From assembly GCA_019912885.1 (NCBI GenBank), contig JAIOHV010000144.1, positions 1 through 49,350 on the forward strand: a stretch of DNA of 49,350 bases, in the 5' to 3' direction. The first letter of the stretch is position 1. Each line of letters starts with the position of its first letter. Below the pieces are notes generated by a model. That model saw only the letters and a program-made list of their open reading frames with translations. It did no database searches and had not been told where the DNA came from. This stretch comes from a bacterium (GTDB taxonomy: Bacteria > Lernaellota > Lernaellaia > JACKCT01). The position numbers were made by a program, and so were the translations under genes. This document shows positions 1 to 49,350 of this stretch, piece after piece.

Positions 1-19
1 GGCCCGCTTCGAAAACTCC

Positions 20-47
20 TAAAGCGTCGTTGCGTTTCGTCCGAAAA
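20..47 (+). promoter_or_regulatory. Candidate sigma-28 (FliA) promoter of the flagellin gene
   Basis: TAAAGCGT at 20-27, a 12-base spacer, then TCCGAAAA at 40-47. The sigma-28 consensus is TAAAGTTT-N11-GCCGATAA; the -35 part keeps TAAAG and the -10 part matches 6 of 8 positions. Late flagellar genes such as flagellin are normally sigma-28 controlled, so site and gene agree. It would give a leader of roughly 155 bases before the ATG. Motif match only. Confidence 0.5.
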
Positions 48-208
48 GATAATCCAGAGCACAAAGGTCACCCTGCAGGACCGCAAGCGAAGGATTCGTC
101 AGACCGCGTGTGCGTTGGGATTCAGGACGAAACCCAACGGGAAAAATCAGGCTGGAAGCCAGGGAAGGTTTCACCAAGGACGGCAACAGTATCAAGGAGG
201 ATACGCCG

Positions 209-1024
209 ATGTCTCTTACCGTAACCAACAACATTTCGTCTCTGAACGCGCAGCGTCACATCAACCGTTCGCAGGGCGGGTTGTCCCGTTCCCTCGAGCG
301 CCTGTCTTCGGGTCTTCGGATCAATCGCGCCGGCGACGACGCGGCGGGTCTTGCGATTTCCGAGAAGTTGCGCGCGAACATCCGGGCTCTGGACCAGGCG
401 GGCCGCAACGCGATGGACGGCGTTTCGCTGATCCAGACCGCGGAAGGCGCGATGGACGAGATCAGCTCGATGATGATCCGCATGAAGGAGCTGGCCGAGC
501 AGGCGGCCACGGGCACCGTGGGCACCGCGGAGCGCGGCTACCTGAACACGGAGTTCAACGCGCTGCGCACGGAAATCACGCGCATCGCGGACAACACGAA
601 GTTCAACGAGACGTCGCTTCTGGACGGTTCGCTGAACAAGAACCTGCAGATCGGCATCACCTCGGGCGAGACGATCAACGTGACGATCTCGGACGTGGAC
701 TCCGCGGCGCTTTCGCTGGCGACGAGCATCAGCACGACCACCAAGGCGGTGGCGGCGCTGGCGACGACGAGCACGGCGATCGGCACGGTGGCCAGCCGCC
801 GCGCTTCGCTGGGCGCCCTGCAGAACCGCCTCGAATCGGTGGTGGCCTCGATCGACAACCAGGTCGAGAACCTTTCCTCCGCCGAGAGCCGCATCCGCGA
901 CGTGGACATCGCCGAGGAGACCGCCAACCTGACCAAATACAGCATCCTGGTCCAGGCCGGCGTGTCCGTCCTCTCGCAGGCCAACCAGACGCCCACCGTG
1001 GCCCTGGCCCTGCTCGCCGGATAA
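209..1024 (+). CDS. fliC: Flagellin
   Basis: Structural subunit of the flagellar filament, exported by the flagellar type III system. The 271-residue product has the conserved N-terminal D0/D1 segment (begins MSLTVTNNISSLNAQRH, then LERLSSGLRINRAGDDAAG, roughly residues 1-140) and the conserved C-terminal segment (LESVVASIDNQVENLSSAESRIRDVD to the end). Only about 40 variable residues lie between them, so this is a minimal flagellin without the surface-exposed D2/D3 domains of larger homologues. The ATG at 209 is chosen over in-frame starts further upstream because AAGGAGG lies at 194-200 and the protein then begins at the canonical flagellin N-terminus. It has its own terminator downstream, so it is probably monocistronic. 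No other flagellar genes are in the window. Confidence 0.97.
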   Translation: MSLTVTNNISSLNAQRHINRSQGGLSRSLERLSSGLRINRAGDDAAGLAISEKLRANIRALDQAGRNAMDGVSLIQTAEGAMDEISSMMIRMKELAEQAATGTVGTAERGYLNTEFNALRTEITRIADNTKFNETSLLDGSLNKNLQIGITSGETINVTISDVDSAALSLATSISTTTKAVAALATTSTAIGTVASRRASLGALQNRLESVVASIDNQVENLSSAESRIRDVDIAEETANLTKYSILVQAGVSVLSQANQTPTVALALLAG

Positions 1025-1111
1025 TCCCGTTTCCCGGTCGCGGGCCGGCGGTGAAGGAGCCGCCGAAAGGCACAAGGACGTGACGCCGGCTTCGTGACAG
1101 ACATTTCAAAC

Positions 1112-1146
1112 GAAAAACCCCGGAGGAGGCCCCTCCGGGGTTTTTC
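1112..1146 (+). terminator. Intrinsic terminator of flagellin
   Basis: A nine-pair GC stem (CCCCGGAGG / CCTCCGGGG) around a short loop, flanked by A5 and followed by T5, 90 bases after the flagellin stop. It is nearly symmetrical, so it could also act on the minus strand. Confidence 0.9.
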
Positions 1147-1194
1147 GTTGACGCACCGGCGGCGCCGCAAACGACGCCGCCCGGGCTTCGCGCG

Positions 1195-1228
1195 ATGGAC
1201 ATCATGGACATCATGGACGTGATGGACC
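1195..1228. repeat. ATGGACATN short tandem repeat, copy 1
   Basis: Four imperfect copies of a 9-base unit (ATGGACATC, ATGGACATC, ATGGACGTG, ATGGACCCG) in the 312-base gap between flagellin and the zinc-ribbon gene. The same unit, in either orientation, recurs in the gaps at about 14.4, 18.1, 26.6 and 49.0 kb. The rest of the gap (1147-1194 and 1229-1336) shows no further gene or clear signal. Confidence 0.8.
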
Positions 1229-1336
1229 CGGCGGCGAACGCGGGTGGCGGGGCGATCCGAACCGCGCGCGGCCCCCTTCGGCTCCCGTCGACCTTGATCC
1301 GCGCCGCCTCGACAGCCGCCGCGCCATGCCGCTAAG

Positions 1337-1573
1337 ATGTCGCGCGTGAGGCAGTATCGCGACTTTGGCGCCACGGAACTGTTCTGCGCGCGTTGCCGCG
1401 CCAGCGTTCCGGTGCGCGAGGTCTTGCTGCTCGTTCTGCCGGGAAAGAACCTGTTCGACTACCGCTGCACGCGCTGCCATTCGTCCGTCGGAACGCGCGA
1501 GGAGGCCGATCCGTACGCCTTCTCCACGCGCCCGCCGGCCGCGCCGCCGCCTCACAACAAGCTCATGCACTAA
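1337..1573 (+). CDS. Small zinc-ribbon protein
   Basis: 78-residue protein with two CxxC knuckles, CARC near residue 17 and CTRC near residue 44. These would form a treble-clef or rubredoxin-like zinc ribbon, separated by a hydrophobic stretch (VLLLVLPGKN). The C-terminal tail is Pro/Ala-rich and probably disordered. There is no signal peptide, so it is likely cytoplasmic. An alternative in-frame GTG at 1346 would shorten it by three residues. It lies 67 bases upstream of the acylase. The paired CxxC motifs argue for a real gene; the function is unknown. Confidence 0.7.
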   Translation: MSRVRQYRDFGATELFCARCRASVPVREVLLLVLPGKNLFDYRCTRCHSSVGTREEADPYAFSTRPPAAPPPHNKLMH

Positions 1574-1640
1574 ACCCACAAGGTTCGCACGAAATAGCTC
1601 GATCCGCCCCGCGGCCGGGGCAAGGAGCCGCCACCCGACC

Positions 1641-4106
1641 ATGACGCGGCGCGGACAGGATACCGTTTCGTTGGCCCGGCGAGCCCGGCTTGCGCTCGTC
1701 GCGGGCTCGATCGCCCTTGGCCTGTTGACGCAAGCCGCGTGCGCGGCACGCTGGGTAGGCCGCGGGTTTCCCGCGCCCGGCGATTCAAGACAGGACGCCG
1801 CCGGCGCGGCCGAGCGCGTGCGGATCGAGTTCGACTACCTCTACGTACCGCACGTCTACGCCTCGTCCGATGAAGACGCGATGTTCGGCCTGGGATGGGC
1901 CATGGCCTCCGCGCGCCTGTTCCAGATGGACATGTTCCGCCATCTCGCGCGCGGGGAGATGTCGCTTCTGACCGGCGATTCCGCCACGGTCATGAAGGTC
2001 GGCACCGAGGTCGAAATCGACGTCGCGGAGGTGGACCACTTCCTGAAGATCCTCGATTTCGCCGACTCCGGCCGCCGCCTTTACGAGCGGTCGTCCGCCC
2101 CGTCGCGCGCGCTCATCGACGCCTTCGCGATGGGCGTCAACGCGTTCGTGGAGGGCAACCGGCGCCGCCTGCCCGCGCCTTACTCCATCCCCGCGATGAT
2201 CGGCGGCAAGGAGTTCCGCCCGTGGACGGTGGACGACTCCATGGCGGTCGCCGAGTTGTCGAGCTGGTTCCTTTCGAAAAACTACGAGGACGAGATCTTC
2301 GCCGTGCTCGCCTTGCGCGACGGCATGGAGGTCCCGTTCCTGGTCGATCTGCTTTCGCCGTATTACCCGCTGAACCCCAGGCCGTTCGAGACGCAGGCCG
2401 CGATGCGCGAGCGCCTGGCCGGCGTGGAGTTCACGCCCGGGTTGCAGGGCCTTCGCGACCTGATGGACGGAACCAAGCTCACCGGCCCCGCGGGCGGCAG
2501 CAACAATTGGGTCGTCTCCGGTAAAAAGACCGAATCCGGCCTGCCGCTTCTGTCCAACGATCCGCACCTGTCGCTTGCCACGCCCGGGCCGTGGTATGTC
2601 GCGCACCTGCGCAGCCCGGCGATGAACGTCGCCGGCGCGATGATCCCCGGCACGCCGATCATGATGGTCGGCCACAACGAAAAGACCGCCTGGGGCGTCA
2701 CCATGGCCCGCGTGGACAACTCCGACCTCGCGGTGGAGATCGTCGACGGCGCGCGCAAGACGTACGAATACGACGGCAAGACCTACCCGCTCGTGCGCCG
2801 CCCGGTGACCGCCGGCGGCGAGACGCGAACGATCTTTGCGACGCGCTTCGGCCCGATCGTCTCCCGGCTCACGCCCGACTCCAAAAGCGCTGTGTCGCTG
2901 CGCTGGACGGGGTGGTTTGCCTCCGACGTCATCGACTCCGGATTCGCGCTCATGCGCGCGGGCTCCGTGCGTGACGCGCTCGACGCGGGGCGGGGATTCG
3001 GCCACTTCAACTTCAACCTGCTTGCCGCGGACACCGCCGGAAACATCGGCTGGACGATCACCGGTGACGCGCCCCGCCGCGTGGGCTTCGCCGGCTTACT
3101 GCCCCACGACGCGAGCACGCCCGACCAGCGCTGGGAAGGGTTCGCCGATCCGCGCGACATGGGCGAGATCGTGAACCCGGAAGAGGGATTCATCGCGACC
3201 GCCAACAACCGGCCCGAGATTCCGACCGCGGACGCCATCGGATCGAACTACGTCGCGCCCTACCGGTTCGAGCAGATCAAGTGGCGGCTCGAACAGAAGG
3301 AAAAACTGAACGTCAACGACATGCGCGCCATCCAGGCCGACCAATACAGCCGCCAGGCGAGCCTCATCCTGCCCTGGGTGCAGAACATCCAGAGCGACGA
3401 CGCCGACGTGCGCCGCGCGATCCAGGAGCTGCGCAACTGGGACCGCCGCGTCACCGGCGATTCGCGCGGCGCGATGTATTACGAGGTCTTCCTCACGCAC
3501 TTCCAGCTCGGCTTCGCCGAGACGTTCCGCCCCGACACGCGCCACGCGTTTTTCGCGATGATCCCGTCGCGGCAGATGCCGGTGGACGCGTTTTATCGCA
3601 AGGAAACCGCGCTGTGGGCCGACAACGACGCGCGTGACGAACGCATCCGCCGCGCGCTTCGCGCCACGGTGCGCGAGTTGCGCGATCGCTTCGGCGAAAA
3701 TCTCGCGACCGCGACGTGGGGCGACCTGCACCGGCTGAATTTCCACCATCCGCTTTCCGACGCGCCGCTCATCGGCGCGTCGTACGCGCTGCCGAGCGCG
3801 CCGTACGGCGGCGACGCGAACACGGTGAACATGGGCGCGTTTCACCTCGGTGAGACGTACGACGTGGAGGTGATCGCCTCGCTGCGTTTTCTTGTTGACA
3901 TGGCGCACCCGGAGCGCGCGCGCTTTTCCTATCCCCTTGGACAGTCCGAGGTGCCGGCGCATCCCGCATGGACGAATCTGCTTTCCGCGTGGTTCCATGT
4001 GGAGGACCACCCGCTGCTGTTCGCCGAGGAAGATATCGCCGACGCCCAGCGTCCGTCGGTGGTCTTCTTGAGCCCGCCGGGCGCTAAAGCAGAAAACAGC
4101 AAGTAG
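1641..4106 (+). CDS. Penicillin-acylase-family Ntn hydrolase (exported)
   Basis: 821-residue precursor of the penicillin G acylase / acyl-homoserine-lactone acylase superfamily (S45), which hydrolyses amide bonds of N-acyl substrates. These enzymes are cleaved autocatalytically so that a serine becomes the N-terminal nucleophile of the beta chain. Here that residue is Ser287 in GG-SNNWVVSG, followed by the typical LLSNDPHLSL. An N-terminal hydrophobic segment (residues about 12-33, ending TQAACAA) looks like a signal peptide or weak lipobox, so the mature enzyme is probably periplasmic or membrane-tethered. The downstream HNEKTAWGVTMARVD block and a FNFNLLAADTAGNIGW segment also fit the family. 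The start at 1641 follows AAGGAG at 1622. The substrate cannot be predicted from sequence: antibiotic, quorum-sensing acyl-homoserine lactone and lipopeptide amides are all possible. Confidence 0.9.
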   Translation: MTRRGQDTVSLARRARLALVAGSIALGLLTQAACAARWVGRGFPAPGDSRQDAAGAAERVRIEFDYLYVPHVYASSDEDAMFGLGWAMASARLFQMDMFRHLARGEMSLLTGDSATVMKVGTEVEIDVAEVDHFLKILDFADSGRRLYERSSAPSRALIDAFAMGVNAFVEGNRRRLPAPYSIPAMIGGKEFRPWTVDDSMAVAELSSWFLSKNYEDEIFAVLALRDGMEVPFLVDLLSPYYPLNPRPFETQAAMRERLAGVEFTPGLQGLRDLMDGTKLTGPAGGSNNWVVSGKKTESGLPLLSNDPHLSLATPGPWYVAHLRSPAMNVAGAMIPGTPIMMVGHNEKTAWGVTMARVDNSDLAVEIVDGARKTYEYDGKTYPLVRRPVTAGGETRTIFATRFGPIVSRLTPDSKSAVSLRWTGWFASDVIDSGFALMRAGSVRDALDAGRGFGHFNFNLLAADTAGNIGWTITGDAPRRVGFAGLLPHDASTPDQRWEGFADPRDMGEIVNPEEGFIATANNRPEIPTADAIGSNYVAPYRFEQIKWRLEQKEKLNVNDMRAIQADQYSRQASLILPWVQNIQSDDADVRRAIQELRNWDRRVTGDSRGAMYYEVFLTHFQLGFAETFRPDTRHAFFAMIPSRQMPVDAFYRKETALWADNDARDERIRRALRATVRELRDRFGENLATATWGDLHRLNFHHPLSDAPLIGASYALPSAPYGGDANTVNMGAFHLGETYDVEVIASLRFLVDMAHPERARFSYPLGQSEVPAHPAWTNLLSAWFHVEDHPLLFAEEDIADAQRPSVVFLSPPGAKAENSK

Positions 4107-4203
4107 GAAACCGTCTTGACGACCGATATCCGCACGTCCGCATTATTTTTCGTTCCTGTTTCCCGCTTTCTTTCGTCTTGACCTTGAGAGCAGGCTGAAC
4201 TCC

Positions 4204-5625
4204 ATGGACTTCACTTCGATACCCGCCATCGGCCCGTCCATCGAACGCTACTGGGCGCCGGTGCTCGCCGAAATCAACCGCTACCTCGCGGATAATCCGT
4301 TTTTCGCCGAAGGCCGCGTGGACGGGCCGCTTCTGGCCGCCCTGGCGTTGCTGCTTGCCTGGCTGCTGATCCGCATCCGCCGGCGCCACCGGCACGAAGA
4401 CCTCGAGGCGGCGATGGTCTCCGACGAGCCGTTCTCGATGGGCGACGAGGATGCCGAGACCGCCGAATCCGGCCTTTCCGACGAGGAGATCGAAGCCGAG
4501 CTCGCGGCTGACGCCGGCTTCGAATGGGTCGAGGAAGAAATCGGCGAGGAGCCCGCACCGGAGGCGCCGCCCGCAAGAGCCGAGGCGATCGCGCCTATGC
4601 CCGAGGCGATCCGGGAAAAGCCCGTCGCCCCGCCGCCGCTACCCGAACCCGTTCCCGCGCCCGTCGAGGTTCCGGAAGCTCCGCCGCCGCCGAAACTCTC
4701 GCTGTTTGCGCGGCTCAAGCTGGGTCTTGCGAAAACAAGCGCGGGATTCGTCGGCCGCGTCGACCAGATCCTCTCCGGGCGCAAGGCGATCGACGACGAG
4801 CTGTACCTCGATCTGGAGGAGGCGCTCATCACCGCGGACCTCGGCGTGAAGACCGCCTCGTCGCTTCTGGAAAAGACGCAAGAGACCGTCAAGGAGCGCG
4901 GCATCACCGACCCGGCGAAAATCCACGATGTCCTCAAGGAAGCGGTGCTCGACATCATGAAGGCGGAGTCGATTCCGCTTGATGTCGCGGCCGGCAAGCC
5001 GTTTGTCATCATGGTCGTCGGCGTCAACGGCGTGGGCAAGACGACGACGATCGGCAAGCTCGCCGCGCGCTACACGAACGAGGGCAAGGCGGTGCTCGTC
5101 GCCGCGGGCGACACCTTCCGCGCCGCGGCCATCGAGCAGCTCGAGATCTGGGCCGAACGCGTCGGCTGCGACATCATCAAACAGGCCGCGGGCGCCGACC
5201 CGTCGGCCGTCGCGTTCGACGCGGTGCAGGCGGGCGTCGCACGCGGCGCGGATGTCGTCATCGTCGATACCGCCGGGCGCCTGCACACGAAATCGAACCT
5301 CATGGAAGAACTCAAAAAGACCAAGCGCGTCATGGCCAGGATCGTCCCGTCCGCGCCGCACGAGACGGTGCTCGTCCTTGACGCCACGACCGGCCAAAAC
5401 GCGATCAACCAGGCCAAGACCTTCAATGAGGCCATCGAGCTGTCGGGCATCATTCTGACCAAGCTCGACGGCACCTCCAAGGGCGGGTGCATCGTCGGCA
5501 TCTGCGACACGCTGCACGTTCCGATCCGATTCATCGGCATCGGCGAGAAGATCGACGACCTGCGTCCGTTCGATGCGCGCGAGTTCGTGGACGCCATGTT
5601 CGCGGGCGGCGCATCCGCCGGGTAA
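4204..5625 (+). CDS. ftsY: Signal recognition particle receptor FtsY
   Basis: SRP-receptor GTPase that docks ribosome-SRP complexes at the inner membrane for co-translational insertion. 473 residues: an N-terminal hydrophobic helix ([22 protein letters not shown], about residues 40-62), an acidic/proline-rich linker to about residue 160, then the N domain and the G domain. GTPase motifs are visible: P-loop [10 protein letters not shown] at about 272-281, DTAGR from residue 355, and [10 protein letters not shown] from residue 419. The built-in membrane anchor differs from E. coli FtsY, which binds lipid through an amphipathic helix. The 97-base upstream gap has no strong Shine-Dalgarno sequence, so the exact start is less certain than the identity. 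Confidence 0.97.
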
Positions 5626-5684
5626 TTGGGCTCACAGCCGCGGTCGCCGCGGCGCTCCCGGGCGCCCCGATACGCCCGTTCCGC

Positions 5685-5712
5685 TTGACTTCGCGCCGTT
5701 CGGGATTATTCT
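5685..5712 (+). promoter_or_regulatory. Candidate sigma-70 promoter of the Fe-S carrier gene
   Basis: TTGACT at 5685-5690, a 16-base spacer and TATTCT at 5707-5712, in a short T-rich patch within otherwise very GC-rich DNA. It lies about 80 bases upstream of the start at 5795. Found by eye against the TTGACA/TATAAT consensus. Confidence 0.55.
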
Positions 5713-5794
5713 TTTCATACGCAATGGTGCGCATTTAGCGCCCGAATCGACGTGATCAAGGCGCGGTTTGCCGCGCTTTCAGGAGGAGTCAGGA

Positions 5795-6151
5795 ATGGCC
5801 GCAAACGAGGCAAACGGAACGGAAATCACCCTCAGCGATCGTGCCGCGCAGGAAGTCAGGCGCCTCATCGAGCAGGAAGGCCTCGGCGGAAGCGACGGCG
5901 TCTATCTGCGCCTGGGAACGCAGGAAGGCGGTTGCTCGGGTCTTTCGTACATCATGCAGTTCGAAACGGAGAAGGGCGAAGCCGATCAGGTCTTCGAGGC
6001 GAACGGCGTGAAGATCCTTTGCGATACGGAAAGCTACTTCAACCTCGCCGGCATCGAACTCGACTATCAGGGCGGGCTCGGCGGCCAGGGCTTCATGTTC
6101 AAGAACCCGAACGCGCGCACCTCGTGCGCTTGCGGCAAGTCCTTCGGTTAA
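5795..6151 (+). CDS. A-type iron-sulfur carrier (IscA/ErpA/HesB family)
   Basis: 118-residue protein that accepts nascent Fe-S clusters and passes them to apo-enzymes. The three family cysteines are present: Cys47 in GGCSGLSY and Cys111/Cys113 in the C-terminal CACGKSF. Cys76 is an extra one. The start at 5795 follows AGGAGG at 5781-5786. No other isc or suf genes are adjacent, which suggests a stand-alone ErpA-like role, but the sequence does not separate ErpA from IscA or SufA. Confidence 0.95.
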   Translation: MAANEANGTEITLSDRAAQEVRRLIEQEGLGGSDGVYLRLGTQEGGCSGLSYIMQFETEKGEADQVFEANGVKILCDTESYFNLAGIELDYQGGLGGQGFMFKNPNARTSCACGKSFG

Positions 6152-6177
6152 GCCCGAATCCGATCGAGCCATACGGC

Positions 6178-6200
6178 GGCCCGGCGCGTTGCGCCGGGCC
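6178..6200 (+). terminator. GC-rich hairpin after the Fe-S carrier gene
   Basis: A perfect ten-pair stem (GGCCCGGCGC / GCGCCGGGCC) with a three-base loop, 26 bases after the stop. No T tract follows, so it is more likely a 3'-end stabilising hairpin than a strong intrinsic terminator. Confidence 0.4.
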
Positions 6201-6236
6201 GTTGCCGTTGGTGCGCGCGGCGCACCCTCCAGGCAT

Positions 6237-6262
6237 AAAAAAAGGCGACTTGGCGCCGCCTG
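6237..6262 (-). terminator. Intrinsic terminator, minus strand
   Basis: On the minus strand GGCGGC pairs with GTCGCC across a five-base loop (one G-T pair), followed by seven Ts. It has no protein-coding gene of its own and bounds the candidate small RNA. Confidence 0.7.
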
Positions 6263-6480
6263 GAGCAAAGAAATGGGACGTATTTTTCTCAGGAGGGCCT
6301 GCGACCCTTGCGGGGTCGCTCGAACTCGTATCGAGGTTTCCGGCTATCCGGTCAGACGGAATCGACGCGTTAATTCCTCGATCTGCCTTCCGTCGAGATT
6401 GTATTTACACGGGAACGAATATGGCGTGTATCGGGCATGTCCCCATTTGGGCATGGGGGATCGCCTGATATGCGGGTGGT
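6237..6480 (-). ncRNA. Candidate structured small RNA
   Basis: The 351-base gap between the Fe-S carrier and the M23 gene is less GC-rich than its surroundings. Read on the minus strand it holds a row of hairpins: CCCCAT/ATGGGG (6441-6458), GACGGAA/TTCCGTC (6355-6394) and GCGACCC/GGGTCGC (6301-6319), followed by an intrinsic terminator at 6237-6262. No gene needs that terminator, because the upstream M23 gene has its own at 6488-6512. This suggests an independent RNA of about 240 bases or a processed 3'-UTR product. A 36-codon frame on the same strand (6344-6454, beginning MPKWGHARYTPY) could make it a small mRNA or dual-function RNA. It does not match a known RNA class that I recognise. Confidence 0.4.
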
Positions 6481-6487
6481 GAAATGC

Positions 6488-6512
6488 GAAAAACGCCGCG
6501 CTTCAGGGCGTT
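6488..6512 (-). terminator. Intrinsic terminator of the M23 gene
   Basis: AACGCC/GGCGTT stem followed by T5 on the minus strand. The TGA stop of the M23 gene (6503-6505) lies inside the loop, so termination and translation stop coincide. Confidence 0.7.
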
Positions 6513-8458
6513 ATCGCCGCCCCCACGGACACATCGGGCGCCTCGCCGACGACTAGCTCGAATTCGCGCGTGGCCGATAGCCCGGCGCGGTCCGTCACCG
6601 TCAGGCGCACGTGCCGCGTTCCGCGCAAAAGGCCTTCGGCCGGAAGATACGACACGCGCCCCGCGGCGGGGTTCGGCTCGGCCATCACGCGCCGTCCGTC
6701 CACCGACAGGTCGAATCCCCCCTCGGCCACGCCCGATCCCGCGTCGGAAAATTCGACGGCCAAAACCGGCCGGCCGCGCAGCCATTCCACGCGCGCCTCG
6801 CCGATCGCCGGCGGCGACACGTCGCGCATAAGCGCAAACTCGCCAAGATGGACGACATCGGACGTGCGCCCGTTGGCCAGGTGCCACCAGGTACCGCGAT
6901 CGTGCAGATACAACCCCACGCCGCGCCCGACGCCGCCGTTCACCGTGACGCGCGCGGGCTGACGCAGCGGCTCCCACATCGGCGAAAACGCATAGAGAGG
7001 CGACAGCCGTTCGAGTCCCTCCCCCGCGGGTGTCGCCCGCGTGCCGGCGAGGACCGAAAACGGCCGATACGCCGCGCCCGCGGGCAGCGCAATCGTCGCG
7101 TCGCCATCCGGCGTCGTTATCGTCGCGCCGTTGCGCACGGCCTGAAGATTCGCGGTTTCTTCGTTCGTACCGTTCGCGTCCTGCCATTTGATACTTGCCG
7201 TCCCGCCAAAGCCCGGCGGCAGATCGACAAAGATCCGCGCGCCATCCGTTCCGGTCTCGATAGACGCGCGCGCGTCGCCGCCGGGAGAAAGCGATGCGGA
7301 GGCGGCGCGGACCTCACCCAGAATCGACGCGATCAGCACCCGCTCGCGCAGCGAAAATTCCGCGGCGCGTTCACCTTGCGGCATGGCCGGGGCGCTCGGT
7401 GCTGTTGCCGCGGCGCGACCCGCCACGACGCGCAGCGTGAATCGCCCGCGGCCGACGTTGCCCGCCGCGTCGCGCGCGACGATCTCGGCCGCGTGGTCGC
7501 CGGCTGCAAGCCCGGAAAGATCGCCCGCGAGATTTTCCGGATGGAAGATCGTGCGTCCGGCCATCGCGAAAAGGCGATGAAACACGCCCTTCTTCGTCTC
7601 CTTCAACTCGTAGTGATAGTCGAGTTCGGAGTGGCGCTTGTCCGCGTAGTCGAATCGGTCGTAGCGGTTTCGGTACACCGTGCGGCCGTCGATGGAAAAA
7701 GCGATCTCGTACGGCGCAAGGTCGCGTTCCGAGCCATCGGCGCGGTCGATCACCTCAACCGCAAGCCCTACGCGGCCGCCGACAACGACCGGCTCCGCGA
7801 TCATGCCGTCCGCGAACGCGACGATCTTCCGATCGAACGATCCGTCCGCGTGCGCGTTCGCGGAAAGCGGCTCGGCCAGAAGGCGCGTCACGACGGGCGC
7901 GATGGTGTCGGTAATTGCGAGCCCGCTCGCGAGAGGATTGACCGGCAGGCCGCGGCGGATCTCGAAGTGAAGGTGCGGCACGTCCGTACCGGTCATGCCG
8001 GAGTAGCCGATCACCTCGCCCGCCTCGACACGCGGCCCGCCGCCGCCGAATTCCCGGCGAAACGAGAAGCGACCGGATTTCGCCCAGATGCCGCGGGCGA
8101 TCGGATCGAGCGCGCCGCCGAACTCGGACAAGTGCGCATACACGGTCTGCGTGCCGTCGGCGTGCGCGAGATAAACGACCTTGCCGTAGCCGAGCGACGA
8201 GCATCGCATCTGCACGATGCGCCCGGCCTTCGCGGCGACGACCGGCACGCCCTCGCGTCCCTCGGTGCCGAGATCGACGCCGCCGTGCGGGTGATTGAGG
8301 CGATATTCGCCGAACGTGCCGGTGACGATCGGCCGAAGTTTCATTGGGTAGAGGAAGTCGCCCGCGTGCGACGGCGCGGCCAGCGCAAGGAGAAGCGCAA
8401 ACAAAAACCCCGGGCTTTTCCGGCCCGGGGTTCGTGAGTTTGTCGACGGCGAGCGCAA
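6503..8458 (-). CDS. M23-family metallopeptidase with C-terminal Ig-like region
   Basis: Zinc peptidase of the LytM/lysostaphin type, which cuts peptide cross-links in peptidoglycan or activates other hydrolases. 651 residues from a TTG start. A hydrophobic signal (GFLFALLLALAAPSHA) ends near residue 32. The M23 domain follows, with zinc and catalytic residues His58 and Asp62 (HGGVD), His109 (YAHL) and the HLH motif His162/His164. All are intact, so an active enzyme is likely. Residues about 180-651 are beta-rich repeats resembling Ig-like domains (DAAGNVGRGRFTL, then DRAGLSATREFEL near the end). The start is uncertain: the TTG at 8458 has no clear Shine-Dalgarno sequence, and the first codons overlap the terminator hairpin of the upstream gene. 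An alternative TTG at 8404 would leave only a very short signal. It lies 6 bases downstream of the MepA-LysM stop. Confidence 0.88.
   Translation of the reverse strand: MRSPSTNSRTPGRKSPGFLFALLLALAAPSHAGDFLYPMKLRPIVTGTFGEYRLNHPHGGVDLGTEGREGVPVVAAKAGRIVQMRCSSLGYGKVVYLAHADGTQTVYAHLSEFGGALDPIARGIWAKSGRFSFRREFGGGGPRVEAGEVIGYSGMTGTDVPHLHFEIRRGLPVNPLASGLAITDTIAPVVTRLLAEPLSANAHADGSFDRKIVAFADGMIAEPVVVGGRVGLAVEVIDRADGSERDLAPYEIAFSIDGRTVYRNRYDRFDYADKRHSELDYHYELKETKKGVFHRLFAMAGRTIFHPENLAGDLSGLAAGDHAAEIVARDAAGNVGRGRFTLRVVAGRAAATAPSAPAMPQGERAAEFSLRERVLIASILGEVRAASASLSPGGDARASIETGTDGARIFVDLPPGFGGTASIKWQDANGTNEETANLQAVRNGATITTPDGDATIALPAGAAYRPFSVLAGTRATPAGEGLERLSPLYAFSPMWEPLRQPARVTVNGGVGRGVGLYLHDRGTWWHLANGRTSDVVHLGEFALMRDVSPPAIGEARVEWLRGRPVLAVEFSDAGSGVAEGGFDLSVDGRRVMAEPNPAAGRVSYLPAEGLLRGTRHVRLTVTDRAGLSATREFELVVGEAPDVSVGAAITP
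8403..8432 (-). terminator. Intrinsic terminator embedded in the 5' end of the M23 gene
   Basis: On the minus strand AACCCCGGGC pairs with GCCCGGGGTT around a seven-base CGGAAAA loop, followed by a T run. It lies 33 bases after the stop of the MepA-LysM gene, yet inside the signal-peptide codons of the M23 gene; the T run encodes the Phe-Leu-Phe of the hydrophobic core. Confidence 0.8.
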
Positions 8459-8464
8459 GCCGTT

Positions 8465-10060
8465 CTACGCGCCGCTGTTCGCGCCGGATTCGGAGGACAC
8501 GCCGTCGATGACCACGGTCTCCTTCCAGGATTTCACCTTGATGCTCCGGCCGAGCTTGAGCTTCGACTTTTTCGAGAGGCCCTTGTTGAGGGCGCAGATC
8601 TTTTCGATCGTCGTTCCGTATTTCTTGGCGATGGACCAGAGGTTATCGCCGGAACGCACCTTGTGGTAGCTGTTCTTCCAGACGACCTTCGTCGTCGGCG
8701 CCGCCGGCACGGACGCGATGGGCGCCGCTTCGCCGGTCGCCGCGTTCGCGGCGGCCTCGGCCGTCACGGTGTCGATCGCGGGCGCCGGCGCGCTGTCGGC
8801 GGTTCCGGAGCCGGTTTCTAACGCGGCGCGTTCCTCGGCGGGAACGGCAACGTGCTCCTCGACGAGCTGCCGCTTGTAGATGGTGATCTTCTGCCCGGGG
8901 CGCAGAACCGATTTGCCGCTAAGCCGGTTCCACTTCATGAGCTTGGCGGTTCCGACGCGATTGCGTTTGGCGATCGTGCTGAGCGTATCCCCGGAACGCA
9001 CCCGGTACGCGACGGGCACCGTCTTCCATTCCTTCACGAGGCGGTAGGCCGGCGCTTCGCCGTTATCGACCGTGCCGAGATCCTCGCGCGCGACGTAGGC
9101 GTCGCCCTGCAGCACGTCGCGCCCGACGCCCTGGAGTTTGGCGAGGTGCGCGTCGCGGAAGTCGTATTTGCGCGCGTTCGCCACCGCGATGGGCGACCAG
9201 AAACGCACGTGGATGTGATTACGATGCCCGCGCGCGTGGCGGATCAACGCCTGGCGTGGCCGGCCTTCGATCGAAAAGACGCGATCGAGATATTCCGGCG
9301 ACGCCTTCAATTTGTATTTCACGTAATCGCGCAGAATGCGCTGCACGCCCGCGTCCAGGAAGACGTATTCGGTCTTGTTGTCTTCCATCAACGCCTCGAG
9401 AAACGCCCAGGTGCGCGGCACGTCGAGGTTGTTCGCGCCGGCGGCGATGAACGTCGCGGGCTGCCCGCCGTTTCGGTAATACATGCTGATGTCGACATCG
9501 CGGCCGGCCTGATGCGAGCGATGGCGCTTGAGGCGCCCGCCGCCAGGCGCGGAGATGTCACCGACAAGCAGATCGTGGCTGTCCGGATAGTTCTCGTGCA
9601 CCTTCGCCACCGCGTACCGCAACGCGGCGATGGTTTCGGGCGTGCCGTAGTTATTGCTACCGGAACGGACGCGAATCCCGGGCGACGACGTCATCTTGAT
9701 GCCGTTCACCAGGCGTCCGCGCGATGCCGATCCGACCGACAGGCACGGCAGCGACGAGAGGTCGCGGCCCGTCAGGTCGATGTCGTCGGCGGTGAAGGCG
9801 GAGTCGGCGAGATCTTCATCGACCTCGTCCTCGAAAAGCACGCCGTCGGCGGAGGCGCCGGCGGCCAGTTCCATCGCGGACTCCAGATCGAGGCCGAGCT
9901 CGACGGCGAGCAGTTCGGCAATGGTCTCGGGTTCGCGGTTGGCCAGAACGTCCGGCGACTCATCCGCGGCAAACGCGGGCGGCGCAAGGGCAAGGACGGT
10001 CAGCGTTATCAAAAGCAGAACGACCGTACCGGTCGGGCGCACGAAACGGGCTACGTTCAT
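8465..10060 (-). CDS. MepA-like murein endopeptidase (M74) with two LysM domains
   Basis: Probable penicillin-insensitive D,D-endopeptidase that cleaves cross-links in the murein sacculus. 531 residues: a signal peptide to about residue 31 (ALAPPAFAADE), an M74 catalytic region with GGGRLKRHRSHQAGRDVDI (His183 and Asp190 as metal ligands) and HRNHIHVR (His279, His282, His284), then two LysM glycan-binding domains at about 351-396 and 465-510. The domains are joined by an Ala/Pro/Thr linker. E. coli MepA is about 270 residues and lacks LysM, so this is an extended secreted form that can anchor itself to glycan strands. The ATG at 10060 follows a short AAAGG. A strong terminator downstream separates it from the M23 gene, although the two form a functional pair. 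Confidence 0.93.
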   Translation of the reverse strand: MNVARFVRPTGTVVLLLITLTVLALAPPAFAADESPDVLANREPETIAELLAVELGLDLESAMELAAGASADGVLFEDEVDEDLADSAFTADDIDLTGRDLSSLPCLSVGSASRGRLVNGIKMTSSPGIRVRSGSNNYGTPETIAALRYAVAKVHENYPDSHDLLVGDISAPGGGRLKRHRSHQAGRDVDISMYYRNGGQPATFIAAGANNLDVPRTWAFLEALMEDNKTEYVFLDAGVQRILRDYVKYKLKASPEYLDRVFSIEGRPRQALIRHARGHRNHIHVRFWSPIAVANARKYDFRDAHLAKLQGVGRDVLQGDAYVAREDLGTVDNGEAPAYRLVKEWKTVPVAYRVRSGDTLSTIAKRNRVGTAKLMKWNRLSGKSVLRPGQKITIYKRQLVEEHVAVPAEERAALETGSGTADSAPAPAIDTVTAEAAANAATGEAAPIASVPAAPTTKVVWKNSYHKVRSGDNLWSIAKKYGTTIEKICALNKGLSKKSKLKLGRSIKVKSWKETVVIDGVSSESGANSGA

Positions 10061-10143
10061 GGCTCGGCCTTTCGTTTTTGAGGTCAGCGAATTTTTGTTG
10101 TCGTTAAGGAACCCACAGGGCCGCGTGCATTAGCGCAAAGGGC

Positions 10144-10170
10144 GCCGCACGCGGTGCGGCCGAATTTTTT
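10144..10170 (+). other. Hairpin plus T run in the 237-base intergenic region
   Basis: GCCGCAC/GTGCGGC stem followed, after CGAA, by T6. It looks like a terminator or attenuator on the plus strand, but no plus gene ends here. The region 10061-10297 otherwise holds an AT-rich patch (10170-10220) that probably contains the divergent promoters for the MepA-LysM gene and the beta-propeller gene. Confidence 0.35.
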
Positions 10171-10297
10171 ATGCCGGCCGAAAAATCGCCGGAATATACG
10201 CATTTTCGTAAAATATGTCAATTTCCGAACGCCCCGCGCGATCGCGTCGGCCCGCCGCTCGCCTGTCCCCCGCGTTTGGTCTATCGTCCTTGCACGC

Positions 10298-11488
10298 ATG
10301 ACCCCGATCTTCCGTATTCTGGCGTGGATTGCCGCGTTGGCGATTCTCGCCGCGCTCGCGGCGTACCTCGCCCTATGGCCCGTGGACGTTGCCCCCGCCG
10401 CGTGGGAAGCACCAAAATCGGCGGAATACGCGCCGACCGGCGACTTCGCGGACGCCGTGCGCGTGCCGATCGAAGGCGGACGCGGGCCGGAGGACATCGA
10501 CGTCGATGGCAAAGGGCGCGTCGTCGTGGGCCTCGATGACGGGCGCATCGTGCGTTTTCCGAAAGACGGCGGCGCGCCGGAGACGATTGCCGACACAGGT
10601 GGCAGACCGTTGGGGCTGCATTGGGATATCGACGGACGCCTCATTATCGCCGACGCCTTGATGGGCTTGCTGCGGCTGGAACGCGACGGCGCGATCACGA
10701 CGCTCGCGACCGAATGCGGCGGGCGCAAGCTCGGCTTCACGGACGATCTCGAAACCACGCGCGACGGGCGCATCTGGTTCACGGACGCGTCCGTTAAATA
10801 CGGCGTCCGCGACTGGAAGCTCGATATCATTGAAAACCGGCCGAACGGGCGGCTTTGCGTTTACGATCCGGCGACGGGCGACACCCGTGAAGTGCCGCCG
10901 GGCATGCATTTCGCCAACGGCGTCGCGATCGACCCGGACGGGCGCTTCATTCTCGTGAATGAGACGTCGCGATACCGGGTGCGTCGGGTGTGGATCGACG
11001 CGCACGATCGTTCCGTCGAGTGGATGCGCCTTGTCTCGCCGCTTCTCGACGCACCCGAACCGGACTGGGAGAAAATTCGGTCCATCGAACGCGACCTCGC
11101 GGAAAGATACCCCGACCGGCACCCGTCCGACATCCTCATCGACAACCTTCCCGGCTTCCCGGACGGCATCTCGACCGGCTCGAACGGCGTGTTCTGGATC
11201 GCAATCGCGAGCCCGCGCGATTTCATCCTGGACAAACTATCGCGGCATCCCGAATGGCGCCGTGCGATCGTCCGCCTGCCGAAATTTCTGATGCCCGGTC
11301 CCAAACGCACCTCGCGCGTCATCGGCATCGACGCCGAGGGCCATGTCGTCGCCGACCTCTTCGATCCGAAGGGTGCGAAGATCACGATGGTGACAAGCGT
11401 GCAGGAGCGGAACGGGACGCTGTATTTGGGGAGCCTCATCGACGACGGTTTTACGACGATGCCCGTGCCGGCGCGAATGCCGAATTGA
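10298..11488 (+). CDS. SMP-30/strictosidine-synthase-like beta-propeller, membrane-anchored
   Basis: 396-residue protein with one N-terminal membrane helix (ILAWIAALAILAALAAYLALW, residues about 5-25) and a six-bladed propeller of the SMP-30/gluconolactonase/strictosidine-synthase superfamily. Blade motifs are visible: GPEDIDVDGKGRVVVG, GRPLGLHWDIDGRLIIAD, LETTRDGRIWFTDAS, FANGVAIDPDGRFILVNE and LPGFPDGISTGSNGVFWIA. In this superfamily (including animal APMAP) the reactions are ester or lactone hydrolysis with a metal ion. The anchor and the outward-facing propeller suggest periplasmic action. The ATG at 10298 gives a start directly before the hydrophobic helix. The substrate is unknown. Confidence 0.85.
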   Translation: MTPIFRILAWIAALAILAALAAYLALWPVDVAPAAWEAPKSAEYAPTGDFADAVRVPIEGGRGPEDIDVDGKGRVVVGLDDGRIVRFPKDGGAPETIADTGGRPLGLHWDIDGRLIIADALMGLLRLERDGAITTLATECGGRKLGFTDDLETTRDGRIWFTDASVKYGVRDWKLDIIENRPNGRLCVYDPATGDTREVPPGMHFANGVAIDPDGRFILVNETSRYRVRRVWIDAHDRSVEWMRLVSPLLDAPEPDWEKIRSIERDLAERYPDRHPSDILIDNLPGFPDGISTGSNGVFWIAIASPRDFILDKLSRHPEWRRAIVRLPKFLMPGPKRTSRVIGIDAEGHVVADLFDPKGAKITMVTSVQERNGTLYLGSLIDDGFTTMPVPARMPN

Positions 11489-11509
11489 CCGCTCCCTGTC
11501 GGTCGCGGC
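11489..11509. repeat. CCGCTCCCTGACGGTCGCGG-type dispersed repeat, diverged copy
   Basis: Begins directly after the TGA of the propeller gene and differs from the other copies (28892, 48975) mainly by T for A in the middle. This short dispersed repeat family is known from many unrelated GC-rich bacterial genomes. Confidence 0.65.
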
Positions 11510-11576
11510 ACTGATGTCGCAACTCCGGACATCGCCACGCCGATCGGTATCGCCAAACCGCGACAGCTGTCGCGAC

Positions 11577-11613
11577 GATACTATTTTCTGTTTCCTCTTT
11601 TCTATTTTCTCGC
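11577..11613. repeat. AGAAAATA-type short tandem repeat at a gene end
   Basis: On the minus strand, directly after the TAG of the L,D-transpeptidase, an imperfect array of AGAAAATAG / AAAAGAGGAAACAG units runs for about 35 bases. Its A-richness contrasts sharply with the surrounding GC-rich DNA. Confidence 0.6.
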
Positions 11614-11615
11614 GC

Positions 11616-13445
11616 CTACGCCATCTCCTCCATCGCGGCGAACTGCTTGTCTTCCTCGTCGTAGACGTCAAAGAGGAAAACCGCGCGGCCTTGTTCGTCG
11701 GTGGAGACGGTGACGTATTCGATGAAGATCGGGATTTCCTTGTTCAGGACGATCTCGCGCGTGCTCCGGGAGTCGAGGATTTTGTCGAGCTCGGCAAGCG
11801 CCGCGTTGCCGTCTTTTTCGAGGAGGAACTGCGCCATGTCGAGCGGATTGTGAAGACGGATGCAGCCGTGACTGAACGCCCGGTCGTTGCGGTTGAAGAG
11901 GTATTTGGTCGGCGTGTCGTGCATGTACACGTCGTTCTTGTTCGGGAAAAGAATCTTTACCTTGCCGAGCGCGTTGCCCGGCCCCGGCGGCTGGTAGGCG
12001 GCGATCGGGATGCCTTCCTTGTTGAAATGCGCGACGTACCCCTTTTTCTTGAAGTAGTCCGGATCCTCGTGCCAGTTCGGCAATTCCTCGAGCTTGAAGA
12101 TGCGCGAGGTCATGTACCACGCCGGATTGTAGACGACCGTCTTGATCGTCGCGGTAAACTCCGGCGTGTGGTTGATCGCCGCGCGGTTGCCGACGATGAC
12201 CTTGTGCCGGCGAAGGATCTTGCCGTCCTCCACAACCTCCACCATGAATTCGGGAATGTTGACGCGGACGAAATAGTTCTCCCACCGCGAGTCGGACTGG
12301 CGAAGCTTGGCAAGCGCGAGGCGGATCTGGCGCACGCGCTTTTCGTACGAGACGTTCATCGCCTCGGCCGTGCCCTTGAAGATCACGCCGTCCGGCACCA
12401 CCTGGTGCGTTTGCTGGTATTCGATGAGCGCCGCCTCGGTCACTTCGTCGAAATGCCCGTCGATCGGACCGGAGTAGTAGCCCTCGAGCGAAAGGCGCTC
12501 TTGCACCGTGCGCACGGTGTCGGAATCTTTCGCCCCCTTTTTCAACTTGACGGACGCCTTCACGGGCGGCAGGTCCGCGTACTTTTCCGCGAGGCGCCGG
12601 TAGCGGCCAAGCTCGCCGCGCAGCCGAACGTAGTGCGGCGTCGAAGGCGCCATCTGCTTGACGGCAGCCGTCAGGTCGGATTTCGAAGCCTCCCAGCTTG
12701 CGGGCGCCATCTCGCGCTTCAGCCCCATCGCGCGGGCGAGCTTGAAATACGCGCGCGTGCCCGCGGTTTCGATCTGCGTTTCGAGCACGCCGCGTTCGGC
12801 GACAAGCTCGGCGGCCTTGTCGTAGGCGGCGGCGATATCGGGATAGTTCGCGCGGTGCGCGGGCTTCAGCATGAAATCGACGATCCCCAGCCCGTCGAGC
12901 CGGGGCGGTTTGTCCTCGTCCTTTTTCGCGGCGGCGACGAGGTCTTCCACAAGCCGGGCGCGTCCCGCCTCGTCGAGCGTCACGTTGACGGCATTCGCAA
13001 TGCGGGCTTCGTATTCGGAAAGCGTCTTGGCGCGCGCGGACATCTCGTTCACCTGGAAGGCATCCGGCGAAAGGCCGTCATCGCGCGACGCCCGAAGGGC
13101 TTCGACGAGCTTGTCGTGGTCGGCCGCGGCGGCGTGGTCGGCGACAAAGCGAAGGGCGGACTCGGGCGCGAGCACGCCGGCGTCGGCGATCCACGTATCG
13201 CCCTGGCGCGTTTCGGCAAACGCCTTGGCGCGATGTTCGGCGATCGCCTTTAGCACGGCGGTGTCGGCCTGCGCGCGCGCGCGAAGCAGCGCGGGGATGT
13301 CGGCGTGGACGTTATCGACGGCGCGGCTCGCCTGCGCCTGGTAATAGAAGGTGCAGGCGCTTGCCGCGAATACGGCCGCGAGGGCGATCGGAACAAGAAA
13401 ATGTCGATACGTACGCATATTTTGCCTGGTGAAGCCCCGCTTCAT
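11616..13445 (-). CDS. L,D-transpeptidase, YcbB/LdtD type
   Basis: Makes 3-3 cross-links in peptidoglycan or attaches proteins to it, acting in the periplasm. 609 residues: a membrane or lipoprotein signal (VPIALAAVFAASAC, Cys31 possibly lipidated though the lipobox is atypical), a long helical region, a peptidoglycan-binding domain at about 304-360 (VRTVQERLSLEGYYSGPIDGHF), then the YkuD catalytic domain with YMHDTPTKYLFNRNDRAFSHGCIRL, nucleophile Cys528 and His526. This order is that of the YcbB class, not the small ErfK/YbiS class. The start could be the ATG at 13445 or the one at 13418; the latter gives a more typical signal sequence. Confidence 0.93.
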   Translation of the reverse strand: MKRGFTRQNMRTYRHFLVPIALAAVFAASACTFYYQAQASRAVDNVHADIPALLRARAQADTAVLKAIAEHRAKAFAETRQGDTWIADAGVLAPESALRFVADHAAAADHDKLVEALRASRDDGLSPDAFQVNEMSARAKTLSEYEARIANAVNVTLDEAGRARLVEDLVAAAKKDEDKPPRLDGLGIVDFMLKPAHRANYPDIAAAYDKAAELVAERGVLETQIETAGTRAYFKLARAMGLKREMAPASWEASKSDLTAAVKQMAPSTPHYVRLRGELGRYRRLAEKYADLPPVKASVKLKKGAKDSDTVRTVQERLSLEGYYSGPIDGHFDEVTEAALIEYQQTHQVVPDGVIFKGTAEAMNVSYEKRVRQIRLALAKLRQSDSRWENYFVRVNIPEFMVEVVEDGKILRRHKVIVGNRAAINHTPEFTATIKTVVYNPAWYMTSRIFKLEELPNWHEDPDYFKKKGYVAHFNKEGIPIAAYQPPGPGNALGKVKILFPNKNDVYMHDTPTKYLFNRNDRAFSHGCIRLHNPLDMAQFLLEKDGNAALAELDKILDSRSTREIVLNKEIPIFIEYVTVSTDEQGRAVFLFDVYDEEDKQFAAMEEMA

Positions 13446-13658
13446 TAATCGATTCTTGTCGATCGATCAATGCTTGTCCACAAGGGCGGTCCGGCGCAAG
13501 GAGCGCGCTTACGACCCTACCGGAAAAGCCGCTTCGTGGCTTTACGCGGCGCGTCGCGGCTGTTACAAACGCCGGACAAATCCCGGAAGACACGGGCAAA
13601 ATCCGCCATCTTCCGCCTGCCGGGCCTGTCGCGCCGGCCTTGGAATCCGATCGGCAAA

Positions 13659-14405
13659 ATGCGCGAAAAACTTCTGCTTTTTGATCTCGACGGAACCCTT
13701 CTGCTGTCCGGCGGGGCGGGCGCGCGCGCGCTGGACCGCGCGTTTCTCGAATTGTACGGCGTCAGCGGCGCGTTCGAGGGCATCAAGCCCGCCGGCAAGA
13801 CCGACCCGATGATCATCCGCGAAATCGTCCGCAAGCACGAAATCCGCGGCGACGAGCTGGCGATCGTCGGCAAGGTCGCCGGACTCTACGAGCGCTACCT
13901 CGCCGACGAGATGCCGATCTCGCCCAACGCGCGGATGATGCCGAACGTCGTGCCCGCGCTGGAATATCTGGCCGCCAGGTCCGATGCGATCCTCGGCCTT
14001 CTGACCGGCAACTTCGAGCGTTGCGCCCGCATCAAGCTTGCGCGATTCGACCTGAACCGCTTTTTCGCGTTCGGCGCATACGCGTCCGACAGCGAAGTGC
14101 GCGCGGAGCTGGTGCCGATCGCCGTGGCCAAGGCGGAGGAGCACACGGGCCGCGCGATCGGCCTCGGGCCGCATGTGTTTGTCATCGGCGACACGCCGAT
14201 GGATGTGGCGTGCGCGCTCGACAACGGCGTGACCTCCGTCGCCGTCGCGACGAGCAGCTATACACCCGAGGCGCTCACCGAATGCGGCGCTCATCTTTGC
14301 TTTGACGACCTGTCGGATGCGGCGGGCTTTTATGCGGCGATCGATGCGTTCATCGCGATGCCCGAATCGCCGTCCGCGCTCGAGGCGGCGGACACCGGCG
14401 CGTGA
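13659..14405 (+). CDS. HAD-superfamily hydrolase (phosphoglycolate-phosphatase-like)
   Basis: 248-residue phosphatase of the haloacid dehalogenase superfamily. Motif I is LFDLDGTLL with nucleophile Asp9 and acid/base Asp11. Motif II is the LLTGNFE stretch, and motif IV is [12 protein letters not shown] with the acidic Mg ligands. A helical cap domain lies between motifs I and II, as in phosphoglycolate phosphatase and beta-phosphoglucomutase. The start at 13659 places the DxD motif at the usual distance from the N-terminus; longer upstream frames read through intergenic DNA. The next gene is a phosphohexomutase, so a sugar-phosphate substrate is plausible but unproven. The 213-base gap 13446-13658 upstream is divergent with the L,D-transpeptidase and must hold both promoters. 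Confidence 0.88.
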
Positions 14406-14423
14406 CGGCGCCCGGGTCCGTCA

Positions 14424-14458
14424 CGTCCCTGTCGTCCATGATGTCCATTTTGTCCATC
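14424..14458. repeat. TGTCCATNN short tandem repeat (ATGGACATN, copy 2)
   Basis: Four imperfect 9-base units (GTCGTCCAT, GATGTCCAT, TTTGTCCAT and a diverged first unit), starting 18 bases after the HAD gene stop. Same family as 1195-1228 in opposite orientation. Confidence 0.75.
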
Positions 14459-14506
14459 GCGAACCTCAAGAAGGTTTCGGGATGGCGATCGGGATAGGGG
14501 TATTCC

Positions 14507-16348
14507 GTGAACCCGAAATCGGCCCTGCGGCTGCTTGAACTGCATCGCGAGCTCGGTGAGATCGACGACGCGGCCTACGAAAACGCCAAACGCTGGCTGT
14601 CCGATCCGGCTTATCGCAAATACCGCGCGGATGTCGCCGATTTGCTGCGTCCGACGGACCTTGTCGACAGCTTCTACCGGATTATCCCGTTCGGCACCGG
14701 CGGGCGGCGCGGGCCCGTGGGCGTGGGACCAAACCGCATCAACGAGCGGACGATCGGCGAAAGCGCGCAGGGCCTTGCGCGATATATCCTGGATGTCGAT
14801 ACGGGCGGCAAGCTTGCCAAACGCGGCGTGGCGATCGCTTACGACGTGCGCCCGCAATCCCGGAAGTTCGCGGAGATTTCCGCGCGCGTGCTCGCCGCCA
14901 ACGGTGTGCGCGTGCACTTGTTCGACACGCCGCGCCCCACCCCGCTGCTCTCGTTCGCGGTCCGGCAACGGAAGTGCGTCTCGGGCATCGTCATCACCGC
15001 GAGCCACAATCCCCCGACGGATAACGGTTTCAAGGCGTATTGGGACGACGGCGGACAGGTCGTGCCGCCGCACGACACCGAGATCCTCAAGCGCGTGATG
15101 GCCGTCGGCGAGGTGAAGACCATGCCGCTGGCCGCCGCGAGGCAGGCCGGGCTCGTCCGTACCATCGGCAAGGAGATCGACAAGGCCTACCTCGATCGGT
15201 TGCCGAAGGATCTCTGGCTTTGCGACGAGCGCGACGTGCGCATCGTTTACACGCCGCTTCACGGCACGGGCGTGACCATCATCCCCCGCGCGCTTGTGGC
15301 GATGGGCTTTCGCGACGTCATCGTTCCCGGGGAACAGGCGACGATGGACGGCACGTTTCCCACCGTGCCGCGAAATTATCCGAACCCGGAGGAGCCGCCC
15401 GCGATGAAGGCCGCGGTCGATCTGGCGCGCGAAAAGGGAGCGTTTCTCGTTTTGGCCTCGGACCCGGACGCGGATCGCGTCGGTTGCATGGCGCGCGAGC
15501 GCGACGGGAGCTTTTCTTACATCTCCGGTAACAAGATGGGCGCGGCGATGTTGCATTTCGTGCTCGCATCGCTGGCCGAACGCGGCGAGATGCCCAAGGC
15601 GCCGTTCACGCTGACGACCCTCGTATCGACGCAACTCGCCCGCGCGATCGCCGGGCGATACCGGACCAAAATCAAGGACGACCTGCTTGTCGGGTTCAAA
15701 TACGTGGCGGAATATCTGGCCGGCGCCGAGGCGGGCGGCAAGATGGACGGCTTCGTGTTCGCGTTCGAGGAGTCGATCGGCTTTTTGCGCGGCCCGCACG
15801 TGCGCGACAAGGACGCCGCGGCGGCGGCCGTGACGCTGGCGCAGCTCGGCGCGCGGCTTGTCGCGACGGACCGGACGCTTTCGGAGTATCTGGACGAGAT
15901 TTACGCGAACTTCGGTTATTTCGTGGAGGAGCAATTTTCGGTGTTCCTGACCGGCGCCAACGGTCATCAGAAGATGGAAAAAATCATGTCCGCGTTGCGC
16001 TCATCGCCGCCGCAAAAAATCGCGGACATGAAGGTGCGCGCCGTTATCGACCGCAAGACCGGGACGATGCGCGATCTTTCGACGGGCAAGACCCGGAAAA
16101 TCAAGGGCGCCAAGGGCGATGTGATGCAATTCTGGTTCGATGACGAAGGACGCACGCGCGTCACGGTGCGGCCGTCGGGCACGGAGCCGAAGATCAAGCA
16201 CTACGCGGCCGCCTTTGAGCCGGTCGAGAACGCCGCGGGGCTGAAAGCCGCGAAAAAACGCGGCGACGCGCGCGTGCACGCCCTCATCGACGCGGTGAAG
16301 GCGTTCGAGAACAAGATTGTCGGGGCGCGGGCAAGGAGCGGGGCGTGA
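14507..16348 (+). CDS. Phosphohexomutase (phosphoglucomutase/phosphomannomutase superfamily)
   Basis: Interconverts sugar 1- and 6-phosphates (or 1- and 5-phosphates of pentoses) through a phosphoserine intermediate. 613 residues. The motifs are GTGGRRG near the substrate loop, active-site Ser166 in TASHNPPTDNGFKAY, the metal loop DPDADR beginning at Asp319, and the phosphate-binding loop PSGTEPKIK near residue 557. The length and the N-terminal extension before GTGGRRG resemble the PGM2/phosphopentomutase branch more than PMM/PGM of Pseudomonas. The GTG start at 14507 follows AGGGG. Its TGA overlaps the GTG of the next gene by 4 bases, so the two are translationally coupled. Confidence 0.93.
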   Translation: MNPKSALRLLELHRELGEIDDAAYENAKRWLSDPAYRKYRADVADLLRPTDLVDSFYRIIPFGTGGRRGPVGVGPNRINERTIGESAQGLARYILDVDTGGKLAKRGVAIAYDVRPQSRKFAEISARVLAANGVRVHLFDTPRPTPLLSFAVRQRKCVSGIVITASHNPPTDNGFKAYWDDGGQVVPPHDTEILKRVMAVGEVKTMPLAAARQAGLVRTIGKEIDKAYLDRLPKDLWLCDERDVRIVYTPLHGTGVTIIPRALVAMGFRDVIVPGEQATMDGTFPTVPRNYPNPEEPPAMKAAVDLAREKGAFLVLASDPDADRVGCMARERDGSFSYISGNKMGAAMLHFVLASLAERGEMPKAPFTLTTLVSTQLARAIAGRYRTKIKDDLLVGFKYVAEYLAGAEAGGKMDGFVFAFEESIGFLRGPHVRDKDAAAAAVTLAQLGARLVATDRTLSEYLDEIYANFGYFVEEQFSVFLTGANGHQKMEKIMSALRSSPPQKIADMKVRAVIDRKTGTMRDLSTGKTRKIKGAKGDVMQFWFDDEGRTRVTVRPSGTEPKIKHYAAAFEPVENAAGLKAAKKRGDARVHALIDAVKAFENKIVGARARSGA

Positions 16349-18045
16349 TTCGCGATCTCGCGTCGATGTCCGCGGTCGAGCACGATCTCGTCATCATCGG
16401 CGGCGGCATCAGCGGCGCGGCGATCGCGCACGAGGCGGCGCTGCGCGGGCTGTCGGTCGCGCTCCTTGAAAAATCCGATTTCGGCGGCGGCACGAGCGCC
16501 GCCACGAGCAAGCTCATCCACGGCGGGCTGCGTTACCTGAAGATGTACGACTTCGCGCTCGTGCGGGAGTCGTTGCGCGAGCGGCGCATCATGGAGTTCA
16601 TCGCGCCGCACATCGTCGCGCCGGTGCCTTTCCTGTTGCCGACCTATCGCGGGCGCTCCAACGGCCTTGCGGCCATCGTTTCCGCGATGCTGATCTACAA
16701 CGTGCTCTCCTACGACAAAAACAGACTCGACGACCCGGACCGCCGCCTGCCCGGCTGGCGGCCGATGTCGCCGCGTCGCGCGCTCGAGATGGAACCGGGC
16801 CTGCACAAAGCGGGCATGACCGGCGCGGTGCTGTACTTTGATTGCCAGATGTGGGCGCCCGAGCGCCTGACCCTCGAATTCCTGCTGGCCGCGGACGCGA
16901 ACGGCGCGATGCTCGCCAATTACGCGCGCGTGGACGAGCTCATCGTCGAGAAGCGCCGCGTGCGCGGGGCGCGCGTGACCGATCTGGAAACGGGCCGCGC
17001 GCACGAGATCACCGGCCGCGTCACGATCAACGCGGCGGGGCCGTGGGCGGATCTGATCGACCGTTACGCCGGCGACGACAAAGGGCTCGACCTCGTGCGC
17101 AGCCAGGGCATCCACCTGGTCACCAAACGCCTGTCCGGCAAGCAGGGGCTGGTGCTCTCGACGAAGTCGGGGCGGCTGTTTTTTGTCATCCCGTGGCGGG
17201 ATCGGTCGCTGATCGGCACGACGGACAGCGTCTTCGCGGGCGATCCCGACGCGTACCGCGTTACGCCGGAGAAGGTCGCGGAGTTCATCGGCGAGGTGAA
17301 TGAGGCGCTGCCGAACGCGCGGTTGACGACGGACGACATCGACTGGACCTACGGCGGCCTGCGCCCGATCGTCGAAACCGAAACGGCGGTGATGAACGTG
17401 AACCGCGCGTCGCGCAAATACGAGATCACCGACCATGAGACGGCCGGCGGCGTCGCGGGGTTTGTCACCGTGATCGGCGGCAAATACACGACCAGCCGGG
17501 GCCTCGCCGAGACGGTGGTGGAACTGGCCGCCCAGCGCCTGGGCCGACCGCGCCCGGCGCGCGTCTCCGCCGGATTCGTCCTGCCCGGCGGGCGGATCGG
17601 ATCGTGGCGCGGATTTGTCGCGCGGCTGATGCGCGAATTCGGCCTGTCCGAGGGCGAGGCCGAAAAATGGACGCGCACCTACGGCGCGCACGCGCCGGGC
17701 CTCATGGCCGCCGCTCGAAGGGACGCGACGCTCGCGGAACCGCTTGCCGCGGGCGAGATCGAGACGGCGGCGAACGTCGACCGGGCGGTGCGCCTGGAGA
17801 TGGCCCGAACGCTCGCGGATGTCGTCTTTCGCCGCACGGGCCTTGGCACAACGGGCGCGATCGACAAGGCAGGCGCACATCGCATCGCGTCCCTGATGGG
17901 AGAGCGCCTGGCGTGGGACGCCGAGCGCCGCGAAAACGAGGTCAATGGCGTCATCGATCGCATTCGCCGCAAGAATATCTTTGCGCTGGAAAAGCCCGCC
18001 GCCGCCCCGGCGCCGACGCCCGCCGAAGCCTCGACAATCGGCTGA
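16345..18045 (+). CDS. glpD: FAD-dependent glycerol-3-phosphate dehydrogenase
   Basis: Oxidises glycerol-3-phosphate to dihydroxyacetone phosphate and passes electrons to quinone at the inner membrane. 566 residues. The Rossmann motif GGGISG is at 19-24, followed by the GlpA/GlpD signature DFGGGTSAATSKLIHGGLRYL. The glycine-rich GGKYTTSRGLAE segment and the C-terminal helical domain (GLGTTGAIDKAGAHRIASLM) complete the family layout. The GTG start overlaps the mutase stop (GTGA) and has AAGGAG 7 bases upstream, inside the mutase gene. The Ala/Pro C-terminal tail is not part of the usual fold. Pairing with a sugar-phosphate mutase is unusual and may simply be co-expression of central carbon enzymes. 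Confidence 0.95.
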   Translation: MIRDLASMSAVEHDLVIIGGGISGAAIAHEAALRGLSVALLEKSDFGGGTSAATSKLIHGGLRYLKMYDFALVRESLRERRIMEFIAPHIVAPVPFLLPTYRGRSNGLAAIVSAMLIYNVLSYDKNRLDDPDRRLPGWRPMSPRRALEMEPGLHKAGMTGAVLYFDCQMWAPERLTLEFLLAADANGAMLANYARVDELIVEKRRVRGARVTDLETGRAHEITGRVTINAAGPWADLIDRYAGDDKGLDLVRSQGIHLVTKRLSGKQGLVLSTKSGRLFFVIPWRDRSLIGTTDSVFAGDPDAYRVTPEKVAEFIGEVNEALPNARLTTDDIDWTYGGLRPIVETETAVMNVNRASRKYEITDHETAGGVAGFVTVIGGKYTTSRGLAETVVELAAQRLGRPRPARVSAGFVLPGGRIGSWRGFVARLMREFGLSEGEAEKWTRTYGAHAPGLMAAARRDATLAEPLAAGEIETAANVDRAVRLEMARTLADVVFRRTGLGTTGAIDKAGAHRIASLMGERLAWDAERRENEVNGVIDRIRRKNIFALEKPAAAPAPTPAEASTIG

Positions 18046-18046
18046 C

Positions 18047-18105
18047 GCCAGACGCCTGAAGGCAGAAAGGCCAAAAGGCTGAAGGCTGGCGGCTTAAAGG
18101 CGATC
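18047..18105. repeat. GAAGGC-type short repeat directly after glpD
   Basis: Imperfect units AAGGCNGA/AAAGGCC repeated about six times, with a GCCAG...CTGGC inverted pair at the ends, beginning at the glpD stop codon. Confidence 0.55.
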
Positions 18106-18130
18106 ACTCCGGCACGCGCCCCTGTCACCG

Positions 18131-18169
18131 CTGTCCATCATGTCCGTCCGGTCCATGATGTCCATTTTG
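18131..18169. repeat. TGTCCATNN short tandem repeat (copy 3)
   Basis: About four 9-base units including TGTCCATCA, TGTCCGTCC, GGTCCATGA and TGTCCATTT, between glpD and the shared terminator. Confidence 0.75.
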
Positions 18170-18200
18170 CCCTTCGAGAGACGCGCCCGGGCCCCCAAGC

Positions 18201-18237
18201 AAAACGCCCCGCGGCTTTCACCGCGGGGCGTTTTTTT
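18201..18237. terminator. Bidirectional intrinsic terminator
   Basis: A very strong stem, AAAACGCCCCGCGG with its complement around a six-base loop, with A4 on one side and T7 on the other. It can end both glpD transcription (plus) and transcription of the poly-Asp lipoprotein gene (minus). Confidence 0.92.
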
Positions 18238-18254
18238 CTCAGCTTTCGATCAGA

Positions 18255-18668
<414 letters not shown>

Positions 18669-18705
18669 CTCTTAGGTCCCTCCTGAGGGGTTGTCGGTGC
18701 GCGTT

Positions 18706-18734
18706 TATCTAACACAACACCAGTTGCCGTGCAA
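18706..18734 (-). promoter_or_regulatory. Candidate promoter of the poly-Asp lipoprotein gene
   Basis: On the minus strand TTGCAC (18734-18729), 17 bases, TAGATA (18711-18706), about 38 bases upstream of the ATG. A moderate match to the sigma-70 consensus. Confidence 0.35.
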
Positions 18735-19078
18735 CAGCAAATTTCGGCCGATCGTCAACCAGACTTTAGCGGAAATAAAAAAAGACCTTCCGCAAATGAT
18801 TCGGCACGTTAGGCGATGTTCGCGAGAATTTGCTAGAGATTTTGCGAGGTTCCCTGCAATTGGTGCCCGATCGGCCGGGCCATGCGCGTCGGAAACGGCC
18901 CCAAACCCGGAACTGACACCAAGATGTTGATTTTATAAATGATTTTCGTTTTGGAGCCCGGTTCGGCAAAAAAACGCAAAAAAAGGCGGGCCGACCGGAA
19001 GATCGGCGAAAAAACGCCGCTTGCCCAATCCCCGCGCCGATGGTACGCAGGGTTTCGGGCATCGAAAAACGAAATTTC
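18735..19078. other. Low-GC intergenic region between divergent lipoprotein genes
   Basis: No convincing ORF. It contains A/T-rich patches, a GCGGAA...TTCCGC inverted repeat near 18770-18800, TTGATTTTATAAATGATTTTCG-like DNA near 18925, and a hairpin (GCCGA/TCGGC near 18990-19010) with T runs on the minus strand. The plus-strand promoter for the lipoprotein at 19089 should lie here. Confidence 0.5.
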
Positions 19079-19088
19079 GGAGGGACGC

Positions 19089-20027
19089 ATGAGTTTTCGC
19101 GCATTCCGTGCGCTTTGCGGCGGGCCGTTTGCGTTCGTCGGCCTGGGTTTTTTGCTTGGCCTTGCTGTGATGCTCTACCCCGGTTGCGAGGGCGTGGAAT
19201 CCGACGGCGAGTCGATCACCGGGGAGTTCGAGGCCGAGGATATTCCGCTTTTGCCCGGCGGATTCCCGCTGTATCCGCAGACGTTCACCTCGAACAAGGC
19301 CGAGGAGGTCAACACCCAGTACGAAGAGCCGGTCGACGATTTCTACGACGAGATCCTCGCGATGATCGAGGATCCCATCAACGACGAGCTTCCCGTGGGC
19401 AGCGTGGATCTGGATGAAGTCATCCCGAACGGCGTCGAGGGCAAGATCAAGAACATGCTCGAGTGGGCGCTTGGCCAGAAGGTACCGTTTTTCGAGCAAG
19501 GGCCGCTGACGGCGTCCGTCAACGGGCAGATCGCGAGCCTGTTCAAGGGCGCGATTACGGTGAAGGAGGCGAGCCTCAACCTGGAAATCACGAACGACAC
19601 GGGCGACTGGTGGGCGGCGCCGGTGCGTTTTTCGCTGTTTGTCGGGGACGCCGCGGCCGTGCACAGCAAGTCGACCGACACGCGCGCGGGCGCGCTTGTC
19701 ACCACGGACGATACGCCGAATTGCAACTGCACGTTCGAACTCGCGCCCGGCGAGACCAAGACCGTGACGACCGGCAACCTTGAGAACCTCGTCGCCGCGC
19801 TCAACGAATTGAACACGCTCGCGCTCGATTACGACACCGAGGTTCCCGCCGAGGAAGGCGACTGGGGCGGTCTTGTCGATAATCTGAAGGACGCGTCGCT
19901 CACGTCGGTTTCCAAATGGCGGCTGACGATCGAGAAATTCGAACTGAACATCGCCGGCGAGGGATCGATCGATATTCCTTTCGATGTGCCGGACTGGGTG
20001 AAGGAATACGCCGACGACGCGCTCTAG
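19089..20027 (+). CDS. Hypothetical exported protein, probable lipoprotein
   Basis: 312 residues. The N-terminus has a hydrophobic helix (GGPFAFVGLGFLLGLAVMLYPGC) ending at a Cys that could be lipidated, although Tyr at -3 is atypical for a lipobox. The mature part is acidic and beta-rich, with a CNC pair near the middle (TPNCNCTFELAPGETKTV), and ends in DIPFDVPDWVKEYADDAL. I do not recognise the family. The ATG at 19089 follows GGAGG at 19079-19083. The M28 peptidase gene begins 23 bases after its stop, so the two are probably co-transcribed. Confidence 0.8.
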   Translation: MSFRAFRALCGGPFAFVGLGFLLGLAVMLYPGCEGVESDGESITGEFEAEDIPLLPGGFPLYPQTFTSNKAEEVNTQYEEPVDDFYDEILAMIEDPINDELPVGSVDLDEVIPNGVEGKIKNMLEWALGQKVPFFEQGPLTASVNGQIASLFKGAITVKEASLNLEITNDTGDWWAAPVRFSLFVGDAAAVHSKSTDTRAGALVTTDDTPNCNCTFELAPGETKTVTTGNLENLVAALNELNTLALDYDTEVPAEEGDWGGLVDNLKDASLTSVSKWRLTIEKFELNIAGEGSIDIPFDVPDWVKEYADDAL

Positions 20028-20050
20028 TCGCGCCTAAAGGGGGAGATCGG

Positions 20051-21349
20051 ATGGAAACGGCAACCGGGAACGGCGCCGCGGCGCGCGAGGGGACCGAGGC
20101 GCCGGGCAAGGCCAACGGCGACGCGCGGCGATCCGCATCCGAGGACCAGATGATGGCCGATATCCGCGCGCTCGCGGGGATCAAGCCGCATCGCGGCCCG
20201 GCCACGCCCGGCGAGGCCGAGGCGGCGCGCTACGTCCACGGCCGTATGGAAGAGTTGGGGCTTTCCCCAAAAACGGAACCCTTCCGCCTGTCCCCGTATT
20301 TTCCCGCGGCGTGGGCGCTTCACGGCCTGATCGCGTCCGCGGCGTGCGTGCTGGCGTTTTGGTATCCGCTCGCGGCCGCGGCCGTGATCGTCTTTACGAT
20401 GATCTCGTTTCACGGCGATTCGAACACGCGCTACTACCTGTTGCGCTCCCTGTTTCCCCGGCGCGAGAGCCGGCACGTCATCGGCCGCTTGCCGGCGAAG
20501 GGGCACAAGATCGGAGAGCCCTGGCGCGGCAAGCGTGTGGTGATCGCCGCTCACCTGGACGCCGGGCAGATGGGCTGGGCGATTCAGCCGCATCGCGCCG
20601 AGCCGACCGCGCGCTTCTTCAAGAAAAACTTCAACATGGCCCCGCCCCTTCTGGCGCTGATCATGGCCGCGATGGTTCTGGCGCTTTCCGGCGCGATCCT
20701 GTACGCCGTTTTCGGTCCGGGCGGCGTGACACGCGGCGTTCTTGTCGCCGGCGTCCTCGGCAACCTCATCACCGTCGCCATTTTCGGCCAGATGGAATTC
20801 GCGGGTATCAGCCCTGGCGCGTCCGACAATGCGTCCGCGGTCGCGCTCATGCTCGATGTCGCCCGCCGGTTGAAGGAAAATCCCACGGAAAACACCGAGG
20901 TCATGTTCGTCGGCGTCGGCAGCGAGGAAACATACATGAACGGCATGGCCAAATTCATGGACGACCGCCGGGCGCTGCTGGACAAGGAAAATACCTATTT
21001 CCTCGTTCCTGAAACGCTCGCCCAAGGCACGCCGCGCGTCATCGTCGGAGAGGCGGTCACGGCGGCGCACTACCACGACTCCGCGCTGTGCGGCGCGATG
21101 CTGATCGCCGCGCGGCGGCTCGGGCACGCCGGCGTGTCGCCGATCGTCCTGCGAACGGGCGGCACCGACGCGACGCCGCCCACCGTGCGGGGTTACAAGG
21201 CGACAGGGCTCATCTGTCTGAACGAGAACGATTATCCGCCGAACTACCACTACCACACCGACGTCCCGGAGAACGTGAACGCCCCGCTTCTTTCGACGTG
21301 CGTCGACATCTTCGAGGAGACGATTCGCATCGTCGATCGCGACTTCTGA
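20051..21349 (+). CDS. M28-family metallopeptidase with internal membrane segments
   Basis: 432-residue zinc aminopeptidase-like protein. Zinc-ligand motifs are in family order: AHLDAG (His168, Asp170), PGASDNASA (Asp259), GSEE (Glu292, Glu293) and a C-terminal YHYHTD (His402). Unusually, hydrophobic segments occur before the first motif (about 87-119) and between the first and second motifs (about 198-221 and 226-248). A soluble M28 enzyme would be all catalytic domain here. The start follows AGGGGGAG. It may process or degrade the exported protein encoded just upstream, but nothing in the sequence proves this. Confidence 0.85.
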   Translation: METATGNGAAAREGTEAPGKANGDARRSASEDQMMADIRALAGIKPHRGPATPGEAEAARYVHGRMEELGLSPKTEPFRLSPYFPAAWALHGLIASAACVLAFWYPLAAAAVIVFTMISFHGDSNTRYYLLRSLFPRRESRHVIGRLPAKGHKIGEPWRGKRVVIAAHLDAGQMGWAIQPHRAEPTARFFKKNFNMAPPLLALIMAAMVLALSGAILYAVFGPGGVTRGVLVAGVLGNLITVAIFGQMEFAGISPGASDNASAVALMLDVARRLKENPTENTEVMFVGVGSEETYMNGMAKFMDDRRALLDKENTYFLVPETLAQGTPRVIVGEAVTAAHYHDSALCGAMLIAARRLGHAGVSPIVLRTGGTDATPPTVRGYKATGLICLNENDYPPNYHYHTDVPENVNAPLLSTCVDIFEETIRIVDRDF

Positions 21350-21469
21350 ACGGCCGCGCTTTTCGAGCGCATTTTCGGCCGCGCGCAAAGCGCGCTTCCG
21401 TGCTAAGTTGCGCGCGATGTTGGTGATCCCCGTGCGCCGGCGCCGCCGCCCTATCCCCGCCGACCCCGA

Positions 21470-23215
21470 ATGACGCGAAACATTCTCATCGCCTTCGCGG
21501 TGCTGTTCGTCCTTTCGCGCGGATTCGTGCTGTCGTATTCCGAATACGTCTACGACGAGGAGGAATACAAGACGGGCAGCATCGGCAAGCTTGTCATGGA
21601 CGGCCCGCCGCTGCCGCTTCTCGAATACCAGCCGGGCGATTACGAAGGCGGCACGCTCTTTTTCGGATTGATGACGATTCCGTTTTTCGTCGTGCTCGGC
21701 CCCAAATACCTTGCGCTCAAGGCCATGGCGACCGTCACCGGGCTCGTCCTTGGTGTTTGCCTCATCCTGCTGGCCGACCGCATCGCCGGCGACCGAGCGG
21801 CGCTTGTCGCCGCGGCGCTTTACCTCGTGCCTGTGCCCGCCGTCGTGCAAATCATGAGCTTGCCGTGGGGCAACTACGCCGAGACGGCGATGCTCACCAT
21901 GGTGACGCTCGTCATCTTCCACGACTTCCTGTTCGAGGACCGCGGCACGATGCGCCGCGCGGCGGTGCTTGGCTTTCTATGGGGCTTCGGCACGTGGGTC
22001 CATTACGGCTACGCCGTCACGCCGCTTGCGTGCCTTTTGATCTGGCACCTGTCCACGCGCAATCTGCTTGCCGACCGCCGCTTATGGGTCGCGATCGCGT
22101 GCGCGATCGCCGGTTTTTCGCCCTGGTTCGCCTACAACCTGACACATCACTTCTGGGGGCTGCATCGCATCAGCGACGCGTTCGACACGAATCCCGAGGC
22201 GTGGCAAAAGCCGGGCGTCCTTTCGCGCCTTGCCGATCTGGTCTTGTCCGATTTCGCGGCCGGCATGCACTTTCGCTTCGGACGCGAATCAATCGACCGC
22301 GCCGTCAGCTACGCGTATCAGGGCGTCCTGACGGCGGCCGTCATCGCGATCGTCGTTGCGGCGCGCGGCCGGCTGCGGGCCTGGGGCCGCATGCTCTATC
22401 GCGCACGGGCGCGCCTTGGCCTTGCCGAACGGAGCCTCGCGTCGATGACGCCCGTCGTCTACATCGCCCTGTACGGCGCGGTTTACATCCTGACGGGCTA
22501 CGGCCTTTTCGCCGCGACGTGGCAGGGGCTGGACGCGGAAAACCACGCGCACATCTTTCAACTCTATCCCATGTTCATCCTGGGGGCCGCCGTGGCCGGC
22601 GGCCTGCTGTACGAGCGCGTGCCGCGCGTGGTGACGCTTTTAACCGTGTTTCTTGTCGCGTTCGGCGCCGCGGGCGTCTTTCGGTTCATCGATCTTTCGC
22701 GCCCGCAATTCGATCGGCTGCGTTCCAACGCCTACGATCGCGGCGTCATTTACGGCGAGATCGGCCGAAAATGGGCGCGGGCGCCCGAGGAAATGAACAA
22801 ATGGCTCGCCGCGGTGCCGCCTTTCGCCCGGCGGGAGATGGCCTACGGCGCGGGAACGACGTACGGCCTGTTTTACATCGATCACCTGAACGTCGCCGTC
22901 GATAAATGCGAGGTGTTACCGAAGACGTGGCGTCCGTATTGCCACCTGGGCATCGGCACGGGCGTCGCGGCCTCGACGCGCGACGACGACGCGCTGCGCG
23001 CCAAGGCGCTTGGGGTCATCCCGGAGAAATTTCTCCACGCGGTGGAACCGGGGCTGGTGCTTGGCGACATCTGGTTTCACCTTGCAAGCGCCGAGCGCCT
23101 CGCCGTCGCGCGCATGACGTCGCCGCCGCCGGAACTCCCGTGGTCCGAACGCGATCCCTGGCGCGACTTTCTCCAGGCGCACATCTCCGCGGCAGACGCC
23201 GCGCCGGAGAGGTAA
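21470..23215 (+). CDS. GT-C-fold membrane glycosyltransferase (PMT/ArnT-like)
   Basis: 581-residue polytopic protein. It has the layout of GT-C glycosyltransferases: a short N-terminal helix, then a first periplasmic loop with an acidic motif (YVYDEEEY, Asp29/Glu30), followed by about ten hydrophobic segments to residue 400 and a soluble C-terminal domain. GT-C enzymes use polyprenyl-phosphate sugars on the outer face of the inner membrane to glycosylate lipids, glycans or proteins. No acceptor can be inferred. A 120-base gap with a GCGCGC-AAA-GCGCGC hairpin separates it from the M28 gene. Confidence 0.82.
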   Translation: MTRNILIAFAVLFVLSRGFVLSYSEYVYDEEEYKTGSIGKLVMDGPPLPLLEYQPGDYEGGTLFFGLMTIPFFVVLGPKYLALKAMATVTGLVLGVCLILLADRIAGDRAALVAAALYLVPVPAVVQIMSLPWGNYAETAMLTMVTLVIFHDFLFEDRGTMRRAAVLGFLWGFGTWVHYGYAVTPLACLLIWHLSTRNLLADRRLWVAIACAIAGFSPWFAYNLTHHFWGLHRISDAFDTNPEAWQKPGVLSRLADLVLSDFAAGMHFRFGRESIDRAVSYAYQGVLTAAVIAIVVAARGRLRAWGRMLYRARARLGLAERSLASMTPVVYIALYGAVYILTGYGLFAATWQGLDAENHAHIFQLYPMFILGAAVAGGLLYERVPRVVTLLTVFLVAFGAAGVFRFIDLSRPQFDRLRSNAYDRGVIYGEIGRKWARAPEEMNKWLAAVPPFARREMAYGAGTTYGLFYIDHLNVAVDKCEVLPKTWRPYCHLGIGTGVAASTRDDDALRAKALGVIPEKFLHAVEPGLVLGDIWFHLASAERLAVARMTSPPPELPWSERDPWRDFLQAHISAADAAPER

Positions 23216-23225
23216 TCCGGAATTT

Positions 23226-23320
23226 TGAATGCGGAGTGCCGAGTGTCGAGAGCCGAACGGCAAGTGACGCGTGGCGAGCGACGAATGCCGAATGGCCGGC
23301 GACGAATGACGAGTGAAGCG
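23226..23320. repeat. GAGTGCC/GAATGCC-type degenerate repeat after the GT-C gene
   Basis: About ten imperfect units such as GAATGCG, GAGTGCC, GAGTGTC, GACGAATGCC, GAATGGCC and GACGAATGAC, starting 10 bases after the stop codon. Confidence 0.6.
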
Positions 23321-23329
23321 TGCGAGGCG

Positions 23330-23438
23330 TCGTCATCCTGAGCGAAGCGAAGGATCTGCCCGGCCCCTGTTGACGGGCACGCGCCGACAGGGACGGGGCC
23401 AGATCCTTCGGCTCGCTGCGCTCGCCTCAGGATGACGA
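23330..23438. repeat. Palindromic CATCCTGAGCGAAGCGAAGGATC dispersed repeat
   Basis: Two inverted arms (CATCCTGAGCGAAGCGAAGG and, at 23402-23436, its complement with a GCTCGCTGCGCTCGCC variant), extended inward by GGCCCCTG/CAGGG, around a GC-rich centre. The element could fold into a long hairpin. This sequence family is widespread in bacterial genomes as a REP-like element. A diverged single arm lies near 49138. Confidence 0.85.
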
Positions 23439-23455
23439 GCGCGTGCGACGACGTT

Positions 23456-23496
23456 CCAGACTTCGAGACTTCCGGACTTCCGGACTTTCAGACTTT
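23456..23496. repeat. GGAAGTCC short tandem repeat at the ridA end
   Basis: Read on the minus strand, the TGA of ridA is followed at once by AAAGTCTG, AAAGTCCG, GAAGTCCG, GAAGTCTC, GAAGTCTG: five imperfect 8-base units. Confidence 0.8.
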
Positions 23497-23889
23497 TCAC
23501 AGCGCGACGACGCCGATGGCCTCGATCTCGATTTTCGCCTCGGGTTTGGGAAGCGCGGACACCTGAACGGCGCTGCGCGCGGGAAACGGCGCGGCGTGCT
23601 CGAAAAACGCCGCGTACACCTCGTTCACCGCCGCGAAGTCCGCCATGTCCGTCAGGAAAACGGTGACCTTGAGGATGCCGTGAAGATTGCTGCCACCGGC
23701 TTCAAGGACACTCGCCACGTTTTCGAGCGCCTGCCGCGCCTGCGTCTTGATGTCCGCCGCGATTGTGCCCGTCGCCGGGTCGATCGGTAGCTGACCCGAC
23801 GTGAAGACGAGATTCCCGGAACGAACGCCCTGGCTGTAGGGTCCGATCGCCTCCGGCGCCTGAACCGTGCGCAACACGTTCTTGTGCAT
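23497..23889 (-). CDS. ridA: RidA-family enamine/imine deaminase
   Basis: 130-residue member of the YjgF/YER057c/UK114 family, which hydrolyses reactive enamines and imines released by PLP enzymes. Family hallmarks are PEAIGPYSQGV near the N-terminus, FTSGQLPIDPATG, and the substrate-binding arginine in FPARSAVQVSALP, close to the C-terminus. It forms trimers in the cytoplasm. The ATG at 23889 has GGAG just upstream. It lies 112 bases downstream of the SGNH-like gene on the same strand, without an obvious terminator between them. Confidence 0.96.
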   Translation of the reverse strand: MHKNVLRTVQAPEAIGPYSQGVRSGNLVFTSGQLPIDPATGTIAADIKTQARQALENVASVLEAGGSNLHGILKVTVFLTDMADFAAVNEVYAAFFEHAAPFPARSAVQVSALPKPEAKIEIEAIGVVAL

Positions 23890-24001
23890 GAACGACTCCC
23901 GAGCAAGACGAGAAAGGAGAAAGGTGGAAAGGGAACGAAAGATCGCCCCTCGCCGCTCAAGCCGCCTGCGTCATCCGCGAATCCGTGGAAACAGCCAAAT
24001 T

Positions 24002-25036
24002 CTAGTCCATCGCGCCGTCCGGCGAAACCGGTTCCGGGCGAAAGGCTTGCGTGCGCGCGTGCGCGAGAACGATCGGCCAAAGTTCGTCCGCAATCATGGC
24101 GTGCGCGGCGGCGTTCGGGTGCGGCCAACGCATCCACGGCACGAGATAGCGCGGCGTCTTTTCCCTGGGGATGCGGATCTCAAGGTCCACGAGTCGCGCG
24201 CCGAAACTCGTCGCGGCCGTCCGCACGAGGAAGTTGCGGCGGTGATACAGCGGGTAATGCGGATGCACCCATCCGGGGGCGGCAAGGCGCGGGTACGTGA
24301 TGAACACCAGCGGCGCCCCGGCACGTTTGGCGGCCGCGCCGATCTCGAGAAGCGCGGACTGCGTCTGCGTGAGTGAACGCTGGCGCACCGCGTCGTCGTG
24401 TTCGCGTTCCGGATCGATGTCGTTGGCGCTCAACGCAAGCGCGAAGGCGAGGTTCGAAGCAAGGCGCGCCAGCGCAAGCCCGCCCGGCGCCGCGGGCACG
24501 GCCGAGTGCGGCTTTCGAGCGAAAAACTCCCGTTGCAGCGTCCCCGGAACGCTGTCCGTCAAACCGGTCATGACGATCGCCAGATCCGCCTTGTAGCGCC
24601 CGAGCGCGCGCGGCAACAGCGAGGCGACGTCGTTGCTCGTGTGGTCGGGATGCGAAAGGTTGACGACACGGGCGGCGATCTCCGCGGTCTCGAGTCTGCC
24701 CGCAAGAATCGCGGGAAACGTCTCGGCGCGTTTCAGCCCGAGACCGAACGGCCACGCGCCGCCGGCGACGACGACATTGAATGTCGCGCCGGAAAACGGC
24801 GAATCGAGGTAGGTGTTGCGCGGCTCGTAGGCGTTGCCGGCGACGGGCGTGCCGTCGTTCGTCAGGCCCGGCGGCGGCACGTCATAGCCCGCAAGACGAA
24901 GCGCGATCTCGAACGCGGCCAGAATCGCGGCGATGATCGCGGCGGCGACGGCAAGGCGCCGGCCGCGCGTCGCGCCGGATTTCGACGCGCTCGCGGCGGA
25001 TCGGCGCTTCGTGTTTGTCGCGGGTGGGCTTTTCAT
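24002..25036 (-). CDS. SGNH-hydrolase-like protein lacking the catalytic serine
   Basis: 344 residues with an N-terminal membrane anchor (LAVAAAIIAAILAAFEIALRLAG, about 28-50). The block I region reads VVVAGGAWPFGLGLKRAETFP. In SGNH/GDSL esterases this is GDS or GGS, so the nucleophile position is Ala94; the codon is clearly GCG. The C-terminal block has His306 in WPHPNAAAH, but the Asp normally three residues before it is Arg. The fold signature (ETFPAIL, DLAIVMTGLTDSV, HPNAAAHAMIADELW) is otherwise convincing. It is probably a pseudoenzyme, or a relative using another residue. The paralogue at 30185 keeps the serine. Confidence 0.78.
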   Translation of the reverse strand: MKSPPATNTKRRSAASASKSGATRGRRLAVAAAIIAAILAAFEIALRLAGYDVPPPGLTNDGTPVAGNAYEPRNTYLDSPFSGATFNVVVAGGAWPFGLGLKRAETFPAILAGRLETAEIAARVVNLSHPDHTSNDVASLLPRALGRYKADLAIVMTGLTDSVPGTLQREFFARKPHSAVPAAPGGLALARLASNLAFALALSANDIDPEREHDDAVRQRSLTQTQSALLEIGAAAKRAGAPLVFITYPRLAAPGWVHPHYPLYHRRNFLVRTAATSFGARLVDLEIRIPREKTPRYLVPWMRWPHPNAAAHAMIADELWPIVLAHARTQAFRPEPVSPDGAMD

Positions 25037-25161
25037 GGGTATCGCTCGAAGGTCCGCACAATAACCAAATTGCCCGTCGCGGGCGACCCGCCCCCTTGCC
25101 CGAAGCGCGGTTTCGGCTTGACACCCGGAATCGCGCGCCGCGATGCTGGCGGGCGAGAGCG

Positions 25162-26385
25162 ATGAACATCATCCTGGACATTCTTTCGGCGACCCTCGAC
25201 GCGTATGTGCTGGCCGCGCCGTTCTTGCTTTTCGGGCTGGCCGGGGCGGGGCTTTTGCACGTCGCGCTATCGCGCCACGCGGTGGAGCGGCACCTGGGCG
25301 GCGGCGGGATGGGCTCGGTCGCGCGCGCGGCGGCGTTCGGGATCCCTTTGCCGATCTGCAGTTGCGGCGTCGTTCCGATCGGCATCGAGTTGTCGCGAAA
25401 AGGCGCGAGCCGTCCGGCGACGATGTCGTTTCTCATCACGACGCCCGAATCCAGCGCGGACGCGATCCTGCTGACGTGGGGGATGCTCGGCCCGTTTGTG
25501 GCGATCGCGCGGCCGATCGCGTCGTTTTTCACCGCCGTGCTCGCGGGCGTATTCGCGATGTTCTTTCCCGCGCGCGGCGAGGGCGACGCGCCGGCCGGTC
25601 CGGAGATCGACGAGAAGGCGATCGAGGCGGCGTGTTGCGACTCGGCCGTCTGCAACACGGCGGGCGCGAAATCGCCGGACGGCGTGGGATTCGCCGGCGT
25701 GGGCCGCTCGATCCGAAACGCGATCGCGCGAAAAACGGAACCGGGAGTCGAGCCTTTTGGCTCGCTTTTGCGGCGGGGCGCGCGCTACGCTTTTGTCGAG
25801 GTGGCCGACGACATCCTCTTCTGGCTGTTCGCGGGCCTGTTGCTGACCGGCGTCATCACCGTACTTGTTCCGAACGACCTTGCCTCAATCGGGCTGGGCG
25901 GCGGGCATGCGTCGTACCTTGTCATGCTCGCCGCGGGCATACCTTTATATATGTGCGCGTCCGCGAGCACGCCCGTGGCCGCGGCGCTCGTCGCCAAGGG
26001 CGTCAGCCCGGGCGCGGCGCTCGTGTTCTTGCTGTCCGGCCCGGCGACCAACGCGGCGACCGTCGTCGTGCTGCGCGGGGTGTTCGGCCGCGGATTCGTC
26101 CGCGTCTACCTCGCGGCGATCGCGCTTGGCGCGCTGGCGGCGGGGTTCGCGCTCGATTTCGCCCTTGCGTCGATCGGCGTGTCGGTCGTGCCGAAGCTCG
26201 CCGGTGACTTCGAGGGCGCGGCGGGCGCGGTGATGGCCGCGTCCGCGGCGGTGCTCGGCGTGCTGTCCGCGTGGCGCTTTTCGCACGGCGCGGCGAACAT
26301 GGGCCTTCGCGAGTTGCGCGAAAACTTTGCCGCGATCGGGCGATGGATAACGGGCAACCGGCGCGCGGCGACTGGCGACCGGTAG
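25162..26385 (+). CDS. SO_0444-type metal efflux permease
   Basis: 407-residue polytopic permease of the DUF318/ArsP superfamily. The first conserved block PLPICSCGVVPIGIELSRKG (Cys66, Cys68) and the following TMSFLITTPESS match the SO_0444 Cu/Zn efflux subgroup. A second helix block (GIPLYMCASASTPVAAALV, then FLLSGPATNAAT) forms the pseudo-symmetric half. The central cytoplasmic loop carries a Cys cluster, ACCDSAVC (Cys158, Cys159, Cys164), which could bind a metal ion. Transport is inferred from family; Cu, Zn or an arsenical are all possible. A TTGACA at 25118 lies upstream with a poor -10. The last codons (WITGNRRAATGDR) run into a GGCGACCGG repeat that continues past the stop. Confidence 0.88.
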   Translation: MNIILDILSATLDAYVLAAPFLLFGLAGAGLLHVALSRHAVERHLGGGGMGSVARAAAFGIPLPICSCGVVPIGIELSRKGASRPATMSFLITTPESSADAILLTWGMLGPFVAIARPIASFFTAVLAGVFAMFFPARGEGDAPAGPEIDEKAIEAACCDSAVCNTAGAKSPDGVGFAGVGRSIRNAIARKTEPGVEPFGSLLRRGARYAFVEVADDILFWLFAGLLLTGVITVLVPNDLASIGLGGGHASYLVMLAAGIPLYMCASASTPVAAALVAKGVSPGAALVFLLSGPATNAATVVVLRGVFGRGFVRVYLAAIALGALAAGFALDFALASIGVSVVPKLAGDFEGAAGAVMAASAAVLGVLSAWRFSHGAANMGLRELRENFAAIGRWITGNRRAATGDR

Positions 26386-26390
26386 CGACG

Positions 26391-26588
26391 ACCGGCGATG
26401 TCAGGCCGCAAACGCAGGCCACCGGCGATGTCAGGGCCGCAAACGCAGGCCACGCCGGCGGCGTGGCCGGAGTGCGTGGTCGATACCGCCCCGGCATGGA
26501 ACCGCGATGCCGGGGATGCCGGGGCGAACTCAACCGCGCACTTCGTCGCCCCGCTCGGAGCGGGGGCGACTTCGTTTGCGGCTCGGAC
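26391..26588. repeat. MITE-like palindromic element, copy A
   Basis: About 170-200 bases with several internal palindromes (GGCCACGCCGGCGGCGTGGCC-type, GCCCCGCTCGGAGCGGGGGC). The ends are complementary: GTCAGGGCCGCAAA on the left and TTTGCGGCTCGGAC on the right. Its left end is tandemly duplicated (units 26391-26420 and 26421-26451). It shares most of its sequence, in the same orientation, with the element at 27890-28052. No ORF of its own is convincing. Confidence 0.85.
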
Positions 26589-26633
26589 ACCGCAAGCGGG
26601 CACGGTCGCGGGCACGAATGGCGCTCGTTATCG

Positions 26634-26677
26634 TGTCCATCAAGTCCATCCCGTCATTGATGTCCATAGGGTCCATT
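26634..26677. repeat. TGTCCATNN short tandem repeat (copy 4)
   Basis: About five units (GTGTCCATC, AAGTCCATC, CCGTCATTG, ATGTCCATA, GGGTCCATT), ending 23 bases before the amidohydrolase start codon, so the repeat forms the leader of that gene. Confidence 0.75.
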
Positions 26678-26700
26678 CGGAAACAGCGAAAGGCGATTCG

Positions 26701-27882
26701 ATGACCGACGACAACATCCCCGGCAACGTCCGCGACGAGATCCGCGCGCTCTACCCGCGCATGGTCGAAACGCGCCGCGATCTGCACGCGCACCCGGAAC
26801 TCGCTTTCGAGGAAGAACGCACCGGCGGCATCGTGCTCGCTCGGCTCACCGAGCTTGGATACGAGACGCGACGCGCCGCGAAAACCGGCGTGATCGGCGT
26901 CAAGCGCGGTCGCGAGGGCCAGCGAACGCTGGCGCTGCGCGCGGACATGGACGCGCTGCCGATGGACGAGGCCGGCACGCCGCCCTATCGCTCGCGAAAC
27001 GCGGGGCGCATGCACGCCTGCGGACACGACGGGCACACGTCGATCCTGCTCGCGTTCGCCGAGTGGGCGGCCACGCGCACGTTCGCGGGCAACCTCAAGC
27101 TGCTGTTTCAGCCGGCGGAGGAAGGGCCCGGCGGCGCCAAACCGATGATCGATGACGGTGCGCTCGAAAACCCGACGGTCGATATGGCCGTGGGGCTGCA
27201 CCTTTGGAACGGCGCGCCGGCCGGGTTTGTCGGCGTCGGGGCGGGGCCGATCATGGGAAGCGTGGACGAGTTCGTCTTCACCGTCGTCGGGCGCGGCGGG
27301 CACGGCGCGATGCCGCACCAGACCGTCGATTCGATTGTCGTCGCAGCACACATCGTCACCGCGTGGCAGACGATCGTCAGCCGCGAAACGAACCCCATCG
27401 AAGCCGCGGTCGTCACCGTGGGGCAGATCGGCGGCGGATCGAACTTCAACATCATCGCGCCCGAGGTGCGCCTGCGCGGCACGGTGCGTACGCTGAATCC
27501 GGACCTGCGCGCGCGCATGCCCAAGCGCGTGGAGGAAATCGGCGCGGGCATCTGCCGCGCGATGGGCGCGACGCACCGCTTCGAGTGGATTCCGCAATAT
27601 CCCGTCACGGTCAACGACACCGGCGCGGCCGAACTCGTCGCCGCCTGCGCGCGCGAGGCGGCCGGGGCGGATTTCGTGCGCCCGCCCGAGGTGACGCTCG
27701 GCGGCGAGGATATGTCGTATTTCCTCGAAAAAGTGCCGGGCTGCTTTTTCTTCCTCACGTCCGCGGATCCCTCGCGCGGCCTCGACAAGCCGCACCACCA
27801 CCCGGAGTTCGATTTCGACGAGCGCGTCATGCCGCTGGGGGTCGAGATCTTCGCGCGTGTGGCGGAGAAATTTGTCGGCTAA
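26701..27882 (+). CDS. M20D-family amidohydrolase (hippurate-hydrolase-like)
   Basis: 393-residue metal-dependent enzyme that removes acyl groups from N-acyl amino acids or related amides. Family blocks are RRDLHAHPELAFEE, LRADMDALPM, the ligand motif HACGHDGHTS, the catalytic pair in LLFQPAEEGPGG, GGHGAMPHQTVDSI in the dimerisation domain, and LGGEDMSYF near the C-terminus. There is no signal peptide, so it is cytoplasmic. The ATG at 26701 is preceded by GAAAGG; longer in-frame starts would run through repeat DNA. The gene is bracketed by two direct copies of the MITE-like element, so the segment could be deleted or duplicated by recombination. Confidence 0.95.
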   Translation: MTDDNIPGNVRDEIRALYPRMVETRRDLHAHPELAFEEERTGGIVLARLTELGYETRRAAKTGVIGVKRGREGQRTLALRADMDALPMDEAGTPPYRSRNAGRMHACGHDGHTSILLAFAEWAATRTFAGNLKLLFQPAEEGPGGAKPMIDDGALENPTVDMAVGLHLWNGAPAGFVGVGAGPIMGSVDEFVFTVVGRGGHGAMPHQTVDSIVVAAHIVTAWQTIVSRETNPIEAAVVTVGQIGGGSNFNIIAPEVRLRGTVRTLNPDLRARMPKRVEEIGAGICRAMGATHRFEWIPQYPVTVNDTGAAELVAACAREAAGADFVRPPEVTLGGEDMSYFLEKVPGCFFFLTSADPSRGLDKPHHHPEFDFDERVMPLGVEIFARVAEKFVG

Positions 27883-27889
27883 CGCCCCC

Positions 27890-28052
27890 GCCGGCGATGT
27901 CAGAGCCGCAAGCGCAGGCCACGCCGGCGGCGTGGCCGGAGTGCGCGGTCGGCCACGCCTTGGCAAGAAACCGCGATACCGGGGATGCCGGGGCGAACTC
28001 GACCGCGCATTCCGGCCCCGCTCGGAGCGGGGCCTTCATTTGCGGCCCTGAC
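27890..28052. repeat. MITE-like palindromic element, copy B
   Basis: Begins 8 bases after the amidohydrolase stop and matches copy A over nearly its full length, including GGCCACGCCGGCGGCGTGGCC, the GCCGGGGATGCCGGGGCG block and the CCCCGCTCGGAGCGGGG palindrome. The right end TTCATTTGCGGCCCTGAC is repeated at 28084-28101, inside the 3' end of queG. Confidence 0.88.
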
Positions 28053-28075
28053 GTCGCGCGGCCCTGACGCCGCGA

Positions 28076-29242
28076 TCACATTTTCATTTGCGGCCCTGAC
28101 AGCGAGGCGATCGCTTTGGATAGCGCGTCGCGCGCGGCGGCATTTCGTTCGCGATCGAGCGCGGTGCGGGCCGCGGCGGCAAGGTCGGCGCGCTGCGTCG
28201 CGTCCAGATCGTCCGCGCACGCGGCGATCGCCAGCGCGACATTGCGGCGAAAGGCGTGCGGCTTCACCCACGCGAGCGCCGAGCGCGACACGCGCGCGCG
28301 ATAGGCTGCGTCGTCCTCCGTCAACAGCTCCCGCCAGGCGACAAGCGCCGTCGCGTCCGCGCTCGCGTCGCGCCACTCGGGCCACAAATCGGGACGCGGC
28401 TTCGCGTTGAACGGGCACACCTCCTGGCAGACATCACAGCCGGCGACGCGGTTTTCGATTGCGCGTGCGTCGCGCGGATCGAGCGCGAGACTCCCGCGCG
28501 TTTCGAGTGTCCAGTACGACAAGCACCGGCGCGCGTCGAGCTCGCCCGCGTGCGGAAACGCGGCCGTCGGGCAGGCCAAAAGGCATGCCGAGCACGTGCC
28601 GCAGTGATCGCGCATCGGCTTGGGCATCCCGCCGGTCGGCTCGCTGATGAGCGCCTCGGCGAGAAAAAGGTAGCTGCCCAGGCGCGGATGGATGAGGCAG
28701 GTGTTCTTGCCGATCCAGCCGAGGCCGGCCAGGTGCGCAAGCGATCGTTCGAGCACGGCGCTCGTATCGCAGCAGATTTTGAACGCGAATTCGAAATCGC
28801 GCGCGGCGTCGGCGCAAAGCGCTTCGAGGCGGCGCGGGATCGCGGCGTGATAATCCTCGCCGCGAAGATAACGCGCGTAGGTGGCGCGATCAGAGCCGCG
28901 ACCGTCAGGGAGCGGGTGGTTCCGAAGCAGGCGAGACGCCTGCGCTCCCAGGTTTTCGTCAACGTCCGGGCCGTACGGCACGGCGACGCACAGCACGCCG
29001 CGCGCGTTTTCAAACACAAGCGCGGGATCGGCGCGGCGGTCGCGCCCGCGCGCCAGATAGTGCATATCGCCGTGGCGGCCGGCGGACAGAAACGCTTCGT
29101 ATCGCGCCACGTGCGGCGAAAGCGCGCCGCGCGCCGCCGCCAGGTCGAGCACGCCCGCGAGCGGAAAGCCGTGGGCGGGCGCCCGTTCGACCAGCCGCCG
29201 CCCCAGCGGCGTGAGCGTGTCATCCTTCGTCGATTCGTTCAT
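28076..29242 (-). CDS. queG: Epoxyqueuosine reductase QueG
   Basis: Cobalamin-dependent iron-sulfur enzyme that reduces epoxyqueuosine to queuosine at tRNA position 34, the last step of queuosine synthesis. 388 residues: an N-terminal cobalamin-binding region with HYLARGRDRRADP and YARYLRGEDYH, then two 4Fe-4S sites, CGTCSACLLACPTAAF and CDVCQEVCPFN, then a C-terminal HEAT-like helical part. Two oddities are visible. Residues about 96-120 (from GAQASRLL to LPDGRGSD) are translated dispersed-repeat DNA inserted in frame between VAVPYG and ATYARYL. The last residues (SGPQMKM) are encoded by the end of the MITE-like repeat. The Fe-S and flanking motifs are intact, so the enzyme may still work. 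Its start lies 11 bases from the start of the divergent hydrolase gene. Confidence 0.93.
   Translation of the reverse strand: MNESTKDDTLTPLGRRLVERAPAHGFPLAGVLDLAAARGALSPHVARYEAFLSAGRHGDMHYLARGRDRRADPALVFENARGVLCVAVPYGPDVDENLGAQASRLLRNHPLPDGRGSDRATYARYLRGEDYHAAIPRRLEALCADAARDFEFAFKICCDTSAVLERSLAHLAGLGWIGKNTCLIHPRLGSYLFLAEALISEPTGGMPKPMRDHCGTCSACLLACPTAAFPHAGELDARRCLSYWTLETRGSLALDPRDARAIENRVAGCDVCQEVCPFNAKPRPDLWPEWRDASADATALVAWRELLTEDDAAYRARVSRSALAWVKPHAFRRNVALAIAACADDLDATQRADLAAAARTALDRERNAAARDALSKAIASLSGPQMKM
28892..28950. repeat. Dispersed repeats inserted in frame within queG
   Basis: Two short elements side by side: GAGCCGCGACCGTCAGGGAG-type (28892-28917; same as 48975-49000) and an inverted pair GCAGGCGAGACGCCTGC (28927-28943). 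Translated on the minus strand they give ASRLL and LPDGRGSD, peptide sequences known to arise from these repeats in many genomes. Confidence 0.85.
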
Positions 29243-29253
29243 AATCCGCGCCG

Positions 29254-30165
29254 ATGTTGGGGACCCGCCGCGCGCGCGTTTCGTTCGCCGTCGTCGCGGC
29301 GGCCGCGGGGATTCTTGCCGCCATCCTCGCTTTTTCTTGCGGGACGTTAAAGCCGCCGGCGGCAAGCGGCGACATCGAGGGCAAAGATTCGGTCATGATC
29401 GCAAACATCATCCGCCGGTTTTTGTATTACCCCACGCCCCTTGCGCGCGATCTTGCGCCGCCGTCGTACGCGCGGGATGCCGAAGAGGTCTTCGTGCCGA
29501 TCGATGGCGGCGGCGAGGTGCACGCCCTCTACTGGAAGGCGCCCGCGGGCCGGCCCACGGTGCTGTTTTTTCACGGCAACGCGCAGACGGTGTTCGAATG
29601 GGCGCTTATCCGCGAGGATCTCGCGCCGATGAACGCGGGCCTGTTCCTTGTGGACTATCCCGGCTACGGCAAAAGCCGCGGCACGCCGTCGGAGGAGTCG
29701 CTCTACGCCGCGGGCTTCGCGACGTACGCGTGGCTGACGCAAAATGGCGTGTCGGGCGAAAACATCATCGTTTTCGGCAAGTCGCTGGGTGGCGGCGTGA
29801 CGACGAAGGTGGCGAGCGAACGCAAGGTGGCGGGCGTCGTGCTCGAATCGACCTTCACGTCGATCCCCGCGGTCGCCCGGCGCCTGTTTCCTTTTTTGCC
29901 GGAAGGGCCGATATCCGGCGGCGAGCGCTACGACTCCGCCGCGCGGATCGGCAGGATCGACGCTCCGGTGCTCGTCCTGCACGGCGACGAGGACGAATTG
30001 ATCCCGGTTTCCGAGGGGAAAAAGCTCCATGACGCGGCGAAGGAGCCGAAGGATATCGTGATCTTCCCGGGCGCGGGGCACAACGACGTGGCCATCGTCG
30101 CCGGGCCGGCGTACGGGCAGGCTCTCGCGAAGTTCGCGGAGAAGGTCACGGCGTCGGCTCCGTGA
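29254..30165 (+). CDS. Alpha/beta hydrolase (BEM46/ABHD-like), membrane-anchored
   Basis: 303 residues. The N-terminal hydrophobic stretch ends in LAFSC, a possible lipobox, so it is likely anchored and periplasmic. The alpha/beta-hydrolase core has the oxyanion motif FFHGNAQ, the nucleophile elbow GKSLGGG (Ser), HGDEDELIP (Asp) and GAGHND (His), giving a full triad. This arrangement matches the BEM46/ABHD13/17 group, which includes esterases and thioesterases. The ATG at 29254 is only 11 bases from the divergent queG start, so the leader is extremely short. It is the first gene of a plus-strand run of six envelope-type genes. Confidence 0.88.
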   Translation: MLGTRRARVSFAVVAAAAGILAAILAFSCGTLKPPAASGDIEGKDSVMIANIIRRFLYYPTPLARDLAPPSYARDAEEVFVPIDGGGEVHALYWKAPAGRPTVLFFHGNAQTVFEWALIREDLAPMNAGLFLVDYPGYGKSRGTPSEESLYAAGFATYAWLTQNGVSGENIIVFGKSLGGGVTTKVASERKVAGVVLESTFTSIPAVARRLFPFLPEGPISGGERYDSAARIGRIDAPVLVLHGDEDELIPVSEGKKLHDAAKEPKDIVIFPGAGHNDVAIVAGPAYGQALAKFAEKVTASAP

Positions 30166-30184
30166 TACGGCCCGCGCGCGTTCG

Positions 30185-31231
30185 ATGAAGCTTCCCTACC
30201 GATTCGTTCTGCAATCCGCGGTTGTCGGGCGTCGCGTGTTGTTTGTCGTGGGCTCGCTCGCGATCGGCACGGCCGCGGGCCTTGCGTTCGCCGAACTGCT
30301 CACACGCACTCTCGAGCTTGACCTCCTGGTGGCCGAGAAGCTGATGTTCTATCAGAATGCGGACCTCGCGGTGCACGTCGCCGATCCCGATCCGGATCTT
30401 TTCTATCGGCTCAAGCCGGGCTCGGCGATCCTCGAGAAATCGCGCCGCGTCACCATCAACCGGTTCGGCGCGCGAAGCCCGGAGTACGCGGCCGAAAAAC
30501 CCGGCGGCGTCTTTCGCATCGTCGTCGTCGGCGGATCGAACGTGTACGGCCTCGGCCTTTCCAACGAGGAGGCCTGGCCGGCGCGGCTCGAACAAGCCCT
30601 GAACGAAATGGAGCCGGGGCGCTACGAGGTGTGGAACTTCGGCACGCCGGGTTACGCGCCGGAACAGATGGCGATCGTCGGGCGGCAGGCACTCGAAAAG
30701 TACGATCCGGACCTTGTCCTTTTCGCTCCCTCGAATTTTTATTCCCGCCCGATGCTGCGCGGATCGCGCCTGGCCCCGTATCTTGCGCGCGATCCGGCGT
30801 TGCTGCCGAATCTGCTGAGTGTGATCTGGACGTTCGACGGAAACGACCCGCGGGTGCCGTCGTATCACGTGTCATTGGCGTCGAAGGTCGCGCTCTACCG
30901 GCTGGCGTTGCTGGCCTATTTGTACGAGCGAAAAGAAGGGTGGCTCGGCACGATCGACTCCCACGAGCGCGGACTGGCGGGGTTTGACGCGCTTATCGCC
31001 GCGGCCCGCGCGCGGGAGGTGCGCGTAGCGGTGTTTGTCGGGCCGGGGTCCGTCGTCGAAAACTATCACGACTACGCCGGGCGTGGCGGCGTGCCGACGC
31101 TCGTGCTATCGGCCGAGGACCGCGCGCGGGAGTATCGGGACATCCATCCGCCGGCTTACGTCATGCCGTGGTACGCGGAAAACCTCGCACGCTTTTTGAG
31201 GGACAATGGCCTCCTTGCCACCGCCGGATAA
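30185..31231 (+). CDS. SGNH/GDSL hydrolase, membrane-anchored
   Basis: 348 residues with an N-terminal membrane helix (VLFVVGSLAIGTAAGLAFAELL). Block I is IVVVGGSNVYGLGL with nucleophile Ser118. Block II is WNFGTPGYAPEQM, and the block III region is DLVLFAPSNFY. The C-terminal block is DIHPP (Asp319, His321), one residue closer than the usual DxxH. SGNH enzymes of this kind often add or remove O-acyl groups on glycans at the envelope. Its end overlaps the start of the next gene by 26 bases, which couples it to the acyltransferase-like proteins. Confidence 0.85.
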   Translation: MKLPYRFVLQSAVVGRRVLFVVGSLAIGTAAGLAFAELLTRTLELDLLVAEKLMFYQNADLAVHVADPDPDLFYRLKPGSAILEKSRRVTINRFGARSPEYAAEKPGGVFRIVVVGGSNVYGLGLSNEEAWPARLEQALNEMEPGRYEVWNFGTPGYAPEQMAIVGRQALEKYDPDLVLFAPSNFYSRPMLRGSRLAPYLARDPALLPNLLSVIWTFDGNDPRVPSYHVSLASKVALYRLALLAYLYERKEGWLGTIDSHERGLAGFDALIAAARAREVRVAVFVGPGSVVENYHDYAGRGGVPTLVLSAEDRAREYRDIHPPAYVMPWYAENLARFLRDNGLLATAG

Positions 31232-32390
31232 AACGCGCGCACGCCTTGGCGACATCGACTTCTGGCGCGGGATGGGATGCGTCGCGATGGTGCTCGCCCA
31301 TCCGCTGCGCGTGCAGGAAACGATCGCCGATGCCGGCGGCGCGCCGATGCCGTTTGCCGCGCAACTTTTCGTTTTGACGATCGACATTGGCGCGGTGATT
31401 TTTTTTGTCGCCGCGGGTGTGGGCGTGCTGCAGTTTTTTGAGCGATACGGAAAGCGCAAGGATTTTTCGGCGACGCGTTTTTATCTCGCCAACGCTGCCG
31501 CGCTGTTTTTCCTCGGTTACACGTACGCGCTCGCGCTCGGCACGGCGCACCTGGGCGTTCCGGACATCTTTCAGGGCGTCGCGATGGGCACGGCGCTGAC
31601 GTACGTGTTGCTTCGCGCCGGCGCGCCAAATTGGCTGCTGTTCGCCGTGGCGTACGCCATTTTCAATATCTCGGGCCAGGCGCACGCGCTGGTTCCGCCG
31701 ACCGAGGAAGCGTTCCGCCGGCTTCCCTGGGTCGCGCGTTTCTGGTTTTTGCACTTCGCGTTTTTTCCCTGGGCGGGCATGGTGGTGATCGGCGCCCTGC
31801 TCTACCGCGTGCGATCGCGCGCGTGGCTCGTCGCGCTCGCCGTGTTTTTCGCGGCCATGTTGGTCTATTCCGACATCGCGATGCGGCCGGTGGTGTATCT
31901 CGACAAATACGAGATGCTGATGCGCGCCAGCGGCACCTACACGATGCGTTTCGTGTCGGCGTCCGCGCTTTTGATGTTCGCGTTGCGGCGGATTTATCCG
32001 GCGGGCGAGCCGGGGCACGCGCGCGGGCTTATCGAATACGCCGGGCGCGAGTCGTTTTTGTTCCTCGTGCATCACCTGGGCGTGCTGGCGCTGCTTCTGC
32101 TGGCGCGCGGCGCCGGGCTCAACCTGTGGCTGCGCGCGCTCATCGTTCTCGTGGTTTCGTTTTCGACTTTGCATTCGATCGCCGCCCTGCGCGACAAGGT
32201 GATGGCGACAAGGCACGGCGTCGCGTTGATGGCGACGCTTCTTGGCGCAAGTTTTGTGGCGGGACTTTTCGTGATGGCGCGATTTGGCCCGGGCGCCGCG
32301 ATGCTCGTGGCGTTCCCGTCGGCCTACGCTTTCGCGTTTCTTCATCCCTGGTTGCGCGAGCGGCTTCGCCGACGCTACGCGTCGGCTTGA
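31206..32390 (+). CDS. Multi-spanning acyltransferase-like protein 1 (DUF1624/HGSNAT-like)
   Basis: 394 residues, about ten hydrophobic segments. The N-terminal signature DIDFWRGMGCVAMVLAHP resembles the start of membrane acyltransferases that carry acyl groups across the membrane to sugars (heparan-alpha-glucosaminide N-acetyltransferase, OafA/YeiB types), with the conserved His in the first helix. A second shared block is GVPDIFQGVA, then EYAGRESFLFLVHH near the C-terminus. It is paralogous to the next two genes. Overlap with the SGNH gene suggests the two act on the same glycan. Family assignment is by motif only. Confidence 0.75.
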   Translation: MASLPPPDKTRARLGDIDFWRGMGCVAMVLAHPLRVQETIADAGGAPMPFAAQLFVLTIDIGAVIFFVAAGVGVLQFFERYGKRKDFSATRFYLANAAALFFLGYTYALALGTAHLGVPDIFQGVAMGTALTYVLLRAGAPNWLLFAVAYAIFNISGQAHALVPPTEEAFRRLPWVARFWFLHFAFFPWAGMVVIGALLYRVRSRAWLVALAVFFAAMLVYSDIAMRPVVYLDKYEMLMRASGTYTMRFVSASALLMFALRRIYPAGEPGHARGLIEYAGRESFLFLVHHLGVLALLLLARGAGLNLWLRALIVLVVSFSTLHSIAALRDKVMATRHGVALMATLLGASFVAGLFVMARFGPGAAMLVAFPSAYAFAFLHPWLRERLRRRYASA

Positions 32391-32420
32391 GGATCGAGGA
32401 TCGAGGATTGAGGATCGAGT
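32388..32420. repeat. GAGGATCGAGGATTG repeat, left arm
   Basis: The TGA stop of acyltransferase 1 is itself the first part of a GAGGATC/GAGGATTG array of about four units. The complementary array lies at 32543-32575, so the 190-base spacer is bounded by inverted arms. Confidence 0.8.
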
Positions 32421-32542
32421 CCATCGCAGCCATGCTTTGGCGATACCGTTCGCGGTGCGGGTGTTCTATATTTCGTTCCGGATGATGAGCCGCAGACCAC
32501 CACAGCCCAATCGTCGAGCACAATTGCGCCCTTGCGATTTCT

Positions 32543-32575
32543 CTCAGTCCTCAATCCTCAATCCTCACTCCTCCT
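32543..32575. repeat. TCAATCCTCAATCCTCA repeat, right arm
   Basis: Inverted counterpart of 32388-32420, ending 5 bases before the ATG of acyltransferase 2. In RNA the two arms could pair and hold the start region of the downstream gene in a stem. The spacer between the arms has no ORF. Confidence 0.8.
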
Positions 32576-32580
32576 AACCC

Positions 32581-33777
32581 ATGGCCACCCTCGAACCCCG
32601 TTTCCAGCGCTATCACGAAATCGACCTGCTCAAGGGACTGGCTTGTTACCTCATGCTCGTCGGCCATGCGATGCGCGCACTGCCGGCGGGGCTGCCGTCG
32701 CTATCCGCGTTCGACAAGATCGTCCTTTACATCATGGATTTTTCCGGGCCGATGTTCTTTGTCGCCTCCGGCATGAACGTGCTGACGTTCGTCGACCGCA
32801 ACCGCGGCAAGCCCGGCTTTTCGATGACGCCGTTTTACCTCGCGAGCGCGGCCGTGCTGTTTTTCCTCGGCTACACGTACAACTTTTCGGTCATGTCGAT
32901 CCTGTTCGGCGTGCCGGATATCTTTCAGGGCGTCGCGATCTGCACCGCCGTGCTGTTTCTCGTCGCGCGGTTCTCCCCGCCCGCCTGGGTGTATCTCGTG
33001 CTCGCGGGCGTCGCGTACGCGATCTACTGGCCGGTGCGGATGAATCTCGAGCCGACGCGCGAGGCGATTCTCGCGATGCCGCTTTGGGAACGACAGCTCT
33101 TCGCGCACTTCTCGCTGTTTCCCTGGATTGTGTTTTTCCTCATCGGCGCGGCGCTCTACCGCACGCGCACCCGCGAGGGAGAAATCGCGATCGGCGCGCT
33201 GTTCGTCGCGATGATCGCCGGCTCCTTCCTGCTTCCGCAGGCGTTTTTCGGCGACATGTTCCAGCTCATGCTGCGCGGCGTGCCGGGGTACGTGCTGCAG
33301 ACCGGCGCGGCGTCGGGGCTGATTTTCCTGGTAATGCGTCACCTGTATCGCGGCGCGGGGAAAAACCGTCTGCTCGGGGCGCTCGAGTTCGCGGGGCTGG
33401 AATCGCTGCTGTTTTTGATCCTGCACTTTTTCCTCATCGTCATGTCGCTTTTCCTTTTGCCGAAGTCCGGCATGTACACGCGCGCCGTGATCATCGTCGC
33501 GGCGACGGCGGTGACGCTGCCGCTTTTCGCGCGGTTGCGCGAGCGTTTCAGCAAGCGCGCGAGTTTTGTCGGCGGCGCGATGGCCGTGCTGCTCGTGACG
33601 TTCGTGTTCGGCGTCGTCCTTTCGGGGCGCGCCTTCCCCGTCTCGCGCCTGTTCGCGTTCGCGTCCGCGTTCGCGTTCGCGTTCGTCTTCCCCGACCTGC
33701 GCGCGAAGCTGCGCGCGCGCTGGACCCATATCGTCCCGCCGAAGGACGCGCCGGCGTCCGGGCGAACGTCATCGTGA
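32581..33777 (+). CDS. Multi-spanning acyltransferase-like protein 2
   Basis: 398 residues, polytopic. N-terminal EIDLLKGLACYLMLVGHAM, then FGVPDIFQGVAIC and EFAGLESLLFLILHF, align with the paralogues on both sides. The first-helix His is conserved. The tail contains a Phe-Ala repeat (LFAFASAFAFAFVFP) within the last helix. The start lacks a Shine-Dalgarno sequence on the sense strand (the TCCTCC there is its complement), and the leader is repeat-derived. Its stop is one base from the next start. Confidence 0.76.
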   Translation: MATLEPRFQRYHEIDLLKGLACYLMLVGHAMRALPAGLPSLSAFDKIVLYIMDFSGPMFFVASGMNVLTFVDRNRGKPGFSMTPFYLASAAVLFFLGYTYNFSVMSILFGVPDIFQGVAICTAVLFLVARFSPPAWVYLVLAGVAYAIYWPVRMNLEPTREAILAMPLWERQLFAHFSLFPWIVFFLIGAALYRTRTREGEIAIGALFVAMIAGSFLLPQAFFGDMFQLMLRGVPGYVLQTGAASGLIFLVMRHLYRGAGKNRLLGALEFAGLESLLFLILHFFLIVMSLFLLPKSGMYTRAVIIVAATAVTLPLFARLRERFSKRASFVGGAMAVLLVTFVFGVVLSGRAFPVSRLFAFASAFAFAFVFPDLRAKLRARWTHIVPPKDAPASGRTSS

Positions 33778-33778
33778 G

Positions 33779-35080
33779 ATGAGCACGGACGCCGCCAGAA
33801 AACCGCCGGCGCCCTCGCGCGAGGCGGACATCGATTTCGCCAAGGGGCTCGCGTGCGTTCTGATGGCTTACGGCCACGTGGGATTTCAGGTCGGCGTGCC
33901 GTCGTTTCGCGCGCCGATGTTCTATCCGCTTGTCATCGTCGGCGAGTTGTCGGTGGCACTGTTTTTCATGGCGACGGGACTGAACGTCTGGCATTACGTG
34001 AAGGCGAACGCGAGCAAGACGGATTTTGGGCCGACGCGCGCGTATCTCGTCACGAACGTCGCGCTTGCGGGGCTGGCCGTCGCCTACAACCTGAACCGCA
34101 TGTCCGTCGGGTTGATGGACATCTTCCAGGGCATCGCGGCGGCAGCGCTTCTGACATACATCCCGCTGCGCCGGGGCTGGCCCGCGTGGTCGATCATCGC
34201 GATCGCGCTTTTGCTTTTCGGCATCGCCTTCGGATACACCGTGACGCCGCCGGACATCGCGCACGGGCACATCACGGTGAGTTCGCTCGAGTTTCAACGG
34301 GGCTTGCGGCCGGATTATCCGCACGGCGACCTGATGGCGCGCTACCTCGCGTTCCTCGCCGATCTCACCGCGCTGCCGATTTGGGATCGCTTCCTCTTCG
34401 TGCATTTTTCCGTGCTGCCGTGGGCGGGATTCGCGCTCGTGGGCGGGGTGATCGCGCGCGACGCGGCCAAGCCGAAAGTGACGGCGGCGCTCGCCGCGCT
34501 GTTTTTCGTGTCGTTCGCGGCGTCGTTTTTCGTTCCGTTTTTCATCGAGCGGAACCTCATCGACTTCTACTTCCGCGGCAAGGGCGATTACGTGCTTCGT
34601 TACCTGGGCGCGGCGGGACTCTTGTTTCTGGGACTGCGTTGGTGGTATCGGGGCCGCTCGCGCGCGGCGCGGTGGTTTGAGCTGATCGGCCGCGAATCGT
34701 TCCTGTTTTTCATTTCGCATTGGCTTTTCATGGAAATCCTCGTCATCTTCTTCAACCGCCCGATCATGATGTTTCCCGTTCTTGCCGCCGTGCTCGCGCT
34801 TGTGACCGTGACGGTGAAGCGCCTTGCCGCCAGGCGCGACGCGGGCGCGAACGATCCCGCGTACGCGCGGCGCTGGGGCATCACGCTGGCGACATTCTCG
34901 CTTGCGAGCGGCCTTTTGCACTACGGCGCCTCGTGGCCGGGGAACGCGAACGTGCACGTGGCACACTGGCTGTCATTCCCCGCGTCGTTCGCGTTCGCGA
35001 TGTTTTTCCCCGCGCTGCGCGGCGTGCTGCGCGGCAAACGTCCGCCGCGGCCAGCGCCGTTGACCGAGGCGGCGCGATGA
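33779..35080 (+). CDS. Multi-spanning acyltransferase-like protein 3
   Basis: 433 residues, polytopic, the most diverged of the three. EADIDFAKGLACVLMAYGHVG and GLMDIFQGIAAA match the shared blocks; Met replaces the Pro before DIFQG. IGRESFLFFISHW is the third block. It is longer because of a loop around GYTVTPPDIAHGHITV. It follows gene 2 with a one-base gap, so the pair is translationally coupled. Three copies in a row suggest different donor or acceptor positions on one glycan, or a hetero-oligomer. Confidence 0.76.
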   Translation: MSTDAARKPPAPSREADIDFAKGLACVLMAYGHVGFQVGVPSFRAPMFYPLVIVGELSVALFFMATGLNVWHYVKANASKTDFGPTRAYLVTNVALAGLAVAYNLNRMSVGLMDIFQGIAAAALLTYIPLRRGWPAWSIIAIALLLFGIAFGYTVTPPDIAHGHITVSSLEFQRGLRPDYPHGDLMARYLAFLADLTALPIWDRFLFVHFSVLPWAGFALVGGVIARDAAKPKVTAALAALFFVSFAASFFVPFFIERNLIDFYFRGKGDYVLRYLGAAGLLFLGLRWWYRGRSRAARWFELIGRESFLFFISHWLFMEILVIFFNRPIMMFPVLAAVLALVTVTVKRLAARRDAGANDPAYARRWGITLATFSLASGLLHYGASWPGNANVHVAHWLSFPASFAFAMFFPALRGVLRGKRPPRPAPLTEAAR

Positions 35081-35147
35081 AAACCGGCGACCGGCGAACG
35101 CTGACCGGCGACCGGCCGGCCCATCGGGCACGGGCACGGGCACGGAA
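35077..35147. repeat. GACCGGC repeat after acyltransferase 3
   Basis: Starts at the TGA: CCGGCGACCGGCGAACGCTGACCGGCGACCGGCC, then GGGCAC repeated three times. The first unit resembles the GGCGACCGG repeat at the 3' end of the permease gene (26365-26400). Confidence 0.65.
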
Positions 35148-35180
35148 TGAGCGTTGCGCCGGGGCAACGGGAGCGAGCGC

Positions 35181-37019
35181 ATGCTGACCGCGCGGCGTGT
35201 TTTCGTGCTTGCGCTTTTTGCGATGATCAGCGCGAAGGCGCTGCTTGCGTTGCTCTCGCTGGCGCGGCCGAGTAACCCGATCGACTTCCTGCGCCCCGTG
35301 GACGACGCCTACATCACGCACCGCTACGCGCGAAACGCCGGCGCGGGGCTGGGGCTTGTTTACAATGAAGGCGAGCGCGTGGAGGGCGGAACGAGCGTCG
35401 CGCTCATCGCGCTTCTTGCGCCGTTTGCCGCATTCGGCGTCAAGCGCGTGGACCTTGTCGCCGTGGCGATCTCCCTACTCGCGCAGGCGGGCGTCGTCGC
35501 GATCGCGTGGCGTCACACGACGCACGCGCGAAAACGGCCCCCCGGCGAGCCGGAGGCGTTTGTCGCCACGTTCCTCGCACTTTCGGCGACGAGCCTTGTG
35601 TGGGCGTGGGCGGGCATGGAAACCGCGCCGATGGCGCTTTGCTTGCTTGCCGCGCTGATGGGGCACCTGGACGAGCAGCACCTCGGCCGCTGGCCCTTGA
35701 AAAGCGCGCTCGCGACGGTGGCGGCGGGGCTTTTTCATCCGGACGGCATGTTGATCGCGCCGGTGCTCGGGCTCTCGTGGCTCGTTCCGTTCAATCGCGA
35801 TCGCGCGGCGCGCGGCGTGTTTTACGGCGCCATCGTCGTGGCGCTCTTTGGCGGCTACTGGCTGTGGCGATGGTCGTACTTCGGCCAGCTCATGCCGAAC
35901 ACGTTCTACGCCAAGGTCGGCGGAAGCGGCGCCGCGCTGTTGCACGCGGGTCTGACGTATCTGCGCGTCGCGTGGTTCGGCACGCTCGTGCCGATTGCGT
36001 TCGCGGCGCTTTTCGCCGATCGCGCATGGCGGCTGTCGACGCGCGGACGCGCGTGGGTGGCGATCGCGCCGGCGGCGCTCGCTTTCCTGGTTGCGCCGAA
36101 CGCGCTGATGGCCGTTGCCGCCTTGCTGATCGCTGTCATCGCCGTGACGCGGCCCAAACCGGTGCGGAACCTGCCGCGTTTGGTGTGGCTGGCGCTTGGC
36201 CTTGCGGCGCTGCACGGGTTGTACATCGTGCGCGTCGGCGGCGACTTCTACCCGTTCCATCGTTTTTTCTTCGCGGAATTCGCGCCGGTGACGCTGGCGT
36301 TCTGGCATTTGGGACGCGCGCGCACGGACGACGTGGAGATGGAGACAACCGACCCCAAACCGCTCGCGGCGAAAGCCTTTGCGCGCGCGGCGGGCCTCGT
36401 GCTGGTCCTGAACGTGTTCGCGTATTTCTACACGTTCCAGGGGCTCATCCACCGCGATCTGCAACGTGTGGTGCGGCACTTCGCCGACGTCGGGCGCGAG
36501 CTTGGCGAGCACACGCCGCCGGATGCGACCATCGCGACGCTGCCGATCGGCGCCGTCGGATTTTTTTCGGAGAGATCGATCCACGACATGATGGGGCTTG
36601 TCGAGCCGAATATCGCGAAGATGGAACTCGACATGACCAAAGGCGTCGTCGGACACCAGAAATATGACCACGCGTATTCGCTTTCGACGCGGCCCGAAAT
36701 CGTGATGGTGCTGCCGAGCGCCTACGAACGCACGCCCGACGGCTTTGCGAAGTGGGTTCACGAAAACGCGCTCGAACCGGTGCAATACCGCATCTACGAG
36801 GAGCCGCGTTTGCGCCAGGACTATCGCCTGGTGAGCCTGCCCGTCGGCGAGACGCTTGTGGCGTTCGGGTTTCTGCGCGCGGACCTTGTGGGCGACACGG
36901 GCTATGCCGCGTTCACGCCGCTTGACGATTCGGCGGTCGCCGCCGCGTTCTCGACGCCCGACAAGGCTCGTACGCACCCGCTGCACGGGAAGAGCTTCGG
37001 GATTTGGTCATTCAAGTGA
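35181..37019 (+). CDS. GT-C-fold membrane glycosyltransferase
   Basis: 612 residues, polytopic to about residue 420, then a soluble domain. The first extracytoplasmic loop carries DDAYITHRYARN (Asp41, Asp42), followed by GLGLVYNEGERVEGGTS. This signature belongs to GT-C transferases related to arabinofuranosyl/mannosyl transferases that use polyprenyl-phosphate donors on the outer face of the membrane. GGDFYPFHRFF at about residues 352-362 is also typical. The ATG at 35181 follows GGAG. As last gene of the run it could build the glycan that the acyltransferases and SGNH protein decorate; this is inference from order. Confidence 0.82.
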   Translation: MLTARRVFVLALFAMISAKALLALLSLARPSNPIDFLRPVDDAYITHRYARNAGAGLGLVYNEGERVEGGTSVALIALLAPFAAFGVKRVDLVAVAISLLAQAGVVAIAWRHTTHARKRPPGEPEAFVATFLALSATSLVWAWAGMETAPMALCLLAALMGHLDEQHLGRWPLKSALATVAAGLFHPDGMLIAPVLGLSWLVPFNRDRAARGVFYGAIVVALFGGYWLWRWSYFGQLMPNTFYAKVGGSGAALLHAGLTYLRVAWFGTLVPIAFAALFADRAWRLSTRGRAWVAIAPAALAFLVAPNALMAVAALLIAVIAVTRPKPVRNLPRLVWLALGLAALHGLYIVRVGGDFYPFHRFFFAEFAPVTLAFWHLGRARTDDVEMETTDPKPLAAKAFARAAGLVLVLNVFAYFYTFQGLIHRDLQRVVRHFADVGRELGEHTPPDATIATLPIGAVGFFSERSIHDMMGLVEPNIAKMELDMTKGVVGHQKYDHAYSLSTRPEIVMVLPSAYERTPDGFAKWVHENALEPVQYRIYEEPRLRQDYRLVSLPVGETLVAFGFLRADLVGDTGYAAFTPLDDSAVAAAFSTPDKARTHPLHGKSFGIWSFK

Positions 37020-37050
37020 ATTGGGAATGGGGAATTGGGAATTGGGAATG
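37018..37050. repeat. GGAATTG repeat, left arm
   Basis: Starts inside the TGA of the GT-C gene: GAATTGGGAATGGGGAATT and two more units. The complementary array is at 37178-37210, directly after the stop of the convergent TPR gene. The 120 bases between the arms hold no ORF. Confidence 0.85.
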
Positions 37051-37177
37051 CCGTCGTAAGTTGCGGCGTGGTTCTTTCCGGGCAACCCGCTTCTTGTGCG
37101 AACCGCACGGCCGCTTGCTGACGCGCGTGGCTCTGACGCGCCCGGCCGTCGTCATTCGGAGCCCGGCATTGCGATGA

Positions 37178-37210
37178 CATTCCCCATTCGCAATTCCCAA
37201 TTCCCAATTG
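37178..37210. repeat. CAATTCCCAATTCCC repeat, right arm
   Basis: On the minus strand this array begins two bases after the TAA of the pentapeptide-TPR gene, as GCAATTGGGAATTGGGAATT and further units. Each of the two convergent genes is thus followed, in its own sense direction, by the same repeat. Confidence 0.85.
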
Positions 37211-37211
37211 C

Positions 37212-40200
37212 TTATCGCTCGTAAATCTGCGCCAGGGCGGCCTTGGCGCCGACGACGGCCTCGTGCGTCGCCGGGTATTTGGCGATGAGATCCTCGAGGA
37301 GTTTCACCGCCGCGGCCTGCTCGCCGTTTTCGTTCAACAGGCGCGCGGCCGAGGACATCGCCCACGCCGCCTGGTTGGTTTCCGGCCAGCGCGTGTAAAT
37401 CATCTCGTATTGCGCGAGCGCGTCGCGGATGCGGTGCTTTCGCCCATAGAGGCCCGCCAGCGTGATCGCCGCGTTCGATTTGGTATTCGCGTCCGCGGCG
37501 TCCATGGCGAGCGTGCGCTTGAGGACATCCTCGAGCGCCTCGTCGTTGCCGCGTTCCTGATAGAGCTGGGCGAGCTGATTGAGCGCGGAGATCGTCTGCG
37601 GATAGTCGGGCCACTTCTCGGCGACCATGCGATATCGATCGAGAGCGTCGTCGCCCCGGCCCCCCTCGTGAAGGTTGCGCGCGATGCCGAGGTGCGCGTC
37701 GATCAGGGAGGTCAGATTGTTCGGATACTCCTCGATGAGCGATTCGTAGACGGCGTTGGCGTCGTCCGTGCGACGCTGGTGCGAGAGGATTTGCGCCTTG
37801 GCATGCAATGCCCACGCGGTTTGCGGCTGGCCTTCGTATTCCTTGATGAGCGGATCGAGCTTGGCGATCGCCTCGTCGAAACGCCTTTCCTCGCGCAACT
37901 TGCCGACAAGCGCGAGACGCACGTTGATGACGCTGTTCTGGTCGCCGGGGAATCGGCTCTTGATCTCGCGGATGACGTTCTCGACCTCGCGGAACTCGCC
38001 GAGATTCACGAGCGCCTGTCCCAGCAATTGCAGCGCGCTGCCGGCCTCGGAGCGATCGCCGGCCTCCCGGGCGACCTCCTCGAAAACGCGGCGCGCGGTG
38101 CGCGAATCGCCGCCGGCCATCGCGGTTTCGCCGACACCGAGGCTGGCTTGCAGCTTCAGGCTCGGCTCGACCTTCGCGGCGCCGGCGATTTCCTCGAAAA
38201 TCTTGCGCGCCTCGGCGTACTCCTCGACCGCCATGAGCGAGCGCGCGATGGCGAGCCGGGCGCGCATCGCGGCCTCCGGATCCTGCGCCTTGTCGACGAT
38301 CTCGCGGTAGGCGGCGAGCGCCGCTTCGCGATTTCCGGCCTGGTTTTCCACCTCCGCCAGGCCCATGCGCGCCTGCTCCGTGAATTCGGGATGCGCCGGG
38401 AACGTCTCCATCATCCGCTTGTAAGCCTCGCGCGCGGCGTCGTATTCGCCGAAGCCCAGATGAATCTGCGCGATCGCCCCGAGCGACCAGCCCGCGTAGG
38501 GTGTGTTCGGAAACTCCTTGAGAATCTCCTGATACGCGGCGAGGGCCTCGCGGTTCTTGTTTCCGCTCCGCAAGAGATTCGCGAGATTCATCTTGCTGTC
38601 GGCGACGGATTGCGCGTTCTGGCCGAATCGCTCGCCGACCTCCTTGTAGATCGCCTGCGCCTTGTCGAACGCGCCCTTTTCGCCGGCGATCTGCGCCGTG
38701 CCCATCATCGCCCAATAAGCCTGCGGGCTTTCCGGCGCCTCGTCCACGACGGCCTGGAACATTTTCTCGGCCTCGCCGAGTTTCCGCTGTTCCTTGAGCG
38801 CCTCCGCGATCCCCATCCGCGCATCCAGGCGCGCGGCCTTGTTCGCGCCGTATTCATCGACGATCGCCTGATACGCACGAATGGCCTGGTCGTGCTCGCC
38901 GCGCTCCAGGCGCATCCTCGCGACGGCCGAGTCGGCCCATAGGCGCCGCGTTTCGTCGGGCGCCTCGGCCCGAACCCGGCGGTAGGTCGCCAGGGCGCGT
39001 TCGATCTTTCCCTGGCGGCGGTACACGTCGGCCATGCCGCCGAGCGCGTCGAGACGCACGGAATCGTTGCCCTCGAAGGCCTTGAGCATCCGTTCGTAGT
39101 CGGCCACGGCGTCGTCGAAGCGGCCCTGCTCCAGCCGGATTTGCGCCATGGCGCTCATGGCCTGGATACGCTCGCTCTCTTCCTGCGCGCTTTGGGCGAC
39201 CTGATCCATGAGCGCGAACGCCTCGTCCAGGCGTTTATCCGTGCGCAGCAGTTCGGCGCGGCCGAAACGCGCCTGCGCGACCACCGAAGGCACGCCCGCG
39301 AAGGATTCGACGATCTCGTTGAACTGCTCGTGCGCGACGTCCTTGCGGCCGAGCTGCGCCTGGATCTGCGCGACGGCGATCAGCGCGTTGCCACGCGTCT
39401 GGCGGTCAGGCGCCTCCTTGGCCGCCTCGGCGAAGAGACTGGCGGCGTCCTCGAACTGGTTGTTCTGCCGCAAGACCTGCGCCTGGCCGAACTTCGAATT
39501 CGCCGCGAGCCCGCGAGAGCCCGGCGAGACCGCCTCGATTTCCTCGTAAGCCTTTTGCGCCTCGGCGAACCGGCCAAGCTCGGTGCTGAGATTCGCGATC
39601 GACGAAAGCGCCTCCACGCGGACGCCTTCCTCGAATTTCTCGCCGGCATTGCGCCGCCAGACCTCGATCGCCTCGTCGTATCGGCCCTGCGTCCGGAGGA
39701 TGGCGCCCATGCCGCGGTTGGCCGCCGCCACCGCCTCGAGGTTGTCCGCGTGCTCGGCCAGGATCTCCTCGTAGGCCAGGCGAGCCTCGTCGAAGCGGCC
39801 CTCGCGCGCGCGCAGCGCGGCCAGTTCCGCCTTGGCGCGCAAGCGCACCGACGGGCGCTCGTCGCCCTTGAGGATCGCCTCGTACTCGCGCGCGGCCCGA
39901 TCCAGCCGGCCCGCGCCCAGGTACACCTGCGCCTTGCCGAAACGCGCGGTTTCGAACACCGCGGGATCGCCGGGAAATTCCGTCTCGAGTCGCTCGAAGG
40001 AACGCACCGCGTCGTCGATCCTGCCGACCTGCGCGTAGGTGTGTGCCATCGTCGTGAGCGCCTGTCCCAGGGCCGACGGCGTATCGACCTCCTTGATAAT
40101 CGACTCCAGGCGGCGCAGCGCCTCGTCCTTGCGCCCCTGCGTGCTCATCGCGGTCGCCACGGACAGGCGGGCCTGCTCGATCTGCGAGGGATGGGCCGAC

Positions 40201-43200
40201 GCGCTCTTTTCGAACTCGTCGACCATCTGCTCGGCGCGCGCGATATCGCCCGAGTCGGCGACCACGCGTACCAGCGCGGCGCGGGCCTGGCCGCGGCTTT
40301 CGGCGTCGGAAACCAGCTCGCTCGCCTTTTCGTATTCCTGTTCCGCCTCGGCGTAGTTGCGCTTGGCCTCGTAAACCGTGGCCAGTCCGATGTGCGCCCG
40401 GAAGCGGTCGCGCGCGTACATTTCGCCGGGAAACTCCTCGACAATCGTTCGGTAGAGCGCCTCGGCGTCGCCGTACTGCTTGCGGTCGACGTGAATGCCG
40501 GCGATGCCGTCGAGCGCCCATGCGCGGACCTGCTTGCCGAAGCCGCTTTCCGCCATGTCCTGATAATGTTTCAGGGCTTCGTCCCCGAGTCCGGCCGTGC
40601 GCAACGCGCTGGCGAACGTCAGTCGCGCGGTGACCGCCTCGTGCGAAGCTTCGGGCGCGTTTTCGATCAGGCGATCGTAGTATCGCCGCGCGCTTCCGAT
40701 ATCGCGCTTTTGCGCGTGGTGATTCATGAGCGCCAACAACGCGTGGCGGCTCCGCGCGGCGTCGCCCGATTGCGTCACCTGTTCGTACAACGCGATGCCC
40801 TCGTCTTCGTCGCCGCGCGCCAGCAGGCTTTGCGCGCGCGCGATCTGCGCGTCGAGAATCGCCCCGGTGTTGTTAGGGAATCGCGCGTTGATCTCGTCCT
40901 GCACCTGCTTGGCGCCGTCGAGATCGCCCGTCTCGGTCAACAGCCGCACAAGCGTGGAGAGAGCGGCCGCCGCCTGATTGGCGTTGTCCGTGTCCGCACC
41001 CGCGCGCAGCGCCTCCTTGGCGGCGTCGATATCGCCGGCGCGCCGATAATAATCGGCGAAGAGGACGTCGATCAGGCTCTCGAAGTTCGGCTCGTCGCGA
41101 AACGTCTCGCGGATGCGTTCAAGCGTCTGCAACTCTTTTTTGGGATCTTTCGCTTCCTCCCACAGGCGGCGCAGGGCACCGAACGCCTGGAACTTGTCAC
41201 CATTTTCGTGCGCGACGTCGATGGCTCGCTCGAACTGCGTGGCCGCCTCGTCGAAGCGCCCGGTTTCGAGCGCGATGTGTCCAAGTCCCACGAAGGCCTG
41301 CGACGCGGTGGCGGGATCGTTCTTGCCGAGTTCGGTCAGCTCGACAAAGATGGGTCGCGCTTCGTCGTAGCGGCGATGCTGCGCGAGCACATTGGCCAGT
41401 TGCACCGTGGCGCGCCGCCGTTGATCGGTTTCCACCGCGTCGTTGGCGACCGCGCGAAGGGCGTTGACGCCGTCGTTGACGCGATCCACGAGGATGAGCA
41501 CCTGAGCCTGTTCGATCTTGAGATCGTCCCGCTCGGCGGGGCGGTCGCGGAAGCGATCGATGAGGCGGTCGTAGAGTTCGAGCGCCATGCCGGGCCGGCC
41601 GGTGTTGGTGTAAAGCTGCGCCAGTCTTGATCCGACCCATCGGGCCTGCGAATCGCCGCCCAGGCGCTCGAGCATCGCCAGGAATCGCTCCTCGGCCTTG
41701 CCCGGATCGCCGATGACCGCCTCGACGTTTGCGATCTGAGATTCGGCCTGAACGAGGTTGTCGGTCTGATCGGGATAGGTTTCGCGCATCCGCGCGAGAA
41801 CTTCGCGCGCCTCGTCGAGCTTGCTCATCGTCACCAGGCCGTTGATGACGCCGGCGAACGCGCGCGACGCGGTGTCGGGTCGGTCGGCGTAGGCCTCCGC
41901 GATTTTCCGGTAACGGTCGACGGCTTCGCGCACGCGGCCGTTCTCGAGAAACAGGTTGGCGACGTCGAATTCCGCGCGCAGGATGATGTTCGGGTCCGCG
42001 GCGTACTTTTCGATGATCAGCCGATACTGCTCTTCCGCCTTTTCAAACTCGTTGATCCGGACATAGATGCGCGCGACGCGGTCGTGCGCGTCGGCCGCCT
42101 GGGGGAAATCCTTCCATTTCTCCGCGTACGCCTTGTATCGCTCGATCGCCTCCTCGAATTTACCTTCCTCCGCGTAGGTCGCGGCCATGCCGAATTCCGC
42201 GGTGAGCAGGGCATTGTCCTGATCCGGGAAGGTGTCGATGACCTCCTGAAAGAGCCGGCGCGCCTCGCTGACCTTTCTCTGGTCCAGCGCGGTCGACGCA
42301 ATGGCGTTCATCGCCTGCGCGACGCGCAAGGGATTGGCCGCGTACTTGCGGACGACAATCTGATAATAGCGTCGCGCCGTTTCGTAATCGCCGCGATCGC
42401 GCGCCTCCTGCCCGCGCTCATCGAGCTTGGCGAACGACCAGTTTTCCGGGTTGGCGAGCCAGGCTTGAACACCGAATCCGAGAGCAACGACGGCGGCAAG
42501 AAGGACAGCCTGCGCGGGACGGCTGCGCCGCACGAAGCGGAGGGCGCGGCGGATGACGAAGCGATCGACGCGAGCGCCGCGCTCCGCGAATGCGCCGATT
42601 TCCTCCTCCGTGTACCCCGAGACCGACTTGAAGCTCGCGCGGTCCAGCGTCGCCCCGGTCAGATTCACCTCGAGGTGGTCGCTGATGTTGAAACGCGCGC
42701 CGGTCAGGTCGGCGTCGGCGAACGAGGTGCGTTCCAGAAGCGCGTTCGAGTAGTCCGCTTCCGCGAGACGCGCGCCGGCAAATGTGCCGTCCCTGATCGT
42801 CGCGAGGGAGAAATCCGCGCGCTCGCCGGCAATCGCGGCGAAGTCGCAGGCCTCGAATATGGCGTTTTGATAGACACCGCCGGACAGGGTCGCGCCCGCG
42901 TAACGGCCGCCCTTTACCGTCATGTCCGCGGCATCGGCGTCCGTCAAGTCGGCTCCCGTGAAATCGGGGCCGACGAGCGCGGCATTGCTGAACGCGGCGC
43001 CGGGAATCTTTGCCTCGCGAAAGTTCGCGCCTTCGCCGGTGGCCTTGCGGAAACCCGCGCGATCGCCCTCGGCGCCCGAAAAATCGGCGCCGGTCAGGTC
43101 CGAGCCGTCGAACGACGCGCGGCCGAGTCTGGCGCCCGCCAATTTGGCGCCGTTAAGGTTCGCGCCGGAAACGTTCGCGCCGGAAAGATCCGCGCCGGAA

Positions 43201-43367
43201 AGATCCGCCCCGGCGAGGTTTGCGCCGGCCAGCCTGGCGCGCGCGAGATTCGCGCCGGCCAGTTTCGCGCCGGACAAATCCTGGTTTTTCAGGTTCGCGC
43301 GCGACAGATCCGCTCCGGCCAGATCACCGGAGGACGCTTTTTCAAGAATTTCGGAGGTTTCGGCCAT
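37212..43367 (-). CDS. Giant pentapeptide-repeat/membrane/TPR fusion protein
   Basis: 2051 residues in three parts. Residues about 12-255 are pentapeptide repeats of the A(D/N)LSG type (AGADLSGADLSGANVSGANL and similar), which form a right-handed beta-helix. Residues about 285-305 form one membrane helix (AQAVLLAAVVALGFGVQAWLA) preceded by Arg-rich flanks (RRALRFVRRSRP), so the pentapeptide part should be cytoplasmic and the rest periplasmic. Residues about 318-2050 are an unbroken array of roughly 45 TPR-like helix pairs (GDYETARRYYQIVVRKY, GKFEEAIERYKAYAEKW). A solenoid of that size could scaffold a large envelope complex. Start ATG 43367; a TTGACA (43405-43400) lies just upstream. No catalytic motif is seen. 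Neighbours are sugar-transfer genes, but no partner is proven. Confidence 0.9.
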   Translation of the reverse strand: MAETSEILEKASSGDLAGADLSRANLKNQDLSGAKLAGANLARARLAGANLAGADLSGADLSGANVSGANLNGAKLAGARLGRASFDGSDLTGADFSGAEGDRAGFRKATGEGANFREAKIPGAAFSNAALVGPDFTGADLTDADAADMTVKGGRYAGATLSGGVYQNAIFEACDFAAIAGERADFSLATIRDGTFAGARLAEADYSNALLERTSFADADLTGARFNISDHLEVNLTGATLDRASFKSVSGYTEEEIGAFAERGARVDRFVIRRALRFVRRSRPAQAVLLAAVVALGFGVQAWLANPENWSFAKLDERGQEARDRGDYETARRYYQIVVRKYAANPLRVAQAMNAIASTALDQRKVSEARRLFQEVIDTFPDQDNALLTAEFGMAATYAEEGKFEEAIERYKAYAEKWKDFPQAADAHDRVARIYVRINEFEKAEEQYRLIIEKYAADPNIILRAEFDVANLFLENGRVREAVDRYRKIAEAYADRPDTASRAFAGVINGLVTMSKLDEAREVLARMRETYPDQTDNLVQAESQIANVEAVIGDPGKAEERFLAMLERLGGDSQARWVGSRLAQLYTNTGRPGMALELYDRLIDRFRDRPAERDDLKIEQAQVLILVDRVNDGVNALRAVANDAVETDQRRRATVQLANVLAQHRRYDEARPIFVELTELGKNDPATASQAFVGLGHIALETGRFDEAATQFERAIDVAHENGDKFQAFGALRRLWEEAKDPKKELQTLERIRETFRDEPNFESLIDVLFADYYRRAGDIDAAKEALRAGADTDNANQAAAALSTLVRLLTETGDLDGAKQVQDEINARFPNNTGAILDAQIARAQSLLARGDEDEGIALYEQVTQSGDAARSRHALLALMNHHAQKRDIGSARRYYDRLIENAPEASHEAVTARLTFASALRTAGLGDEALKHYQDMAESGFGKQVRAWALDGIAGIHVDRKQYGDAEALYRTIVEEFPGEMYARDRFRAHIGLATVYEAKRNYAEAEQEYEKASELVSDAESRGQARAALVRVVADSGDIARAEQMVDEFEKSASAHPSQIEQARLSVATAMSTQGRKDEALRRLESIIKEVDTPSALGQALTTMAHTYAQVGRIDDAVRSFERLETEFPGDPAVFETARFGKAQVYLGAGRLDRAAREYEAILKGDERPSVRLRAKAELAALRAREGRFDEARLAYEEILAEHADNLEAVAAANRGMGAILRTQGRYDEAIEVWRRNAGEKFEEGVRVEALSSIANLSTELGRFAEAQKAYEEIEAVSPGSRGLAANSKFGQAQVLRQNNQFEDAASLFAEAAKEAPDRQTRGNALIAVAQIQAQLGRKDVAHEQFNEIVESFAGVPSVVAQARFGRAELLRTDKRLDEAFALMDQVAQSAQEESERIQAMSAMAQIRLEQGRFDDAVADYERMLKAFEGNDSVRLDALGGMADVYRRQGKIERALATYRRVRAEAPDETRRLWADSAVARMRLERGEHDQAIRAYQAIVDEYGANKAARLDARMGIAEALKEQRKLGEAEKMFQAVVDEAPESPQAYWAMMGTAQIAGEKGAFDKAQAIYKEVGERFGQNAQSVADSKMNLANLLRSGNKNREALAAYQEILKEFPNTPYAGWSLGAIAQIHLGFGEYDAAREAYKRMMETFPAHPEFTEQARMGLAEVENQAGNREAALAAYREIVDKAQDPEAAMRARLAIARSLMAVEEYAEARKIFEEIAGAAKVEPSLKLQASLGVGETAMAGGDSRTARRVFEEVAREAGDRSEAGSALQLLGQALVNLGEFREVENVIREIKSRFPGDQNSVINVRLALVGKLREERRFDEAIAKLDPLIKEYEGQPQTAWALHAKAQILSHQRRTDDANAVYESLIEEYPNNLTSLIDAHLGIARNLHEGGRGDDALDRYRMVAEKWPDYPQTISALNQLAQLYQERGNDEALEDVLKRTLAMDAADANTKSNAAITLAGLYGRKHRIRDALAQYEMIYTRWPETNQAAWAMSSAARLLNENGEQAAAVKLLEDLIAKYPATHEAVVGAKAALAQIYER

Positions 43368-43376
43368 GTGGAATCG

Positions 43377-43405
43377 AAATTTGGACCCTACATTCCGCGT
43401 GTCAA
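43377..43405 (-). promoter_or_regulatory. Candidate promoter of the pentapeptide-TPR gene
   Basis: A perfect TTGACA (43405-43400) with a 17-base spacer, but a poor -10 (AAATTT, 43382-43377). If used, transcription would begin within a few bases of the ATG. The rest of the 148-base gap shows no other signal. Confidence 0.3.
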
Positions 43406-43515
43406 CGCATCAAGCATTCATCAATGAGCAATCGCCATGGGCTGTCAAGGCCGGTCGTCGGATGATCGTTCGACGTCCGGATGGCCCGCTCGGTTCCGTC
43501 GCCCGGCGCGCGCGC

Positions 43516-44304
43516 TCAATAGGCCGGCGTCCATGCCCGGCGCGCGGCCGCGCGGCGCGCGGCCATCGACAGGCGATACATGCGCCGATCCACCGCGCGC
43601 TTTTGCGCCGGCGACAGACTTGCGGCGCGGCTTGCCTCGGCGACGACACGGCGCGTCGCGCGGTACATCGCCGGCAGATCGGCGCCGAGCTGCCCCCGAT
43701 GCAGGCGATACACGGCCAGCGCCTTCGGCACGAAAGTGGCCTTCGTGCCGACAATCAGACGCTGCCACAGATCGTAGTCTTCGGCCGGCGAAAATTCCGG
43801 GCGGAAACGAAGGTCGCCCAAGGCATCACGGCGCACGATCACCGTGGACGTCGGGATGAAGTTGTCGAGCAGGAGACGAAATTCGATGTCGCCGCATGCC
43901 GGCGGCTGCCGTGTAAAAACCGTCGGGCCGCGAAAGCTCGCGGGGACAATCCAGGCGTCCGAAAACACGAGACCGGCCGCCGGCGCGCGGTCGAGCAGAT
44001 CGAGTTGCGCGGCGAGCTTGCCCGGCTCCCACGTGTCGTCCGAATCGAGAAACGCGATATGGGGCGCGGCCGTCGCGTCGATGCCGGTGTTACGCGCGCC
44101 CGCCGGGCCGGCCGAGCGCGACGGGATGACCGCCACGCGCGGATCGCCCAGCGCGCGCACGGCGTCGGCGGTTCCGTCGGTGGAGCCGTCGTCGACGACC
44201 ACGATCTCGGAGGGCGGCGCGGTCTGGCCGAGGACGGACGCGATCGCCCGCACGACCATCTCGCGCCGGTTTTTCACCGGCACGACAACCGCCACCTCAT
44301 GCAC
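43516..44304 (-). CDS. Family 2 glycosyltransferase
   Basis: 262-residue GT-A-fold inverting transferase that uses a nucleotide sugar. The first block is VAVVVPVKNRREMVVRAI, then EIVVVDDGSTDGTADAV, the metal/nucleotide site FLDSDDTWEP, and the catalytic-base region EDYDLWQRL. No membrane segment, so it acts at the cytoplasmic face. The GTG start at 44304 overlaps the stop of the asparagine-synthetase gene by 8 bases; a later GTG at 44295 is possible. Third gene of a coupled GT2-asnB-GT2 operon. Confidence 0.9.
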   Translation of the reverse strand: MHEVAVVVPVKNRREMVVRAIASVLGQTAPPSEIVVVDDGSTDGTADAVRALGDPRVAVIPSRSAGPAGARNTGIDATAAPHIAFLDSDDTWEPGKLAAQLDLLDRAPAAGLVFSDAWIVPASFRGPTVFTRQPPACGDIEFRLLLDNFIPTSTVIVRRDALGDLRFRPEFSPAEDYDLWQRLIVGTKATFVPKALAVYRLHRGQLGADLPAMYRATRRVVAEASRAASLSPAQKRAVDRRMYRLSMAARRAAARRAWTPAY

Positions 44305-46024
44305 GAACGTAATCCGGAAAAAACTGGCGGAACCAGAGCTCGAGGCAAACGCGCGTGTAGCGCGAGCGGTCGAACTCGCCTCGGCCCGTGTTGTTGTCGG
44401 GTAACGGAATGCGCCGCGCGAGGCTCGCCTCGAGATCGGCCGCCCACGCATTCAGGGGGCCGTTCAGCCACTGATGAAACGGCACGACGAGCCCCATTTT
44501 GTCGCGCCGGTCGAGAATCTCGTCAGGCACGATGCCGCGCAAGGCAAGGCGCAGCACGCTCTTGGTGCGCAATCCGTCGATCTTCGCCGCCGGCGGCAGG
44601 CGGAAAGCGAACTCGACGACGCGGTGATCGAGGAACGGGCAGCGATTCTCGAGGCCGAACGCGGCGCACGCGCGATCGTTCATGGTCAGGAGCGACGGCA
44701 GGGACAGCCGCGCGTCGGCGTGCCCGATCTTGTCGATGAGCGCGTCGTGGCGCGAGAAAAAACGGCGCAGGCGGTTTTCGTATGGCGTGTCGTCGGCGGG
44801 CGCGGCGCGCCGCACGAGGCGGTGATAACGCGCCGCGTCGTCGGGCAGTCCGGCGCCTTTTTCGAAATACGCCGCGAGGCTTCGATAATTGGCAAGCTCC
44901 GGCGCGCCGGGCGCGTCGCCGCCGGTCATGAAGAGGTATCGAACGTAGCCGCCGAAGATTTCGTCGGCGCCCTGTCCGCCGAGGATCACCTTGATGCCGT
45001 CGGCGGACGCGCGCTCGGCGAGCATGAACTCGCTGATCGTCGAGGCGGTGGCGATCGGCTGATCGACGTGCCAGATCACGCGCGGCAGGCGCTTTTTGAA
45101 ATCGTTGACCGTCGGCGTGACGATCGTGTGGCGTGCGCCGATGCGCTCGGCGACGAGCCGCGCAAAGGGCAGCTCGTCGAACTTCGCCCCGAGCGGAAAA
45201 TGGCACGTGTAAACCGTCCCGGGCCTCGCGATGCACGCGATCGCCGCGGAGTCGATGCCGCCGGACAAAAACATGCCGAGCGGCACATCGCTCATCAGGC
45301 GAATGTTCACCGCGTCGATCAGAAGTTCGCGCAATTCCTCGGCCAGCCGCTCGACGGGTGCCTCCGACGGCGGCGAGGCGGGGATGTCCCAATACGGCTC
45401 GACCGACAGATCCTTGCCGTCGTAGATCAGTCGCCGGCCGGGAAGCAGCTCGCGGATCCCGCGAAAGAGCGTGCGTCCCTCGACCGGCGTGTCGTAAACC
45501 CAGAACTCCTCGTCGACATCGGGCGCGGACTCGAACGCGGGCAGGATCGCCTTGATCTCGGAGGCGAACACGAGCATCCCGTTCTCGAACGCGTAGTACA
45601 GCGGCTTTTCGCCCATGCGGTCGCGCGCGAGCAAAAGGCGTTCTCCGTCCCAGATCGCAAAGCCAAACATGCCGTTCAGGCGGCCGATGAGACCTTCGCC
45701 CCACTGCTCGTAGCCGTGGACGAGCACCTCCGTGTCGGTCTTCGTCCGGAAGACATGACCCGCGCGGACAAGCTCGTCGCGGAGCGCGCGGAAGTTGTAG
45801 ATTTCGCCGTTGTAAACCGCAACGACGCGGCCGTCCTCGCTGGTCATCGGCTGCCGGCCGGTCACCAGATCGATGATCTTCAACCGCCGAACGCCAAGGC
45901 TGACGGGGCCAAGGTTGCACGCGCCCTCCTCGTCCGGGCCGCGGTGCGTGATGAGCTCAATCATACGCGCCAGCGGGCGCGGCGCGTCGGGGCGGGAATC
46001 ATGTATGCCGACGATGCCGCACAT
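44297..46024 (-). CDS. asnB: Glutamine-hydrolysing asparagine synthetase
   Basis: Transfers amide nitrogen from glutamine to an aspartate-type carboxyl group, with ATP. 575 residues. The class II glutaminase domain begins MCGIVGIHD with nucleophile Cys2; THRGPDEEG and YNGEIYNF follow. The synthetase domain has the PPi loop FLSGGIDSAAIA and VILGGQGADEIFGGY. The ATG at 46024 shares one base with the TGA of the upstream gene (TGATG), and the GT2 gene downstream overlaps it by 8 bases. AsnB homologues inside glycosyltransferase operons often amidate sugar or peptide carboxylates of surface glycans, so general asparagine supply is only one of the possible roles. Confidence 0.95.
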   Translation of the reverse strand: MCGIVGIHDSRPDAPRPLARMIELITHRGPDEEGACNLGPVSLGVRRLKIIDLVTGRQPMTSEDGRVVAVYNGEIYNFRALRDELVRAGHVFRTKTDTEVLVHGYEQWGEGLIGRLNGMFGFAIWDGERLLLARDRMGEKPLYYAFENGMLVFASEIKAILPAFESAPDVDEEFWVYDTPVEGRTLFRGIRELLPGRRLIYDGKDLSVEPYWDIPASPPSEAPVERLAEELRELLIDAVNIRLMSDVPLGMFLSGGIDSAAIACIARPGTVYTCHFPLGAKFDELPFARLVAERIGARHTIVTPTVNDFKKRLPRVIWHVDQPIATASTISEFMLAERASADGIKVILGGQGADEIFGGYVRYLFMTGGDAPGAPELANYRSLAAYFEKGAGLPDDAARYHRLVRRAAPADDTPYENRLRRFFSRHDALIDKIGHADARLSLPSLLTMNDRACAAFGLENRCPFLDHRVVEFAFRLPPAAKIDGLRTKSVLRLALRGIVPDEILDRRDKMGLVVPFHQWLNGPLNAWAADLEASLARRIPLPDNNTGRGEFDRSRYTRVCLELWFRQFFPDYVRA

Positions 46025-46791
46025 CAGGCGTCCCTCACCGCCGCCGCGCGCCGGCGAAACACGCCGAACTCCATCACCGCGCGCGGCAGGTCCGCGAGCG
46101 CGCGCATCGAAAAGCGCAACGGATCGTGGATGAAGCTTTCGCCCGCGGCGCGCTCGTCGAACACGATCGGCACCTGGGCGATGCGCAGGCCGTGCGCGAT
46201 GGCCGCGATGCCGATGAAATGCTGGTAGTAGCGGAAGGGGCGGCGGTAGTCGAGAACGCGGGAGAGCGCGTCGCGCGAGTAAAGCACGAAGCCGCTTTTG
46301 TTGTCGCGCAGATGCCCCGCGCCGAACATCGCGCTCAAAAGGCCCGATAGCCCCGCCGTGAGCACCTTGCGCAGCAGGCCGCGGCGCACCTGCGTTTGCC
46401 GCCATCCCTGCACGAACTCGGCACCGGTTTCGTCCATCGCCGCCACCAGGCGCGGAATGTCCTCGGGGCGGTATTGCAGATCGGAGTCGATTGTCACGAC
46501 GCGCCGCCCGCGGCATGCCGCAAGGCCGGTGCGCCAGCTTTCGGGGATGCCGCGATTGACGCGGTGCCGCGCGGGGACGACGAAGGGGAAATCCCTCGCG
46601 GCCCGCTCGATCTCCTCGAACGTCGCGTCGCGGCTGCCGTCGTCGACGATGACAAGCTCGAACCCGCCGGGGTGCGCCGCGAGCGCCGCGCCGACGCGCT
46701 CGGCAAGCGGCCGGATGTTCGGCGCCTCGTTCAGGCACGGGGCGATGACGGAAAGATCGACGTTGGCGGATTCCAAGCGCACCTCGAACAT
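46024..46791 (-). CDS. Dolichol-phosphate-mannose-synthase-like glycosyltransferase (GT2)
   Basis: 255 residues. SVIAPCLNEAPNIRPLAERV opens the domain, followed by FELVIVDDGSRDAT, then VVTIDSDLQYRPEDIPRLV with the DxD site. This matches enzymes that charge polyprenyl phosphate with a sugar (DPM1, ArnC, GtrB). Unlike GtrB there are no C-terminal membrane helices, as in DPM1 of the soluble class. Such a lipid-linked sugar is the donor that GT-C transferases need, and two GT-C genes lie in this window. It is the first gene of the operon and its stop overlaps asnB by one base. Confidence 0.88.
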   Translation of the reverse strand: MFEVRLESANVDLSVIAPCLNEAPNIRPLAERVGAALAAHPGGFELVIVDDGSRDATFEEIERAARDFPFVVPARHRVNRGIPESWRTGLAACRGRRVVTIDSDLQYRPEDIPRLVAAMDETGAEFVQGWRQTQVRRGLLRKVLTAGLSGLLSAMFGAGHLRDNKSGFVLYSRDALSRVLDYRRPFRYYQHFIGIAAIAHGLRIAQVPIVFDERAAGESFIHDPLRFSMRALADLPRAVMEFGVFRRRAAAVRDA

Positions 46792-47099
46792 TCGCGCGGC
46801 TCACGAAGGCCATGCGCCGGCGCGCGACGGATGAACCGAATTGTTTATCAACAACGGGCGGCGGGAGCAACGCGGGCCGGGTTACACGCGCGTCGGGATC
46901 GCGCTTCAGAACGTCTCGATCTCTTCCGGACGCACGCCAAGGCGTTTGGCCAATAGCGTGAGTGTGCGCGTGGCGCATCGCTCGCGGCGTTTCCGGCCCG
47001 GCGGTCCCGGCGGCGCCTTGACGATCCCCGCGCCTGTCGCGTCTCATAACCTGCCGCGCGGGTTCCGGGTCCAATCGGCCGCGCCCAAAGGAGAGCCGG
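46792..47099. other. Divergent intergenic region of 308 bases
   Basis: Separates the GT2-asnB operon (minus) from the 617-residue protein (plus) and should hold both promoters. It contains a DnaA-box-like TTATCAACA at 46845-46853, one mismatch from TTATCCACA and too isolated to suggest an origin. A 45-codon minus-strand frame (46906-47040, ending LAKRLGVRPEEIETF) has protein-like composition but no start codon. Confidence 0.5.
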
Positions 47100-48953
47100 G
47101 TGATTCGAAACGTCATCGTCATTCTCATCGGCGCCGCGATCGCCGCGGCCGGCGCGTGGGTCGCCTTCGCGCCGATCGACGTGGCCGACGTCATGCCCGC
47201 GAACACGGGCATGATCGTCCAGTTGCCCGACCTCGCCCGCACGGCGGAGATGCTGATCGCGTCCGACTCGTTTCGCGTGCTGACCGAACTTGGCATCGGC
47301 GGGCAGCAGCTCGCGCTCGGCGTCGGCATCCTGGACGCGGTTCGCGCCAAGCCGTTCGCGTGGGACGCGATCCGCTTTTTCCAGCCCGTCGTGTCCGTCA
47401 TGACGCCCGCGGACGTCGCGAGTTGGACGGACCCCGACGCCGTGCCGCGCCTTTTCGTCATCGATCTCGGCCGCCCGATCGTGTTCCTGTCGATGCTCGG
47501 GCTCGACATCATCTCCGCGCGCGCCGACAAGACGGCCGAGCACCTCGGACACCCCATCTACGAGTCGGATAAGCTGCGCCTCGCGCGCGTTCGCAACCTC
47601 ATCGTTATTGGCGGAAGCAGCGAGGTGAAAGATGCCATTTCCGCCTTCAAGGGGCTGCTGCCTTCCGCCGCGGTTGAGCACGGCGATCGCCTCGCGGCCG
47701 CGCGCGGCCTTTTGTCGGGCCCCGCGGACGTGCGTGCGTTGGTACTGACGCCGACGGCGATCATTTCCGGTGAATCGGGTAGCGCGACCCAGAAGTTTTT
47801 CGCGGCCGAATCCGATTTCGCCGGAGGCGCGTTGCAGCTTCGTTTGGAGGGCGACGCCATTCGCGGCGAGGCGATCCTGAAAGCGAAACCGGGAAAGGCT
47901 GTCGTCAGGCAATTCGCCGCGAAGTCAACCGACGACCCCTGGGCGCTGCGGCGTTTTTTGAACGACGATCGCGCCTACACGGCGGGCATCCGGTCAGGCG
48001 AGCTGGGCGATCTGGCCGACGCCTTCCTCACATTGCTCGTTCCGACGCAGGCGATGGGCGACAACAAGCTGCGCGAGAAGCTTAGCGCGCTCCTTGTGCG
48101 CGAGGTGCTTGCCGGCGTCGGGCCGGAGGTGATTTTTTCGCGCGACAAGGAGGGGGAATGGTTTGTCGTCGCGCAGGTGAAGGACGAGACGATCTTCAGA
48201 AAGACGGTGGAAAACCTGCGCAATCCGCCACTGCATTCCTCGCAGAAAAAATATCTCGAGGAGGCCTTCGGCGCCGCCGAAAGCCTGCGCGAGGCCCTTC
48301 GCACGCAGAAACATTTCAGCGTTGCGAACGCGAATCGCTACATCGGCACGCTGCCGGAGGCCGAGCAGGAGGCGGCGCGCCCGCGACTTGAGGAGGCGCT
48401 CGGCGATCTTGCCGGCGTTCTGGCCGATGGCGGCCCCGTGCGCATGATGCTCTACGACAAGCCGTACTTCCTGGACCTGCACGCGGGACTGCTGCTCATG
48501 TCCACGACGCCGTCGGGCGTCGAGATTCTGCGCGCGACGCCGCCGGAACCGCCGCGATCGCGCATCGAAATTTTCCTTGACGGCGGACCGCGCGGCGGCG
48601 CGTTTTTCGCGCTGAATGTGACGGACTACGTGCACCGGGCGCTGCCGGGCTTGCAATACGGCCGCGACCTCGCGCGCATCTTCCGCCGGCCGTGGCTTGC
48701 CGTCGCGGATATTCACGACGAAACCTCGCGCCTTCGCGTCACCGGCGGGCTCGACGCCTATCTTGGGCTTGCGGATTTCAAGCCGCGCGGATTCACATTC
48801 TGGCTCGCGCTGTTCCACATTGCGCGATGGCTGCTTGCCGCGCTCGTGCTGTATTGCGCGTTTGCCGCGACGCGCCGCGTCGTGCGGATCGCGCGCGGGC
48901 AGGTGCCGTCGCCGAAAAAGGAAAAGGCGCCAAAACGCAAGCGGACAAAGTAG
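47100..48953 (+). CDS. Unknown membrane-anchored protein, DUF3352-like
   Basis: 617 residues. An N-terminal helix (VIVILIGAAIAAAGAWVAFAP) and a C-terminal helix (WLLAALVLYCAFAATRRVV) bracket a large region with no obvious enzymatic motif, ending in a basic cytoplasmic tail (PSPKKEKAPKRKRTK). The layout, with long alpha/beta segments such as PANTGMIVQLPDLARTAEML, recalls DUF3352 proteins, which are uncharacterised; this is weak resemblance. The GTG at 47100 is supported by AAAGGAG a few bases upstream. Most of the chain should lie in the periplasm. Confidence 0.8.
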   Translation: MIRNVIVILIGAAIAAAGAWVAFAPIDVADVMPANTGMIVQLPDLARTAEMLIASDSFRVLTELGIGGQQLALGVGILDAVRAKPFAWDAIRFFQPVVSVMTPADVASWTDPDAVPRLFVIDLGRPIVFLSMLGLDIISARADKTAEHLGHPIYESDKLRLARVRNLIVIGGSSEVKDAISAFKGLLPSAAVEHGDRLAAARGLLSGPADVRALVLTPTAIISGESGSATQKFFAAESDFAGGALQLRLEGDAIRGEAILKAKPGKAVVRQFAAKSTDDPWALRRFLNDDRAYTAGIRSGELGDLADAFLTLLVPTQAMGDNKLREKLSALLVREVLAGVGPEVIFSRDKEGEWFVVAQVKDETIFRKTVENLRNPPLHSSQKKYLEEAFGAAESLREALRTQKHFSVANANRYIGTLPEAEQEAARPRLEEALGDLAGVLADGGPVRMMLYDKPYFLDLHAGLLLMSTTPSGVEILRATPPEPPRSRIEIFLDGGPRGGAFFALNVTDYVHRALPGLQYGRDLARIFRRPWLAVADIHDETSRLRVTGGLDAYLGLADFKPRGFTFWLALFHIARWLLAALVLYCAFAATRRVVRIARGQVPSPKKEKAPKRKRTK

Positions 48954-48974
48954 GCATGAGGATCGAGACGGTAC

Positions 48975-49000
48975 GAACCGCGACCGTCAGGGAGCGGGTC
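48975..49000. repeat. CCGCGACCGTCAGGGAGCGG dispersed repeat
   Basis: Same sequence as the copy inside queG (28892-28917) and close to the one at 11489, on the strand shown. It lies 21 bases after the stop of the 617-residue protein gene. Confidence 0.85.
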
Positions 49001-49008
49001 GATAGGCA

Positions 49009-49042
49009 ATGGACATGATGGACTGAATGGACTCAATGGACC
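49009..49042. repeat. ATGGACATN short tandem repeat (copy 5)
   Basis: Four units (ATGGACATG, ATGGACTGA, ATGGACTCA, ATGGACCCC), same family and orientation as 1195-1228. Confidence 0.8.
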
Positions 49043-49075
49043 CCAGCGCACGGACCTTTGCGTTGGGCGACGACC

Positions 49076-49108
49076 TTTCAGACCTCCAGACTTTGAGACT
49101 TCCAGACC
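49076..49108. repeat. CAGACTTNN short tandem repeat
   Basis: Units TTTCAGACC, TCCAGACTT, TGAGACTT, CCAGACC. Same type as the array after ridA (23456-23496). Confidence 0.65.
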
Positions 49109-49128
49109 ATTCCCCATGCCCGAGCAAC

Positions 49129-49178
49129 GAACCGCGAGAGCTTGTCCTGAGCGCGAGCGAAGGATCAGGGAGCGGGTC
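49129..49178. repeat. Nested repeat: CCTGAGCG element inside the GAACCGCGA element
   Basis: The left part GAACCGCGA (49129-49137) and right part AGGGAGCGGGTC (49167-49178) are the two halves of the 48975 repeat. Between them sits GAGCTTGTCCTGAGCGCGAG and CGAAGGATC, an arm of the 23330 repeat family, in place of CCGTC. Confidence 0.7.
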
Positions 49179-49218
49179 TTATGCCGAGCGGACGTTCGGC
49201 GTACCCAGGACAATCGGC

Positions 49219-49350
49219 ATAGGGGCTCCGAGGAATAGCCTCGGAGTTCCCCTGCCACACCACCGGACAAGCGGGTCCGCATCCGGCGGTTCGGCGAGTT
49301 GAGGTCACGCGGCCAGCCGGGGGACTCCCAACTGGTCGAAGTAGCGGATG
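49219..49350 (-). mobile_element. 3' end of a group II intron (partial, runs off the window)
   Basis: On the minus strand, after the stop of an ORF, comes a domain-V-like hairpin (49292-49260: CCGCCGGA / TCCGGTGG outer stem, a two-base bulge, a short inner stem). A second hairpin follows (49254-49221: AGGGG/CCCCT with CTCCGAGG/CCTCGGAG), like domain VI, and the sequence then ends ...CCTAT. Size and order fit the catalytic 3' end of a bacterial group II intron. The loop of the domain-V stem is not GNRA, so the element could be diverged. Confidence 0.55.
49305..49350 (-). CDS. C-terminus of a group II intron reverse transcriptase/maturase (partial)
   Basis: Fourteen residues before the stop are visible (IRYFDQLGVPRLAA), in a frame open to the window edge. 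The ending resembles the tails of group II intron maturases as I recall them, and the position 12 bases before the domain-V-like hairpin supports this. The rest of the gene lies outside the window, so intactness cannot be judged. Confidence 0.5.
   Translation of the reverse strand, partial: IRYFDQLGVPRLAA

Follow-up and report, generated by a model that had tools for sequence, protein, structure and literature searches.

A giant fusion of pentapeptide repeats, a membrane helix and 46 TPRs, conserved in Candidatus Lernaellota, as a possible fixed-length periplasmic scaffold

Introduction

Whether a reading frame that joins a pentapeptide-repeat domain, a membrane helix and a very long array of TPRs encodes one genuine protein, and what task such a protein would perform in the cell envelope, are the questions raised by a stretch of 49,350 bp of DNA (hereafter the window) assigned by class membership to FEN-1099 of GTDB, the name given there to Candidatus Lernaellota (PMC13248872, PMC11382960). 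Here the architecture, conservation, distribution and gene context of this protein (the giant) are described, together with a paralogue, and a candidate function is weighed against its alternatives.

Results

The reading frame and its orthologues

The giant gene is located at 37212..43367 on the minus strand, and encodes 2051 aa from an ATG start. A preliminary description had placed the frame correctly but left out the strand; the plus-strand reading of 37212-43367 is interrupted by stops. Orthologues were identified by whole-genome search in each of the remaining six genomes of the class (G001 to G006; the genome of the window is G000), four intact and two broken. Single frames were found in G001 (2051 aa), G003 (2059 aa), G004 (2091 aa) and G005 (2028 aa), while the orthologue of G002 carries frameshifts and that of G006 is split between contig ends. 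In the G005 orthologue (L029:7528-13614), the pentapeptide domain is shorter by about 70 residues and the membrane-helix region has diverged, but the length of the TPR part is kept. Since unbroken orthologous frames of similar length are present in four other genomes, a chance or mis-assembled fusion is excluded, and so is a separate gene for the pentapeptide part, as had been considered at the outset. A scan for promoters and terminators around the gene gave nothing useful.

The pentapeptide domain and the membrane helix

Based on the criterion of PF00805 that tandem A(D/N)LXX repeats form a right-handed quadrilateral beta-helix, such a helix was assigned by Pfam and AlphaFold2 to residues ~15-250 (42618..43325, minus strand). 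Pentapeptide families matched at residues ~14-240, with 111.5 bits for PF00805 against a cut-off of 20.2, and the central residue is hydrophobic in 42 of the 47 pentapeptides. The AlphaFold2 model contains a beta-helix with a period of five residues, one strand per five residues, at residues ~19-249. Alignment and conservation then define a juxtamembrane motif, KSVxGYxEExxxxxERGA[KR]VDxFLxRR..., at residues 246-284 (42516..42632, minus strand), which includes a basic helix, lies on the basic side of the membrane and is common to the giant and its paralogue; the basic linker at 270-287 was modelled with low confidence. A single transmembrane helix follows at residues ~283-304 (42456..42521, minus strand; hydropathy and AlphaFold2), and in the hydropathy plot the segment of residues 287-305 is the lone hydrophobic one of the giant.

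The TPR array

All the rest of the protein is covered by TPR families of Pfam (266.6 bits for PF13428). The array was first described as about 45 TPRs; the long array holds, but the count was one short, because 46 TPRs are placed at residues 312-2034 (37266..42434, minus strand) both by a repeat profile trained on five orthologues and by the model. The AlphaFold2 model includes, from residue 312 on, 93 helices as counted from the element lists, that is, 46 hairpins and a capping helix. It was run as two overlapping pieces with 7 and 6 sequences (the window protein and its relatives), and the mean pLDDT was 87.3 and 88.5, respectively; the pTM of 0.51 and 0.63 indicates that the global arrangement is less certain. 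Repeats above 20 bits numbered 44 in the real sequence and 0-1 in shuffled sequence. TPRs are defined as tandem helical hairpins of ~34 residues with conserved small residues at 8 and 20, G15 and P32; the spacing in the giant alternates between 37 and 38 residues instead of 34, making about 23 units of 75 residues. The TPR side is acidic (net charge -29 to -56 in the five full-length proteins), and in the model it ends in a TPR cap helix, HEAVVGAKAALAQIYER, at residues 2035-2051 (37215..37265, minus strand; defined by conservation), without a C-terminal beta-barrel.

The plan of pentapeptides, membrane helix and TPRs thus agrees with Pfam, hydropathy and AlphaFold2 alike. The giant is a real and conserved protein composed of known domains, and the fusion is undescribed as one family in the libraries searched: the domain-architecture search yielded no single family model, and no model spanning the whole fusion, in Pfam or NCBIfam. 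No description of the architecture was found in the open-access literature, which is not proof of its absence.

Restriction to one class

A profile of the junction (the last pentapeptides, the membrane helix and the first TPRs) gave full-length matches only in the seven genomes of the class, at 13 loci with E <= 1e-94, among the matches listed. Among those listed for 379 further genomes, either the pentapeptide part alone or the TPR part alone was matched, and none was full-span among those listed for a pentapeptide-rich phylum, of which 117 genomes were covered, a few of them shared with the first sample. Weak full-span matches in these ~490 genomes outside the class are unlikely. Long pentapeptide frames from outside the class were examined by eye as candidates for the same fusion and rejected; their partners (an NTPase-like part, a helicase-like part, an N-terminal part without family and short transmembrane parts) include no recognisable TPR array. 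Two long proteins of other lineages (L053:729-3725 and L054:2213-5128) share a similar N-terminal part that is followed by C-terminal pentapeptide repeats.

A shorter paralogue

Each of the seven genomes encodes a second protein of this plan, 967-1288 aa in length, with pentapeptides, the same juxtamembrane motif and membrane helix, and ~18 TPRs (L031:4359-7358, L032:7023-10889, L033:6661-9630, L034:7660-10647, L035:7482-10385, L036:1776-4679 and L037:4834-7764). The paralogue of G001 (L032) has gained ~294 residues, equivalent to ~8 extra TPRs, indicating that such arrays can grow; unlike this paralogue, the giant array shows no such growth in the seven genomes. Indels in the paralogue amount to 0.4-0.7 per 100 among close relatives and 1.6-3.0 between families.

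Predicted membrane topology

For all 14 family members tabulated, the 30 residues on the N side of the membrane helix carry a net charge of +3 to +10, and the 30 on the C side one of -7 to +2. In addition, the paralogue carries a C...CC...CW cysteine pattern at its C-terminus in six of the seven copies, L034 being the exception, and this pattern fits an oxidising compartment. The charge asymmetry, together with the location of these cysteines on the TPR side of the paralogue, predicts a cytoplasmic beta-helix and a periplasmic TPR rod. The location of the two solenoids on opposite sides of the membrane, as proposed in the preliminary description, is thereby supported as a prediction. Omp85 and Wza-type export proteins were both detected in 7/7 genomes, so that an outer membrane, a periplasm and polysaccharide export are to be expected in this class.

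Fixed length and conserved ends

The TPR part of the five full-length proteins is 1746, 1747, 1755, 1747 and 1742 aa long, a spread of 13 residues in ~1750 at 20-30% identity. The repeat register gave 46 repeats in the window protein and, when weak repeats were filled by spacing, 46 in G001, G003 and G004 and 44 in G005, of which the first repeats are too divergent for placement. Odd spacings (40; 36-38-36) are located at equal index from the C-end in nearly all orthologues, and a repeat is matched best by its same-index counterpart in 5-20 of 44-46 cases against ~1 expected by chance, indicating that the array has remained colinear though diverged. Gap events between the window protein and those of G001, G003, G004 and G006 number 0.08-0.64 per 100 aligned residues at 30-33% identity, compared with 1.2-5.5 for neighbouring non-TPR proteins at 30-42% identity; across the 1197 residues that align between the G006 fragment and the window protein (31% identity), the only gap is a single residue long. 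Since indels are few also in the paralogue among close relatives, the low rate in the giant is in part attributable to the fold. TPR folds tolerate few internal indels, and human protein repeats commonly conserve their number of units (PMC3995336); the frozen length alone is therefore no proof of a ruler.

Mean pairwise identity is 0.36 in the pentapeptide part, 0.41 in the juxtamembrane region, ~0.25 in the array, 0.40 in TPR 46 and 0.59 in the C-cap, which ranks first among the 1730 windows of 17 residues on the TPR side. Within repeats the conserved positions (3, 8, 15, 20 and 24) are structural and not those of the groove, the latter as we assume them from TPRs in general. A spacer that joins two docking points would account for this pattern better than would a groove binding a single conserved ligand, although the conservation of the C-cap helix could also be for stability.

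Gene neighbourhood

On the same strand as the giant, and 148 bp upstream of it, lies a GT2 glycosyltransferase gene (43516..44304), preceded by a gene for an AsnB-type amidotransferase with N-terminal MCGI (44297..46024) and by a second GT2 gene, the first of this GT2-AsnB-GT2 set (46024..46791); the AsnB gene overlaps the GT2 genes on both sides. The 1086-aa open frame at 44297-47557 is too long for AsnB, and the conserved MCGI start is at 46024. The same set adjoins the giant in G001 and G003; the downstream GT2 of G002 was called only as a 184-aa fragment. AsnB of G004 is encoded ~6 kb from the giant on the opposite strand, and in G005 and G006 it is on other contigs, unlinked. Altogether, AsnB is linked to the giant in 5/7 genomes; the full set stands beside it in two families, and AsnB lies within ~6 kb in a third. 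Synteny between G001 and G002 reaches as far as genes of apparently housekeeping function, and thus part of the linkage reflects shared ancestry.

Among the genes converging on the giant from the plus strand are those of two acyltransferase-like proteins and, at a greater distance, that of an SGNH-like protein. SGNH/GDSL-type proteins are abundant throughout the class (10-32 matches per genome with one query; for instance, window 30185-31231), so their nearness to the giant means little, and the downstream gene was dropped as a specific partner.

Discussion

The giant may well be a fixed-length periplasmic scaffold or tether, anchored in the inner membrane and specific to Lernaellota, a reading to which we give an even chance. 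The N-terminal beta-helix would provide a rigid docking face in the cytoplasm, and the chain would cross the inner membrane once and continue as an unbroken 46-TPR superhelix in the periplasm. At its far end the conserved cap would probably dock a partner, which may lie at the outer membrane, and the middle of the array would serve mainly as a spacer. Most likely, the giant would keep proteins of envelope assembly, those for surface glycans or others, together across the periplasm. We infer the periplasmic location of the TPR side and its spacer role; a role in surface glycans is suggested by the neighbouring genes.

Both functions had been raised in the preliminary description. The trans-envelope scaffold gains from the fixed length and the conserved ends, and its inner-membrane end is supported by hydropathy, charge and AlphaFold2, but there is no sign that the C-end reaches or attaches to the outer membrane, and the terminal barrel is absent. 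The surface-glycan platform gains from the linkage of AsnB, but neighbouring genes are its sole basis and the linkage is missing in G005 and G006. A stronger version, a phylum-specific molecular ruler in which the 46-TPR rod spans or sets the periplasm, coupled to the cytoplasm via the beta-helix, with the ~18-TPR paralogue as a second span, is put forward tentatively. The rod would presumably be roughly 35-40 nm long, if coiled like known TPR superhelices.

All seven genomes examined of this uncultured phylum carry the fusion, which marks out a family of two proteins confined to the lineage. Should the array be a tether of fixed length, it would allow selection on protein length to be tested cleanly, the repeat number being constant at 20-30% identity. 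The fusion also suggests how events in the cytoplasm might be coupled to the envelope by a pentapeptide domain.

Each part of the giant has known relatives. HetL, Qnr and MfpA share the beta-helix fold of its N-terminus, as judged from sequence matches and Foldseek (HetL 3du1, TM-score 0.62 by target), but are soluble and single-domain, whereas the pentapeptide domain of the giant is fused to a membrane helix and TPRs. The best NCBIfam match to its repeats is TIGR02795 of CpoB/YbgF (350 bits, 10 stretches), with which the giant has no more than the repeat type in common. CpoB is a small soluble periplasmic protein, and its equivalog NF008068 gave 117 bits against a cut-off of 383 bits; the PEP-CTERM TPR lipoprotein PrsT (TIGR02917) likewise stayed below the cut-off, with 226.8 against 312.2 bits. 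An assignment to defence systems was dropped, as the match was to generic TPRs only. PgaA, AlgK, PelB and BcsC have fewer TPR repeats than the giant; they form, as is predicted for it, a periplasmic TPR superhelix, and glycan genes are likewise close by. They are associated with the outer membrane (PMC9384988), whereas the giant would be anchored in the inner membrane and has a pentapeptide domain, 46 TPRs and no barrel, the C-terminal element of the EPS TPR-porins PgaA, BcsC and PelB. PflA and PflB resemble the giant in their periplasmic TPR arrays, which serve as structural spokes, and are among its Foldseek matches; PflA, with 16 TPRs, is devoid of a pentapeptide domain (PMC12222027). A motor scaffold of this kind would go with a flagellum, whereas the giant is present in G003, which gave no FlgI or FliG match.

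Among these relatives, PgaA, AlgK and PelB suggest an exopolysaccharide-processing scaffold, the TPR groove of which would bind the exiting glycan and its modifying enzymes, as the TPRs of PgaA bind polymer and enzyme (PMC9384988). The adjacent GT2, AsnB, acyltransferase-like and SGNH-like genes, the Wza-type proteins of all seven genomes and the acidic TPR side would agree with this role, but no synthase or porin was recognised beside the giant, the barrel is absent and the anchor is in the inner, not the outer, membrane, the gene linkage is lost in two genomes, and the conserved repeat positions are structural rather than in the groove; we consider this role possible but doubtful. Less probable still is a multivalent hub for many unrelated clients, with no critical length or end and a low indel rate as an effect of the fold. 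TPRs bind proteins in general, unit-number conservation is common (PMC3995336) and indels are few also between paralogues of close relatives; against the hub stand the growth of the G001 paralogue by ~8 TPRs, never seen in the giant array, and the end cap as its best-conserved stretch.

A flagellar or pilus motor scaffold like the Campylobacter TPR proteins PflA and PflB is very improbable. Chains of the Campylobacter periplasmic scaffold are among the Foldseek matches, but as generic TPR matches with low TM-scores; a flagellin-like gene stands at the start of the window and PilB/PilC-like genes, recognised by resemblance of their start sequences only, precede one paralogue. The flagellar role is disfavoured because G003, 98% complete, gave no FlgI or FliG match yet encodes the full 2059-aa giant. 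As to flagella in the class itself, both proteins were matched in the other six genomes, suggesting that the flagellum was lost in the branch of G003 (L026).
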